This document shows positions 1-64,000 of a stretch of DNA of 64,000 nucleotides, in pieces. The notes under the pieces were generated by a model that was not told the DNA's origin, did no database searches, and was given only the letters and a program-made list of their open reading frames with translations. Each line of letters starts with the position of its first letter. The stretch's first letter is position 1. The translations under genes were made by a program, and so were the position numbers. Origin of the DNA: Astropecten irregularis. Taxonomy: Eukaryota > Echinodermata > Asteroidea > Paxillosida > Astropectinidae. Location of the stretch: assembly GCA_963971285.1 (NCBI GenBank), contig OZ020263.1, forward strand, positions 5,580,001-5,644,000. Reading direction: 5' to 3'.

Positions 1-702
1 TAGACCTACACCCTTTTTCAGTTTTTGTAACAACCAAATTAACAAGGTAAGGTGTTCCCTGATAATGGGTCAAACGATTTTTCTCAAAGAGTGTGTGAGA
101 AACGGATCAAACCGTGAGTGGCAAAATCAAGCAATTTTCAAGTTTTCAGGCATTGCAGTTGGTATACATAGCTCCAACGAGACCCATGCAGTTGCATTTG
201 CTCAACCTTTTCCGCAGTGCTGATCCTATAGTTTGTATGAAATGTCACAGGGCACATTATAAGTAATATAACTATAATACACTCCCAGTTTATCAACGGT
301 TTGAGTAATGGGATGTTTTCTACAAAATTGTAATTGAACTTGAAAGGCTTAATATAGAGTGAGACATATGGCAGAAAGGGGAATGGATAAGCTAAGAGAT
401 GATAAATCTATATCCATTCTCAACTTAAGACAAACTCAAAGTATAACTGTCCTTTTTTGCTTAATTGGTGATGTCGAAATATAATCACTATAAATACCAC
501 TACGACTGCAACCGCCGCCTATATATGCTCGTAAAACCTACGTAGTTTTTTTTCATTATACGGTTGCAAGCTCGGATCAATCCCAGAAAATCCTGCCAGC
601 AGCAAACCAATTATCGCCAGAATGTACAGTCATTACGCATGCTTATTAAGTACATGCATAAGCGCACGGATATTTTATACATCTCAAGAGCAGCCAATTG
701 GC
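1..702. other. Intergenic, no gene recognised
   Basis: I see no long coding frame, RNA gene or clear repeat boundary here. Short reading frames look random. Confidence 0.5.
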
Positions 703-1060
703 TTAAAGGTAATATCATACATTGGTTTTGGTCAAAGAAATACAGATTCATGGGCATAAATATCAAGGACCATACAGAAATAGTCATCTGTGAAAATTTC
801 TCTCCTATACGCTGCCCACTTTTTGAGAAACAGTGAAAAACGGCCACAGTATTTCTTAAGTCTTTTCTCTTTTATTTTTGATCTTTTAAAAGATCAAAAA
901 GATTTTCGGTCGTTGTTTTACTCATTTCTGGATAAATACACCATTTCAGGCGGAAAAATTTTAACGGTATGTTTCTACCACCACCATCTTTATACACTGT
1001 AAGTTATACATAAATCTGTGAACATTTCTGTTTTGGTGTCTTACCAAAGTGTACCTTTAA
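703..1060 (+). mobile_element. TTAA-flanked MITE, family 1 (copy a)
   Basis: Both ends carry the inverted repeat TTAAAGGTARTATCATACTT (degenerate here) with TTAA at each tip. The interior holds the shared family words: an early stretch like CAGATTCATGGGCA, an internal palindrome around GATCTTTTAAAAGATC, and a late stretch like GGATAAATACACCATTTCAG. The size of about 360 bp with no transposase fits a non-autonomous element. TTAA tips suggest mobilisation by a piggyBac- or Kolobok-type transposase, which is inference. Confidence 0.75.
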
Positions 1061-1550
1061 GAAGAGCTATAGCAGGTTTGGTCGGGTGAAAACAAGTGAC
1101 GAAAAGACTGGAGCCACGCGTGACGTGAACACTAACGCTCCAAAGGCAGTAATGCCCAAAAGTCATCTTTGAGCTCATTAATGTTTTGATAATGCCCTCA
1201 CAACCTCGTCAAAAAAGCAATTCTTGAGCCTTCCTTATGGGGTTCTTGTAAATAGATAGATAGATAGAATCGTAGCATCATTTTGGTCGTCAACTGTAAG
1301 CCTTTGGGTTGTAAATTAATGTGGCCCAAACTTAGGTCTTGTTTGCCCAAAGATGGAGGGTGCTTTTCATACCCTTTGAAAAAATGTAAAGAACTGAAAA
1401 TTCCACCTTTCTAATGGATTGTTAGCGTCAGGAAGTTGTGATGAGCATCATGATTTTCTGGTGATGAATAACATTAAATTCTGTCGGTTGAATAATGGTT
1501 ATTGTACAGAATTGTAGTATAACATCATAATTTTAACATAATTCTTATAG
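1061..1550. other. Intergenic with a short TAGA microsatellite
   Basis: A (TAGA)n run sits near 1252-1268. No gene is recognised. Confidence 0.5.
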
Positions 1551-2030
1551 GAGGTCGCCGGTTCGAATCCCGATCCAGTCAATTTTTCTTTATTCACTTT
1601 TCAATGACTTTAAATTCATTGAAAAGTGACGAAGAAAAATTGACTGGAGCGGGATTCGAACCGGCGACCTCCTGAATACCGTACAGGCGCTCTACCAACT
1701 GAGCCATCCAGCCCTATGTTGGTGGTGAGCCCAATAGTCAACTATCTTTGTTCGTTTGGCAGTCAGAAGCCATGAAACCACGCACACACCGCCACACCCC
1801 AGGGATCGTTTCAATGATACACGCAACAATGCTGCAACCTGGGAACGGCACATGGGGGATCACTCAAAGAGGATACGGCTTTTTAATAAATATATTCATG
1901 ACATAACCACAAGGGAAACTGACTGAGTTGTTTTAAGTCATTGAAAAGTGAACAAAGAAAAATTGACTGGAGCGGGATTCGAACCGGCGACTTTAAATTC
2001 AGTTAGTTTCCCCTGTGTGATTGTTATTTG
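1551..2030 (-). repeat. tRNA-core repeat, with head-to-head inverted part
   Basis: The segment 1551-1675 is a near palindrome of two opposed tRNA 3' halves joined through their AT-rich tails. A full minus-strand tRNA-like core follows at 1641-1713, then about 190 bp of the shared upstream body (containing GGTTTCATGGCTTCTGACTG on its sense strand). A second partial unit begins near 1905. The same unit occurs around 22.2, 24.4-24.9, 42.1, 49.6-50.0 and 61.6 kb. Confidence 0.75.
1641..1713 (-). tRNA. tRNA-like core of a dispersed repeat (probably not a functional tRNA)
   Basis: Exactly 73 nt fold as a cloverleaf. The acceptor stem GGCTGGA pairs with TCCAGTC, the D stem GCTC pairs with GAGC, and the T loop TTCGAAT is present. 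Internal Pol III boxes are present: A box like TGGCTCAGTTGG and B box GGTTCGAATCC. The formal anticodon is GGT (Thr), but position 33 is C rather than U, and the anticodon and T stems each have one mismatch. The tRNA is embedded in a repeat, so a tRNA-derived element is the better call. Confidence 0.35.
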
Positions 2031-2104
2031 ATGATTATAATTTGTACAAACTAAGCATGCGATTTAGAATCGGAATTTGTAGAGGTCATTAAAACGTTAT
2101 ACGG

Positions 2105-2457
2105 TACATGTACTTTGGTTTTTGTCACAGAAACACAGATTCTTGGGCAAAAATATCAAGGTAGACACAATAACAGTAACAGGCTGTGAAAATTTGAGTC
2201 CCGTACGGTGCCCACCTTTTGAGAAAACAGTGACAAACGCCCACAGTATTTTTTTAAAGTCTTTTCTCTTTTATTTAAAAAATAATTTTGGTCACTGGAT
2301 TTACACTTTTCTGGACAAAATTGATACAGCATTTCAGGCAGACAAATTTGAACGGTATGATTCTATCATCACCATCTTTATACCCAGAAAGCTATAGGGA
2401 AATCTATATATGAAAATGTCTGTTTCGGTATGCTGCCAAACTGTATACTACCTTTAA
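2105..2457 (+). mobile_element. TTAA MITE, family 1 (copy b, degraded left end)
   Basis: It shares the family 1 interior (CAGATTCTTGGGCAAAAATA, then the GCCCACCTTTTGAGAAAA word, then CATTTCAGGCAGA) and ends in the right-hand inverted repeat ATACTACCTTTAA. The left tip is eroded. Confidence 0.65.
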
Positions 2458-3287
2458 CCCGCATGAATCTTTCACATTGTAAACATTTCGGAACTGACAG
2501 CGTCGAATACAGCTTGTAACAATATTTATAGGCCTAGATAATAAATTTTGAGGAATTGATCTTCGTCTGGAACAAGTCAGAAAAATAAATCTCATGAATG
2601 TACATGTATACTTTTAATAAAGTATAAATTTTTTTTAAATGCAAATCGGCCTACAAAAGGCCTCAGAAGACCACTCAAGATGCAGGGCGAAATAGAAAAA
2701 GCAATAGAATAGAAAACCGAGCATAATCAATTTAAGAGCAAGAGAGATGTGCGTTATGAACGTTACGCATTAATTTTGACATTTTGGGCATGACTTCATG
2801 CTATAGAGTACGTGGAAAATCACATTGACAAAACACCCTATAGACCAAATGACATAATTCCAGTCGGATGCATAATATTATTGTATCTATAGCGATATTA
2901 ATAATTGTAGTGATAAACCAAACACAATTACAATGTTGACTTATCCATTTCACTTTCAGGCCTGGTGTTCTATAAATAGAAGCGTCCTGAGTATACATCC
3001 AGCATTTATAGGAAAGGCTTGATCGATATACGGTAACCAATTTCGCCGGGCTGCTTGCTTTTCGGGCGGTGTTCGGTAACGGCGCGCCAAGCGAGGGATG
3101 AATTAAATTATGCGCTTTGAATTCAATCTTCCTCATGAATTATTCATTGTGCGTGACCTTCATTCAAGGGCAGCTTGGGTGTGAATTTTGCACAGCTATT
3201 GGCAGGCGGTATGATTTTTCCCACCGACAAGAACGTGGGGAAGAGAAATGCTTCGTTACGTCTGATTCTATGACAAAAAATATTGCT
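2458..3287. other. Intergenic, no gene recognised
   Basis: Only short random frames are present. There are no repeats that I could match elsewhere in the window. Confidence 0.45.
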
Positions 3288-3642
3288 TTAAAGGTACAGT
3301 ACATGTTGGATTGGTAACAAACCAAAACAAAACTTTTCACAGATGTACCTTTTACTTAACTTTCACGGTATAAAGATGTACATGATAGAAACCCCTGCTA
3401 AATATTTCTACCTGGAATGCTACATTTCGGTTTAGAAACGTGTAAAACAAACAATTTAGGTCTTGGCAAGATCAAAAACATTCTTTATGTTTTATAAGAA
3501 AAAACAAGTGTTGTTTCTCGATCGGGACTCAGATGTCCGATTGAGCTGAAATTTCCACAGGCTTATTATTTCATGTACATGCTGAATTAGAATGGGTGCT
3601 GTTTTGTGAGCATTACCAATCATGTATATCGTATACCTTTAA
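3288..3642. mobile_element. TTAA MITE, family 2
   Basis: It starts TTAAAGGTACAGTACATG and ends with a copy of the same sequence reversed (CATGTATATCGTATACCTTTAA). The inside carries the family 2 words CACAGATGTACC and TGATCTTGGCAAGATC-like text, then TCAGATGTCCGATTGAGCT. Other copies lie at 11562-11945, 17648-18405 and 60264-60592. No coding content. Confidence 0.65.
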
Positions 3643-3660
3643 TTAATTTTTGCTTTCCAG

Positions 3661-3779
3661 TGAGACGCCACGGCACAGCCGATGACGATACACCCAGTGA
3701 GTATGACTGTGAATGTGCTAATAATGCGAATACTGAAGTGGAGCAAAATCTAGGCCATGTAATTGATTGTACATGGCAA
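3661..3779 (+). CDS. Candidate internal exon, unknown protein
   Basis: A strong 3' splice site (AATTTTTGCTTTCCAG) precedes an open stretch reading RRHGTADDDTPSEYDCECAN and ending in ...VIDCTWQ, followed by a GTGAAT donor. The Cys-x-Cys and later Cys hint at an extracellular protein, but I recognise no family. The acceptor lies only about 20 bp after a family 2 MITE. No partner exon with a matching phase was found, so this may be chance. Confidence 0.22.
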
Positions 3780-3910
3780 GTGAATATTAATTGAATTTCG
3801 AAACATTCGTTATACAGCGCGTGCGCGGTTACACATTCATGCAGAACCAACAATCATTCTCTCTTACGTCTCCCACGTCTAACATAACGAGAAATTGATA
3901 AAATTCTTAC

Positions 3911-3971
3911 CGCAGTATGAAACTGGCAGGACACTGGCTACCAACAGCAAGACCATCTGTGCTTTCTCCAT
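3911..3971 (-). CDS. Signal-peptide first exon of a secreted or membrane protein (partial gene)
   Basis: On the minus strand, ATG at 3971 sits in a good Kozak context (ACCATGG) and opens MEKAQMVLLLVASVLPVSYC, a classic signal peptide with a short polar start, a Leu/Val core and small residues before the likely cut. The frame then runs into a consensus donor (GCG|GTAAGAA) in phase 1. A single signal-peptide exon is a common first exon for secreted proteins. The next exon should lie below 3909 on the minus strand. I could not identify it, so it may fall outside the window or be lost. Confidence 0.45.
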
Positions 3972-4498
3972 GGTCGGTGTCACCTTGCATTCATATCCAC
4001 CTGCCGATATCAAATCAATTATGCTAATTAGCTCCAGGTTGAAGGGGAGGGTATATGAGATTAATATAAAAATGGTATACAATCAGCATGTATCACACAT
4101 TTGTATTGATTTTGTTAATCAAGGCTTCGTTGTCCTCTGGTAATTTTGGCATATATTTCTGTTTTTAGCTTTCAATGATCGTTCGTCGCCACCAAGGGCT
4201 TAATATGCAAATAGCAACTTCATGTTGAGTGGACCTAGCCTGCTCGGAGCAATTCAGTTTTTGCACCGAGGTCAGTGCATGGCACGCTCGACCATACTGC
4301 GTCTACTGGACGGGTGTATCCAGTATCTTTCTAAAACAAAATCAATCCTACGAATTGAGAAAACGGGAGCCAAATGACATGAAGCTGTGAAGCAAACAGA
4401 AGAGCAAGCAATAAAAACAAACCTCAATCATAGTTATAGGCCCTATTGTCGCTCTTGTGGGGGCTTGATATTTGGTGGTGGAGTAAGTCATAATTATA

Positions 4499-4741
4499 GG
4501 GGACAATTTCATAGAGCTTCTTTAGCACAAAATTTGCTTAAGCATGAAAAGTCTTCCTTTATCAAACAGGATCGCCTAGAAAATTTTCATGTGATGTTAA
4601 CTGCTTTGGACTTGTATTCAGCCATTGTTTGCTGAGCATAACATCCACAAGCAGTTTTGGCTGGCATACCGGTTTTATTTACCAAGGTTTTTGGCACTTA
4701 AGCACATTTTGGTGCTTAAGCAGCTTTATGAAATTGACCCC
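4499..4741. mobile_element. Short inverted-repeat element (MITE)
   Basis: Ends GGGGACAATTTCATAGAGC and GCTTTATGAAATTGACCCC are inverted copies of each other. Inner words around GCTTAAGC are also inverted (near 4538 and 4698-4724). About 243 bp, non-coding. Confidence 0.6.
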
Positions 4742-5592
4742 TGAAAGACAAACCCCATGGATGTAGGTTTAATGAAGTATCTTTACATATTCAATTACGG
4801 TAATTGGTATTATTCTGTTCTTATTATTCTGTTCGTCGTGCCGAACTAAATACTTTAGTTTATTTTGCTTGCAACAACTGATGGATTTTGAATTTCTGTC
4901 GTTTAAAATGTTAAAACAATTGGAAACAATAGGTCTTAACCTGGAAGATTTCGTTGGAGACGGTTTCCGTATAAGGTACTTTTCTACGCATTGGCCTCTC
5001 GTGTCTCGTGCACTCCGATCCCGCCCACGGCCGGCCGTCTCGGCAAACGACGCCGACATTTTTCACCGAAGCACCCAGTCCTGCCCTTTGATTATCAAAT
5101 TACTCTGCCCTCCTACAAATCGCATTTTCCGAAGGACATACGTTCGCATGACTGCTGGGATAGAGGGTGAGGGTATTATTGTATAGTAAAGTAATACATG
5201 TAGTACTAACTGCCATACGATTTCCCCAATTTGTTATTGCCTTGTTCATTCAGTTACATGTACTATGAAATAACGATTGGTATAATGTGGAACAATGATG
5301 ACTATAGATTATTTTCTTTTTACTTAGGAAAACAAAGAGCAAGCAATACAACTTTCTTTGAATAGGATAAAGGATATAGGATAAAGCTGTAGATCGTATG
5401 CGATGGAGTCAACGTACTATCTTGTCGTCGAGATGAAGCCATGAAAAGAACACTCTGTCTGTATTGTGTGGAGATCTGTAATACCCATAGAAATACATGT
5501 ATCTCTATGGTAGTACCTTTCTACCTCCATGGTAAATACAATGTCGTATTCGAATCTTTGCAAAATGGGGCGCCTTTCTTGTTTGCCTCTCA
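4742..5592. other. Intergenic, no gene recognised
   Basis: There are overlapping frames of about 100 codons on both strands near 4770-5190. They show no domain, splice context or recognisable motif. Confidence 0.4.
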
Positions 5593-5822
5593 TGGCCTTT
5601 TCGAAACAGAAGATCGGGCTCAGGCTCCGGCACCATCGTGAAACCATTATAAAATGACGGGTATCAAAATAGAGACCTTTTGGCTGCGGTTCGGCAGTAG
5701 ATTCTCTGGTTTGAAAAGGAAAACAGAAGTTCTTCTTCAATGAAAACCTGTAACCTGTCTATATTCAGCATTATTATGGATGACGACGCCGAAGCCTGGG
5801 CCTCCGTAGTTCGAAAGGGCCA
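5593..5822. mobile_element. GGCCTTTTCGAAAC-type MITE, copy 1
   Basis: The tip GGCCTTTTCGAAAC is matched by an inverted GTTCGAAAGGGCC tip, each followed by words like GGCTCAGGCTCCGG. The middle word TTTTGGCTGCGGTTCGGCAG is shared with copies at 7395-7631 and 29325-29583. Non-coding. Confidence 0.6.
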
Positions 5823-5952
5823 ATAGAAAGAGGAAAAGGATACAAATAAAAATTCCATAATATAAAATCAACATCCAACAAAAAACCCTTATTCAAAGTG
5901 TGCATCACTCATGAGTCTTGCTGTGGATAGACCATGGGATCATAACTTCAAG

Positions 5953-6437
5953 TAGTCTGGTTCCCTGCCCAAAGATTCCCTGACGACTCTTATTAAAAAT
6001 CTTAGGTCAGGTATCGGCTACGGTTAAAAATAGAACATGACACAGCTGTCATGTCTGCGCAGGCGCGGAAGCTAGTTTTAGCGTTTACCGAGAATCAATT
6101 TTAGCATTCATTTTTGCACTTTTGTAAGCACATGCAATTTTATCTGGACAGAATAAGAAATCAAAGGGTGGGAAAAAACCATACAACAAACTCCTCAAAA
6201 GTGCATAATAGGAAAAGTGCTCTGTACGTGACCTCGCGTGACCTGTCGGAAATAGCCGAAAGTCAACGTTACTATCCGAAGTTGAACGAAAACGAGTTCG
6301 TAATGTTTCGGATTTTTCCGTAAAAGACCAAAACTTGGTCTTTTTGGTCACGTGACCCTCCAGTACACGTAGCCGATACCGGACCCTATATTTGACAGAC
6401 AATAGTCTGGCGCTTTTTGGGTCCGGGAACCAGACTA
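5953..6437. mobile_element. TAGTCTGGTTCC inverted-repeat element
   Basis: The tip TAGTCTGGTTCC is matched by GGAACCAGACTA at the far end. A second nested inverted pair (GGTATCGGCTACG and CGTAGCCGATACC) lies inside. About 485 bp without a transposase. Confidence 0.65.
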
Positions 6438-7064
6438 AACTTCAAGGGATAGACTATTACACGTGACGTCATTGGTATAGGGCGCCCTCTGCTGAAGGTC
6501 AAAACAAGGAATGACATATCCACACAAATCCACTTAAAGAACTTCATGATAGGGCCTTTACGAAACGAGGCTTGAGGCTAGGCTTCAACGAAACTGAAAC
6601 TCCAAAAGGAAATGTCACTTGAATGCCGGAAATATTCAAGTCTATCTTCCACCATACCGCTGACTAAAAAATAAACTGATGCCAAAATAGTCCATGGCTG
6701 ATCTTGCTATAATTATGAAAATTATAATTTCCCTGTGATGGCTGCAAGCAATGAATTATATTCAAGCCTGTATATCCAAACCCATGCACCCACATACATA
6801 ATACATTTATAATTCAGACTTCACAGCGGTCAGATTCGGTTTGATAATAATAATAATATACAGTATTCACGTCGGCCCATAGCTCGATCGGTTTAGAGAT
6901 GAAGAGCACGTTCTATATCCCGTACTACCCGACAGTGACCTAATGTCCTAATCGAATTAGCGACACATATTAAATCAGGGTATAAGTTTTCTTCTTCTCT
7001 TGACGGCAATGCATGGAGAGGCAAGAGACTTCGTGCTTTGAGGATCATACGGAACGATTGCACC
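6438..7064. other. Intergenic, no gene recognised
   Basis: No supported gene or complete repeat is visible. Confidence 0.45.
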
Positions 7065-7293
7065 GGCGCACCCAGGATTTTGTCTTGGGGGGGGGGGGGG
7101 GGGGGGGGGCTCAAAGAAAAATTTTCTCCCACAAAACATTTTGTGACTCCCCCCCCTTCCTCCTCTCCCTTTCCCTCTCCCCCCCCTTTTTTTCGTTTTT
7201 TTTTCTTCTTTTTTTTCGTTTTTTTTTTTCCGAGGGACCCTCTTGGGGGGGGGGGGGGGCTCAAGCCCCCCGAGCCCCCCCCCTGGGTGCGCC
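7065..7293. mobile_element. Poly-G/poly-C inverted-repeat element (GGCGCACCCAGG tips)
   Basis: The tip GGCGCACCCAGG is matched by CCTGGGTGCGCC. The inside holds homopolymer runs of more than 15 G and long C and T runs. Reading frames through it give only proline, glycine and lysine runs. Confidence 0.6.
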
Positions 7294-7394
7294 ACTGAAC
7301 GGTTGCGAAAGCTCGAGGTTGCAGCCTGCGAGGTTTAGGCATATCGGCGGGGAAACGAGTTCACGGGGAGAAGGTTGTTGCCATGGTGTATCCT

Positions 7395-7631
7395 GGGGTC
7401 TTTGTCAAAGCTCGACTCCGGCTCAGGCTTCGTCTCTGTCATTCATATGCTGAAAATATAGGTTGTGGTTTTTCAATGAAGCTGAAGCTCAGTTTCTTTT
7501 TCAAATCAGAGAATCTACTTCCGAACCGCAGCAAAAAACTTGTAAATGATACCCGCTATTTTATAATAGATTCACGAAATGGAGTAGGAACCGATAACCG
7601 GAGCCTGAGCCGAGGTTTGGAAAAGGGCCTC
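7395..7631. mobile_element. GGCCTTTTCGAAAC-type MITE, copy 2
   Basis: It matches the copies at 5593 and 29325, in the opposite orientation. It shares the words CATATGCTGAAAATATAGG and GGAGCCTGAGCC. Tips are degraded. Confidence 0.55.
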
Positions 7632-7893
7632 AGTGTTGGCTGGTACATTTTGAATTGAGTGAATTTTAGGCTGAGAGGCAAAACAAAATGGCATGACAAC
7701 CATAACTTGTGAATGTTATGTGAATAGGCTTCTGTTATCCTAATTGCAATGTGAATAGGCTTCTGTTAACCTAATTCTGTGCGCTTTCTTTTCCTTTTTC
7801 TTTATTTTTTAGCCCTCACCTCGAGTGGCCTTTGTGCCTTGCGACAATATGTAAACATGGCCTTAGGAATAAGATATCGAAAAAGGAATCATG

Positions 7894-8255
7894 TTAAAGA
7901 TAATATCATACTTTGGTTTTAGTCAAAGAAATGCAGATTCATGGGCAAAAATATAAAGAAAGATACAGTATAACAGTCATCTGCGAAATTCCCAGTCACA
8001 TGCGGTGCTCACTTTTTGAGAAAACGGCAAAAAACGCCCACGGTATTTTAAAAATCTTTTCACCGTTATTTTGTGATCTTCCGAAGATTAAAATAAATTG
8101 TTTTTGGTCATTGGTAATCGGCTGGATAAAAACAGCATTTCAGACAGAAAGCTTTTAACAGCATGTTTACCATCAACATTATTTTATGCCCTGTAAGTTA
8201 AAGGTAAATCTGTGGAGATTTCGGTTTCGGTATGCCACAAAAGTATGATAGGATA
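7894..8255 (+). mobile_element. TTAA MITE, family 1 (copy c)
   Basis: Left tip TTAAAGATAATATCATACTT, the shared interior, and a degraded right tip (AAAGTATGATAGGA). Confidence 0.65.
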
Positions 8256-8804
8256 TACCATAAACCCAGGCAGAAACGGGTTTCCAGAGCTGCGGCTACG
8301 TCTAGTGACAGATTACTTCTAATGTATCTGCAATGGGCGATACCTAGACATATAGCCACAAACAACCAGTTCAGATGCAGCCATATTAAATTTAAAATAT
8401 GCAGACATTTGAAAAAAATAAAGATAATTGGTATATAGTCAGGTGCTCAAAAGAAGGCGAACATTACAAACTCGCATCTATTATGACGATGTGAAACTTG
8501 ATCCGGCAATAAGATAACTGTCCAAAGGAAACGTCCTCACACCCACATATCAGTCTCAACTTCGTTCCTTTATAATATGGATGCGATCCCTAGGCAATGT
8601 GCCGACAGCGGCACAATCCTTGATTTCGTTTTTGAGAGAAAAAAAAACCGGTTTGCTTTTTTCATTGAAATAGATGGATCGAATTCAGCCATGATGTGGC
8701 TTGAGGCGACGGTCCGCATGTTGACCTTTTCGATGCAACTGCTGGAGATTTTTTATGCTGATGCTCAGTGACAGCTTTACACACACAACATCTAAACTCG
8801 TTGC

Positions 8805-8956
8805 TAGTAATTTACTCTTTTCTGGATAAATACAGCATTTCAGGCAGAATATTTTTAACGGTATGTTTCTACCGTCACCATCGTTATACCCTGTAAGTTA
8901 TAGGTAAATCTGTGAAGATTTCTGTTTCGGTATGCTACCAAAGTAATACTCTACTT
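8805..8956 (+). mobile_element. TTAA MITE, family 1, 3' fragment (copy d)
   Basis: It holds the last third of family 1 (GGATAAATACAGCATTTCAG through GGTATGCTACCAAAGTA) and abuts the next full copy. Confidence 0.6.
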
Positions 8957-9306
8957 TTAAAGGTAATATCATACTTTGGTTTTTGTCAAAGAAATACAGA
9001 TTCATGAGCAAAAATGTAAAGACAGATACAGTAACGTCATCTGTGAAAATTTCAGTCCTATGCGGTGCCCACGTTTTGAGAAAACGGTGAAAAACAGCCA
9101 GTCTTTTATTTTTGATCTTTAAAAAGATCAAACAGATTTTCGGTCGTTGTTTTACTAATTTTAGTCTGGATAAATACACCATTTCAGGCGGAAAAATTTG
9201 AACGGTATGTTTCTTCCAGCACCATCTTCTTACCCTGTAAGTTATACGTAAATCTGTGAACATTTCTGTTTTGGTTTCTTATCAAAGTATGATACTATAA
9301 CTTTAA
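8957..9306 (+). mobile_element. TTAA MITE, family 1 (copy e, complete)
   Basis: Starts TTAAAGGTAATATCATACTT and ends AAAGTATGATACTATAACTTTAA. The internal GATCTTTAAAAAGATC palindrome is present. It is arranged in tandem with the fragment just upstream. Confidence 0.7.
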
Positions 9307-11187
9307 CATGAATGCAATAGTTAGTGGCGTGCATGCATTTTGAGTTGGCCTATACACCATGACGACTGTTAACGTAAATGGGTATGTGTGTTCAGCACTT
9401 AAACGCATTGACAAACCGATTAAGCAATTAGATGTAATTATTTACTCAGCAATTAGTGTCATCTTCAAGTCTTAACAGAAATTTGACGCGACATAATGTT
9501 TCAAACATGTTCACAATCATACTTTTAGAGTGACAAAATTGTGTTTCTAAACACAGTATACTACTTATAATAATTTTCTTTGTGAAATGTGTACATGCAT
9601 AACACGTGCCTCGATCATTCAGAACAATATTTGTTTTGTCATGTACGTCGACAGCTTTGAATATTATTAAGCCTATGACGTAAATATTCCTAAGTAAATT
9701 ATGTCAAATTTCCAAGAGGTTATTGTAAGCAAATAATATACTTGAATAGTTGAAAGAACAGTTGGCCACGCATGAAATTACGGTATTGTGTACCACTGAG
9801 CAATTTGGCTGTGTCCAGTTTACAGTGGTGGTGTATAGGGCAGCGCAGAAACGGTGCAATGTTAAATCAATGAAAATGTCAGTGCGCGCATATAGGTCTA
9901 TATACATGCGAACGTCTGAGTGCTGTATCTCGCAGTGCACATTACCAATAACAGCCCGAGGCATCCAATGCATATTAATAAACAAACAGTCCTGCCTAAT
10001 GTATTTACGATACATATCGAAGGAAAAAATTACCAGCGAGTCATGATTATGAATGTGAGCGAAATAGATGAGTAGACAAAATAAGATTGTTTTGCGATAC
10101 AGTAACGATTATGCACCATGGAAATGAATGAGTGATGATTTTAGCATATAACAATGTACGAACATGACTAATGGACATTATTTACACTTAAACTGATGCC
10201 TTTATGTCACTCACAGAAAACATAAGACGGTACATCTACGAGTCTCACCTGTCAAAATCTGCCAGCGATAGTACGGGCTCGTGTTCTTTAACGACGGGGG
10301 AAGATAGAAAGATGTTGACGGCACGCCGTGACGGTCAGATGGCTAACGAGCTAGAAGCTCAGCGTAGTCTCAGCAAAACCTATACCCGTAGTATATCCTC
10401 AACAATCCTTGCCTCCATGTCGTGCATCCATCATCCGTCGGTGCTACTGCTTTGCAATAGAATAATAACGTACTAATACACAGTACGGATGGGCCGTGTG
10501 GATCACCGTACAGCTCCCAGTCTCAATCCTACTCTCTCTTGCTCCCTGCCTCCCCGCATCTCATTATCCATCCCCGGCTATGCAGCAAGCTCACACCTGG
10601 CTATTTTTAGCTCGGGCTGAAAAGGTCACGTGTTGGCAGCTGCATGCCGTGCCGTGCATGCAGCCCTCTCGTCATTTTATTGGCGTGTGTTTGTATTATT
10701 TTCTCTCAATCTTTCTCTCGTCTCTCAATCTATAATATCCACCGTTGGTGTCAGTGCTCATTGCGATTGTGTAGGCCTACAGTGGACTGTGTTATAGTGA
10801 ACACAAACGATCGATTTCCCAGTCTGTCTCTCCCTCTTTCCTTTTAGTATCCGGGGAGGAAAGGAAAAGTGTGACAGAACTGCCTCTCCGATTACTAGGT
10901 ACGGCTGTCAGCACGGACAGATAATGGAAAATGCTAATTTACATGACACCAAAATGTGTTATTTCTCTCTCTCGAATTGTTTGAGTGTTCGTATAATACC
11001 AATACAGTATACGATGGTGGATGAAATACACAGACTCACTGATTGTCAACGTGTTACACTTTGTGAACTTGGGAGATAAGGCACTGCATTAAAATGACGA
11101 TAGTGAAGATGCAATAATTGTTTAGATTTCTTTTAACGAAAGTATTCCACTCACATCGTCGGCGTTGGTCGTATAAATTATAGGGAT
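9307..11187. other. Largely unique intergenic DNA, possible regulatory or 5' gene region
   Basis: No copies of the window's repeats are visible here, unlike the flanks. The part 10500-10850 is CT-rich with a CACGTG E-box (near 10627). Isolated splice-like sites occur (a minus-strand CAG|GTGAGA donor at about 10250; a plus-strand CTTTTAG acceptor at about 10847), but no coding exon can be supported. Confidence 0.35.
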
Positions 11188-11556
11188 TTAAAGGTAGTAT
11201 CATATTTTGGTAAGAAACCAAAACAGGAATGTTCACAGATTTACCTATAACTTTTAGGGTATGATGGTGATGCTGGTAGAAACCTACCGTTAAAATATTT
11301 CCGCCGGAAATGGTTTATTTATCCAGAAATTAGTAAAACAACGACCGAAAATCTTTTTGATCTTTTAAAAGATCAAAAATAGAAGAGAAAAGACTTAAGA
11401 AATACTCACGGTGGCCGTTTTTCACGATTTTCTCAAAATGTGGGCACCGTATGGGACTGAAATGTTCACAGATGACTGTGACTGTATCTTCCTTGATATT
11501 TTTGCCAATGAATATGTACTTCTTTGACAAAAATCAAAGTATGATACTACCTTTAA
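11188..11556 (-). mobile_element. TTAA MITE, family 1 (copy f, complete)
   Basis: Perfect-looking tips TTAAAGGTAGTATCAT and ATGATACTACCTTTAA, reverse orientation relative to the copies upstream. Confidence 0.75.
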
Positions 11557-11561
11557 GGGAA

Positions 11562-11945
11562 TAAAGGTATTTTTTAATACAGTACAGGATTGGTAACACA
11601 ATACCCGAACAGAAATGTTCACATAATTTATTTACGTATAAAGTTCAGAGCCATAAAAATGGTGCTGGTAGAAATACACAGTTAAAGTTATTCGGCCTGA
11701 AATGGTGTATTTATCCAGAAATTATAGTAAAACAGTAAAGTTGATCTCGAGGTAAGATCAAAACCATTCTTTATGTGATAAGAACATTATTTTGAGTCGG
11801 GCTCGCTATTTTCTCGTGACTCAGATGTCTGATTGAGCTCAAATTTTCACAGGTTTATTATTTTTGGCACATGTTATTTTTGGTACAATCAGACAAATTA
11901 TGAGTGTTGATCTGTGACTTTTACCAATCATGTATTGCACCATTA
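11562..11945. mobile_element. TTAA MITE, family 2
   Basis: It contains CAGTACAGGATTGGTAACA near its left end and ACCAATCATGTATTGCACC near its right end, with the TCAGATGTCTGATTGAGCTC word inside. It sits directly between two family 1 copies. Confidence 0.65.
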
Positions 11946-12311
11946 AATGTAGTATGAATCATACTTCGGTTTTTATCAAAGAAATACAGATTCATATCAT
12001 GGGCAAAAATACCAAGACAGATACAGTAATAGTCATCTGTGAAAATTTCAGTCCCATATACTTTGCCCACTTTTTGAGTAAACAGTGAAAAACAGCCACA
12101 GTATTTTCTCTTTGATTTTTGATCTTTTAAAAGATCGAAAAGATTCTCGGTTGTTGTTTTACAAATTTCTGGATAAATACACCATTTCAGGCGGAAAAAT
12201 TTTAACAGTGGGATTCTACTAGCATGCATCATCTTCATGCCCTGTAAGTTATACGTAAATCTGTGAACATTTCTGTTTTGGTCTCTTACCTAAGTATGAT
12301 ACTAACTTTAA
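11943..12311 (+). mobile_element. TTAA MITE, family 1 (copy g)
   Basis: It carries the same interior order as the other copies and ends GTATGATACTAACTTTAA. It shares its left TTAA region with the end of the neighbouring family 2 element. Confidence 0.65.
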
Positions 12312-12982
12312 GAGATAGACCGAGATGAGCAACACTGAGGTTTCCTGCGCGGCCAGGTTCTGAACAGAAAGAACCGGCAGTTATAACTCGACGTACCGGG
12401 GATTATTGACAGAACATCGAATTTAACCCTGGTTCCTTCAGGAACCGTTTCTCCTTTCAGGCGAGGATCCAAAGGGGGGGGGGGTATGCCCCCGTGCTCT
12501 CGACTACCGACCTTTATTAATTTGTCCACGTTTGTAAAAGCGAAAACTCCCATCGGAATGATCGAATAACTAGCATTATTTAACAGCAACTAGTAATAGA
12601 GATATCTCTATTAAGCAATAGAGATACCTCTAATTAATGCACAATAGAGATCTCTATTCCGGGATTAAATGTTAACTTTGCACGCCATATAGATCACGAA
12701 ATGGAGCCGGGCTAGCGGCCTGAGCCTCCGTTTCGTAAACACCAGACAAAAACTATGGACAGCGCCCTCAGTGGCAGCGAGAAGTTTAGACCAATGCTGC
12801 AACATGCATGCAGTACGTGTACCGCGGCCACCGCGGTGGTGCCCCCATAATTATGGTGGTAGTGGAATGAACGTGAACACGGGCGATGTTGTTTTAGCTT
12901 CGCCGTCCACCTTCAAATGATTAAATTCAATTGAATGCTGAATTGAATTCAATGACATTTATTTCCACTGTGTGGGGGCAAC
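12312..12982. other. Intergenic with triple AATAGAGAT palindromes
   Basis: At 12593-12659 the word AATAGAGAT with its inverse CTCTATT recurs three times. No gene is recognised. Confidence 0.45.
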
Positions 12983-13790
12983 AGAGGCGTAGCTAGGATT
13001 TTTTCAGCAGGGGGACACTGGGGGGCCTTGGAATTTTGTGGGGGGGCACCCGGAATTTTTTCAAAACTGGAGATTTGCAAAATATGAGAAATGCGGGGCG
13101 GGGGGCGGATCCAGCGGGCGTGGGGCAACCTTTTCTTCAAGCAAAAAAAAAAAAAAAAAAACCAGAAAAAAAAGGGAAACAGAAAGACCCCAAAAGAGCA
13201 GAAAAAGAGGGGGAAGACAAAATTAGCTAGCTTTGATCTCCCCGAAACGCACCCGTCTCTATTGAATTGGCGTATTTTATTTCCACGCTCCCTGGAAAAT
13301 CATGGATAAGCGCCAAGGCCTTGCTCAGGGATTCTAGATATTCTCTGGTGCAATCTGAGTCTTATTTTGGAAGCAATTGTTCCGATAAATGTATTCATTT
13401 ATTTATATTATTACTTCATTATTTCTTTTTAATCCAACACTCTTGAGCGGGAGAAATTTAATCTGGGGACCAGACTAACTAGCCAAACCAGACAAACCGT
13501 AAGCGCGTAAAAAAATTGCATTTTTACACTGAAATGTTGCACAGATTTCTTCACTGTAGGGTTTTAAGGACTCAGGAACATTTGCTGAAAGTAGAAAATA
13601 TTATTTTGGAACAGTAGAAGCTGTTAAGTTGTTTTTATTTTCTTAATAGCTATCATACCCTACAGATAACGCTTATTTTTTTTTTCTATACCCAAGATTT
13701 TTTGAGGGGGCACGCCGAATTTGTGGGGGGGGGGGGGGGGGGGGGGGACGTGCCCCCCAGGCCCCCCCCCCGTAGCTACGGCCCTGGGGG
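12983..13790. mobile_element. Poly-G inverted-repeat element (GGCGTAGCTAGG tips)
   Basis: The left tip GAGGCGTAGCTAGGATTTT and right tip GTAGCTACGGCC are inverted and imperfect. Long G/C runs lie near both ends and an A run lies at about 13143. The interior at 13450-13690 matches 19310-19520 in reverse orientation. Confidence 0.5.
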
Positions 13791-13879
13791 GGGGCAACAT
13801 CCTAAAGTGTTTTTATCACAAATCTAACAAACAACAACCAAACCAATACACTGCAAATACTGCCTTTTTTTAGTTAGAG

Positions 13880-13996
13880 GCTGAAACATAAATCTTCACA
13901 AATTTACCTATAACTGTTACTGTATTTTCCTGGATATTTTTGCCCATGAATCTGTGTTTCTTTGACAAAAACTAAAGATGATGATATCACCTTTAA
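13880..13996 (-). mobile_element. TTAA MITE, family 1 fragment
   Basis: One end of family 1 only: GCCCATGAATCTGTGTTTCT, then the tip ATATCACCTTTAA. Confidence 0.6.
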
Positions 13997-14336
13997 CCTG
14001 ACCGCGAATATCTCTGAACACAGCAAAGGATTTGTAAAACCGACAACGAATCTGGGACTTATAGTTCAGTCGTACCGGATATTTAAATCAGAGTATTTGG
14101 TGCAACAACCCTTCCCCCTTCAGTCCTTGATTTGTTGCAGAGGTCTGGAGTTTGTATGGGCCTATCTCCAAATACATGTACTGTACAAAAATCACACTAA
14201 AACCCACGCTTGATTTAAGTTCGGCACGGCGTTAGCATGGCGTATACAAGTACATGTAATTGGCCTTAATATGAAACAACAGTCGAGGCGTCCGGAATTT
14301 TCTTAATCTGTACAAACTCATTGTGAATTAGGCATG

Positions 14337-14690
14337 GGTGTCGATCCCGGGGGGGGGGGATGGGGGATATATCCCCCCCAATATTTGAGGTGGGGGGATG
14401 GCGTGTATTATCACCCCCCCCCCCCCCCCCAATATCTTGAGGTTGAATGTCATTCAAGTTTATTTTATAGAAATATTACATGTTCATTTTGTTTTTTAGT
14501 CTTCGAGGTGAATTAATACTATGTTTAATTCTTCTGAATATCGTTTTCAATGCTCTGAAATGCGACTTTTCGACTCTGTTTTTATGAAAAAGTCCCTGGT
14601 TTGGGAGGGGGGTATCCCACCTCCCACAGCGGCCCCCTGCTCGGTCGCTTCGCTCCCTCGCATACTGGACACCGACAGAAATCGACACCA
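14337..14690 (+). mobile_element. GGTGTCGAT-tipped poly-G element (copy 1)
   Basis: Starts GGTGTCGATCC and ends ATCGACACC. It carries paired G and C runs around AATATTTGAGG, and the word CGACTTTTCGACTCTGTTTT. Copies lie at 18650-18945 (partial) and 30026-30402, both reversed. Confidence 0.65.
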
Positions 14691-15667
14691 GTGGAATTAG
14701 CTTGTTGACTTTCACTTAACTGGGTCAACGAAACAAACTCGTATTAAACGGGATATCGTAATTATCAGTGCTCGTATAAAGCATACAAAAGTGAACAACT
14801 CGGCCGGGAACAGCATAATATGCTCGTCTTAACCGGGATCTCGTCTTAAGATTTTATAGCGAGGTTTGACTGTAGTAAAAACCAGAGTAATTTTGCACTA
14901 TTAAAAAGCATGTAGCTTCTTCAATTATGTTTAAACTCCCCCAAAATCATACAATTTGGACAGTGTTAGCTCAGTAAATTGTTCATCCACAGCAATATAA
15001 CATTCACAAAATCAACAAAAAACCTTTATTAATATTATCTTCTACATCAGACCAAACTATCACAACTTGCATAAAATGTATAATACAAGTCATACAAAAC
15101 ATTGTACCTGTATATTTAAAAGGCAAGACAAATAGTTGATTCTTTTTCATGAAACATGTTTCTTAAATACTTTGGTTTTAAAATGGGCCACCTGAGAAAT
15201 GTCTAAAATATGATACATACATGTACATGTACATGTATATTGTTACAATAACACTTAATAAATTAGACTAACAGTACAAATAAATATGACGTGTACACAA
15301 ATAGATGGAAACATAATAAGCTGTTCGATGTGTGTTTCATGTAAATCTTTAAGTAGCTGTTTCACTCAAGTTTAGAAGGTCAACGAAACAACATACATGT
15401 AATTGGAAATGGCGAAAAGTACGCAACACTTGACTGTAACAGCGAACGTTTGAGTTTGCCAAACGAATAAAGATAATTGACTTTTAGGGACAGCACTAAC
15501 ATAAACTGAAAGGCAAAAGATGGAAAAGAAAAGTTAAAAAACATAAACTATTTGCTCTTACTGGAAAACAAGTAAAACATAAGAATACAAGGAAATATAA
15601 TAAATGCAGATGACATTAGAAATGGGGAAAAAAGTCATCACTTAGTCACTTACACACGACCCTGTTA
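14691..15667. other. AT-rich intergenic DNA, possible minus-strand 3' UTR
   Basis: On the minus strand an AATAAA lies at 15030-15025, downstream of the minus-strand gene that stops at 16472. No coding frame is seen. Confidence 0.35.
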
Positions 15668-16088
15668 TTAAAGGTAGTATCACACTTTAATAGGAAACTA
15701 AAACAGAAATGTTCACAGATTTACCTATAAAATTAACTTACAGCGTATAAAGATGGTGCTGGTAGAAACCTACTGTTAAACTTTTTCCGCATGAAATGGT
15801 GTATTTTTCCAGAAATTAGTCAAACACTGACCAAAAATAGTTTTGATCTTTAAAAGACCAAATATAACGGTGAAAAGATTAAAGAAATTCCGTGAGCATT
15901 TTTTACTTTCTTCTCAAAAAGTTAGCCTCATATGGGACTGGGAATTTTACAGATGACTGTTACTGTATCTGTAAAAAAAATGCAGATTCATGGCCAAAAA
16001 ATATCGAGACAGATTTTTTGGCCATGAATCTGCATTTTCTTTTTTTACAGAACCTGAAGTATGATACTACATGTACATGTACCTTTAA
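15668..16088 (-). mobile_element. TTAA MITE, family 1 with extra internal hairpin (copy h)
   Basis: Tips TTAAAGGTAGTATCACACTT and GTATGATACTAC...CTTTAA. Within 15968-16050, TGCAGATTCATGGCCAAAAA is followed by its own inverse copy, a hairpin of about 35-bp arms that other copies lack. Confidence 0.7.
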
Positions 16089-16159
16089 AGTAAAACCTGC
16101 CATTGCTGTGGATAGCGCCACCTGGGGTCAATTTCACCAAACTCATCGTAACTTACTAT

Positions 16160-16288
16160 GGGTGCATTCGTTTAGCTCACCCGGGTCAACACCAGTCAAC
16201 CTCATCCCCATTCTCTCGCTTGTTTTGTGCAGTAAAACACGACTATTCCCAAAAAGGGCTGACCCGGGGGAGCTAAACGAATGCACCC
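16160..16288. mobile_element. Nested GGGTGCATTCGTTTAGCT element
   Basis: The inverted tips GGGTGCATTCGTTTAGCT and AGCTAAACGAATGCACCC are perfect. A TAT triplet flanks both sides. Confidence 0.7.
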
Positions 16289-16301
16289 TATAAATGCCTA
16301 T

Positions 16302-16416
16302 GAGAGACTTTGGAGTCAACAGCGCATGTGCAACACAATGCGTGCATGCTCACAATTTTGCGCGCATGATTTGCGTGTGCGCTGTTGACTTGAAGACCGG
16401 ATCTACAAAGTCTCCC
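16302..16416. mobile_element. Nested GAGACTTTG / GTCAACAGCGC element
   Basis: GAGACTTTG and GTCAACAGCGC recur inverted as GCGCTGTTGAC and CAAAGTCTC. About 115 bp. Confidence 0.55.
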
Positions 16417-16471
16417 ATTGTAGGATATCAACCCTACGTAGGATAGAATGGGTTATCCCTCATAACTCGAG

Positions 16472-19244
16472 TTACGATCGATGGTAGGGCTTTGTCAAAT
16501 CATCCTCAGGATGAATATCTGCGTTGCTGTGGCTATGGGGATTACCAGAAGGAATGTGGTCAAGATGTTGGGGTTCAGCTCCGGAATGGGGTGGGTACGT
16601 CATGTGACCTGATGTATCATGCCCGTCGTCATGTGACATTGGCACAGCTGGCATAAATATTGATGCAGCCATGCTGGTCATTGTTGTCATGAATCTCTTC
16701 ATGGTTTCGTTGAATGCATTATTCTGTTCCGCCATTCGTTGGTACCAACGTTGTTGGCATTCACGTCGTTCCTTCCATTGCTGTCGAAGCTGTTCCCTAT
16801 AGAAGTTCTCAGATCTTTCCATCTGAATGATGATGGTATCCACCACAGCAGATATCGTCTCGCTCATTTGTGATGTCTTGCTGTAACGAGGTGCCTTGCG
16901 TTTCCATTGTGTGCCTTTAAAATATAGAATTTGTTTTGTTATAGTAAAAGTCTTTTACGGAGCTCCACGAGTGCCATTCCACTTATCTAGATAACCACAT
17001 AATATACCTTGCCAAGTGGACTTTTGGAGTGGTAAAAGTCATCTTGTCTCAATAATTATCTCAACAAGATGACTTTTCGGGAAAATGAAAAGTCAACTTA
17101 TCCTGATAATTTATCTGGCCAAGTCAACGAAGCGCATGTATAAAGTCGTCTTATTCTGATAATTTTCCTCAGTTTCACTAAGACGACTTAACAAGGTAAA
17201 ATATCAGGACAAGTTGACTTTCTTCTTCCAGTAAGACGTCTTTGCGAGATAAATTATTATAAGTCGACTTTTAGGGCTTAATACATGTAGGTCGACTTGG
17301 TGAGATAAATTATGTGGTTATCTGGATAAGTGGAATGGCACTCGTGGAGCTCCGAAGTCATTTGATTAAAGCTACAGGTTTTGTTTGATCAAATATGGAA
17401 AAACATGAGAAACTCATCTGTTGTATGCCAAAGGCATCGGACAATGGTAAGTAGTTTCTGGAAATAGAACTACTGTATCTAGACTCATTACCACGCCCTC
17501 TACGGCAGTCTCCAGCGTCAATAAAAGGACAGTGAGCAGTGGTATGAATTTAGTGGTATTACTAAATAGTGAGTACAATATTCCATCTTTACACTGGATT
17601 TGACATAATGAATCTCCAAAAGAATTTGTTAATCTACAATCCAGATCGAAGGTACAGTACAGGATTGGTAACAGGCCCAAACAGAAATGTTCACAGATTT
17701 ACCTATAACTTTCAGGGTAGGGCTGTAAGTTTACGAATAATTTTGTAACCGGTTACCTGTCTGTTTTTCGGTTACGGTTACGATTACCCTTATAACAAAG
17801 AAAACAAAGAAAAACAAAGAAATAAATAGCAAGTTTGGGTCTTTCAGGAACTTGGTTGACAACATTCTTTTGTCACAACATTTGGCAGTGGGAGACATAG
17901 CAAAATGTCTGGCCTTTGCTTTGCATTTTAAGCCTGCTGGTCCAATTTTCAAAAGATCATTGACTTTTTTCTTTGTGTACTCTAGAAGTGTCTATGTTTC
18001 AAAAAGAAGAGGCTATTAAAAAGATACTTTTCGATTAACCTAACTGGGAAAATGTCCCCGGGTACCCTTTTGAACGGTCGGTTAACCGGATACAAACTGC
18101 AGCCTTATTTCAGGGTATGAAGATGGTGCTGGTAGAAACATACAATTACAATTTTCCACCTGAAATGCTTTAATTATCCAGAAATTAGTAAAACAACAAC
18201 TGAACAGTTTTGATCTCGGGGTAAAATCAAAACCATTCTTAATGTTTTATAAGAAAAATTTAGTTGGTTTTTAGCTATTTTCTCGTGACTCAGATGTCCG
18301 ATTGAGCTCAATTTTTCACAGGTTTATTATTTCATGTACATGTTTGATCAGACAAAGTATGTGTGCTGTCCTGTGACCTTTACCAATCATGTATTGTACC
18401 TTTAATGTTTTATGGGATGAAAACAGGCTGCACACAACAAACTTACTTCCATCTGAGCTGTCAGAGTCACTAGAATCAGCTTGTCTCTTCTGTGGCCTTT
18501 TGCTAATACTCCGCCTTCTGGCAGTCTTAGTAGTAGCAGGAGAAGTGGTACCACATGAAGTACTGCTGGAACTAGCGGCATAGGACGACGGTGCGGGAGA
18601 TATTGGCGATGCATCTGTTAACAAAATTCCAGATGAATACATGCTTAGAGTTAGGAGGGCCCTCCCAAACCAGGGACTTTTTTTTTATAAAAACAGAGTC
18701 GAAAAGTTGCATTTTAGAGCACTTAAAACAATATTCAGAAGAATTAAAGACTAAAAAGACTAATAAGACTAAAAATCCAACAAGGATCATGTAATATTTC
18801 TATACAATAAACTTAAATGATATTGAACCTCAAAATATTGGGGGGGGGGGGGGGGATGATAATTCACGCCATCCCCCCCCCCCCCCCCCCACCTAAATAT
18901 TGGGGGGGATATATTCCCCCATCCCTCCCGAAAATGGAAACCCATGGCATTGTACATAAAAATTGGGAGCTAAGGATGATGTTCGGTATAGCCAAATGGT
19001 CGGTACAGCGGTGTTCTTTGTTATATAGTGGCGTTCCCTACTTCCACTGTATTGGGAAAGTTGGCCAGACGAGTACTTCAAAGAAAATGTTGTGCACCTT
19101 AAAACGTAAATTCTCACCTTCAGCTTTATCTTCATGTTCAATGTGATCCTTCTCCTCTGTCATCTCAGCCACTGAGCCAGGTGAGTCACTAGAATGATCC
19201 AGCAGAGAATCATCTTGCTTGTCTTTGGGATCCATCGACTCCAA
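16472..19244 (-). CDS. Three-exon C-terminal part of an acidic/coiled-coil nuclear-type protein (5' end unresolved)
   Basis: Three minus-strand exons fit in phase. The first (about 19244-19129) reads SMDPKDKQDDSLLDHSSDSP and ends AAG|GTGAGA in phase 1. The second (18611-18442) follows TTTGTTAACAG and is Ser-rich, then basic (ARRRSISKRPQKRQADSSDS), ending GGAA|GTAAGT. The third (16916-16472) follows a TTTTAAAG acceptor, reads TQWKRKAPRYSKTSQ, then a Gln/Arg/Glu-rich helix (REQLRQQWKERRECQQRWYQ) and a His/Pro tail to the stop. Acidic, basic, then coiled-coil is the layout seen in C-terminal halves of Myb/SANT-like proteins and Harbinger partner proteins. That is a guess from layout; no DNA-binding domain is visible. 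MITEs fill the long intron. The 5' boundary is unclear because upstream frames meet stops. Confidence 0.45.
16958..17354. mobile_element. MITE with 46-bp terminal inverted repeats
   Basis: Ends starting CGGAGCTCCACGAGTGCCAT run inverted for about 46 bp with one mismatch. The interior repeats the word AAGTCGACTT and its variants. It lies in the intron of the minus-strand gene. Confidence 0.8.
17648..18405. mobile_element. TTAA MITE, family 2, split by a hAT-like insertion
   Basis: The left part has GGTACAGTACAGGATTGGTA and the right part ends ACCAATCATGTATTGTACCT before TTAA. The two halves join cleanly if 17718-18107 and one TTTCAGGG copy are removed. Confidence 0.75.
17718..18107. mobile_element. 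hAT-like MITE with 8-bp target duplication
   Basis: It starts TAGGGCTGTAAGTTT and ends AAACTGCAGCCTTA, inverted tips of hAT type. The 8-bp direct repeat TTTCAGGG flanks both sides (17710-17717 and 18108-18115). Inner words GTAACCGGTTACC and GGTTAACCGG are also palindromic. No transposase. Confidence 0.8.
18650..18945 (-). mobile_element. GGTGTCGAT-type poly-G element (copy 2, partial)
   Basis: It shares CCCTCCCAAACCAGGGACTT, GAGTCGAAAAGT and the paired G/C runs around AAATATTGGGGGG with the elements at 14337 and 30026. Both tips are worn. Confidence 0.6.
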
Positions 19245-19309
19245 TGTAACCGATGCTTCAGTGCTGAAGCTCGATCTCCCAGGATCTTGTGATTCTTGTC
19301 CAATTTATG

Positions 19310-19520
19310 GTACTGGTAAGAGTTATCTGAAGGGTATGATAACTATAAAGGAAATAAAAAAACATAATTAGCTTCTTGATGATATTTTGGACTTTCAGCA
19401 AATGTTCCCGAGTTCTTGAAACCCTACATGAAAGAAATTTCAGTGTAAAAATTCAATGTTCTTGCGCAATTGTTGCAAACTTTAAATCAGCCCATCTGCC
19501 ATTTTGTCTGGTCTGGTAGT
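19310..19520 (-). repeat. Segment shared with 13450-13690 (opposite strand)
   Basis: On the minus strand the words TTTTTACACTGAAAT, GGAACATTTGCTGAAAGT and TATCATACCC appear in the same order and spacing as at 13530-13670 on the plus strand. By eye they are about 70-75% alike. The shared block ends at a splice-acceptor-like CCTACAG or CCTTCAG. Confidence 0.55.
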
Positions 19521-20154
19521 ACTCAGACCCAACAGATCAAGGGTGCTCAAAATGAGAGCGGAAACCAGACTACATTCTCGCCTGCGGCCATCTGTGAAAA
19601 TTCGCATAGGAATTAATTTCACTGACGGCCATTATGGAAAAAGGGTTATATCCATGGATACAAGGTGTGACAGTGCACTGTCCAGGGAAGCACCTATTAT
19701 CAATAATGGATTAGTCCAACATGCTACACAGAGCCAGGGAGCTCCTTATCATCAGTACGATCTTGGCCATGCTGGTGGCTGTTTATTAGGGTACTTTTCA
19801 GGGAAAAGGTTTAGATATGAAAAAACGGCCAATGTTTACAAACTACAGGCTTAATTAATATAGGCCTAGGCCTACGTGACGTACGAGTTGGTTGGCGTAC
19901 GAGTTGGCTGGCATACGAGTTGGTCGGCGTTCGAGTTGACCAAACGGCATAGAGTTGGTCGGCGTACGAGTTGACCAGCTTCGTTGATACACTTTGAACG
20001 CAGCGGTAGCCATTTTTACGTTAAGTACTGGGTCAAAAAACCCGCCCTTGTTTTATAAGCCCAGTATACATAGGCTTAGTTACAATGTATGAACATAGAG
20101 CTAGCTCTATGGTATGAACCACACGTGTACACAATTACCAATAGATCTATGGTC
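19521..20154. repeat. Intergenic with a 16-17-bp minisatellite
   Basis: From about 19877 to 19978 the word GGCGTACGAGTTGG recurs five to six times with variation. No gene is recognised in the rest. Confidence 0.55.
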
Positions 20155-20369
20155 GGGGTTCCTGAAGTTAAAAACACTCAGGTTAGCTGGTAGTCCTGGT
20201 ACCCGGCTTCTACTCAACTAAATTCTAGGTGAGTAGAAGCTGGGTACCAGCTAACATGAGTGTTTTTACTAAACCTAACCTGAGTGTACTACTACCATGT
20301 CCATGGAGGTAGAAATAGAAATCTATTTCTACCTCCATGCTACTACTAAACGTAAACTTCAGGAACCCC
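20155..20369. mobile_element. GGGGTTCCTGAAGTT inverted-repeat element
   Basis: The tip GGGGTTCCTGAAGTT is matched by AACTTCAGGAACCCC. Three further hairpins lie inside, including TTCTACTCA/TGAGTAGAA and AGATTTCTATTTCTACCTCC-type arms. Confidence 0.7.
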
Positions 20370-20802
20370 AAATCTATAATGACAGCAAAATAAAAATTGT
20401 AAAAGAGAAATTAGGCCTATACCAGAAAAGAAGAAAGAAAACTTACACGGACTAAACCTCTGGTTTCTGTCGAACGGGTATGAAAACTCATGTGGTTTTC
20501 TTCTCGTACAAAGTACCTGCTACATGAAGTGTAATTCATTACAATGAATGAGGAATTGTGAAGGACACCAGGGAAGCTACAATAAACAATAGCACACACG
20601 TGCATGTGTGACTGTAGCCACGTGTACTGCGTCCTTTACAACGCTTATGTTTCGCGGGGTTTGTCTGTAAACCGGATGTGGTCGTGTCATCATTCTTGTG
20701 GAATCGAATTTAGTCTTGGTTCAAGACGTTGCAACGCGTTGTTAAGTCGTTGTGGGTTTCCAACCGCGGGCCAAGACCAAGACTATATCGAATTTACACT
20801 AA

Positions 20803-20876
20803 CAATTTTCCGCCTGAAATGGTGTATTTATCCAGAAATTATAGTAAAACAACGACCGAAAATTTTGTTGACCTTT
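20803..20876 (-). mobile_element. TTAA MITE, family 1 internal fragment
   Basis: It matches the CCGCCTGAAATGGTGTATTT to CAACGACCGAAAAT block of family 1. A poly-G repeat begins right after it. Confidence 0.55.
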
Positions 20877-21022
20877 TTTTTTTTTTTGGGGGGGGGGGGG
20901 GGGGGGGCAGGGCAGAAGACCCAATATTTTGGGTTCTTAACACTTGCTTCTGCTGTCTTATTAGGGGTCGAAAAACATGCACATTATAGCCCACACAACG
21001 CGTTTTTTTTATGTCATTGTGT
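20877..21022. repeat. Poly-G repeat with CAATATTTTGGGTTCTT block
   Basis: After a G run, the block AGAAGACCCAATATTTTGGG through CACACAACGCGTTTTTT is shared with 45500-45605. Confidence 0.6.
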
Positions 21023-21030
21023 CATGTCAT

Positions 21031-21857
21031 CCAAGTAGTAGAAAAGCAGATGGAACGTTTTGATAAAATGCATTTTTCTGCTTTTCTGCTTTTTCTGCTT
21101 TTCTGCTATACCAGAAAAGCAAATGTTACTTTTTACCCATCTGCAGTTCACTTTTATTTATACCAGAAAAGCAAATTGAACGTTTTTGATGAATCCAATT
21201 TTTTTGCTTTTCTGCCTTCCAAGAAAGCAGATTGAACGCTTGTGGCACAGTGGTTCAAAAGTGGTCATCTGCTTTTCTGCTAGCAGAATTGCAGCTTTTC
21301 TCAGGGAAAGGCAGAACAAGATTTTTTTCTGCTTAATGGATGGTGCACTTTTGTTTTCAAGTCAGGACAATTCTCAATTGTTGGGACCTGTCTGCGGATG
21401 ACTGTCACGGTCAGTTCTCATAAGACACCAGAGTTCTTGGAGTATGCAGTTCATTTTGTTTGGTGGCTAGGCCTACGGTATATAGACAGTAACGGTGATG
21501 GGCACCTTACACCGTTGGGACATTAATGTTCGGCCTGCGAGGACAGCAGAAAAGTGAATCTATCCAAAACGTTCAATCTGCAATTCTGCTAGCAGAAAAG
21601 CAGATGGCCACTTTTGAACCACTGACGCCACAAGCGTTCAATCTGCTTTCTTGGAAGGCAGAAAAGCAAAAAAGTGGATTCATCAAAAACGTTAAATTTG
21701 CTTTTCTGGTATAAATAAAAGTGAACTACAGATGTCCACTTTTATACCGCCTGTTTATGGGTAAAAAGTTACATTTGCTTTTCTGGTATAGCAGAAAAGC
21801 AGAAAAGCAGAAAAATGCATTGTACCAAAACGTTCCATCTGCTTTTCTACTACTTGG
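21031..21857. mobile_element. 827-bp foldback element built of GCAGAAAAGCAGA words
   Basis: The outer 27 bp are a perfect inverted repeat beginning CCAAGTAGTAGAAAAGCAGA. The two arms, each about 260 bp, remain alike inward as far as about 21290 and 21585. Both arms are studded with the word GCAGAAAAGCAGA or its complement (TCTGCTTTTCTGC). The central spacer is unrelated and non-coding. Confidence 0.75.
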
Positions 21858-22137
21858 AGAGCAGAAAAGCAGATGTCCCCCATATCAGCAGTCATGAAAC
21901 CATCGAAATATTATCTTGTTCCATCGGCATATCATTCTGTTTCCTCAAATTGTTTATTTCACTCCCACGAAACATATTTCCATCCCTCGAAATATTATTT
22001 CTTTGCTACTAAATGTTGAAATCCTTTGGTTCCCTCAGAATTATTGTTTATTATAATAAAAGAAGTTAATCGCTGAATATGTAAATTGGCAAGTCTCCAT
22101 GACAATGGGCAAGGCACAACATACAATATCTATCACA
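21858..22137. other. Intergenic, no gene recognised
   Basis: Further GCAGAAAAGCAGA words run just past the foldback (to about 21875). The rest shows nothing supported. Confidence 0.4.
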
Positions 22138-22560
22138 TCCCCTTTGACTGATCCCCCATGATGTACCGTTCCCAGGTTGCAGCATTGGCTGCGCGTATCG
22201 GTGAAATTATCCTTGTGGTTATGGCTGTGTGTACGTGGTTTCATGGCTTCTGACTGCCAAACCGAACAAGGATAATTAACTATGGGGTCACCACCAACGT
22301 AGGGCTGGATGGCTCATCAGTTGGTAGAGCGCCTGTACGGTATTCAGGAGGTCGCCGGTTCGAATCCTGCTCACAGTTAATTTTTCTTTGCTTACTTTTA
22401 ATGACTTATTATTACTCTCATTGAAAAGTGAACAAAGAAAAGTTGATTGGAGCGGGATCTGAACTAGCGACCCCCGGAATACCATCCGGGGTCGCGTGTT
22501 CGCATCCCGCCGCGGTCAACATTTCTTTGTTCACCTTTCGCTGACTTCATCCACTCAGTT
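22138..22560 (+). repeat. tRNA-core repeat unit plus degenerate second unit
   Basis: The upstream body (CCCAGGTTGCAGCATTGG, GGTTTCATGGCTTCTGACTG) leads to a tRNA-like core at 22303-22377 that carries a small insertion in the D loop. A reversed, degraded core follows at about 22425-22500, giving a tail-to-tail arrangement. Confidence 0.65.
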
Positions 22561-23437
22561 TCCCTTGTGTTATATGTTGATTTTATTATCATTTGTGTAT
22601 TACATTGATGTATGTATAATGGATGCTTTATGACGAACACGTGGGCCTTGAAGACCGATACAACGGATACCGTCATACCAGAAGTTACACAGGCATCGAG
22701 TGAATGTGGGTGATCATTTATAATAATTCATTGTAAACCTTACATTTTTCGTCTTCGGGCTTTTTGGGGGTGTTCTTAATCAACCGAAATTGAATTTTGA
22801 ATTTGAATTTGAATATCCCCGATGAAATATCGTCCCGCGAAATTCTGTTCTCATTGGAGTGCTTTGATGCATATTATTTCAGCCCAGCGGCCACGAAACC
22901 ATTCACATGTACCACCTTCCATTAATTAAGATACACGCAACATACTGTGCATAAGCAATGCTGCAAACCCGATAACTTGGCGGGTAAAACGGTCATGCCA
23001 TGCCATGAAATAATTAACCTACATTTGCTGTCATTAAATTTATTACCCAATATTAAGGCCACGTGTTTTGGAAATTCAATACCTCCATTTCTCTAGTAGC
23101 TGCACTGTGAAATAATTGTTATTTTTTTCTCTGTGCTCAATAAAATTAAATGTTTTTTTAATCGTATATAATGATCCAAGTCAAACAACATAATGGACCG
23201 TTCCAGCTTTGCCCCGCCCATGTATGTTTTATATACAGCACAATGACCGAGTTTGACCGAGTCTTTCGCGGTCACCTGGTTAAAAGGCGTTCTCCAATTG
23301 GTCAAAGCGTACAGTTTGAATGACAGACTGGAAGGGTCCATTTTCACTGCAGTCAGCTTTTAGTAAGTTACAGCGAAACATTAAGCACTGCGCCATATCT
23401 TGTTCTTCTCTGACGGTATAGACACTCTAATGTAACG
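22561..23437. promoter_or_regulatory. 5' flank of the transporter gene
   Basis: From about 22990 this DNA is recognisably duplicated upstream of the second copy (38205-38497). Shared words are TAGCTGCACTGTGAAAT, CTCTGTGCTC, GTCAAACAACATAAT and CATTAAGCACTGCGCCATAT. Conservation just before the ATG suggests the promoter and 5' UTR are included. No TATA box is obvious. Confidence 0.4.
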
Positions 23438-26400
23438 ATGTTGGAAAACAAGGTAAGTGATCCTCCTCTGTAAACCTCTATAATTATTTGATAAAAAAAA
23501 TCTAATTTCGTTTATCTCTTTCATCATGAAACAATTGAATGATCTTGAGTTGCATAAGCTATTTGGAGCATTGAGCTCAACTGGATAATTGTGCAAACTA
23601 TGATATTGACTGTCGCTGTGGAAGTTTTATATCGCTATGGAACTCGCAAGTTTAGAATTCATGCTTGTCTAAACGGCGAGTATAGGCCTACTGTAGGTAG
23701 GATTTAGGATAAAATTCTCCGTTTTATGGATTAATTTCAAGCAAACTGATGACAGGTTGAGGTTTGTCTAATTAGCATTTTGTACAATAGGATAGTTTTG
23801 TCCATCGGGCACAGCGAAATGGCATCTTATGGTTAACATTAATGAAATCCCATCAGGAAAGTGACTACACAATAATTACTCATCATCACTCTGCCCAATA
23901 ATATTACATGTATATTATACCAGTTGATCACCCATGAATATTTCATGAATATTTCTTGAATATTAATTGAATATGCCTTGAATATTCCTTGAATATCCCT
24001 ACGGTGGGGTGACGTGGCCAAGTGGTCTGACGTATCGTACTCAAGATCCCGTGGTCAATCCACAGATTGTGGGTTCGAATCCAGCCCTGGGTCAGTGGTG
24101 CAAGCTTGCATGCTTGGGCAAGATGCTTTGTCACACATTGCTCCTCTTCACCCAGGTGTAAATGGGTACATGTGAGGGTAGAGATGGCTTTGCGCTTGAT
24201 TAGCCTTCGCGCACTTATAGCAGCCAGGGGCTGTATACTCCCCAGGGAGTTGAGATGGTTTCAGGAATGTTTAATAATGTAGCCCAATAACCAGGGGATA
24301 ATAATAATCTGCGCCTTTCAATGGTACTTTCCAGATACTGTCTGCATTATAAATACTGTGTTATTATTAGTGCACAAAGAAACATTGACGGGAGCGGGAT
24401 TCGAACCGGAGACCTCCTGAATACGATACAGGCGCTCATTTCACCGATACATGCATCAATACTGCAACCTGAGAACGGTATACATGGGGGATCACTCAAA
24501 GAGAATACGGCTTCTTAATTATTATAATCATCAAATAACCTCAAGGGAAACTGACTGTTTCAGTTTCCCTTGTTATTTGATGATTATATTACATGTAATT
24601 AAAAAGCCGTATCCTCTTTGAGTGAGCCCCCATGTACCGTTCTCAGGTTGCAGCATTGTTGCGTGTATAGGTGAAATGATCCCTGGGATACGGCGGTGTA
24701 TGGTTTCATGGCTTCTGACTGCCAAACGGACAAAGGTAATTGACTATTGGGGTCACCACCAACGTAGGGCTGGATAGCTGCAGGTGGTAGAGCGCCTGTA
24801 CGGTTTTCAGGAGGTCGCCGGTTCAAATCTCGCTCTAGTAAATTTTTCTTTGTTCACTTTTCAATGACTTTAATTTCAGTCAGTTTCCCTTGTGGTTATT
24901 TGATGATTGTGTTATTACAAAATAGTATTAAATTCAGCCGATTGGGTTTATGGGAATGTCTCCCAATAAGCCATAATTGGTTGCAAAATTTAGTAGAGGG
25001 AATAAATTCCACCGGAGAAGTATAAGCACCAACCTTTATGTTTATTATAGGCCTAACCGGCAAGCTTTCACACAAAAATAACGTTGTCTTTTATAAATGT
25101 ATTTGCCAATGCCGCAAAATACCGTGGGGCCTATGTACAAATTTACGACGATTTCTCCATAGTTTTCAATGATAATCATGAACTTCTTAGAATTGCATTT
25201 GTATCAAGCATTTTATTCCCGTGTTTGGAATACGCTCTTGGCAGGGACACTTAAGGAAAGATGGCGGCTATGGATGGGTTATCACAGCGATACGTTTCTT
25301 TATCGGTGTGATTGAACTTGGTACGTTCAAAAGCTTCGGCGTGTTCATCTTGCCCATTCGCGAATCGCTCGACTGCTCCGTTACAGCGCTGGGAACTACA
25401 ATGGCGGCATCACACGCCATAGTCTACTTCCTGGGTCAGTATAGAACCTCTGTGGTATTATAGAACAATTGATATAATTCCTGGATATTTGGGAAGGTTA
25501 TTTCAGCCATTTAAGGATTGGGAAAATTAAAATAGCCTATCCAGTAAGTTTCAGTCTGGACCGTACTATTTATCAAGTTAATATTAAAGTACATTCCCCT
25601 CTGAAATGCCGTCATATTTGGGAAAGTAACATTTGGAAACATGATAGGATTCATGCCCGCTGGTGATATCTGGTAACAAAATGGTGCACAAATTCACTTC
25701 TAATAAACTGAAACCGCCATTCGCTCTTCGAAACTGTGAATGCCAATTAGAATGCAGTTTCACTGATTATGTGGTTTTAATATAGGTTTTCCCGCGTCAT
25801 TTTCGGCAAATGAGCGGCCAATTTCATTTTCACGCATTTGTGTTGACGTTAATTTGCCTCCTCGCTTGAAACCGTCCCTCGATTTCACTTTGAAGCATCC
25901 GTATTTATTATTCAATTAAATTCAACAGGCGTTCCGTTTTGCCATGCGAATTTGAATGCTGTTCGAATGGAATTTTTAATTGGAAGACGATTCTTGTTAT
26001 TCGTTTGACGTTTGTGAACATTTGCTTTCACATCACGAAGTGAAATCGAGTGACTATTTTGAGGTGCATTGCAGGTTTACGCGAAATGGAATGACGCAGC
26101 GTTTAAATTGTCCGCTCAAAATTGCTGAAAATGGCCGGGAAAACCTATAATTATATACATTTGGAAAATCAGGTGACTGACAGGCCATGTCACGTCCCCG
26201 AAGCCGATATCCTTCTATCGTTGTAACTTTTCTTCCACCAAGAAGGGCGTAATAATATATCTCACACGTCTTGTTTCCATTGCTTCAGTACCACTGGTCA
26301 ATATCATGACGGAGAGATTTGGCCCAAGACCGCTTACCATTGCAGGAGGGCTAGTCATATCCTTGTCGTTTGGGGCCATCGTTTTCTCAACAAATCTGGC

Positions 26401-28974
26401 AGTCTTTTCATTCTTCGTCATCCTTTGGGGTAAGTTTGTTCAAAATCCTGGCTATTATGATCGGAAAAGGTATGGGTTTTGTTAAGATTTTTTGGCTTTT
26501 CCGCGGAAGCGAAAAGCCTTTAATTTTGTTCTGGTTTTGGCTTTTCTGATTGTGATCGGAAAAGGTATCGCGTTTTGTTCCGATTGAGATTGGAAAAGGA
26601 TACGGTAGGCTATTGTGTTTGTTCGTCTATTTTCTTGTCGTCCTAATCCCATTGACTTTGTACACAGAATTTGCATGCTCCACTTTGCTCACTTTAAACA
26701 GTCAATCTGAACCATACTTGGTGTAAACAAAGTCCCTTATCCCGTAGATGTGCCGCAAACATTTACGTCATCATGACATCATCATGTGTCAAGTGACAGT
26801 ACCATAAAGGGGCAAAAATTACATGCCAATGAACGATCCCTATGTCCGATTGAGTGGAAACTTGGGGCCTGTTTGTTTCACGCAAAGGATCCGATATTTT
26901 GGGATCCACCTCCTATGCAGGGTACGCTAAAATGGGATCCGGACCCGCAGGATTCGTCATGAACAAACTGGCCCTTGATAATTGTCTAAGTCTGGAGATG
27001 TTATATTGAAATATTGCATCGACGTCATCATGACGTCAACCTCTGATTTCTTATGATTTTATTGAAATGTAGGATCATTAAAAGTCTTTTAACGATAACT
27101 TGTGAACGAAAGAAGGTATCTTTGAATTTCTTCCAACAATGTGAAAGCAAAATACTGTGACGTCATCGTGACGTCCCCAAAATGACATTTTTGAAAACAC
27201 ATATAAGTTGACAGGGACCGATCGTATGTGTGTCCGCGATGCTAAATGTGAAACGACAAGGCGACGTATTGGTTGAATTTATAATACATTTTAGCTTCCT
27301 TTATCTCCAGCTAAAGTCAAACTTTTCAGAATGCGCGCATCTGTATGGCAGTGACAAGGCTTGATTGATGAATGATTTTGTGTTCTCTCTTTTTCGTGTT
27401 TTTGAAATGAATTTTGAAAATATTACTAGCATTTCATGTCACCCAGCCCATCCCTAGTGTTAAAGGGTTCTATGTTTCAGTCCAAATCGGATTTTGTTTC
27501 CTCGTTTATGCAGGGATCGGTGTCGCTATGGCTTACATCCCTCCGACTGTCGCTTTGCTGTCTTATTTCCCGACGAACCCCGCCCTGCCGGTCAGTATCA
27601 TATCGGCCGGTAGCGCGCTCGGAATGATGGTCTATCCACCTCTGACGGAGCTCCTGATCGACGCCTACGGCTGGCGAGGAGCCATGTTGATATTCACTGC
27701 TGTAAACGCCAATGTCTGTGTCCTTGGAGCGTTAATCAAGCAATCTCCAGTGGAGTACTCTCCACTTGAAGGCACTACTCATGCCGGTGGCACTACTCAT
27801 GCCGATGACACACCAGATGCTCCTGATGAGAAAGAATCGCGGCATTGCTGTACAACGGCTGCATGGGGTCTTTGCAAAGTTCTGTCTTTGGACGTGCTGT
27901 GGAACGATCCTAGATTCTCGGTGCACGCCTTGGCCTTCTTCCTGCTTGGTATCATGTACAGTGCCTGGATGATCTATCTCGTTCCCCATGCAACCACCAG
28001 AGGGATAGATAACCAACTGGCAACTTTCCTCTCTACAACTGGAGGGATCGGCACCCTGATTGGTCGAATCCTGTACGGACCCGTGTTGCACATGGAGTTC
28101 ATGACACCTGTTCAGATGATGATTCTGTTCAGTTTCACCAACATGGCTGCCTTCTCTCTAGATCCTGTTGTATCCGACAACTATCCGGGTCTCGTGTGCC
28201 TCGCCTTCGTGAACGGTCTGAGCCTTGGGACGATGGCAGGTTTGTTCGTGCTAATCTCCCAGCAGGTCTTGGGCGAAGGCATGGCAGTACGTGGATTGGG
28301 AACGGCGTGCGTCTTCTTCGCGATAGGTGAACTTACTGGAGGAGCATCTGCAGGTAGGACCTTAAGTAGATTTCTGAGTGATTTCCTTTTAAGGAAGGCA
28401 GCATGCATGTATAGGCTGACCCTCAGATGTACTGATCTAATATTGAATGTCCTGGAAACGTACTATTAGGGGGTCCATTTCACCAAACTTATCGTAATTT
28501 ACTATCAATCGACTTAAAATAATGCATAGCAGCTCCATATAAGATGCAATGGGTTATCCTTTGTAACTCGAGTTGCGATCGATCGTAGGGCCTCGTGAAA
28601 TCGAGCCCATGAGTATGTTCTTTTAATGGGAGACTTTTGTTATAAAGGCCTATTTTTTCACCAAAACATTTGGGGTATCTACAGCATCAATACAGATAAA
28701 CTGATATGTGTACTGTGTCTTTCGTAGGCCATTTCCCACCGTCGCGGTCCCAAAACAGCCTTTCCCTCCACTAAAGCTGGACATGGTCTTTTCCTCTTTA
28801 AAACATCTGAAGACCAAGATCTGACAAGGCTGTTCTTTTCTCGTCTCTCCAGGTTGGATGTATGACACATCTGGAAGCTACGACGTCTCGTTCTTGACGC
28901 TTGGTGGTCTAGCGGCCCTTAGCGTATTGGTCTTTGTAGTTGAACGCCTTCTCAACAGGTGCGCTTCTTCTTAG
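23438..28974 (+). CDS. Monocarboxylate transporter-like protein (SLC16/MCT, MFS), five exons
   Basis: Exons 23438-23452, 25245-25434, 26289-26429, 27514-28353 and 28853-28974 join with GT-AG introns in phases 0,1,1,1 to give about 435 residues from MLENK to NRCASS. This is the usual length for this 12-helix major-facilitator family, which moves monocarboxylates or related solutes across the plasma membrane. The N-terminal signature DGGYGWVI (residues 11-18) in helix 1 matches the SLC16 motif. YGWRGAMLIF (helix 5 region) and GIGTLIGRILYGPV (helix 8 region, with the family's Gly-Arg) also fit. A short hydrophilic loop of about 50 residues with a GTTHA repeat separates the halves. The substrate cannot be told from sequence. 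Exon 4 could use an earlier in-frame AG (27480), but 27514 gives the better family fit. Intron 1 carries a SINE and a tRNA-core repeat. Confidence 0.85.
23932..24002 (+). repeat. TTGAATATTCC tandem repeat
   Basis: Six to seven degenerate copies of a 11-12-bp unit (TTGAATATTCC) stand in intron 1 of the transporter. A shorter trace is at 38984 in the second copy. Confidence 0.6.
24005..24310 (+). mobile_element. tRNA-derived SINE
   Basis: The head has Pol III boxes GTGGCCAAGTGGT (A) and GGTTCGAATCC (B, 24072-24082), tRNA-Leu-like spacing, then a body of about 200 bp ending in GATAATAATAAT. It is absent from intron 1 of the duplicate copy, so it was inserted after the duplication or lost there. 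Confidence 0.7.
24375..24905. repeat. tRNA-core repeat, two units in opposite orientation
   Basis: A reversed unit (core remnant 24383-24435) and a forward unit (core 24768-24840) meet tail to tail at a palindrome around GAAACTGACTG/CAGTTTC (24546-24565). The unit lies in intron 1 of the transporter. Confidence 0.7.
26740..27200. repeat. Intronic stretch with clustered TGACGTCA-like words
   Basis: TACGTCATCATGACATCATC, GACGTCATCATGACGTCA and GTGACGTCATCGTGACGTC occur within 430 bp of transporter intron 3. This may be a dispersed repeat; similar text occurs near 40600. Confidence 0.4.
26865..26974. mobile_element. Small GGGCCTGTTTGTT inverted-repeat element
   Basis: The tip GGGCCTGTTTGTTTCACG is matched by CATGAACAAACTGGCCC. 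GGATCC words inside are paired. About 110 bp. Confidence 0.65.
28471..28608. mobile_element. Small MITE, ATTTCACCAAAC type
   Basis: The tip GGGTCCATTTCACCAAACTT and the opposite tip (…GTGAAATCGAGCCC) are inverted. It is the uninterrupted relative of 16125-16500 and lies in the last intron of the transporter. Confidence 0.6.
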
Positions 28975-29232
28975 TAAGTGGACGCTGGTTGCAGATTTGG
29001 CTGACCCAGACGACAGGGTAATGGTTTAGCTGGATTACAAATGAGTCTGTCAGTAAATATACATTAGGCCGTCTTTGGCAGCTGCGAGGTTGTATACAAT
29101 CATCCGAGTATACAATCATGGAATACGGTATAGACACACGAGGGGACAAAATAGCGCCATGGGCTCTGGCCAGCGGTTCAAAATCATCTCGATATTAACA
29201 TTATTATTTTTGATTTGTTTGGTTTATGTCGC
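28975..29232. other. 3' UTR/3' flank of the transporter
   Basis: The first 120 bases recur at 61870-61995, so the duplication covered the 3' UTR. I see no clear AATAAA here. Confidence 0.4.
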
Positions 29233-29323
29233 AATACGGGCGATTCACAATAGTGCGCCAACATGAGTTTCCAACGCGTTGGGCAATCACAATGGTGGCG
29301 CACTATTGTGAAACGCCCGTATT
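29233..29323. mobile_element. 91-bp MITE with 28-bp inverted ends
   Basis: AATACGGGCG...CACAATAGTGCGCCA is followed, after a short spacer, by TGGCGCACTATTGTG...CGCCCGTATT. Confidence 0.75.
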
Positions 29324-29324
29324 A

Positions 29325-29583
29325 GGGACGTTTTCGAAACGGAGGCTGAAGCTCCGTTTCAGGCTCCGGCTCCGTTTCGTGAATCCATTCCAAAACAAGG
29401 GGCATCAAAATAGAGACTTTTGGCTGCAGTTCTGAAGTAGATTCTCTGGTTTAAAAGGGGAAACAGAGCTTCAGCTTCAATGAAAAACCACAACCTATAT
29501 TTTCAGCATATGGATCAGAGCTGGAGCCTGAGCCCGAGCCTGAGCCTGAGCCTGAGCATATGCCTCCGTTTTGAAAAGGCCCC
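29325..29583. mobile_element. GGCCTTTTCGAAAC-type MITE, copy 3
   Basis: Tips GGGACGTTTTCGAAACGGAG and CCTCCGTTTTGAAAAGGCCC are inverted. The interior carries CTGAGC repeats and TTTTGGCTGCAG. Confidence 0.7.
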
Positions 29584-30025
29584 AGGTCACGGTTAAATGA
29601 TTATGATTAAGATGCATAGGAGGTGTGCTTTTAATTAATTTTTTAATTTAATTAATTTTCCATCTGCCGGAGATGTGTTTATATATTTGGTTGTCAAGAA
29701 AACTAATTTTCTGTTCCTAAAAGCTTAAAACCTGCCTTTAGCGATCTACCCTTACTAAATGTTATTCTCTCATAACATTGTTGATAAAAAAAAAAAATAT
29801 TTATTTCAAATAAAGTCATGCAGATAAGTGAAGGTTTTCTCACCAAAATGTTGTACCGGATTATTGTACCTTTTGGTAATGCCACATCCATTTTACCTGC
29901 TCAGTGGAATAGAGATATCTGAGTGTGAGCCGTTATAGTTTTAGACAACAGACAAGCTGATTTCTGGTTCACTGATTTTTCGAGATCATTTCACTTCGGA
30001 TAGAGAGATAGAGGAGGGAAGGCAC
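29584..30025. other. AT-rich intergenic DNA
   Basis: Nothing is recognised apart from A/T runs near 29787. Confidence 0.4.
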
Positions 30026-30402
30026 TGGTGTCGATTTCTGTTCATGATTGGGGGGGGGGGGGGGGGGGGTGATTGGTGATTTGGTGTCCTATGCGAGGGA
30101 GCGAAGCGGGGGAGGCTGTGGGAGGTGGGATACCCCCCTCCCAAACCAAGGACTTTTTAATAAAAACAGGGTCGAAAAGTCGCAGTTTACAGCATTCAAA
30201 AACGATATTCAGAAGAATTAAACAGTATAAATTCATTGCTAAGACTAACAAAACAGCAAGGATCATATAATATTTCTATACAATAAAATTGAATGACATT
30301 CAACCTCTAAATATTGGGGGGATGATAATACACGCCATCCCTCACCTCAAATATTGGGGGGATATATCCCCCCATCCCCCCCCCCCCCCGGGATCGACAC
30401 CC
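30026..30402 (-). mobile_element. GGTGTCGAT-type poly-G element (copy 3)
   Basis: Starts TGGTGTCGAT and ends ATCGACACCC. It shares the GAGCGAAGCGGG block, the CTCCCAAACCAAGGACTTTT block and paired G/C runs with 14337-14690. Confidence 0.7.
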
Positions 30403-30732
30403 ATGAGGGGAGGGGGAGGGGAGAGGGAATGGTAAGGGGGGGAGTGGGTGGAATGGGTAGGGGAGAGATGGCTAAGAATATTGTACTTTCCTACTAGCAA
30501 TACTATTTGATTCCTTTCTTGATCTATCTCAGCTCCAAGAGCTGGTCTTTATGCTCGCGTATAGACCTTACCAGCGTTACGATAATTATGTTGTTTGAAT
30601 ACTAAATGGGTAAATGAATAACACAAGCTCGTAGATGGGTCCATATGCTGCATATTAACTTGTGCAAACACGCAAATAACACGCTCTAATACCTCATTAG
30701 CATATTCAGCGTTATGTGTATTATTGTTCTGA
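30403..30732. other. Intergenic, left flank of the Ngaro element
   Basis: A G/A-rich stretch to about 30470, then ordinary AT-rich DNA. No gene. Confidence 0.45.
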
Positions 30733-30951
30733 AATACGGGTTCCCGGTGCTTGTCTCCGGGCCAACCCCCCTTTGGCCCAGGGGGTTGTGAGCGGCTGTT
30801 ACACTAACCCGAAGCTATTTAACCTGCGCTGTGAGTGGCCCGATGGCTGTGCGCAGTGCCTTCAACAGCCAATCAAAGGCTCCAGTACATCTAGCTGTTA
30901 GATTTTACGCGCGCTCTCTCCCTCTTCGCCTTTCCTCGCCGAACTGAAAAA
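30733..30951 (+). repeat. Ngaro split repeat A1
   Basis: Begins AATACGGGTTCCCGGTGC. Its 219 bp recur at 36367-36585 without a visible difference. It marks the left end of the element. Confidence 0.85.
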
Positions 30952-31024
30952 ACACGCACGAGAACACTCTCCTCGATCCGTCCGAAATTATTCGGATATC
31001 CTCGCCTAAACATCTACCACAGCT

Positions 31025-32458
31025 ATGAGGGGCCGAGGCAGAAAGAGGAAGCACCCTGATGGATCCAATCTGAGACGATCCGACCGCCCAGTAACGAGAC
31101 AAACTCGGGCACAATCTCGGGCAATTGCGTCGCTCCTTAACCCGGAAGTAGACCGGCAGCCATGCACGAATCCTGCTAGCGTGATGACGCGACAGCGCCC
31201 TCAATCGGCCTCCGCTCCAGTCACCAGCCATGTCAGCTGTGCCGGAACAGTCCAGCCGACCGCTCTGCCATCTTCGACCGCGACAACGGCTGATGCGGCC
31301 CCAAGCCGAAGTGACATCACCGTCCCCCTTCTCCAGGGTACCGGCCAATATGCTCCGACACTCCACCAGCTCGCCAGCCCGCCGGGTTTGCCGACGATCT
31401 CCAACACAACACCTACCATGTCCATGCCTACCGCTACCGGGTCTGGGATTCCCAGGATGGCTGATTGTAGCACCGCCACCAGTAACTGCTACCACTACCA
31501 GTACCACGGTCCTGCCCCCACTGGAGCAAGTTCCAGCTCCACCGCTACCCCGCTGACAACTGCCTCTGGCCGTACTACATTCGGCCAACACCAGAGTCCC
31601 AACTATCAGCCCCATACATCTACTTCAGGTGAGCTGCCTGTTGTTTATTCACAACCTGGGCCGGGAACTGGCTTGCATGTTAACACCAACCCTGCCCCAC
31701 TCAGCCAGCTTACTCAGGCCACATCGAGCACAATCCCCATTATTCAAGAGGGAGGGGAAGGGGCCCTAATTTCCATTTGTGAGCCACTTGGGAATGCCAT
31801 CCCTGTGGGAACACGGGAAAAGATAGTTAAAAGTGAGTTCATTGAGCTTGATACCTTGTTGACACGCCATGGCCCGACCAATCCCACTCCCAATCTTACT
31901 TTTACGTTGGACCAATCTGGCCAATTGTGTCTTAAGGACACAAAGAAGAAAACTCAAATCACATCCATACTGTCATGGACCGACGCGTTTCTAATCTACG
32001 CGTCTGTGTTTCTGTCGGCTCACGCGAGTCGATGCCAAGAGATGCTTAAGTATATGCATGTCATTCGCATGGCGGCTGCCCGCTTTTCCAACCGTGGCTG
32101 GCTCGAATATGATCGACAGTTTAGACTGAGGCAACAGGCGCACCCTAGCAGATCTTGGGCTGTTATCGATGGGGAACTCTGGGCCCTCTATGTAACTGCC
32201 CCTGGGTTTGTACACACTGGCTTGGGGGGTCAGGGGGGAACCCAGCCCTATGGGGCCAAGCGCTTTGCGAATTCTTTTCGCCCATTCCCCCGCACACCAA
32301 CAAGAAACACAAGCCACTGCTTTGCATTCAATCGGGCAACAGGCTGTTCAAGGGCCCAATGCACGTACCCGCATAAGTGCCTCACATGCAACTCCCAACT
32401 TCATGGCGCCTTCGCATGTAAATCCCCCTCAAAGAAAAGCGCCGCTGACCACCAGTAA
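31025..32458 (+). CDS. Ngaro ORF1, gag-like protein (fossil element part)
   Basis: 477 residues, beginning MRGRGRKRKHPDGSNLRRSD. A basic start is followed by a long Ser/Thr/Pro-rich stretch (to about residue 240), a more ordered middle, and a Cys/His-rich tail (CTYPHKCLTCNSQLHGAFAC) that resembles a nucleic-acid-binding zinc knuckle. In this family ORF1 is taken to be the particle or RNA-binding protein. It overlaps the start of the RT frame by about 250 bases in another frame. Confidence 0.75.
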   Translation: MRGRGRKRKHPDGSNLRRSDRPVTRQTRAQSRAIASLLNPEVDRQPCTNPASVMTRQRPQSASAPVTSHVSCAGTVQPTALPSSTATTADAAPSRSDITVPLLQGTGQYAPTLHQLASPPGLPTISNTTPTMSMPTATGSGIPRMADCSTATSNCYHYQYHGPAPTGASSSSTATPLTTASGRTTFGQHQSPNYQPHTSTSGELPVVYSQPGPGTGLHVNTNPAPLSQLTQATSSTIPIIQEGGEGALISICEPLGNAIPVGTREKIVKSEFIELDTLLTRHGPTNPTPNLTFTLDQSGQLCLKDTKKKTQITSILSWTDAFLIYASVFLSAHASRCQEMLKYMHVIRMAAARFSNRGWLEYDRQFRLRQQAHPSRSWAVIDGELWALYVTAPGFVHTGLGGQGGTQPYGAKRFANSFRPFPRTPTRNTSHCFAFNRATGCSRAQCTYPHKCLTCNSQLHGAFACKSPSKKSAADHQ

Positions 32459-34103
32459 TGACTGTCCTGGCAAATCCCCACTCTGTAACACACCTACCAA
32501 CTGCGTTTGCTGCATCGCATTTTCACCCATTTGTCTTGAGAAACTCTCGGCTTGGCTTACCTGTTACCCAAATCAGACTGTCGCCACAATGCTCCACGCC
32601 GGATTCACCACCGGCTTTAGGTTAGGCTATGAAGGCCCCCGCACAGCCAGGGAGGCTGACAACTTGCCATCTGTTAAGAAAAATCCAATACTAGCTGTAG
32701 AAAAACTGAGCAAGGAGGTCAAGCTGGGGCGCATGGCAGGCCCATTCAATGTGTCCCCCATTAGTAACCTTAGGATTTCGCCTATTGGCTTGGTACCCAA
32801 AACGGAACCAAACAGCTACAGACTGATACACCACTTATCCTATCCCGAATTGCACTCTGTGAATGATGGGATTGATAGACAGCTCTGCACAGTAAAATAT
32901 TCTAATTTCGATGATGCTGTTGGGTTAGTGATCAGATCTGGGAGAGGAGCCCTTATGGCTAAGGCAGATATCAAATCTGCTTTCCGTTTGCTTCCAATCC
33001 ATCCAGAAGATTTCTGTTTACTGGGCATACGAGTTGGGAATGACATCTACATTGACAAGACCCTGCCAATGGGGGTGGCTTGCGCACCAGCTTACTTCGA
33101 AAAATTCTCCACATTTCTCCAATGGGTCGTGGACAAACGCACTGGGTCAGGCCATTTATGCCACTATGTAGATGACTTTCTCATGGTTGGGGGTCCGCCC
33201 AATGGGGGGCCACCATCATGCCATACCATCCTGCAATGGCTCCTTACAACTTGCAAGGAATTCGGCATTCCTCTCGCGGAGGAAAAAACTGTCCTCCCAA
33301 CCACACAACTGACATTCTTGGGGTTACAGATAGACTCAATTTCCCAAACAGTAACAGTGCCTACAGATAAACTTGAATCATTGGAAGCCAAGCTGAGAGA
33401 CGCTCTTCGTGCACACAAGCTAACCCTCTCTTGCCTCCAATCACTCATCGGATCTCTATCCTTTGTGTGCCGTGCGGTACCTCCTGGGCGAGCCTTCCTC
33501 AGGAGGCTTACCGATGCCACAAAAGGTGCAAAGCACCAATGGCAAAAAATCAGGCTGACTAAGGGCGCGAAGGAGGACATACTTATGTGGCAGGTTTTCC
33601 TTCGCGACTTTAATGGCAGGACCTTGTTCCCAGATCAGTATTGGCTACTCGATGTAGACTTAGAGTTTTTTACTGATGCTAGTGGGGGGATAGGTTTTGG
33701 TGGATTCTTCCAGGGCTCGTGGTTCAGTGGGAAATGGCCAGAATTCATCCACAAAAAACGGTCATCCATCGCCTGGCTAGAATTCTTTCCCGTAGTAGTG
33801 GCTCTCACGCTTTGGGGAACGGCCCTGGCAGGGAAACGAGTGATTATTCGGTCAGACAATGCCGCGGTGGTGTCGATCATTAATAAACAGTCGTCCAAAT
33901 GCCCCCACATCATGAGATTAGTTAGATTCTTTGTTTTACAATGTCTTCAGGGCAACATTTCCTTTAAGGCCAATCACATTCCGAGCATTCAGAATAACAT
34001 TGCGGACGCACGCTCCCGTTCACAGATGAGCAGATTCAGGCAATTGGCCCCCACAGCTACCCCCTTGGGATTGGAAGTCCCGCCCTTCCTATGGAAGCTC
34101 TGA
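32208..34103 (+). CDS. Ngaro reverse transcriptase/RNase H (fossil element part)
   Basis: The open frame is 631 codons; the real start is unknown. RT signs are LVPKTEPNSYRLIHHLSYPE, MAKADIKSAFRLLPIHPED and the catalytic box HYVDDFLMV (YVDD near residue 320). RNase H signs follow: FFTDASGGIGFGG (near 489), the WLEFFPVVVAL Glu, RSDNAAVVSIIN (near 549) and NNIADARSR. The pattern is DIRS/Ngaro type rather than LTR type, and no protease or DDE integrase is present. It overlaps the recombinase frame by 13 bases. Confidence 0.85.
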   Translation: MYTLAWGVRGEPSPMGPSALRILFAHSPAHQQETQATALHSIGQQAVQGPNARTRISASHATPNFMAPSHVNPPQRKAPLTTSNDCPGKSPLCNTPTNCVCCIAFSPICLEKLSAWLTCYPNQTVATMLHAGFTTGFRLGYEGPRTAREADNLPSVKKNPILAVEKLSKEVKLGRMAGPFNVSPISNLRISPIGLVPKTEPNSYRLIHHLSYPELHSVNDGIDRQLCTVKYSNFDDAVGLVIRSGRGALMAKADIKSAFRLLPIHPEDFCLLGIRVGNDIYIDKTLPMGVACAPAYFEKFSTFLQWVVDKRTGSGHLCHYVDDFLMVGGPPNGGPPSCHTILQWLLTTCKEFGIPLAEEKTVLPTTQLTFLGLQIDSISQTVTVPTDKLESLEAKLRDALRAHKLTLSCLQSLIGSLSFVCRAVPPGRAFLRRLTDATKGAKHQWQKIRLTKGAKEDILMWQVFLRDFNGRTLFPDQYWLLDVDLEFFTDASGGIGFGGFFQGSWFSGKWPEFIHKKRSSIAWLEFFPVVVALTLWGTALAGKRVIIRSDNAAVVSIINKQSSKCPHIMRLVRFFVLQCLQGNISFKANHIPSIQNNIADARSRSQMSRFRQLAPTATPLGLEVPPFLWKL

Positions 34104-35026
34104 ATTCAGAAACTCTACGCCTCCTGGAGGCGTCCATGGCCAGCGGCACTTGGGAGACATACGGGAGGGGTGCCGAACACTTCAACCAATTCCGTCTCGA
34201 AACCAAACTCCCCCCAATGTGGCCTACACCCAGTAGCCACATCGCGGCATTTATCGCACATCTCTCCCTGGAAGGGTTAGCCCCCTCTACTATAGGTACG
34301 TACTTAGCAGCAGTCGCTTACATTCACAAAATCAATGACTGGCCCGACCCCACCAATTCGTTTCTGATAAAGAAAATCAGGGAGGGCTGCCGTAGACAGG
34401 GCCCGCGTATAGACTCTAGGCGTCCAATTACCAAAGATTTACTCTTGCAAATGTGCCGCACTTTACCAGCAATCACATCATCAGACCTTGAGACCGGTCT
34501 GTTTCATGCAGCATTTACCTTAGCATCCTCTGGGGGTCTGCGAGTGGGGGAATTTACTGCAGCTCGTAAGCTGGGCGACCACTCCAAAATTTTGAACACT
34601 GGTGATATCTGGTTCGAGGGTCCGGGCGCGTCCTCGTTGGTCGTTAGGGTCAGGTTTTCCAAAACTGATCAACGCGGTAATTCCACTGAATTGCGACTCA
34701 GTCGCGAACCTCTCTCAGAGATTTGCCCTGTAAGTGGAGTTTCCAACTATCTACGGCTTCGGCCGCCCCTATTGGGTCCCCTGTTAATTCATATTGACGG
34801 ATCCCCCCTCACGACTTACCAGTTCCGCCATATGTTAACCAAGTCCCTGGAGGCGATGGGGTTACCATCCGGGGACTTCAATACCCATAGCTTCCGCATT
34901 GGGGCAGCTACATCTGCTGCCCTTAAAGGCACACCCCTGTCCCAGATCCAGTCCCTTGGGCGTTGGAAATCACTGGCAGAGAATAGGTACATCCGCCCAG
35001 ATAGAATCCTTACTGCCACTCAGTAG
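34091..35026 (+). CDS. Ngaro tyrosine recombinase (fossil element part)
   Basis: 311 residues. An N-terminal SAM-like core-binding half (ASGTWETYGRGAEHFNQF, then PSTIGTYLAAVAYIHK) leads to the catalytic half. Catalytic residues are in place: Arg151 in SSGGLRVGEF, His266 and Arg269 in NTHSFRIGAAT, Trp292 in GRWKS, and nucleophile Tyr300 in NRYIR. The enzyme is thought to insert a circular DNA copy by strand exchange. Confidence 0.88.
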   Translation: MEALNSETLRLLEASMASGTWETYGRGAEHFNQFRLETKLPPMWPTPSSHIAAFIAHLSLEGLAPSTIGTYLAAVAYIHKINDWPDPTNSFLIKKIREGCRRQGPRIDSRRPITKDLLLQMCRTLPAITSSDLETGLFHAAFTLASSGGLRVGEFTAARKLGDHSKILNTGDIWFEGPGASSLVVRVRFSKTDQRGNSTELRLSREPLSEICPVSGVSNYLRLRPPLLGPLLIHIDGSPLTTYQFRHMLTKSLEAMGLPSGDFNTHSFRIGAATSAALKGTPLSQIQSLGRWKSLAENRYIRPDRILTATQ

Positions 35027-35083
35027 GCTCTCACCTTTGACCCCCCCCCCCCCTTCCATACATGTTCCCTCTCTCCCTGCTCT

Positions 35084-35698
35084 TTGTGCTTTTTCACAGG
35101 TACACGCCGCATATGGGCTGTGGGGGACAGTATTGTCTACCGAGCGGCAGCTCACATGCCTCAACAATCATTGCCTGGGACTCTGACCTGGCTGGGTGTC
35201 CGGGGAGCCAAGATCAACTCGTTGGTGCCCGCTGTCCGCACAGAATTGCGCCGGTCACCGGTTCCTGACACGATTATTATTCACCTGGGCACGAATGATT
35301 TGTTCTCGACTCCTATGAAAGAAATCCGCCAAAGGTTGGATGAGGGCCTCAGGGACTTGCGGCGCTTACTCCCATACACCACTATCATTTGGTCAGATAT
35401 CCTCCTGCGCCTCTTTTATTATGGTGAGGAGCGTCCAGGAGTTGGAGAGAGAAACATCAATGCTCTCAACAAGTATGCACATCGTGTGTGCAAACACTTG
35501 GGTAATGCACATGCTATTGTCCATTCGGACAATATCAACCCTGGCCAACACAGCACATACTGGCGGGACGGTCTGCATCTGTCTCTCTCGGGCAACACAC
35601 TCTTCTGCCACAACTTGTCAAGCGCCATTGCCAGTTTTGGGCAAAACCCTGAGGCCCTCCTCTATCACACGGATACTCAACCATTAAGTTTAAATTGA
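35084..35698 (+). CDS. Ngaro SGNH/GDSL-type hydrolase ORF (fossil element part)
   Basis: 204 residues. All SGNH blocks are visible: Ser16 in WAVGDSIVYR (block I), Gly in WLGVRGAKI (block II), Asn71 in IIIHLGTNDLF (block III), and Asp162/His165 in YWRDGLHLSLSG (block V). SGNH enzymes cleave esters, and some Ngaro elements are known to carry one, but its substrate and role in the element are unknown. The frame starts 57 bases after the recombinase stop, in the same frame. How it is expressed is not visible. Confidence 0.82.
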   Translation: MCFFTGTRRIWAVGDSIVYRAAAHMPQQSLPGTLTWLGVRGAKINSLVPAVRTELRRSPVPDTIIIHLGTNDLFSTPMKEIRQRLDEGLRDLRRLLPYTTIIWSDILLRLFYYGEERPGVGERNINALNKYAHRVCKHLGNAHAIVHSDNINPGQHSTYWRDGLHLSLSGNTLFCHNLSSAIASFGQNPEALLYHTDTQPLSLN

Positions 35699-35772
35699 CT
35701 AATCATACTCACAAAGGGAAGAAAAAAGAAGGGGGGGGGGTTGGTGCAAGTTACTTATGTCGTAACTTGTTT

Positions 35773-36368
35773 GGCAAAAATGGGTTTCGTTTTTCTTCCC
35801 AAACATCAAGTCGGGGTGATTTTCTTCACCGGTGTTCTCCCGGTGTCTGCAAAAAAGGTTTTTTTTGTTGCATCAGAGGGCTTTGACCCAAATTCAAGGG
35901 GGGTATCACATTCTGGTTTAATAACCAAAATAATGCATTATTTCTCCATTATTTTATTCAACGTTAATTCACCAAATGATTATACATGTAATTAATGATT
36001 ACAACTGCTGATTCCAGTATTTGTGCTAAAATCTCGCACTGGCAATTTTTAAGACAGTTAATGGTTGTTTATTGACATAATTATATATGCTTTGTTTGGC
36101 GTCCCTTGCCCGTGAACCACGCTCCGGCGCTCTCTGCCCGTGAAGCGCATATCCCTTTAAGATATGCTATTATGGCTTTATACACATACACTTCTATTAT
36201 TACTGGAAGGACTTGTAACTTGTTTAAACTTGTTTAAACTTCATATGCAATGTATACAGTTACAATGTTTACTGATTTGAGATTGCTAGTTATTAAACGC
36301 TCGGCGAGGCTAGGTCGAAGCATATCCAGAGAATTGTGTCGGTGTCCTCTCAACCTCTCTAGGGCCAA
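35773..36368 (+). repeat. Ngaro split repeat B1
   Basis: 596 bp beginning GGCAAAAATGGGTTTCG and ending TCTCTAGGGCCAA. It recurs as B2 at 37189-37784 with no difference seen. It contains CTTGCCCGTGA and CTGCCCGTGA words like those in the 36.9-37.1 kb block. Confidence 0.85.
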
Positions 36369-36585
36369 TACGGGTTCCCGGTGCTTGTCTCCGGGCCAAC
36401 CCCCCTTTGGCCCAGGGGGTTGTGAGCGGCTGTTACACTAACCCGAAGCTATTTAACCTGCGCTGTGAGTGGCCCGATGGCTGTGCGCAGTGCCTTCAAC
36501 AGCCAATCAAAGGCTCCAGTACATCTAGCTGTTAGATTTTACGCGCGCTCTCTCCCTCTTCGCCTTTCCTCGCCGAACTGAAAAA
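36367..36585 (+). repeat. Ngaro split repeat A2
   Basis: 219 bp identical by eye to A1, joined directly to the end of B1. Confidence 0.85.
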
Positions 36586-37188
36586 CCCACCCACCCTCCA
36601 CTGTAAAGTGGCCTTCGGGGTTTCTGGTCAAACCAGTTATCCTCCTTTTGTATTTAAGCTGTTGTCTTGGTTACCGTATTTACCTGGCTTATCTGGCCCG
36701 TAGATGTGAGTCGTTGAACGGTGTAACTTGCCCATCGTCCACATGATTGTGTCCAACCAGGCTGAACTTGTCTTGGTTACTGTATTTACCTGGCTTATCT
36801 GGCCCGTAGATGTGAGTCGTTGAACGGTGTAACTTGCCCATCGTCCACATGTGTCAATGTGACAATGCTTGGCGTTCCTTGCCCGTTTTGCATCGGTTAA
36901 CTTGTTTTGTGCTTGGCATGTCTTGCCCGTTAAGTTAACGAGAATCGGCATGTCTTGCCTGTTGGAATACAAGTCAGGGCAAAGAGTTCCTTGGCGTTTC
37001 TTGCCCGTTTTTTGCCAGAGTTGACTTGTTCATTATGTTATCGCCAATTGGCGTTTCTTGCCCGTGAGTTTGTGGCATGAACGTTTCTTGTTTATGCTCG
37101 ATGTAACCTGCATGGGAAGAAGGCCTATCCTTATATACATTAGGCTCAGCTGTGCCATATGGCAAAGGCCTCTATATATCAGGGGTCA
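36586..37188 (+). repeat. Tandem-repeat block between A2 and B2
   Basis: An 82-bp unit beginning GTCTTGGTTACCGTATTTAC occurs at 36664-36745 and 36770-36851. After it the word GGCRTKTCTTGCCCGTT recurs about five times (36869-37065). No coding frame. Confidence 0.75.
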
Positions 37189-37784
37189 GGCAAAAATGGG
37201 TTTCGTTTTTCTTCCCAAACATCAAGTCGGGGTGATTTTCTTCACCGGTGTTCTCCCGGTGTCTGCAAAAAAGGTTTTTTTTGTTGCATCAGAGGGCTTT
37301 GACCCAAATTCAAGGGGGGTATCACATTCTGGTTTAATAACCAAAATAATGCATTATTTCTCCATTATTTTATTCAACGTTAATTCACCAAATGATTATA
37401 CATGTAATTAATGATTACAACTGCTGATTCCAGTATTTGTGCTAAAATCTCGCACTGGCAATTTTTAAGACAGTTAATGGTTGTTTATTGACATAATTAT
37501 ATATGCTTTGTTTGGCGTCCCTTGCCCGTGAACCACGCTCCGGCGCTCTCTGCCCGTGAAGCGCATATCCCTTTAAGATATGCTATTATGGCTTTATACA
37601 CATACACTTCTATTATTACTGGAAGGACTTGTAACTTGTTTAAACTTGTTTAAACTTCATATGCAATGTATACAGTTACAATGTTTACTGATTTGAGATT
37701 GCTAGTTATTAAACGCTCGGCGAGGCTAGGTCGAAGCATATCCAGAGAATTGTGTCGGTGTCCTCTCAACCTCTCTAGGGCCAA
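37189..37784 (+). repeat. Ngaro split repeat B2 (right end of element)
   Basis: Copy of B1. The host flank resumes at CAACCTGTTTCGTG. Confidence 0.85.
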
Positions 37785-38204
37785 CAACCTGTTTCGTGAT
37801 CACAGATGTTTCATATTATCGATATTAAAGTTAAGTTGTAGGTCATCACAAAGGTGCACCAATCAAAATCCTTCATTTTTCATGACGACACGCTTTATTC
37901 ACTCGCACTTTCTTAAAGTGGGGACTAGGGAAACGTGGTAAGAGAATTCGAAGCTCCTTCAAAACATTACATAGGTTAAAAAAGTGCTGTATTCTGCTGA
38001 CTGAAATGATCTGAAAACACATATGAATTCGGAAAGAAATTATTGTTATTTAAGGAAAAATTGGTATACATAAAGGAATTTGAGGTTTACTTATTTAAGG
38101 ATTTGTTTTAAGAAAAATCCGATTATTGATGTCAAACTTGAGAAGATTCCTGCGTGAACTCGCTCAATAAAAACAGATAACAGAGGGTTTTTCGCTGAAC
38201 TGCA
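37785..38204. other. Intergenic, right flank of the Ngaro element
   Basis: AT-rich, no gene recognised. Confidence 0.4.
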
Positions 38205-38497
38205 CGGGTTTGTTAAAACGTTCCATGCCAAGCCATGAAGCAAACAAAGTAACATACACTTGCTGTAATTAAATTCATTCCCCAACGTGACTTGGAAAAA
38301 CAACCACCTTATTATTCGATTAGCTGCACTGTGAAATCATTGCAATGTGCTATTTTTTCCTCTGTGCTCATTCATGATTTTATCTTATGAACGATGTCAA
38401 ACAACATAATTTCACGCAGTCAGCTTTGTATAAATTACAGCGGAACATTAAGCACTGCGCCATATTCTTTTCTACTTGTAGACACTCTAATGTAACG

Positions 38498-39473
38498 ATG
38501 TTGGGAAACAAAGTAAGTGATCATCCTCTATAAACCTCTAAATACTGAGATTTTTTTTATCAGATTTTGTTTATTCTTTTTTTTTTTTAACAATTGAAGG
38601 ATCTAGATTAATTGCTTGAGCTATTTGGAGCATTGAGCTCAAGAGCGTTGTGCAAACTGACTAATAAGTGTCGCAGTGGTACTTTAGAGCATAGGCCTAC
38701 TGTAGGTAGGAGTAAGGGTTAAATTATCCGATTTATGAATTGATTTCAAGCAAATTGGTTTGTTCAATTAGGATTATTTCTACCAACAAATAGTTTCTCG
38801 CTTGCAATATGCATTATGCATTGTCCATCGGGCGTCGTGAAGTGACATTCAACATGGAGCTAGGAAGAGACTTCCTAGCTCCATGCATTCAATGTTAAAC
38901 ATTTGAAATCGATATCAGGATTTCGTATCTTACACTCTGCCTAATAATATTAAATTATACCAGTTGATCAACCGTGCTCCTGAATATTCCCTGAATGCCA
39001 ATAAATTTAGCTGATTGGGACCATGGGAATGTCTCCCAATGTACCATATTGGTTGAAACATTAGTATAATTATTATCTTAGCATTAACTTTATAACCAGC
39101 AAGCTTTCACACAAAAATAACGTGGTCTTTAATGATTATTTATTTTGCAATTTTGCAATGATACCGTTTGGCCAATGGACCAATTTACGATGATTTCTCC
39201 ATAGTATTAAAAAATCACAAACCTCTTTTAATTGCATTTGTATCAAGCATTTTATTCCCGTGTTTGGAATACGCTTTTGGCAGGGACACTCAAGGAAAGA
39301 TGGCGGCTATGGATGGGTTATCACAGCGATACGTTTCTTTATCGGTGTGATTGAACTTGGTACTTTCAAAAGCTTCGGCGTGTTCATCTTGCCCATTCGC
39401 GAATCGCTCGACTGCTCCGTTACAGCGCTGGGAACTACAATGGCGGCATCACACGCCATAGTCTACTTCCTGG
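38498..39473 (+). pseudogene. Partial SLC16/MCT-like copy: exons 1-2 only
   Basis: Exon 1 (38498-38512, MLGNK, AAA|GTAAGT) and exon 2 (39284-39473, GHSRKDGGYGWVITA...HAIVYFL, TGG|GTAAGTA) keep the same lengths and phases as the full gene at 23438. Exon 2 is almost identical in protein. No match to exons 3 or 4 was found downstream to the window end, and only scrambled pieces of exon 5 occur near 60.7 kb. It is either a truncated pseudogene or the 5' part of a gene whose other exons lie beyond later insertions. The first is more likely. Confidence 0.65.
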
Positions 39474-39753
39474 GTAAGTATAGAACGTCTACGGTTTTTG
39501 GGGTTATTTTATCCATTTTGTTCATTTACACAGTTACAAATAAGTCTACGTGTATTCAACTTGTGAATAGTGACTGTCTACAGAGTCTGTGTACACTTAA
39601 CTCTGGTTAAAGGTTTACTGCATCAAATTTTGGAAAAGGATGAAAGTGCTTTAAAATGATTGTTTGATGCATAATACATGACTATATAAATTGAGATTTT
39701 TTATGCAAGTGCTTAGTTTTGACCTAAAGTTAAATAATATGTACATGCGCCGA

Positions 39754-39771
39754 CCCCCCCCCCCCCCCCAA
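39754..39771. repeat. Poly-C run
   Basis: About 17 C in a row, flanked by CGA and AAGAAAAATCC. Confidence 0.7.
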
Positions 39772-40120
39772 GAAAAATCCCCCTCGGAACCGATCCACGA
39801 GACAATGCGTGTGACGTCACCTACAAAACAATTATAGCTTGCACCACATACAGTATATCTCATTCTGGTTCGGGCACATTGTTTTGCTGTTCGATTTGAG
39901 CGTGGCGTTCTTTGGAAACATGAAAGGATTCATGCCCGCTGGTCATATCTGGTAGCAACAACCAAAATTCACCACTGTTGGAACGTGCACAAAATCACTT
40001 CTAACTAGACATCTATGGCTGTTGCAAACAGCACATAGGGCTTTTCCGCCGATAATAAATTAAATTACAAATATAAACTGTTATACAAAGAAAGGGATCC
40101 CTTAATGGACAATTGAAAAA

Positions 40121-40510
40121 AGAATCATGATCCTAGATCTTACCACTTTGGAATGAGGAGCTACTTCCTGTTTAACCGGAAGTAGAGGTCACAGAGGTCA
40201 AGCATTGTGTCTCAAAGAAAGATCTTGCCTAACATTCACTTTTGGTGAAAGAATAATGATCCTAGCTCTTACCACTTTTAAATGAGAAGCTACTTCCTGT
40301 TTGACCGGAAGTATAGGTCACAGAGGTCAAGCAATATAACACAAATGAAAGACCTTGCCTAACATTGAACTTTGGTAAAAGAATAATGATTAAAGCTCTA
40401 ACCAATTTTAAATGAGGAGCTACTTCCTGTTGGACCGGAAGCAGAGGTCACAGAGGTCAAGCAGAGTGTCACAAAGAAAGACCCTGCCTAACAATCACTT
40501 TTGGTGAAAG
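40121..40510. repeat. Three tandem ~129-bp units with paired ETS words and a DR3 motif
   Basis: Units start near 40121, 40250 and 40380. Each has ACTTCCTGTT, 6-8 bp, then CCGGAAG (inverted ETS-like cores), followed by AGGTCACAGAGGTCA, a direct repeat of AGGTCA spaced by 3 (40186-40200, 40315-40329, 40445-40459). The motif is kept in all three while the rest of each unit has drifted. Confidence 0.75.
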
Positions 40511-42071
40511 AATGAACTTAATATCTCAAACCGTTGATTATTTGTTGATTTTTAAAGATTTTGATTATTAAATTCAAATCGCTGGTCACATGACACCTGA
40601 TGACGTTATGATGACGAAAAGGGATCTTGGACCAAGTTTGGTTAAAATCGGCAGTTTAAAAGTGCCCAAAGTGGGATCTAGAATTTTTGGCGACAAAAAG
40701 AAGAGCAAGAAAAAACAAAAAACAAAATCAAAGGCTTTTTCGCGCAAGCGATAATGATCCAAATTAACCAGGCGGCGGACGTTCGTGTTTTAATAATTGC
40801 TTGTTGCAACGTGAAGGTTGAAGTATTATTCGCTAATGATGGTTTATTGCGTTTTGAGCGTGCAGTGAGGAACCACTTCTTATGAACCATAATAACACGC
40901 AGTTTCACAACACGCCGTCGGCTGTCAATCATCATTTACATGTTGATAATAAGAAACGCCAGTATTCTCGGTACAAAACAAGCATCACTGGACATTTGAA
41001 CCGGTCTAGTATGAGGGTTGGGTAATAAGTGTGTGGCAGAAGTTATGAATACACATAACTCGGCCGACCAGTTGCACAGGTCAAAGCAAAGTGTGTCAAA
41101 ACTATGGTAACTTCTTATGGAAATTATATATACTTCTCCCCTGTGAATTGGAATTAAACAGGATTGTATATATATCTTTCCGCATGACATTGGCAAATCA
41201 TCCTGAAATATTGATATCATTATTCGTGGTGAATCTGGTCTACTTATTTCAAACTATCCCCTTATCAAGTCATCTACTGAACATGAAACAAGCCGCCATA
41301 ATGCATTCTTGTGTCCCAGGATGTAGTATGTTCCATTCAGTTCGTACAATAAACACATTAATTTCCTTTCAGTTGGAGTTGTTTTATATCTACTCCTTCT
41401 GATTCTAATAATGATATATTCTTTATTTATGACGATGTTTAGATTGCCCCTTTGCTTCCCATAACGTTCCTTGATTCCAGCATGAGTAGGTTTACATCTT
41501 CAAACGACAAGTTTGGTAAGCGAGAGTGAGGGATCAGTGTATACCACAGCTACGTACAGTATGTACATTAAGATGGAGAGTTGATGTGATGTGGATCTCT
41601 TTGATGAAAGTGTATTAAACATGTACCATGTTTTGTGCATGTTTGTTGTATAAAAGTATAAAGGTAAACTTGCGCACATTGTGTACGTTCAATTAACCTA
41701 TTGCTTAATCACTTATATAGACGTTGTATCTGCTGAACAGAAGTTACCTTTGTCCTGTCAGTGACTGATCTGCCCAAATTATTTGGATTCATTGCGGTAC
41801 ATGGAGTGTAGAAAGGTTCAATCTTGAACGCTTAACAGGATAACCGATGTTACAATTTTAACAACTTCCAATATCTGAACTTTTCTGGTTGTCGACTTAT
41901 GTGAACGGTGCCTGTGACCTGTATGCATGAATAGAGTAATAGTAATTACTGTGATCTACCTTATTAGGTTGGCACAAACTACATGTAGTTCGAAGAAATA
42001 CTGACACCGCGAACACGTATTGCCACGTATTTCTTGCCATCAGCCAGTAAACAATATAACAACTCATTTTC
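40511..42071. other. Intergenic, no gene recognised
   Basis: Frames of 85-103 codons near 40678-41402 lack motifs, splice context or a family likeness. A TACATGTACA-rich trace occurs, as elsewhere. Confidence 0.4.
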
Positions 42072-42445
42072 TAGTCATCAAATAACCACAAGGGAAACTG
42101 ACTGAATTTAAAGTCATTGAAAAGTGAACAAAGAAAAATTGACTGGACCGGGATTCGAACCGGCGACCTCCTGAATACCGTACAGGCGCTCTACCAACTG
42201 AGCTATCCAGCCCTACGTTGGTGTTGACCCCAATAGTCAATCAATTATCTTTGTTCGTTTGGCAGTCAGAAGCCATGAAACCACGCACACATCGCCATAA
42301 TCCAAGGATCATTTCACCGATTCGCGCAGCAATGCTGCAACCTGGGAACGGTACATGGGGATCACTCAAAGAGGATAACCACAATGGAAACTGACTGAAT
42401 TTAAAGTCATTGAAAAGTGAACAAAGAAAAATTGACTGGAGCGGT
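42072..42445 (-). repeat. tRNA-core repeat, one full unit plus start of the next
   Basis: Unit order on the plus strand: tail (ACCACAAGGGAAACTGACTG), reversed tRNA core (42141-42213), body (GCCATGAAACCACGCACACA). At 42377 a second tail starts in the same direction, so the units are direct tandem repeats of about 305-330 bp. Confidence 0.75.
42141..42213 (-). tRNA. tRNA-like core of the repeat
   Basis: 73 nt with a full cloverleaf layout, A box TAGCTCAGTTGG and B box GGTTCGAATCC on the minus strand. The formal anticodon GGT has C33. As with the copy at 1641, it is probably a repeat core and not a working tRNA. Confidence 0.35.
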
Positions 42446-42542
42446 GTAGCTATCTACAGTTCCCTGTAATGCATAATATTCTGCCTTCCAGTGAGCCCGT
42501 ACTATCATAACTATCCCGTGAAATAAATGGCAAAATGGACAA

Positions 42543-42910
42543 TTAAAGGTAATATCATATTTTTGTTTTTGTCAAAGAAATACAGATTCATGGGGAAAAA
42601 ATCAAGGAAGATACAGTAACGGTCATCTGTGAAAATTGCAGTTCCATACGGTGCCCACTTTTTGAGAAAACTGAACAACGGCCACAGTCTTTCTTAAGTC
42701 TTTTCTCTTTTATTTTTGATCTTTAAAAAATCAAAATTTATTTTGGTCACTGGTTTTTACTCTTTTCTGGATAAATACAGAATTTCAGGCCGAACAATTT
42801 TGACGGTATGTTTCTACCATCAACATCTTTATACCCTGTATAGGTAAATCATTCTGTGAAGATGTCTGTTTCGGTACGCTACAAGAGTATGATACATGTA
42901 TAACCTTTAA
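42543..42910 (+). mobile_element. TTAA MITE, family 1 (copy i)
   Basis: Left tip TTAAAGGTAATATCATA, right tip GTATGATACATGTATAACCTTTAA. The inner block order is as in the other copies. Confidence 0.7.
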
Positions 42911-44028
42911 CGTCAGCATACCCGCTGGAAACCTTTTTTTATTAGGAGCCTTCTGGTCCGTAGTTTCGCATACGATACTTTGGCACACGGTATATTCATC
43001 ATGTTTGTTCGTCTGTTCATGAATGGATTGAAAGTTGAAGAAATTAGCTGTGTCATATTTGGCAAATTACTGCTGTAAAATTGGCATTGGGGCTTTGCGT
43101 ATTTCACTCAACATACGCGTTTGTATTCCCTCATATAATGATCTGTATCATTTCTATTCTATTTGTCTGAACAATAATATCAAGGCCCTCCCAACTTTAA
43201 GAGTTTGCATCTAAGAGTTTGCGGTTGTCAGGTTAGATGGTATAGATACTGTTGTCATAGTGACCAGCTTTGAGGAGTATCTAGCAACATTTGTACTTTT
43301 CAGGGCAGGTTTCAACGGAATCATTCATTTTGACGTCATCGTCACCAAAGCGGGTACTTCCTTCTTGTTTGGCAAAATTTAAAGGTCGGCAAATTAGCTT
43401 TTGAGACTTTTCTTCATTCATATAAATGACATATCATGAAAGTTGAATGATGTACATTGTGAATCCATGGCATCGAGTCTGAAATTGAGCTTCTACCTGA
43501 GCAAACCATAGGCCTATAGACCTAGTCGGATCGTTACGCTTAGCTCACAGCGGCGGTTGCCTCTGACTTAACCGAAGCAGCATTAATGATTAATACATTT
43601 CCAGGAAGAGAATTTGAACAAAATTGTGCCCTCTAGAATCAGCAACAAACAGAAATCTAATCATAGTACTGTTGTTCAGCGTCAGGGTCACTAGTTTTAG
43701 TGATTTGGTAGAGGAAAATAAAATGAGATCACTAACTTTGATTCTATAGATAAATACAAAATATAAATGCTCGCGTCTGCCGAGATCAAGGCGAAAAACC
43801 TAAAGAATTGTATCACTTTTAATTACTTACTCTCCCAACCAATGGAGCAGATTCTTCAGCTGTCAGGGGAAAACACCACCGATTCAGTTTCCAAACCTGC
43901 CACATTGGTTGAGGAAAGATGCTTGAAAAGATGCCTTCGCGGTACAGATATTCCAAAAAGGTCGACTTCGCTAGTCGAGAGACGAGCGTACAGTGGGGCG
44001 AGATCAGGCTGGTCTATGCACTCAACGT
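42911..44028. other. Intergenic, no gene recognised
   Basis: No repeats matched and no supported gene. Confidence 0.4.
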
Positions 44029-44032
44029 AAAC

Positions 44033-47014
44033 GGGTCATTCCATGTCAGACCAACACACTTTTTTACCTTAGGTCTTCCGATTTTTATAAAAATTGGTAT
44101 GCAAGTAGGTATCAATGAGTAATGAATGCATGCCAATTTTTAGTGGAATCCCTCCACCCATGTGGCCAGTACGCATGCGCCAAAAATACGGACATTTTCA
44201 TGTTCTGACACTACCTTTGCACAGGATTAAACTAGAACTCGGTCATATTTCAACAAAAATATGCAAGTGTGGTATCAAAATGACCGGAATTAGATGCTCT
44301 AAGTGATGCCACCCTAAAAATAGAGAAAAAGTAAAAGTGGATACCCATGACCTTTGACACACGAACTTTGACCTTTGACCTAGATTAAAAAAAAAGTATC
44401 ATTCTGAAAATTCATGAAACAACGTTTGCCTGATAGAACAGGTCTTTCTCTACAAGATTCCATTGAAATTTCGCTGGGCACTTGAAAATTGACGATTTTA
44501 TGGCATTTTTTCTGATTAATGCATGCGTAGTCTTGTCCCCTTTAATAACAATAGGCCACACAACTTTCTCTGTGCGGTTCCCTTTAATGTAATTTAAATT
44601 TTCCCAATTGATGTCTCATTGTCTTTTATCCTGCAGTACCTCAGAGACTGTATAAAACACTCCCAGTTACACCTTTGTTCTGTATTGAGGACCTTTATGG
44701 TGCTTGCGTAGTTTTGTCCCCTTTTACAACACTATAGGCAATATATTGTGATTTCCCCTTATGTAATCTTAAAGTTCCCATCGTATCTCATTCTCCTTTA
44801 ATCTGCAATGTAAAAAACACCCACATTTACACCTTGTTCTGTGTTCATGGTGTTGGGACTTCAATTTAAAGGATCTTTAAGCATTTGACTCCAATGGAAT
44901 ATGTGTCTCCATGTTGTGTTTTTGTTCCAGCAGGGTTCAGAATAACTTCAGCCTAACTGACTAATGACAACTAACAAATAACATCAGCCGCCAACGAGCA
45001 AGATCCATAATATTACAGTGGAGAATGTTGGATTCGGTTTATAAGCTTTGTAACCATAGGGAAATAATAAGTTGAAATTCTAAAATTCCTTGCTTATATT
45101 GTAATTGGAAAATGAAGAAAGTAAAATTATTGATTATTTTGTCTTAGAAAGAAATGGAATGGTCTAATAAAGCAATGAACAAGATGTTGGCCCAGAACCA
45201 TTATTGTTGGATCTTCAGTATAAACAATAATGGGACGACAACCTGCGTACAAGTATATTAATGGTTGATGTATGTTGACCTCCATGAATACCATGATAGT
45301 ATAAATGCATTCAATTGTTCGGTGCCATGAAAACTGAACCTGATGGAATTCAACACACTGAAATGATTCCTTGAAATTTTCTTTTCAATATGTGATCCTC
45401 ATAGGGCCTGTGAAGACTTGCTTTGGCAGCAAGGTGCTCATTGGTGTCATCTAGCTGATCACATGACCAGACGCGGTTCTAGAGCCATTAATTTTTCGGG
45501 GGGGCTAGAAGACCCAATATTTTGGGTTCTTCTAATACTCTTCTGCTATGTCTTATTGGAGGTCAAAAAACATGCAAATTATAGCCCACACAACGCGTTT
45601 TTTATGTTATTGGCGCTTAATAACTGAAAAAATCCAGTGTTTTCAAGAATATTTTTTTCCACTTGCATTTTTTTGGGGGGCTAGACACAATTTTGGACCC
45701 CCCTAGCCCCCCCCCGCCCCGTAGAACGCGCCTGCACATGACCCTGTACCATGAGCCGTGGCAAAAAAAAATCCACTTAGCCCCATGCAGTTCTTCCTGT
45801 TCTGGTACTGGGCAGATGATTTGTCCTGAAAATAAAAATACGTTGCAGAATTCCCTGGCCCGTTTGCCGAGTTTAAGTGTGGAATAGGGTAAGCATCGTT
45901 AGTGTCGAAGGGTTTCTGGACGTTATTCGAGTGACATGCATCAAGAGTCATGCATCCATAACCATAACCAGTTGAAAATACTGTACATAACAATGTGACA
46001 TTATATTGGACCAAACTTATCTGCGAATTTTCTTGTTCAGCTGTAGTGCCTGTGCAAATAACTCAAGCAATAGATAATCTAATTTTCATGAAATACGTAT
46101 TTATTAGGGCCAATGTGATGGGTCGGTGCAACTGGAACATAGCTGTCGAAGCAAGTCTTCAGAGGCCCTGTGAGGACATCTTGAAAAGACAACATTCACA
46201 TAATCCCTTCATTGTACTGAATTCAATCAGGTTTAGTTATCTGCAGCAAAGACTATTCAGGACACCGAGCAATTGCATGCTATCTATCCGAACCCTGCCC
46301 AACAAATACAATAATGGAGAAACATATTCCATTGGAGTCAAATACTAGATCCAAAGGTCCTCAATACAGAACAAAGGTGTAACTGGGAGTGTTTTATACA
46401 GTCTCTGAGGTACTGCAGGATAAAGGACAATGAGACATCAATTGGGAAAATTTAAATTACATTAAAGGGAACCGCACAGAGAAAGTTGTGTGGCCTATTG
46501 TTATTAAAGGGGACAAAACTACGCATGCATTAATCAGAAAAAATGCCATAAAATCGTCAATTTTCAAGTGCCCAGCGAAATTTCAATGGAATCTTGTAGA
46601 GAAAGACCTGTTCTATCAAGCAAACGTTGTTTCGTGAAATTTCGGAATGATACTTTTTTTAATCTAGGTCAAAGGTCAAAGTTCGTGTGTCAAAGGTCAT
46701 GGGTATCCACTTTTACTTTTTCTCTATTTTTAGGGTGGCATCACTTAGAGCATCTAATTCCGGTCATTTTGATACCACACTTGCATATTTTTGTTGAAAT
46801 GTGACCGAGTTCTAGTTTAATCCTGTGCAAAGGTAGTGTCAGAACATGAAAATGTCCGTATTTTTGGCGCATGCGTACTGGCCACATGGATGGAGGGATT
46901 CCACTAAAAATTGGCATGCATTCATTACTCATTGATATCTACTTGCATACCAATTTTTATAAAAATCGGAAGACCTAAGGTAAAAAAGTGTGTTGGTCTG
47001 ACATGGAATGACCC
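44033..47014. mobile_element. 2.98-kb foldback element, GGGTCATTCC tips, 4-bp AAAC duplication
   Basis: Arms of about 660-880 bp face each other (44033 to about 44910; about 46312 to 47014) and look more than 95% alike. The left arm holds an extra tandem duplication near 44700-44870. Tips are GGGTCATTCCATGTCAGACC and its inverse. AAAC flanks both sides (44029-44032, 47015-47018). The unpaired middle (1.4 kb) has no recognisable transposase and contains a poly-G repeat at 45470-45733. Same tips as 52200-52537. Confidence 0.8.
45470..45733. mobile_element. Poly-G inverted-repeat element nested in the foldback
   Basis: Ends AGACGCGGTTCTAGAGCC and CCGTAGAACGCGCCT are imperfect inverted copies. 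It shares the AGAAGACCCAATATTTTGGG block with 20900. Confidence 0.55.
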
Positions 47015-47018
47015 AAAC

Positions 47019-47900
47019 GCGTCCCGCGTCAGTGCGATTATAAAATAAAGAAAGGTGTGCGTCTTCTGCGCACAATGAAATCTTTATTTCTTTAAACCCG
47101 TACGGGAAAACCTGTCCGCATACTTCGGCCTACTTAGCATGAACAGGGGATTTCACTACACCTCCAATTTCATCAATCTCTTCAACTGCCAAGGCAGCAA
47201 TTACAAAAGTGCAGGCTGTTTTAGTAACAATCTCAATCTCAACAGCTTGCTATGAACTCACTACAACGTGAAATCCCTGCAGAGTTTTCACTAGCATTGG
47301 TATTGGACAGATGTAAACTACTTGTGAAAGAATCTCAATCTTCCCCTACAATCCATATATGAATGCAGTACAATCTGTAAGGCCTGTGTGGTTGTATGGT
47401 TGGATAATAATCCTAAATTGCCAAATAATCATCAATTTTCCAACTTAACAACAGCAATAATGCTGATTGTTCCTTTAATTGCCAACCATGCCTGCCTCTC
47501 ATCATTTTTAGCTCCCCTGACTGATCAAGGCCACTAGCTTGAGTCTGCCAGTGGTTAATTCAAACTGTTAGTCAGAATACAAGGACAATCAATATTAGTT
47601 GTGACTAACTAATGTGTGCAGTGACCTGTTGACAATTTGCCCATTACCACAGCACTTCACTGAATTAAAAAACAGCACCATCACTTTTGTTACCGTTGAT
47701 TTAGTGTTGAAGTTCTCCCTAATGGAGATGTGCTTCCATCGACAAAGAAAAATCTTAATAGTCATATCACACAACAACCTTTATAAGAAAGCAGTGCAAT
47801 TATGAATACCTGCACCGGTATATGGCTGGTAATTAAACTTTGATTATCTCTTAATTTGGGTACTATACCTGTCACTCATCATTTCCTGCTCCCCTGACCG
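47019..47900. other. 5' flank of the fibrinogen-related gene
   Basis: The text at 47485-47545 (CATCATTTTTAGCTCCCCTGACTG) resembles 47873-47935, a degenerate duplication of the promoter-proximal region. No coding exon is seen. Confidence 0.4.
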
Positions 47901-47908
47901 ACGAAAGC

Positions 47909-47916
47909 TATATATA
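47909..47916 (+). promoter_or_regulatory. TATA box of the fibrinogen-related gene
   Basis: TATATATA about 400 bp upstream of the ATG. With a start site about 30 bp on, it would give a 5' UTR of about 380 bases. Confidence 0.45.
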
Positions 47917-48319
47917 GTTGGCTTGACTCTGCAGTCGTCCATATCACTCAACGCTTGAGCACTGGAAGGCATTGATATTTGTTTTGTAGACCAGCACTGT
48001 ATAACATATCTTTGACGCATCGTTTTCAGGATTCTGACTGGTCAAGTTTGAACAAATTGCTGCTTTTACATAAGAACTCGTATATGGAAGCAGTGAATCT
48101 GTGATACACATGAACCCAAAACAGGAGACATCATATCAGCTGGTTGCAAAGAGTGGTATCCATCACACTGTGTAATCTGGAGTTCAGTTTGGCTTTCAGT
48201 TTCTCTTCATCAACTCAACAAGGGTTGCAGCATCTTAACAACCATAGGAGATTAATAGGAATATAAGTCACTGTACAAATCTTAATTCAGTCTCTTCACC
48301 TATCACTACAAGCATCAGT

Positions 48320-49318
48320 ATGAGAGTCGCCATTACAGTCTTGTTGATGACATTTATGACAGGAAACTGTGAGGGGGAGTGTCTGACTCAGTTAAGTCAT
48401 TTCACTTCCAACTTCTTTATGGCCAACAATTTTGCTTTGATACATCATGTATATCAAGCAAAGAATACATCGTCTGCTGTGACATGTGCGATAGATTGCA
48501 TGATGGATCCACAATGTGCATCATTCAACTATTATGAGAGTAGCCACTGCTGTCAGATGAATAAAAATAGCAGGAATATGGATCATTGCAACTTTGTTAA
48601 ACTGCAAGGGAGTGCCTACTTTGATAAAAACTATGAAACACCATTATTTGCAACATATTCACATGCCAAGTTCCAAAGCTGTCAGATGTGGCTTCAAGCT
48701 GGTTACCATGACAATGGTATCTATACCATCTATCCTCCTGGACTGTGTTATGGCATACAAGTATACTGTGACATGACGACCGCTGGTGGAGGCTGGATAG
48801 TATTTCAGAGGCGTCAAGATGGCTCTGTTGACTTTTACCGTGACTGGGTTGACTACCAATCTGGATTTGGTATTCTATCGGGTGAGTTTTGGCTTGGAAA
48901 CGAACATATTAAAAAAATTACGGGAAATGGACAGTGGAAATTGTATTTAGACATGGGAGACTGGGAGAATAACACTGCCTGGGTTGAGTACGGTGATTTT
49001 AGAATTACAGGTGAAAATTACACACTCAATGTTGGCTTATATAATACTAACAGTACTGCAGGTGATTCACTAGCAGAGCATAATACACACCAATTTTCAA
49101 CAAAGGATCGGGACAATGATGTAAGGTCAGATGCAAACTGTGCAAAAAAATATGGGGGAGGTGCATGGTGGTTCTTTACATGCTTGAAGTCTGACTTCAA
49201 TGGGAAATACCTCGATTATCCTAGCGAAAGGTTTCCAAAGGGTATACAATGGTATCACTGGAAGTGGAAATGGTATTCCTTGAAGGAATGCAGCATGAAA
49301 TTAAGGGAAGTCATTTAA
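48320..49318 (+). CDS. Secreted fibrinogen-related protein with PAN/apple-like domain
   Basis: 332 residues in one exon. A signal peptide (MRVAITVLLMTFMTGNCEG) is followed by a Cys-rich PAN/apple-like module (about 21-98, with VTCAIDCMMDPQCASFNYYE) and a fibrinogen C-terminal domain (about 117-331). Fibrinogen-domain marks are YCDMTTAGGGWIVFQRRQDG, SGEFWLGNEHI, the calcium-site type KDRDNDVRSDANCAKKYGGG, AWWFFTCLKSDFNGKYL and the closing YSLKECSMKLREV. Such proteins are secreted lectin-like binders of sugars or acetylated groups, often in invertebrate immunity or adhesion; the ligand here is unknown. The first ATG after the upstream leader gives the signal peptide, so the start is well supported. 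An intronless frame suggests retroposition or intron loss, though an upstream non-coding exon is possible. Confidence 0.88.
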   Translation: MRVAITVLLMTFMTGNCEGECLTQLSHFTSNFFMANNFALIHHVYQAKNTSSAVTCAIDCMMDPQCASFNYYESSHCCQMNKNSRNMDHCNFVKLQGSAYFDKNYETPLFATYSHAKFQSCQMWLQAGYHDNGIYTIYPPGLCYGIQVYCDMTTAGGGWIVFQRRQDGSVDFYRDWVDYQSGFGILSGEFWLGNEHIKKITGNGQWKLYLDMGDWENNTAWVEYGDFRITGENYTLNVGLYNTNSTAGDSLAEHNTHQFSTKDRDNDVRSDANCAKKYGGGAWWFFTCLKSDFNGKYLDYPSERFPKGIQWYHWKWKWYSLKECSMKLREVI

Positions 49319-49447
49319 ACAGAATATCTTCGTAGGTTTCTGCACAAAAAACACGGAAATTGATCCCCATTCGAATGCTGGAAAAATTACCCGAGCCAGG
49401 TTCATAGGGCATCCTATTAGCTTGTACACAGATACCCAGGGCAGCCG

Positions 49448-49453
49448 AATAAA
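49448..49453 (+). terminator. Polyadenylation signal of the fibrinogen-related gene
   Basis: AATAAA lies 130 bases after the stop codon. Confidence 0.5.
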
Positions 49454-49597
49454 CTGATAAACGGAACTCACAACATTTAGTTTTTCATTTAAAAAAAATG
49501 CAATCTCTCTGTGTTTAAACAGACAGAACTGACAAATAATTTAGGGAAATACGAATTGTTATCGCAGAGTGGGTCACAGAATATCAATAATTGATTT

Positions 49598-50055
49598 TAA
49601 TCATCAAATAACCACAAGAGAAACTGACTGAATTTAAAGTCACTGAAAAGTGAACAAAGAAAAATTTACTGAAGCGGGATTCGAACCGGCGACCTCCTGA
49701 ATACCGTACAGGCGCTCTTCCAAGTGAGCTATCCAGCCCTACGTTGGTGGTGACCCCAAAAGTCAATTATCTTTGTTCGTTTGGCAGTCAGAAGCAATGA
49801 AACCACGCACACACTGCCGTGCCCCAGGGATCGTTTCAATGATACACGCAAGCAATGCTGCAACCTGGGAACGGTACATGGGGGATCACTCAAAGAGGAT
49901 ACGGCTGTTTAATTAATATAATCATCAAAGAACCACAAGGGAAACTGACTGAATTTAAAGTCATTGAAAAGTGAACGAAGAAAAATCGACTGAAGCGATA
50001 TTCAAACCGGCGACCTCCTGAATACCGTACAGGCGCTCTAGCAACTTAGCTATAA
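49598..50055 (-). repeat. tRNA-core repeat, two tandem units
   Basis: A first unit (core about 49667-49739) and a second (core about 49989-50053, decayed) stand in the same direction about 325 bp apart. Each begins AATCATCAAA..AACCACAAG. This is the clearest direct dimer of the family in the window. Confidence 0.75.
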
Positions 50056-52199
50056 TAATTGATTTTAATAGCATTGTAATATCTATTGACATTGTGATGT
50101 AATCTAGTTGGAACTATGTGTCATGTATTGTGTCAGTTTGTTATATTTTTCATGAGTAAATGGTTATTGAAATATTCGAATACTGTATTAGTGACAGTTA
50201 TTTAATGGTATGGTGCATCATTTGTCAAGTCATTTTTGAAGGGGGAAAATTCATTCTGTTTTTAAAACAAATGCACCTACCCCATTGCTGTACAGGGATT
50301 AAAAAAGCAAATAGAAATGTGCCTTTCAAACTGAAACTAAACAATGATATTTTTGATGTTGATCAATAATGTACCCTACCTTGAGTACTCTGAGATGTAC
50401 TGCCTTTGCTTTCACATGATATTTGGGTGAACAAATTATATCCATACATTTCAGCAAACAAAATAATAATAATACTACAACTAGACTAAGGCCAATCATA
50501 GTTGGGACATATTGAATATCTTGAATTTACTAAAGCTATGTTGGGAGACAAATGAAGTACCATGTACATGTAAAAGCACAGACATGACATCTGTAATGTT
50601 GGTAGACATTGTGTAACATTGGTATATGGAAACTTTATTTTATTTGAGTGTTGTCTTAATATTGTGATGCCGTTGGTGATGTGAAGTGATGATTTAATTA
50701 CGTTCATTCTCAAATTGTAGGCAGTTAGCTTTGAAGAAATTTATTAAATGTATCAAAATAAGCTTACAGCCATTTGGCACTTTTCAATCAATGATGAATC
50801 CAAGTTTTGAAGATGTTATCTCTTGTTATCGTGTCTTTGATGAGCAAACCATGTGACCACAGCCTTCTTGAACTAAACTTCAGACAGCAAAACATTGGAA
50901 TGCAAGTTACAGTAGGAGGTTGTGTTTTGAGGGTCAATATCGAAATATCTGAAATGGCTTATGTGATAGAATTTTTAGAATAAGAATAACATTGACAGTG
51001 AATATTCTCTAAAATGTATTTTGCATATCTTAACAAAGAAGAAAATTCTATATCATTTTATAAAATTGGGAAATTAAGACTCTTATAGTTTGGATCCATC
51101 AATGATTTACAAATAATATTGTTGTCATTTAAATTCTAATTGTACTTTTGATTTTTAATGTTTGATTAGTAGGATTTGGAGTTTTGCATTGTAGAGAGAC
51201 TACAATGAGTAAGACTTGCGGAGACACCATGTATAATACTATTTTGGAAGATGTGTGGTCCTGAAAAGGACACTCTTCGGTCCTTCTCAGGACCACACAC
51301 CTTTCAAAAAGAGTGTTAAACATGGTGTATCCGAAAGTCTTACTCATTCTATTAGTTGTTTATCGCACTTATTTTAATCTGACACAAATGTTATCTTGAT
51401 TTAATATGTAATTGATGTTTTTAAAAATACTATGTTTACACTGACCCAGACCCTTACTGAATATTTTTTTACACTGAAACATTACAAGAAATTGAATCTT
51501 TTTAGCATATGCTATGTAAAGTGAAAGAACATGTAAATTTGGAATTAAATATTGGTTTAAATCCAAGATTTTGTCTTTGCTGAAAAATGGAAGTCTTGGG
51601 CAATTTATAATGGATTTGTACATTTACAGTGAGTGGAGAAAGATTCTGTCAAGACCAAATTGACAATTACATATACATATATAGTCTGAGCCTTTGAAAG
51701 CTTTCACAAATTAATCACCGTTTAAAGGTTCTTGATAATATTTAGATATTTAAATGTGATGTCTATAAAGTTGTAACACTTTTAATATAATACTTGTACT
51801 TAACATCAATCAATGATGGATCCAACTCACCATGATGGTATCTCATTCTTTTATAAAAAACAAAAAATTTGAAACTCAAAATATAGCATTTTGTTTTTAG
51901 ATGATAATGAAGTTTTATGATAATTATGTCCAGAATAAGTCTACAAATTTCGTTTGAAAAATAATTTTAAAATGTATCTAAATTGAAGAAAAAGACAAAC
52001 ACGTTGGATCGATCAATGATTAACGCTTATATCAGTGTGAATAAATTAATGTTTAATGTTTTTATGATAAAAAATACCACAGAAACTAAGGTTAGGAAAT
52101 GCTTGAAATATGGACACGTGTCATACCACTGTATTATCAGTAACCTTTTATATGTTAAATTATTCAAATACTGAGACTTATATCGGTAATCTTTCCATT
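50056..52199. other. AT-rich intergenic DNA
   Basis: No gene. The words TCAATCAATGATG.ATCCAA recur near 50787 and 51808, hinting at an old duplication. An inverted-repeat element lies at 51204-51348. Confidence 0.4.
51204..51348. mobile_element. 145-bp inverted-repeat element
   Basis: Tips AATGAGTAAGACTT and AAGTCTTACTCATT are perfect. Arms of about 60 bp stay similar inward (GTGTGGTCCTGA/TCAGGACCACAC). Confidence 0.7.
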
Positions 52200-52537
52200 G
52201 GGTCATTCCGTACAAGGTCAAATTTTAACGTTCTTTTTTGTCGTACATGAAAAAATTTTGGTTTTATTTTACAAAATAAAGGCCATTATAAGAGCTTTAG
52301 AATGATGTAAAATTTCTTTCTGTAGGTTCTTTACTTCTGGAGATATGGCTGTTTGAATGCGACAGATTGTGCTAATTAGTCAAAAGTTCGTTAACCCGTA
52401 TCTCAAAAAGTAATGGACCAAATTACATAAAATTTCGGTTCTGGGGGTTTCTCATGGGGGCTAACTAGCATACCACATTTCATTGAAATCCGTGTCGGTC
52501 AGGTTCCCAAGCGCGTTGAATTGACACGGAATGACCC
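52200..52537. mobile_element. GGGTCATTCC-type MITE with 4-bp CATT duplication
   Basis: Tips GGGTCATTCCGT and ACGGAATGACCC. CATT stands directly outside both ends. The same tips and duplication length as the large foldback at 44033. Confidence 0.7.
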
Positions 52538-53069
52538 CATTGCAAGCTGAAAATATTTGGATAATAACCTTGTTCCTCTTGAAAAATCCATCCCTTACCA
52601 AATCTTGAGTTGAAGGATGGTATTAATCTTCATCCCTAAATATAACATGATTTAAAAATAGTTTGATGTTGAAGTCAAACACATAGATTTAACAGCCTGA
52701 CTAAACAGCAACCTCATCTGTTACTTGTGTTGATGCACATTTTTTAATCGTATGAATCCACAAAAGAATGTTTTTTCTCAAACTCTAAGGATTGCTATTG
52801 TTACCCAAGATAAAATATGAAATTAATTATCCCAAATACTAGTTTGTAAAATGATGGATATTTTGAAATAAATAAAGCATTTAATGTGGTGAAATAATGT
52901 ATGAATTCTTAATGTGTGTTTGTCAGTGAGTGCATTTTCCTTATTATGATCTTTTTGTTTGGGTGTTGGTAATGAATATACTGTTCCATGAAAATGTTCA
53001 TGACTCTGCCATAGTACTCCACTCCGAAACAGTGGTAACAAAACATTCATTACACAGAATTACCCTTTA
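52538..53069. other. Intergenic, no gene recognised
   Basis: AT-rich. No repeat or exon is supported. Confidence 0.4.
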
Positions 53070-53073
53070 CACC

Positions 53074-53840
53074 TGTGACCCGAGTTGAAATTTGAGTCGA
53101 AGGATAGAGGCGGCGGCGACAATTGATCTCTGTTTTGCTGGTTTATTCTGTAAGGGCGAAGACGAAACAGTGTTGATGAGTCTTCGTCATAGATTGATAT
53201 AAATAAACAACTTACAAGAAAAGCAGTGGAAATGGATATAAATACATTTAGATTGTTTACAATTATTTGCCGTTCGCCGAAAACCGGCTGCGACCGCCAT
53301 CTTGAACTTTACATTGTTTTTAGGAAAATCTAAGTTTCTAAGTCCAAAATGGGTCTTACTATACAAATGGTAGAAAAACAAACACTTCTGCTATTTATCT
53401 ATACCTAAATAAGCAGATCGCAATTATGAAAAGATAACGAAAAGACGATAATGAAATGATAAATTGTGCAGGACTAATCTTACTGTAATCCCAAGGTTAC
53501 GTCAAATTAACTAAATCATGCTCAACGAAATAATCATCTCAAATGGCTAAATAAGTTGAGTCTTACATTACAATATTATGGCAGAGAGTTTAAGTAAAAG
53601 ATAATCACAGAAAATATATGAAAATTACCTGTAAGGGCGAAGACGAAACAGTGTTGATGAGTCTTCGTCATACATTGATATGAGGGAAGCGCGCGAAAAG
53701 CCAAGCATAGCTAGAGGGCGCTTCACAAATTTGAATAATTTATACAGGCAAATAAAGAATGATTACATAATAAGGTATGGGTTGGCCAAAAATAAGCGGG
53801 GGGTGTTAAACTAAATCAAATTTTTTATATGACCGTCACA
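53074..53840 (-). repeat. LTR of the Ty3/Gypsy fossil
   Basis: 767 bp from TGTGACCCGAG to GACCGTCACA on the plus strand. The last 200 bp recur at the other end of the element (about 59194-59394) with perhaps one change. Confidence 0.7.
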
Positions 53841-54342
53841 TTGCTCCCTCTTTTCGAAAATTGTCGTCCTCGACATTACACAAAATATTTACAAGACAAT
53901 CGAACGATATATTAATAATAAACACAGTGAATTCTCTTTTCTGTCGTGATAAATATATACACTGATTCCTCAAATAAACATACGACCGGCGCCTGGCCTT
54001 TAGGTAATTCAAAGAAAAGAGCATTCTACAAGCTTAGCTAGAACACAAAATGAGCTGAGAAATCACTACAAATTAAATCAATGCAATAATCCTTCATAAT
54101 AGCATCATGGAAATTAATACTGGATGTACACAAGATATATATATTCCATTCACTATTATAACCATGGAAATAACGGGAGAAATCGTATCATCCTCTGTCA
54201 ATATTCTGCGAGGAGTTTAACTCAGAATTAAACAAATATATTGGTATATTAAACAAGATATACAATTACATTTACATAGATTCATTATGTTCATTGTATA
54301 TGTAGGAAATTTATATTGGACTGTGGTCTTGCAGAAGGAGTC

Positions 54343-55239
54343 TTAGACAAGCTCTTTTTCTTGTCTCTGCCATCTTGGGTTCCTTCCACTTCTCAAACAG
54401 TCGTTGTCCTTTGCTAACTTTCTCTTGGCGTGACAGGGGTTGCTGTAGTCTGTGCTGTCTGTTCTGACCAAGAAGATTCGAGTCCGTATGGGCCTTGGAC
54501 TAGGTGGTGAGTGGTATTCCGTGCTCTTAGTGACATTGGCTTCTTGTACGTTCTCATTGACACTTTCTGTGGGTTGAAAGGTCAAAGAAGGAGAAGTGTC
54601 TTCTGCACTATACACTTGCGGAGTCAATTCTGGAGGTGATAAAGATGAAGATGCAGAATTGTCTCTGGGTATGTCATGTTTCATTACTGGAGTGAGTACT
54701 GGTGGTGATATAGAAGGAGACGCCATTTCCACAGGAAAGAAAGCAATGTCTATTTCTTCATCACTTGTCTCACTACTCTCCATGACTGACTTGTCGACAT
54801 CCTCGTTATGCTCTGTCTTCTCTGCTCTCTCCTGTATATTTGATGTCTCATTCTCCATCTTGGCATCGTCTTCCACGGGCAGAAACATGCATGGGGTGAA
54901 AAGGTTTCTATGCACAGTTCTCTCTTTGCCAGTGCCAAGGGAGCGGACGGTGTAAACCGGCAGATCTGCATGTTTACTGGTTACGACGTAAGGATGTGGC
55001 TCCCATCGGTCTGCCAACTTGCTGGTTCCAACTAGGTGTTTGTTCTGAATCAGAACTCTGTCACCTGGATGAAGAGGAGCTACTTGGGTGCCTCTGTCGT
55101 ACAGACGTTTTTGTTTCGTCTTTGCTTGCCGGACGAGGTCACTGGCTCGTTTGTAGGCACTTTGTAGCCTGTTTTTGAGCTGCTCCGTGTATTCATCGTA
55201 GGCGGGTGCGTCTTGTTGTGTTGCTTTCAGTCCAAACAT
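54343..55239 (-). pseudogene. Integrase C-terminal region and tail (fossil element part)
   Basis: It reads KNRLQSAYKRASDLVRQAKT, then the chromatin- or DNA-binding-like HPGDRVLIQNKHLVGTSKLA and YVVTSKHADLPVYTVRSL segment, then a Ser/Glu-rich tail. This is the usual end of a Ty3/Gypsy Pol protein. Confidence 0.65.
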
Positions 55240-55595
55240 CAGGTCTACCGGTAAGTTGGGATGTCTATACCGAACATCAAGTAGAAGGGGGCATATCCCG
55301 TCGACTCGTGGCGAGTTGAGTTATAGGCATGAGTCATAACTCCGACGTAGAAGTCCACCTTCGATGGAGACATCTGCGGGTGTGAGCTGGATGTCTTGGA
55401 GCTGAGGGTGTGATTTCCATAACTCATCTGTGATGGAAGTTATTTGAGATCCAGAGTCAATTAAGGCCTGGTAGATTTCACCATTTACTTCAACGCCGTC
55501 CTCGTTGTTAGGACCGATGAGTTGTTGGTGGTCTGGCTTGGATTGCTCATGGTGATTTGTTGAAGCTGGAGAGGGTTGAATTGGTCTGTTGTTAA

Positions 55596-56999
55596 CTACT
55601 GGGCTGTGGTGTTTTGGGCCTCCGACGGCTTGCCCTCCGGCCGTTGGCCCTGGGAGTTTAAAGGCTTATTCCTGCAACCTCTGGCGATGTGGCCTTGCTG
55701 TCCGCATATGTGGCAGGTAAAAACTCGAGTGTCGGATGAAGCCTGGCCTGTCATCTGAGTCCTGGGCCGTCGAGGGGGCCTTCTGGAAAATTCCTCTACC
55801 TTCAGGGTCAACTGCTCTACCTTTTGAAGAAGATCTTGAAGGACATCATGGTCAGTTTTCTGAAGTGGGCTTTTGGAGTCAGAGGTTGCTGACATGGGCA
55901 GCTTAGATGGTTGTGGCTGTTGCTGACATGATCTGGACTGTTGAGACTGCGCCTTTGAAGTCAGCTTCAGGGCTGCAGCCATGCGAGATTCTCTCTCAAG
56001 TTGTCTCAGCTCGACCTGTACCTCGTGGAACGTCATTTCTCTGGGTTTCATTGGGGCTAGTCGCTGTGTCACCTTGTCATCTCTCACACCTCTCATAAAC
56101 TGCTGTGTCAACATACTGTTTCTGTGAGGTAGAGGGCCGGATCTCATTCTTTCCTCAACACAGCGAAGAGTTGCTTCCAGTTCGACGGAGTATATTGTCG
56201 GGGACTCGTTCGGGTGTCTAATTCGCTCGTAGAAGTCTGCAAGCGGGTCACCAGTGAGTAGGATCTCTCCAAACTGGGCTTTCAACTCGATGAACGCATG
56301 CTCTGCTGTCTGCTGATGCGGTGGAAGGTTGAGTACCAGCTTACTTGCTGATCCTCCCAAATATCTCACAATTGTAGAGAACTGCATGTCCCTGGGTATC
56401 GATGTAGTTTGGAGGAGATATTTAGTGTCTCTAACCCAATCCTCGATGCAGATGGTAGATCCTTCTCGTCCGGTGAATATAGGCACACTCTTCACTTGGT
56501 GGGACGACAAAAGGTGAAGTTGGGGTGAAGGAGACCGAGGTTGCCTTCCAAAAGTTGGGTGATTTGACGAGAGACTTGGAGGATGAGACGAGGTCGAAAC
56601 TCGTGGTTGTCGAGGTGGTCCAGCGGGACCATAGACGGAGGGAGATGAGTCATGTTGGAGCCGCTGGCGATGAAGTGGTAATTGAGTTGGATGACGACGT
56701 GGCATGCTCTGTGACATTCGTCGCTCGATGTCATCAATCTCAGCAAGAAACTGTTCTGCAAGAGGCTGGTATTTATCTCCAGAAGTAGGGGACGTCTGTG
56801 GCAGTTGGCTCCGGATGTTGAGTGGATGTCTCTGAGGGGTGAGTATGGGTGGTGTGTGGTGCTTCGGGCGTGTCGATAAGGTTGACGGACGAGCAAAGGT
56901 TGTGGCTGGCGTTGGGAAAAAGTCATCATCGGACCGTTTTCTGGAAGTGGCCATCTTGTAAGGAAGAAGACAATCTAAGTCTACAAAACCACAGCCCAA
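55596..56999 (-). CDS. Gag-like ORF with CCHC zinc knuckle (fossil element part)
   Basis: About 450 residues, probably from MATSRKRSDDDFFPTPATTF. A Pro/Ser/His-rich N-terminus precedes a helical capsid-like middle (FTGREGSTICIEDWVRDTKY, AFIELKAQFGEI, DPLADFYERIRHPNESPTIY) and the knuckle CHICGQQGHIARGC near the end. A retropepsin-type stretch follows downstream in element sense. Confidence 0.7.
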   Translation of the reverse strand: MGCGFVDLDCLLPYKMATSRKRSDDDFFPTPATTFARPSTLSTRPKHHTPPILTPQRHPLNIRSQLPQTSPTSGDKYQPLAEQFLAEIDDIERRMSQSMPRRHPTQLPLHRQRLQHDSSPSVYGPAGPPRQPRVSTSSHPPSLSSNHPTFGRQPRSPSPQLHLLSSHQVKSVPIFTGREGSTICIEDWVRDTKYLLQTTSIPRDMQFSTIVRYLGGSASKLVLNLPPHQQTAEHAFIELKAQFGEILLTGDPLADFYERIRHPNESPTIYSVELEATLRCVEERMRSGPLPHRNSMLTQQFMRGVRDDKVTQRLAPMKPREMTFHEVQVELRQLERESRMAAALKLTSKAQSQQSRSCQQQPQPSKLPMSATSDSKSPLQKTDHDVLQDLLQKVEQLTLKVEEFSRRPPRRPRTQMTGQASSDTRVFTCHICGQQGHIARGCRNKPLNSQGQRPEGKPSEAQNTTAQ

Positions 57000-58304
57000 A
57001 CAAAACTAATGTACACTGAAAAATGGAAATGGTGGCAATCGGCGCTACCAGAAACACATTCAAATACGGTATCAAATAAATCAGATCAAGTTCTAAATGA
57101 AAATGCAATGCCAAGATTACAGGAAGAACAATTAAATGAAGTCAAGAAACGGGTTAAAAATAAGAGGCAAATATCAAACCAATTATCAATCAATTAAATC
57201 AATGACAATTGAAAATAAACAAGCAATTCCAATCGATAAACAAATCCAACAATCAATGTTAACTGTGAAATCAGCTAGTGAAATGCAAATCAATCGAAAA
57301 TGCAAGAATACAACAAAATCATTTATAGCGTATGGTCCTACATACACTGTATGAAACTACTAAAAACATTCAATAGTATGGATCGAGAAAGCGAAGAAAT
57401 CTGTTTCAAAATTCTCGGGCAAAAACAACTGTGCAAATTAGAAAAATGTTCGAGAGTGTCTCAAGGGACCTACACTCGGCAGGTATGTTATTCCACTGAC
57501 AATGGCTTCTTACATAACATACACAGTACAGGAATGTTAAGCACACTAGAACAGCTTAGATTCCTAATGAAAATGCAGTCTTTGTGTTCATAGGTTGCTA
57601 TGGGGACTTACAAAGAGTCTTGCAACAGCTCCGTGGCGTCTTGATCGGTGCGTGTTTTCCGGCCGAGTTCCCCGATTGATGATCGGCATAACGGGAACCA
57701 ATGTGACCCTAGATGGAATGTCACTGTCTTGAATGGTGCAATCGACGAAACAATGAGTGTCTGTAGCAACCGTAACTATCGACGCATCCGGTGCACTGTA
57801 AAATGTTCTGTTGGCCCACCGAGGATCTTTGCCGGTTAAATAAGTGGAAGACCATCCAACGCAATCCCAGGAACGGTGGTGATCCGAGGATCACAGGGGC
57901 GGTGCAAGGCCGTCGGTCGTCAGGATAAGGCCAGAAGTATGGTAAGGATCGCCGTTCGACGTCGCGAGGAAATGTTGGTAATACCGTCAGTCTTCAGGCG
58001 ACACGGTTCCAACCACCAAGCAGGAACTGGAAGAGCAGGGGACGAAACATCAGCTGGCCCGGGAAGGAACGAACTAGTCTGGAGCGAAGCGGTCGGCCTG
58101 AGGACACTGAACGGGCAACCAGGGGACGAAGCAGCCGGCACGGTGGCAAAGCAGGCGGTCGGCCCGGTCCGGCCCGGCCCGGTCACTGGGCGGCTGGCCA
58201 AGCGGCGGAACTATGGAGACCAACTGTGCGGGGAAGCACACTGGTGAGGGTTACCGAAATGGTTGTGGTGGGCCTACTCAGACGTCCAGATGTCTTGGAT
58301 GCCG
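57000..58304. other. Unassigned interior of the LTR fossil
   Basis: An AT-rich part (57000-57600) and a GC-rich part (57640-58300). No known domain is recognised. Confidence 0.35.
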
Positions 58305-59258
58305 TCATGTATTGGTAGGACACAGGCTTGAAATGTTGATGTCTGCCGTTGAAGTGCCTCTACCCGGATCTTCCACCAATGTGTGTTTGTTCTGAATCAG
58401 AACTCTGTCACCTGGATGAAGAGGAGCTACTTGGGTGCCTCTGTCGTACAGACGTTTTTGTTTCGTCTTTGCTTGTCGGACGAGGTCACTGGCTCGTTTG
58501 TAAGCACTTTGTAGCCTGTTTTTGAGCTGCTCCGTGTATTCATCGTAGGCGGGTGCGTCTTGTTGTGTTGCTTTCAGTCCAAACATCAGGTCTACCGGTA
58601 AGTTGGGATGTCTACCGAACATCAAGTAGAAGGGGGCACATCCCGTCGACTCGTGGCGAGTTGAGTTATAAGCATGAGTCATAACTCCGACGTACTGCTT
58701 CCAGTCTTTCTTCTGGTCTGCTTCAAGTGTACCGAGCATGTTCAGTAGTGTATGGTTGAAGCGTTCGGTGAGACCGTTTCCCTGGGGGTGGTAAGGAGTG
58801 GTACGGCTCTTCTTGATCCCTGAGATTTTGCAGAGTTCCTTGATAAGCTGGCTTTCAAAATTCCTGCCTTGATCAGCATGTATTCGGACTGGGAAGCCGT
58901 AGTTCTGAATGATCTTCTCCCAGAGAACCTTTGCGACTGTATCTGCTTTCTGGTCGCGAGTGGGGAATGCCTGGGCGTACTTCGTAAAATGATCTGTTAT
59001 TACCAAGATGTTTTCAAAGCCGCCTTTGCTTCTCTCGAGCTTGAGGTAGTCTATGCATATAAGTTCCATTGGCTCGGTGGTGTTGATGTTGACCAGAGGA
59101 ACTCGAGCTTTGGTGGACGGGGTCTTCCTAAGACAGCATCTCTTGCAGCGTTCGCACCATTGTTTGATGTCTTGCGCCATCTTGGGCCAGAAGAAGACGA
59201 AACAGTGTTGATGAGTCTTCGTCATAGATTGATATGAGGGAAGCGCGCGAAAAGCCAA
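58305..59258 (-). pseudogene. Integrase core region (fossil element part)
   Basis: Zinc-binding end (DIKQWCERCKRC), then the DDE-type catalytic core with ELICIDYLKLERSKGGFENI, ITDHFTKYAQAF, HADQGRNFES and TTPYHPQGNGLTERFNHTLL. This is typical of Ty3/Gypsy integrases. Confidence 0.7.
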
Positions 59259-59417
59259 GCATAGCTAGAGGGCGCTTCACAAATTTGAATAATTTATACA
59301 GGCAAATAAAGAATGATTACATAATAAGGTATGGGTTGGCCAAAAATAAGCGGGGGGTGTTAAACTAAATCAAATTTTTTATATGACCGTCACACACCCA
59401 ATTTGACCAAGTCAAAG

Positions 59418-59764
59418 ATAAAGGTAGTATCATACTTTGGTAGGAAACCAAAACAGAAATGTTCACAGTTTTACCTGTAACTTACAGGGTATAAAGATGG
59501 TGCTGAAAGAAACATACTGTTTATTTGTTTTCGCCTCAAATGCTGTATTTATCGAGAAATTACTAAAAGCAACGACCGAAAATATTTTCTTTCTTTAAAA
59601 GACAACAAATTCCGTGGGTGTTTTTCACTGTTTGTTTTCTCATAAAGTCGGTACCGTATAAGGGACAAGGGATTTTACAGATTACTGTTACTGCATCTTC
59701 CTTGATATTTTTGCTCATGAATCTGCATTTCCTTGACACAAACCAAAGTATGATATTACCTTTA
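59418..59764 (-). mobile_element. TTAA MITE, family 1 (copy j)
   Basis: Tips AAAGGTAGTATCATACTTTG and CAAAGTATGATATTACCTTTAA. It lies about 20 bp beyond the LTR element's end. Confidence 0.75.
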
Positions 59765-60263
59765 ACCAATAATGGTATTGTATTACATGTATCGATTTGT
59801 TTAACTCCGTGTAACAGTTGCAATTATATTTTCTTTAAACACAGTTCTTGAAGATTACGGATCTACGGGTGTCATTTATACATGTGCGTACAAGTTCAGC
59901 TATTGGAAGGAAAGGCAGAATGGCAGAGAACTCTCGCGACTCTTATGTTTGCTCATGTGGAATTTTGTTGGGAAGGAGATTGGAAATTTAATCATTTTAC
60001 ACCCCAAAAAGTCACAATATTTCTAGGCTCGCAAACATTGAAAATCTGTCACTCACCGGGAAAATAGTGAGACCTATAGTGAGACGCAATGCCTGCTGTA
60101 CAATTATCCAGTTCGACAAAAAAATTACACATTTTTGCAACCAATTAAAACACCCTTAAATACAAGATAATGCAAGAGTTTAAATAACGTTTGACAACAA
60201 GCAAAGATCAGTCAATTGAACACTTCACTAACAGTATTTCTAGTTTAATCCTCTTTTCTCTAC
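59765..60263. other. Intergenic, no gene recognised
   Basis: No supported feature. Confidence 0.4.
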
Positions 60264-60592
60264 TTAAAGGTACAGCACAGGATTGGTAACAAACCCAAAC
60301 AGAAATGTTCACAGATTTACGTAGAAATTTTAGGATACGCCTGAAATTGTATATTTACCCCGAAATTAGTCACAGACCGAAAACAGTTTTAAGTTGGTGT
60401 CAGATCAAACCATTCTTTATGATTTATAAGAAAAAAATGAGTCAGTTTTCGCTATTTTCCCGTGACTCGAATATCAGATTGAGCTCAATTTTCACAGCTA
60501 TTATTGTTTCATGTACATGTACATGCAGGATCAGAGTACTGAGTGAGAGTACTCTTCTTTGACATCTACCAATCACTGTATTGTACGTTTAA
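60264..60592. mobile_element. TTAA MITE, family 2
   Basis: Starts TTAAAGGTACAGCACAGGAT and ends CACTGTATTGTACGTTTAA. The family word ATATCAGATTGAGCTC is inside. Confidence 0.65.
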
Positions 60593-60731
60593 CTTCAAAA
60601 GTTTGAATTATAAAACGATTAGACAAATAGTCTCCAAACAAGATGTATTATGAGTCTAAATGTTCTTGCACCGAAATGTTATGGGAAATTAAGGAATAGC
60701 TTATTGAACCAGAACCAGAACCATCGAACCA

Positions 60732-61092
60732 GAAGCTACGATGTCTCGTTCTTGACGCTTGGTGGTCTAGCGGCCCTTCCAAGACCAATACGCCAAGGGC
60801 CGCTAGACCACCAAGCGTCAAGAACGAGACATCGTAGCTTCCAGATGTGACATAGATCCAACCTGGAGAGACGAGAAAAGAACAGCCTTGTCAGATCTTG
60901 GTCTTCAGATGTTTTAAAGAGGAAAATACCGTGTTCAGCTTTAGTGGAGGGAAAGGCTGTTTTGGGACCGCGAGGTTGGGCATTCCCACGCCTTCGATTG
61001 GCACTTTACACGGATCGGTATACTTGTATTGATGCTGTATACTGTAGATTCCCTAAATGTTTTGGTGAAAAAATAGGCCTTTATAACCAAAA
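60732..61092 (-). pseudogene. Inverted fragment of the transporter's last intron and exon 5, with hairpin
   Basis: 60780-61092 is the reverse complement of about 28635-28940 (last intron, acceptor CTCTCCAG and the start of exon 5 in inverse). In front of it a 47-bp piece of exon 5 stands in the forward direction (60732-60778). It pairs perfectly with 60795-60841 across a 16-bp loop. It matches 28874-28920 of the intact gene with about one change. Confidence 0.75.
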
Positions 61093-61656
61093 TAATGATC
61101 ATTGAAATGATCCCTGGGGTATGGCGGTGTGTGCGTGGTTTCATGGCTTCTGACTGCCAAATCTTCTGCCCTCATTGCATGCACTGATGCAGCTATGCAG
61201 CGGTTAAACACTCTTCCATAGCAGGAAACATAACTGATGATATGCTGTCGACGTTTATTAGAAGCAGTGTAAAACTGTAAACAAACAAATAAGAAGTAGC
61301 ACATTTTGAGTCATCAAATATGATACTACAAGTACATGTACTTAAAATAAGCGAGATGTAATATAATTGTCAAAGGAGCCTTAAATAAGTACCAGATCAG
61401 TATAATTATATAAACAGAACAGAGAATAAGGACTTACAGTTTGTTCCTTGTCAAGGGCATGTAGCAGGAATCAATAAATGTAAGATTTAACAAATGATTT
61501 AACGAAACAGCAATGTCTGAAGGAATGATCTGGAACAAGTAAACTGACATTGTTAAGAATGAACACGAGAGGGCGCCAAACAGAAATGCAGAGCCTGGAA
61601 GGCATAACACCAAACGAACAACGGTATAATTGACTATTGGTGTCTCTACCAACGTA
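61093..61656. repeat. Split tRNA-core repeat body with about 450 bp of other DNA between
   Basis: 61109-61162 matches the upstream body of the tRNA-core repeat (TGGTTTCATGGCTTCTGACTG) and stops after CTGCCAAA. The body resumes at about 61611 (CCAAACGAACAACGG) and leads into the core at 61658. The 450 bp between look like an insertion. Confidence 0.5.
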
Positions 61657-61657
61657 G

Positions 61658-61730
61658 GGCTGGATAGCTCAGTTGGTAGAGTGCCGGTACGGTATTCAGG
61701 AGGTCACCGGTTCGAATCGCGCTCCAGTCA
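61658..61730 (+). tRNA. tRNA-like core of the repeat
   Basis: 73 nt with A box TAGCTCAGTTGG and B box GGTTCGAATC. Two changes in the anticodon stem relative to the other copies. The repeat tail follows to about 61800. Confidence 0.3.
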
Positions 61731-61869
61731 ATTCTTTGTTCACTTTTCAATGACTTTAAAAAAATTCAGTCAGTTTCCCTTGTGGTTCTTTGGTGATAAA
61801 AATAATGATTAATGATTTTATTGATCACTGCACTGAGGTTCTGAACTAATGTGTACATTTTTAAAAGAA

Positions 61870-61995
61870 AATTCTTAGTAAGTGGACGCCGGTTGCAGTT
61901 TTCGCTGACCCAGATTACAGGGAAATGGTATTACAAATGAGTCTGTATTAAATTAAATTTAATATACATTAGACCGTCTTTGGGAGATGCGAGGT
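61870..61995 (+). pseudogene. Fragment of the transporter's stop codon and 3' UTR
   Basis: TTCTTAGTAAGTGGACGC through CCGTCTTTGG.AG.TGCGAGGT matches 28970-29088 with small differences. It is in the forward direction, unlike the exon 5 piece at 60.8 kb. Confidence 0.7.
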
Positions 61996-62010
61996 AAAAA
62001 AAACTGTAAA

Positions 62011-62106
62011 GCTGCTCGCATTACAGTCTTGGGCATTTGCTATGAATTGTTTAACTTTTTCTCGCCTCGGTTTATAGCAAATGCCCAAGACTGTAATGCG
62101 AGCAGC
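62011..62106. mobile_element. Hairpin element with perfect 33-bp arms
   Basis: GCTGCTCGCATTACAGTCTT... at 62011-62043 is exactly inverted at 62074-62106, with a 30-bp loop. Confidence 0.75.
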
Positions 62107-64000
62107 TGGGTCAAATGAAGTCACGAGAGGGCGCAGTGGCACGATGGGGTCCGTTATCGAGCTTTACAGTCTTGGACCAAGACTAGCCCCCGGCCGGTTC
62201 AGCCAGGATCAACTGGGGGCGGATACTGTACGTATGCGTGTACGTATGCAGTATGGTACGTATCCGTGCAGCTAGCTGGCTCGGTACGCGGTACGTACGT
62301 ACGGGGACAGTACGGCCGTCAGGGTGCCCCTGTTCGCTCGCCGGGAACAGCTTCATAGCCTTGGTCAAGGCTAGTACCGTGGGAACGATACACAGCTAGA
62401 CGCAATGTTCCCGGAACCACCGGTAGGTGGCGCTGCACACGACTAGGGCTTTATCGGAACACTCTTAATTCCTTTCGTAGAAAAAAAACAGGTAATGACC
62501 AAAAATGCCCCAGATATGTATGTTGTAGCGAACAATTTGACATTGTATCTCATGGAACGCCTTAGAATTGTTTCAAGAGGGTTTGAAACGCTGAAAAACA
62601 TACGGAATAGTATATATCTGAGCCAAAAAATGAATTTTATTACTTTATTTAAATGACCTGTGACGTCACAACGAACGTCATCTTCGGCAGGTCTTCGGAA
62701 GCAACGTTTTCGGAAGCATTCGGATGCTCGGAAATGTGCAAATGCAAATGGCAAAGAATTCCACTGATTACCATTACTGAAAAAGGATTACATGTTTTTA
62801 TATCCTCAAAGAGTTAACTTACTGGATACAAATTATGATAAACCTCAATCTCAGGTGTGGAAAACTTGCGTAGAATATCTGAAAAGTGAGTTTTTCAGGG
62901 TTCTTTTACCTACAAACTGTAAAAAGCCAGTTTGCTCAAAACGCCCTCTGTTGGTTCTATAGAGTTGTGCACAAATTATGGTCATCAGTGGAATTCTTTC
63001 CTATAGATGCACTACGGCCTATTAGACTAAACAACGGTGCCACATACATGATCCAATTCCTATTATAAAATGTCACATTTTCTGATAGGAAATTGGGGCG
63101 TAACCTCAAGTTTAAAAAAGTGTGATCCTTAACTTAAGAGCTCTGTTAAAAATAGGGTTGTGAGAAAATGCATTATTTAAAAACACAGAAAATTATTTTT
63201 TTTTATATGAAACTGGTATATTCTGTTCATCAATATACCATCAAGGTCCAAATTATGGAGAGCTGCGTTGCCAATTTGAACTTGCATAAATTTCCTTGTC
63301 CAGAAGCCAAGGTATATATGTGCCATGATTTCTGACACTCCATTGATTTATGCTGCCCAGGCCCCCAGAATCGATAAAAATGATTATGTTAAAATAATTT
63401 TGTGGCTTGTGTATGTTCCATTTTAGAAGAAATGCCGGCATCTCCCGAATTTACACTCCACTCCATTGACTGCCGTTCATTTCGTCAATGGCTGGAGTTT
63501 AATATCTACGCCATTGACTTTGTACACACTAGAGTCGTGCGCACGGGAGCACACGGACTGAATGGAGTCCAATTTCACGATATGGCTGAAATGGCCCGTT
63601 TTTATCAGGGCGTTGCCTTCAAAAACTCTGAAAATAAGTCCTGGATGTGTCCATGCACAAATTTTCTTTTTTGAGTTCTGAGCAGTCAAATGACACTTTT
63701 TTGGAAAATAAATGGTGGCAACTTTAAAATTTGCCCACTGCATTGATGAGGTATTATTTTATTTTGCAAGGCATGTTTTTTTTCCAGCATTTGTTCATGT
63801 GTGTCCGAATCATGGACAGGGTGTCCGAATCATGGCAAACATTAAGGTTATTTTCAAGTCAATTTCATTTCAAGGAAACAAAAAACTTTCATAAAATATC
63901 AACCTGGATATAATAACTACACTTTGTTGTTCATAAGTGAAAATAGTTGAGAGAAACAAACATTAAGAAGGACAAATAATCCAAAATTGCTTAAGTGTCC
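62107..64000. other. Intergenic; GTACGTA-rich stretch and a direct 15-bp repeat
   Basis: 62221-62300 is dense in GTACGTA words, bounded by CTTGGACCAAGACTAG and CCTTGGTCAAGGCTAG (a worn inverted pair). GTGTCCGAATCATGG occurs twice near 63802-63836. Frames of about 90 codons near 63402-63743 exist on both strands, but no domain is recognised. Confidence 0.4.

Follow-up and report, generated by a model that had tools for sequence, protein, structure and literature searches.

The window, a 64,000-nucleotide stretch of the Astropecten irregularis genome, holds a recently inserted, complete Ngaro-type tyrosine recombinase (YR) retrotransposon that spans exactly 30733-37784, its outer limits set by the start of the A1 repeat and the end of the B2 repeat (Table 1). 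The first-pass annotation had placed an element of this type between these limits, and both the limits and the A1...B1-A2...B2 plan of Ngaro-like elements (order DIRS) are confirmed. The paired repeats are identical over their full lengths, as had also been claimed: A1 and A2, which lie 5,634 bp apart, agree at 219 of 219 positions and B1 and B2 at 596 of 596. The element proper opens with TACGGG at 30735, with AA just before it; an AA at 36367-36368 is common to B1 and A2, and we read the point where these two repeats meet, GGGCC-AA-TACGGG, as an archived circle junction. Within the spacer between A2 and B2 are a pair of 84-bp repeats as well as short TTGGCGT..CTTGCCCGT repeats. Three of four further families likewise have two pairs of long repeats, and for the fourth (L051) the A pair alone falls within the sequence piece examined. 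The element itself is a new member of an already known type.

Table 1. Features of the Ngaro-type element (positions in the window; / marks a predicted exon-intron border).
Feature	Position	Strand	Remarks
A1 split direct repeat, left end	30733..30951	+	identical to A2
ORF1, stop to stop	31010-32458	+	482 aa
ORF1, Gag-like, Met to end	31025..32458	+	basic N-terminus, variable linker, conserved C-half with Cys/His cluster
Predicted exon 1, coding part	31025..31628	+	201 codons plus 1 nt
Predicted 5' splice site TCAG/GTGAGC	31629..31634	+	phase 1, 7.2 bits
Predicted optional intron	31629..35099	+	3,471 nt; C-half of ORF1 including Cys/His, RT/RNase H, YR
Second donor AAAA/GTGAGT	31833..31838	+	phase 1, weaker (5.0 bits); possible alternative
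ORF2, RT (YVDD) and RNase H, stop to stop	32196..34103	+	635 aa; Pfam RVT_1 6.6e-13
ORF3, tyrosine recombinase (YR), stop to stop	33998..35026	+	342 aa; Pfam Phage_integrase 6.2e-7
SGNH hydrolase open frame, stop to stop	35027-35698	+	223 aa; Pfam Lipase_GDSL_2 6.2e-12
Poly-C run between YR and SGNH	35041..35053	+	11-20 C in seven copies
Predicted 3' splice site TTTTTCACAG/G	35090..35099	+	phase 1; 71 nt upstream AG-free
Predicted exon 2, SGNH hydrolase	35100..35698	+	
SGNH catalytic Ser	35129-35131	+	
SGNH block II Gly	35204-35206	+	G36; or G33
SGNH catalytic Asn	35294-35296	+	
SGNH catalytic Asp	35567-35569	+	
SGNH catalytic His	35576-35578	+	
B1 repeat	35773..36368	+	identical to B2
A2 repeat	36367..36585	+	219 bp, identical to A1
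A2-B2 spacer	36586..37188	+	603 bp, part of neither repeat pair
B2 repeat, right end ...GGGCCAA	37189..37784	+	identical to B1

The genes follow one another in the order ORF1, RT/RNase H, YR and SGNH. Profile searches bore out the earlier assignment of the last three frames, with ORF1 returning no Pfam match; RNase H models stayed under their cut-offs (17.8 against 24.8 and 15.2 against 21.6 bits), at the expected position. ORF3 carries a tyrosine recombinase domain in place of a DDE integrase, and its catalytic residues, read by eye against the motif, are Arg 34541-34543, His 34886-34888, Arg 34895-34897, Trp 34964-34966 and Tyr 34988-34990. The SGNH frame contains blocks I (GDS), II (Gly), III (GTND) and V (DxxH), so that, as first proposed, full catalytic sets are present in both enzymes, and an alignment of six families shows GDS, the Gly pair G33/G36, GTND and DGxH to be invariant. 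AlphaFold2, run on the single sequence, gave a poor model with a mean pLDDT of 50.3. With E values up to 0.1 admitted, Pfam found no methyltransferase domain in any of the four ORFs, as is the case for Ngaro-like elements.

A search of the 475.7-Mb assembly (168 contigs), a copy count that the first-pass annotation had suggested, gave seven near-identical copies including that in the window, the other six being 99.1-99.7% identical to it over the main aligned blocks; degraded relatives of the element are present as well. The full A1-B1-A2-B2 plan is found in the window copy and in copies C27, C29 and C11, and three copies on contig C1 are reduced to A1-ORFs-B, a form that fits resolution of a circle at two B-A junctions or recombination between B1 and B2. 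SGNH is open in all seven, with YR broken in C27, C29 and C11 and ORF2 broken in C27. Every copy has AA as the last two bases of its left flank, followed by TACGGG (TACCGG in C29), and closes on the right with GGGCC-AA. The C1 copies, which probably derive from one insertion because their flanks are common to all three, lie in a tandem array whose adjoining unit, CACCACAATAT, is the empty site of CACCAC-AA-element-TAT. Apart from the AA core, insertion has thus duplicated no target sequence, and the ends match the internal junction, a combination typical of Ngaro-like elements. Such flanks would be expected if a circular intermediate recombined at an AA core of 2 nt, with nothing else duplicated.

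The first Met of the SGNH frame in the window comes after the catalytic Ser, and because there is none between the preceding stop and that Ser, the hydrolase is not self-starting by AUG. Likewise, 14 of the 17 families of this genome that we compared show no Met in the interval from the last stop to W-x-x-GDS (in one of these, family R, the sequence piece ends before reaching a stop); families C, L and P possess an upstream Met in frame. Among the seven near-identical copies the distance from the YR stop to SGNH is 72, 73, 70, 71, 77, 78 and 79 nt, or 0, 1, 1, 2, 2, 0 and 1 modulo 3, which covers all three frames, and these shifts stem mainly from the length of the poly-C run. Between families, the step from the YR frame to the SGNH frame is 0 in A (the family of the window element), B and D, -1 in C and +1 in F, and the steps from ORF1 to ORF2 and from ORF2 to ORF3 are constant in all five. 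Since the frame varies both between copies and between families, the gap between YR and SGNH behaves as non-coding DNA.

The missing Met and the three-frame variation together argue against an AUG of its own and against fixed read-through or frameshifting as the way in which SGNH is translated. Joining of YR to SGNH by stop-codon read-through or ribosomal frameshifting would suit the window copy, where SGNH lies in the YR frame with one TAG between them, and families B and D, where the two also share a frame; yet the variation among copies and among the five families disfavors it as a fixed mechanism and leaves it very improbable. A free-standing fourth ORF with its own start, whether by re-initiation, an IRES or a non-AUG codon, is how SGNH is drawn for Xenopus Ngaro elements, and the relevant passages of PMC9210276 call it an additional ORF, with all reading frames overlapping. 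Such a reading gains from the SGNH frame being open after the YR stop and from the upstream Met of C, L and P, but it is at odds with the placement of the first Met in the window and the Met-less families, and it predicts neither the phase-1 acceptor nor the ORF1 donors described below; we regard it as unlikely, although a non-AUG start would be compatible with the missing Met. The 'separate SGNH ORF' of the first-pass annotation therefore stands as an open frame with all its blocks, but the term is misleading because that frame has no AUG before the Ser, is unconserved relative to YR even between near-identical copies, and has the appearance of a 3' exon.

This appearance comes from candidate splice signals at both ends of the 3,471-nt interval between the ORF1 linker and SGNH. 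The predicted donor at 31629..31634 has the top donor score across ORF1-ORF3 of the window copy, and it and the predicted acceptor are retained in all seven near-identical copies. Scores were computed with weight tables of generic metazoan frequencies, and the acceptor of each family was defined as the best-scoring AG within 45 nt upstream of the conserved part of SGNH. As a rule, among the 17 families a pyrimidine tract ending in AG adjoins the conserved start of SGNH, and 15 of them have their best-scoring AG in codon phase 1, the exceptions being M (phase 0) and R (phase 2, though a nearer phase-1 AG exists). Acceptor scores run from -3.9 (M) to 9.9 (E), with weak values (0.9-3.3) in H, J, L, N and P. 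The median length of the AG-free stretch before the acceptor is 41 nt, whereas for 2,183 AG-AG gaps from five elements the value is 11 nt. A YR match lies upstream at 29 of 30 SGNH loci, and the remaining locus (L032, the C3 copy), which has no YR upstream, keeps the pyrimidine-AG.

On the donor side, we scanned five whole elements (A, B, C, D and F), starting 320 nt ahead of ORF1 and stopping where ORF3 ends. Sites above 4.5 bits fall in ORF1 only for A (two sites), B and C, all in phase 1. In D and F the only such site is GTGAGTTT in the YR Arg motif, again in phase 1, which makes another donor possible; the best ORF1 donor of D is weak (4.0 bits) but in phase 1, 65 residues before a conserved KEKI-like motif. 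Across the ORF1 linkers, 13 of 17 families have a phase-1 GTGAGT-type donor above 4.5 bits where codon shuffles predict 2.38, and the resulting P = 5.9e-9 is a guide only, as the families share ancestry and the value overstates their independence. Sense-strand linker donors above this threshold number 2, 13 and 0 in phases 0, 1 and 2, respectively; the antisense linkers hold seven donor-like sites above it in any phase, so that single sites of this kind are not rare. In 10 of the 13 families the donor lies 51-88 residues before the KEKI-like motif; in L063 the distance is 11, and in L055 and L059 it was measured to other marks. No phase-1 linker donor above 4.5 bits was found in F, J or K, although J has a strong site in phase 0. 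A comparison of Gly-Glu codons was discarded as donor evidence, the argument being circular since phase-1 G/GTGAG itself spells Gly-Glu.

Donor and acceptor are both in phase 1 in 11 of the 17 families (A, B, C, E, G, H, L, N, P, Q and S, the two sites of E and Q being taken from sister copies). Put differently, GT-AG ends, consensus context and compatible phase are found together in the window family and 10 of 16 others, with D, F, J, K, M and R each failing on one count. Predicted introns measure 3,453 nt in B, 3,494 nt in C, 3,471 nt in D and 3,469-3,478 nt in five of the other A copies, the sixth (C27) reaching 4,792 nt with an insertion. The 17 families were counted from 22 ORF1 sequences, namely pieces L054-L070 plus A, B, C, D and F. 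Five pieces were left out: L054, a sister of L055 that stops short of where the donor would be; the broken pieces L057 and L058, sisters of L056 and L068, respectively; L060, in which no ORF1 was recognized; and L066, a near-duplicate of L065. L057, L058 and L066 have the donor sequence of their sisters, which in L058, with its broken frame, falls in a different phase. Linker borders were placed by hand; ORF1 of L067 starts with a codon other than that for Met, and in L055 and L059 a frame break ends the linker. A 25-mer junction probe (up to three mismatches) found no intron-less genomic copy of family A; its single hit, in L080, does not resemble an element copy, L080 having no match to the element.

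These signals suggest that SGNH is probably made by env-like splicing to the ORF1 N-terminus. It is also conceivable, though we think it rather unlikely, that SGNH is a spliced 3' exon fed by a different donor, be it a leader upstream of ORF1, the 31833 site or the YR site of D and F. The acceptors are indeed better conserved than the ORF1 donors, F, J and K combine a phase-1 acceptor with a linker that has no comparable phase-1 donor, and the GTGAGTTT site of D and F could serve; against this stand the confinement of donors above 4.5 bits to ORF1 in A, B and C and the presence of a linker donor in 13 of 17 families.

The first-pass annotation had also argued that a copy so young, with all its catalytic residues intact, points to selection maintaining the hydrolase. 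That argument is invalid, as the six other copies differ from the window copy by nonsynonymous and synonymous changes in a ratio of 8:1 in SGNH (8:2 in ORF1, 12:1 in ORF2 and 3:2 in YR). The dN/dS comparison across copies that it had proposed accordingly reveals no sign of constraint, these copies being too young for the ratio to inform. What does stand is selection visible between families: comparisons of SGNH in A with B, C and E give pN of 0.31-0.39 against pS of 0.76-0.82, the latter saturated, and one pair of intermediate divergence, C and C3, has a dN/dS of 0.20, although C3 is degraded and has Thr in place of the catalytic Ser. Moreover, an SGNH match lies within 1.5 kb downstream (by coordinates, on either SGNH strand) of 57 of 60 full-length stop-free YR matches in a survey that scored 127 of 292 candidates, so that counts for the genome are to be read as 'at least'; the three YR matches that lack it are 31-32% identical to the window YR.

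These data bear on whether SGNH is a functionless passenger or relic. The unconstrained variants within the family, the Ser-to-Thr change in C3 and the broken SGNH frames in the E and G copies read would agree with such a view, and in the passages of PMC9210276 concerned with it the function of Ngaro SGNH is not proven in print. Constraint between families, with catalytic residues invariant in six of them, the regular company of YR and SGNH, and an SGNH frame that is open in seven of seven copies despite a broken YR in three, speak to the contrary, and we give the passenger reading little credence.

When a profile of SGNH from six families was compared with solved structures, the best match was 4C1B, the esterase of ZfL2-1 ORF1p (E 5.9e-19), followed by PAF acetylhydrolase (4.6e-8). 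A viral_contigs search gave one weak match (L081), and no relatives were found in the genome_contigs collection. From the portions of PMC3905857 that treat it, the ZfL2-1 esterase of a zebrafish CR1/L2 LINE has hydrolytic activity and binds phospholipids, with membrane targeting favored as its role. It is the closest solved relative of the present SGNH and, like the fusion predicted here, is attached to an ORF1-type protein, with the difference that it lies inside ORF1, whereas here the hydrolase is encoded 3.5 kb downstream and its joining by splicing is predicted. SGNH is already known in Ngaro elements (passages in PMC9210276 and PMC6681497). Xenopus DIRS-53_XT, as presented in part of PMC9210276, shares with the window element the A1...B1-A2...B2 plan, a gag-like ORF, RT/RH, YR and an SGNH after YR without a methyltransferase; its SGNH is an overlapping ORF of its own, where that of the window has no AUG start and has predicted splice signals to ORF1, and its B repeats are 152 bp long as opposed to 596 bp. 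Vesta retrotransposons of bdelloids carry a GDSL/SGNH hydrolase (ORF3) in env position but are LTR elements, unlike the Ngaro element of the window; according to excerpts of PMC5408684, spliced messages are the usual route of expression for the ORF3s of LTR retrotransposons, and LINE esterases do not cluster with the Vesta GDSL ORF3s. The word 'Ngaro' has 0 occurrences in the main text of that paper, and a word beginning 'intron' is absent from the main text of PMC9210276, PMC3783388 (fungal Ngaro), PMC2685390, PMC4157794 and PMC6681497. In the literature searched we saw no report of a spliced Ngaro SGNH, and earlier mention elsewhere is possible.

The expression plan that we favor would divide the element's RNA between two uses. 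RNA left unspliced would be both the genome and the message for ORF1 and, in some way, also that for ORF2 and ORF3. Part of the RNA would be spliced from 31628/31629 to 35099/35100, with removal of 3,471 nt, and this message would take the start codon of ORF1, joining ORF1 residues 1-201 in frame (G/GT) to SGNH. A precedent is found in Rous sarcoma virus, in which env is made from a spliced subgenomic RNA and translated from the start codon of gag. As in retroviral env, a downstream protein would be reached by removal of the gag-pol region with use of the gag start; the two are not homologous, exon 1 of the Ngaro element would contribute about 200 residues, and an enzyme rather than a glycoprotein would be made. 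The fusion would be an env-style accessory product of spliced RNA and, sharing its N-terminus with ORF1, could co-assemble with the ORF1 protein. It may then bring the particle of the element into contact with lipids or membranes, the kind of role put forward for the LINE esterase; a role for SGNH in such contact is, by analogy, our most likely guess. We infer the splicing, the fusion protein and its role in the particle alike from sequence.

If SGNH is indeed fused to the ORF1 N-terminus from a spliced RNA, it is no loose fourth gene but belongs to an ORF1-type protein, as in esterase-bearing LINEs, and the Ngaro enzyme would thus work in a setting similar to that of the LINE esterase. A retroelement outside the LTR elements and retroviruses would then splice part of its RNA for an accessory protein and keep unspliced RNA for replication. 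What is new here is this predicted, spliced expression of the hydrolase, the presence of SGNH in Ngaro elements being known, and it bears on the standing question of what SGNH does in them.

More tentatively, and with less than even confidence on our part, one phase-1 ORF1 donor might feed several phase-1 acceptors anciently and generally in Ngaro elements of this lineage, making the ORF1 N-terminus a common head for several of the element's proteins. These acceptors would lie before SGNH and, perhaps, at the start of YR. The YR start has a phase-1 CAG acceptor in families A-D, and CAG occurs at the same place in seven of eight families; family F has CAA there, but another strong phase-1 acceptor is present.

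A candidate phase-1 3' splice site, CGTTCACAG, lies at the YR start of the window element (33998-34030). The CAG at the YR-start Gln is found in seven of eight families, with CAA in family F and in one copy of family C (L040); its phase was computed in families A-D, and the signal is confounded with the conserved end of RNase H. At the RNase H end of ORF2 (32196-34103), the residues are IADARSR in the window copy, with CGC as the codon concerned, and IADALSR in the five further matching copies (L020-L024), which have CTC there. This change is private to the window copy and may weaken it.

Three near-identical copies lacking A2 and B2, of the form A1-ORFs-B, are located at 5.68-5.78 Mb of contig C1 in the host assembly (G000), where they sit in a tandem array with flanks common to all three (L010, L012 and L014). 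This form could have arisen by circle resolution or by recombination between B1 and B2, with duplication of the array afterwards. The copy C1b (L012) carries a single open frame of 1,030 aa that spans ORF1 and ORF2.

One TTGGCGT..CTTGCCCGT motif, of the kind present in the A2-B2 spacer, also lies within each B repeat of the window element, and a family C copy (L051) has a 70-bp array downstream of its second A-type repeat. Elsewhere in the window, the open frame at 48248-49318, which carries PAN and fibrinogen C-terminal domains, is probably a host gene or exon.

Spacer repeats and other features of the window
Feature	Position	Strand	Details
A2-B2 spacer	36586-37188		two 84-bp repeats; several TTGGCGT..CTTGCCCGT motifs
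LTR-type retroelement pieces	54343-59264	minus	integrase core rve, 1.7e-14
Zinc-knuckle ORF	among the LTR-type pieces, 54343-59264	minus	score below cut-off
Open frame, PAN and fibrinogen C-terminal domains	48248-49318		1.4e-61
Open frame, Major Facilitator Superfamily match	27411-28469		5.5e-18
tRNA-Thr(GGT) gene	1641-1713	minus	
tRNA-Thr(GGT) gene	42140-42212	minus	
Additional tRNA match	49666-49738	minus	Rfam
Additional tRNA match	22304-22378	plus	Rfam
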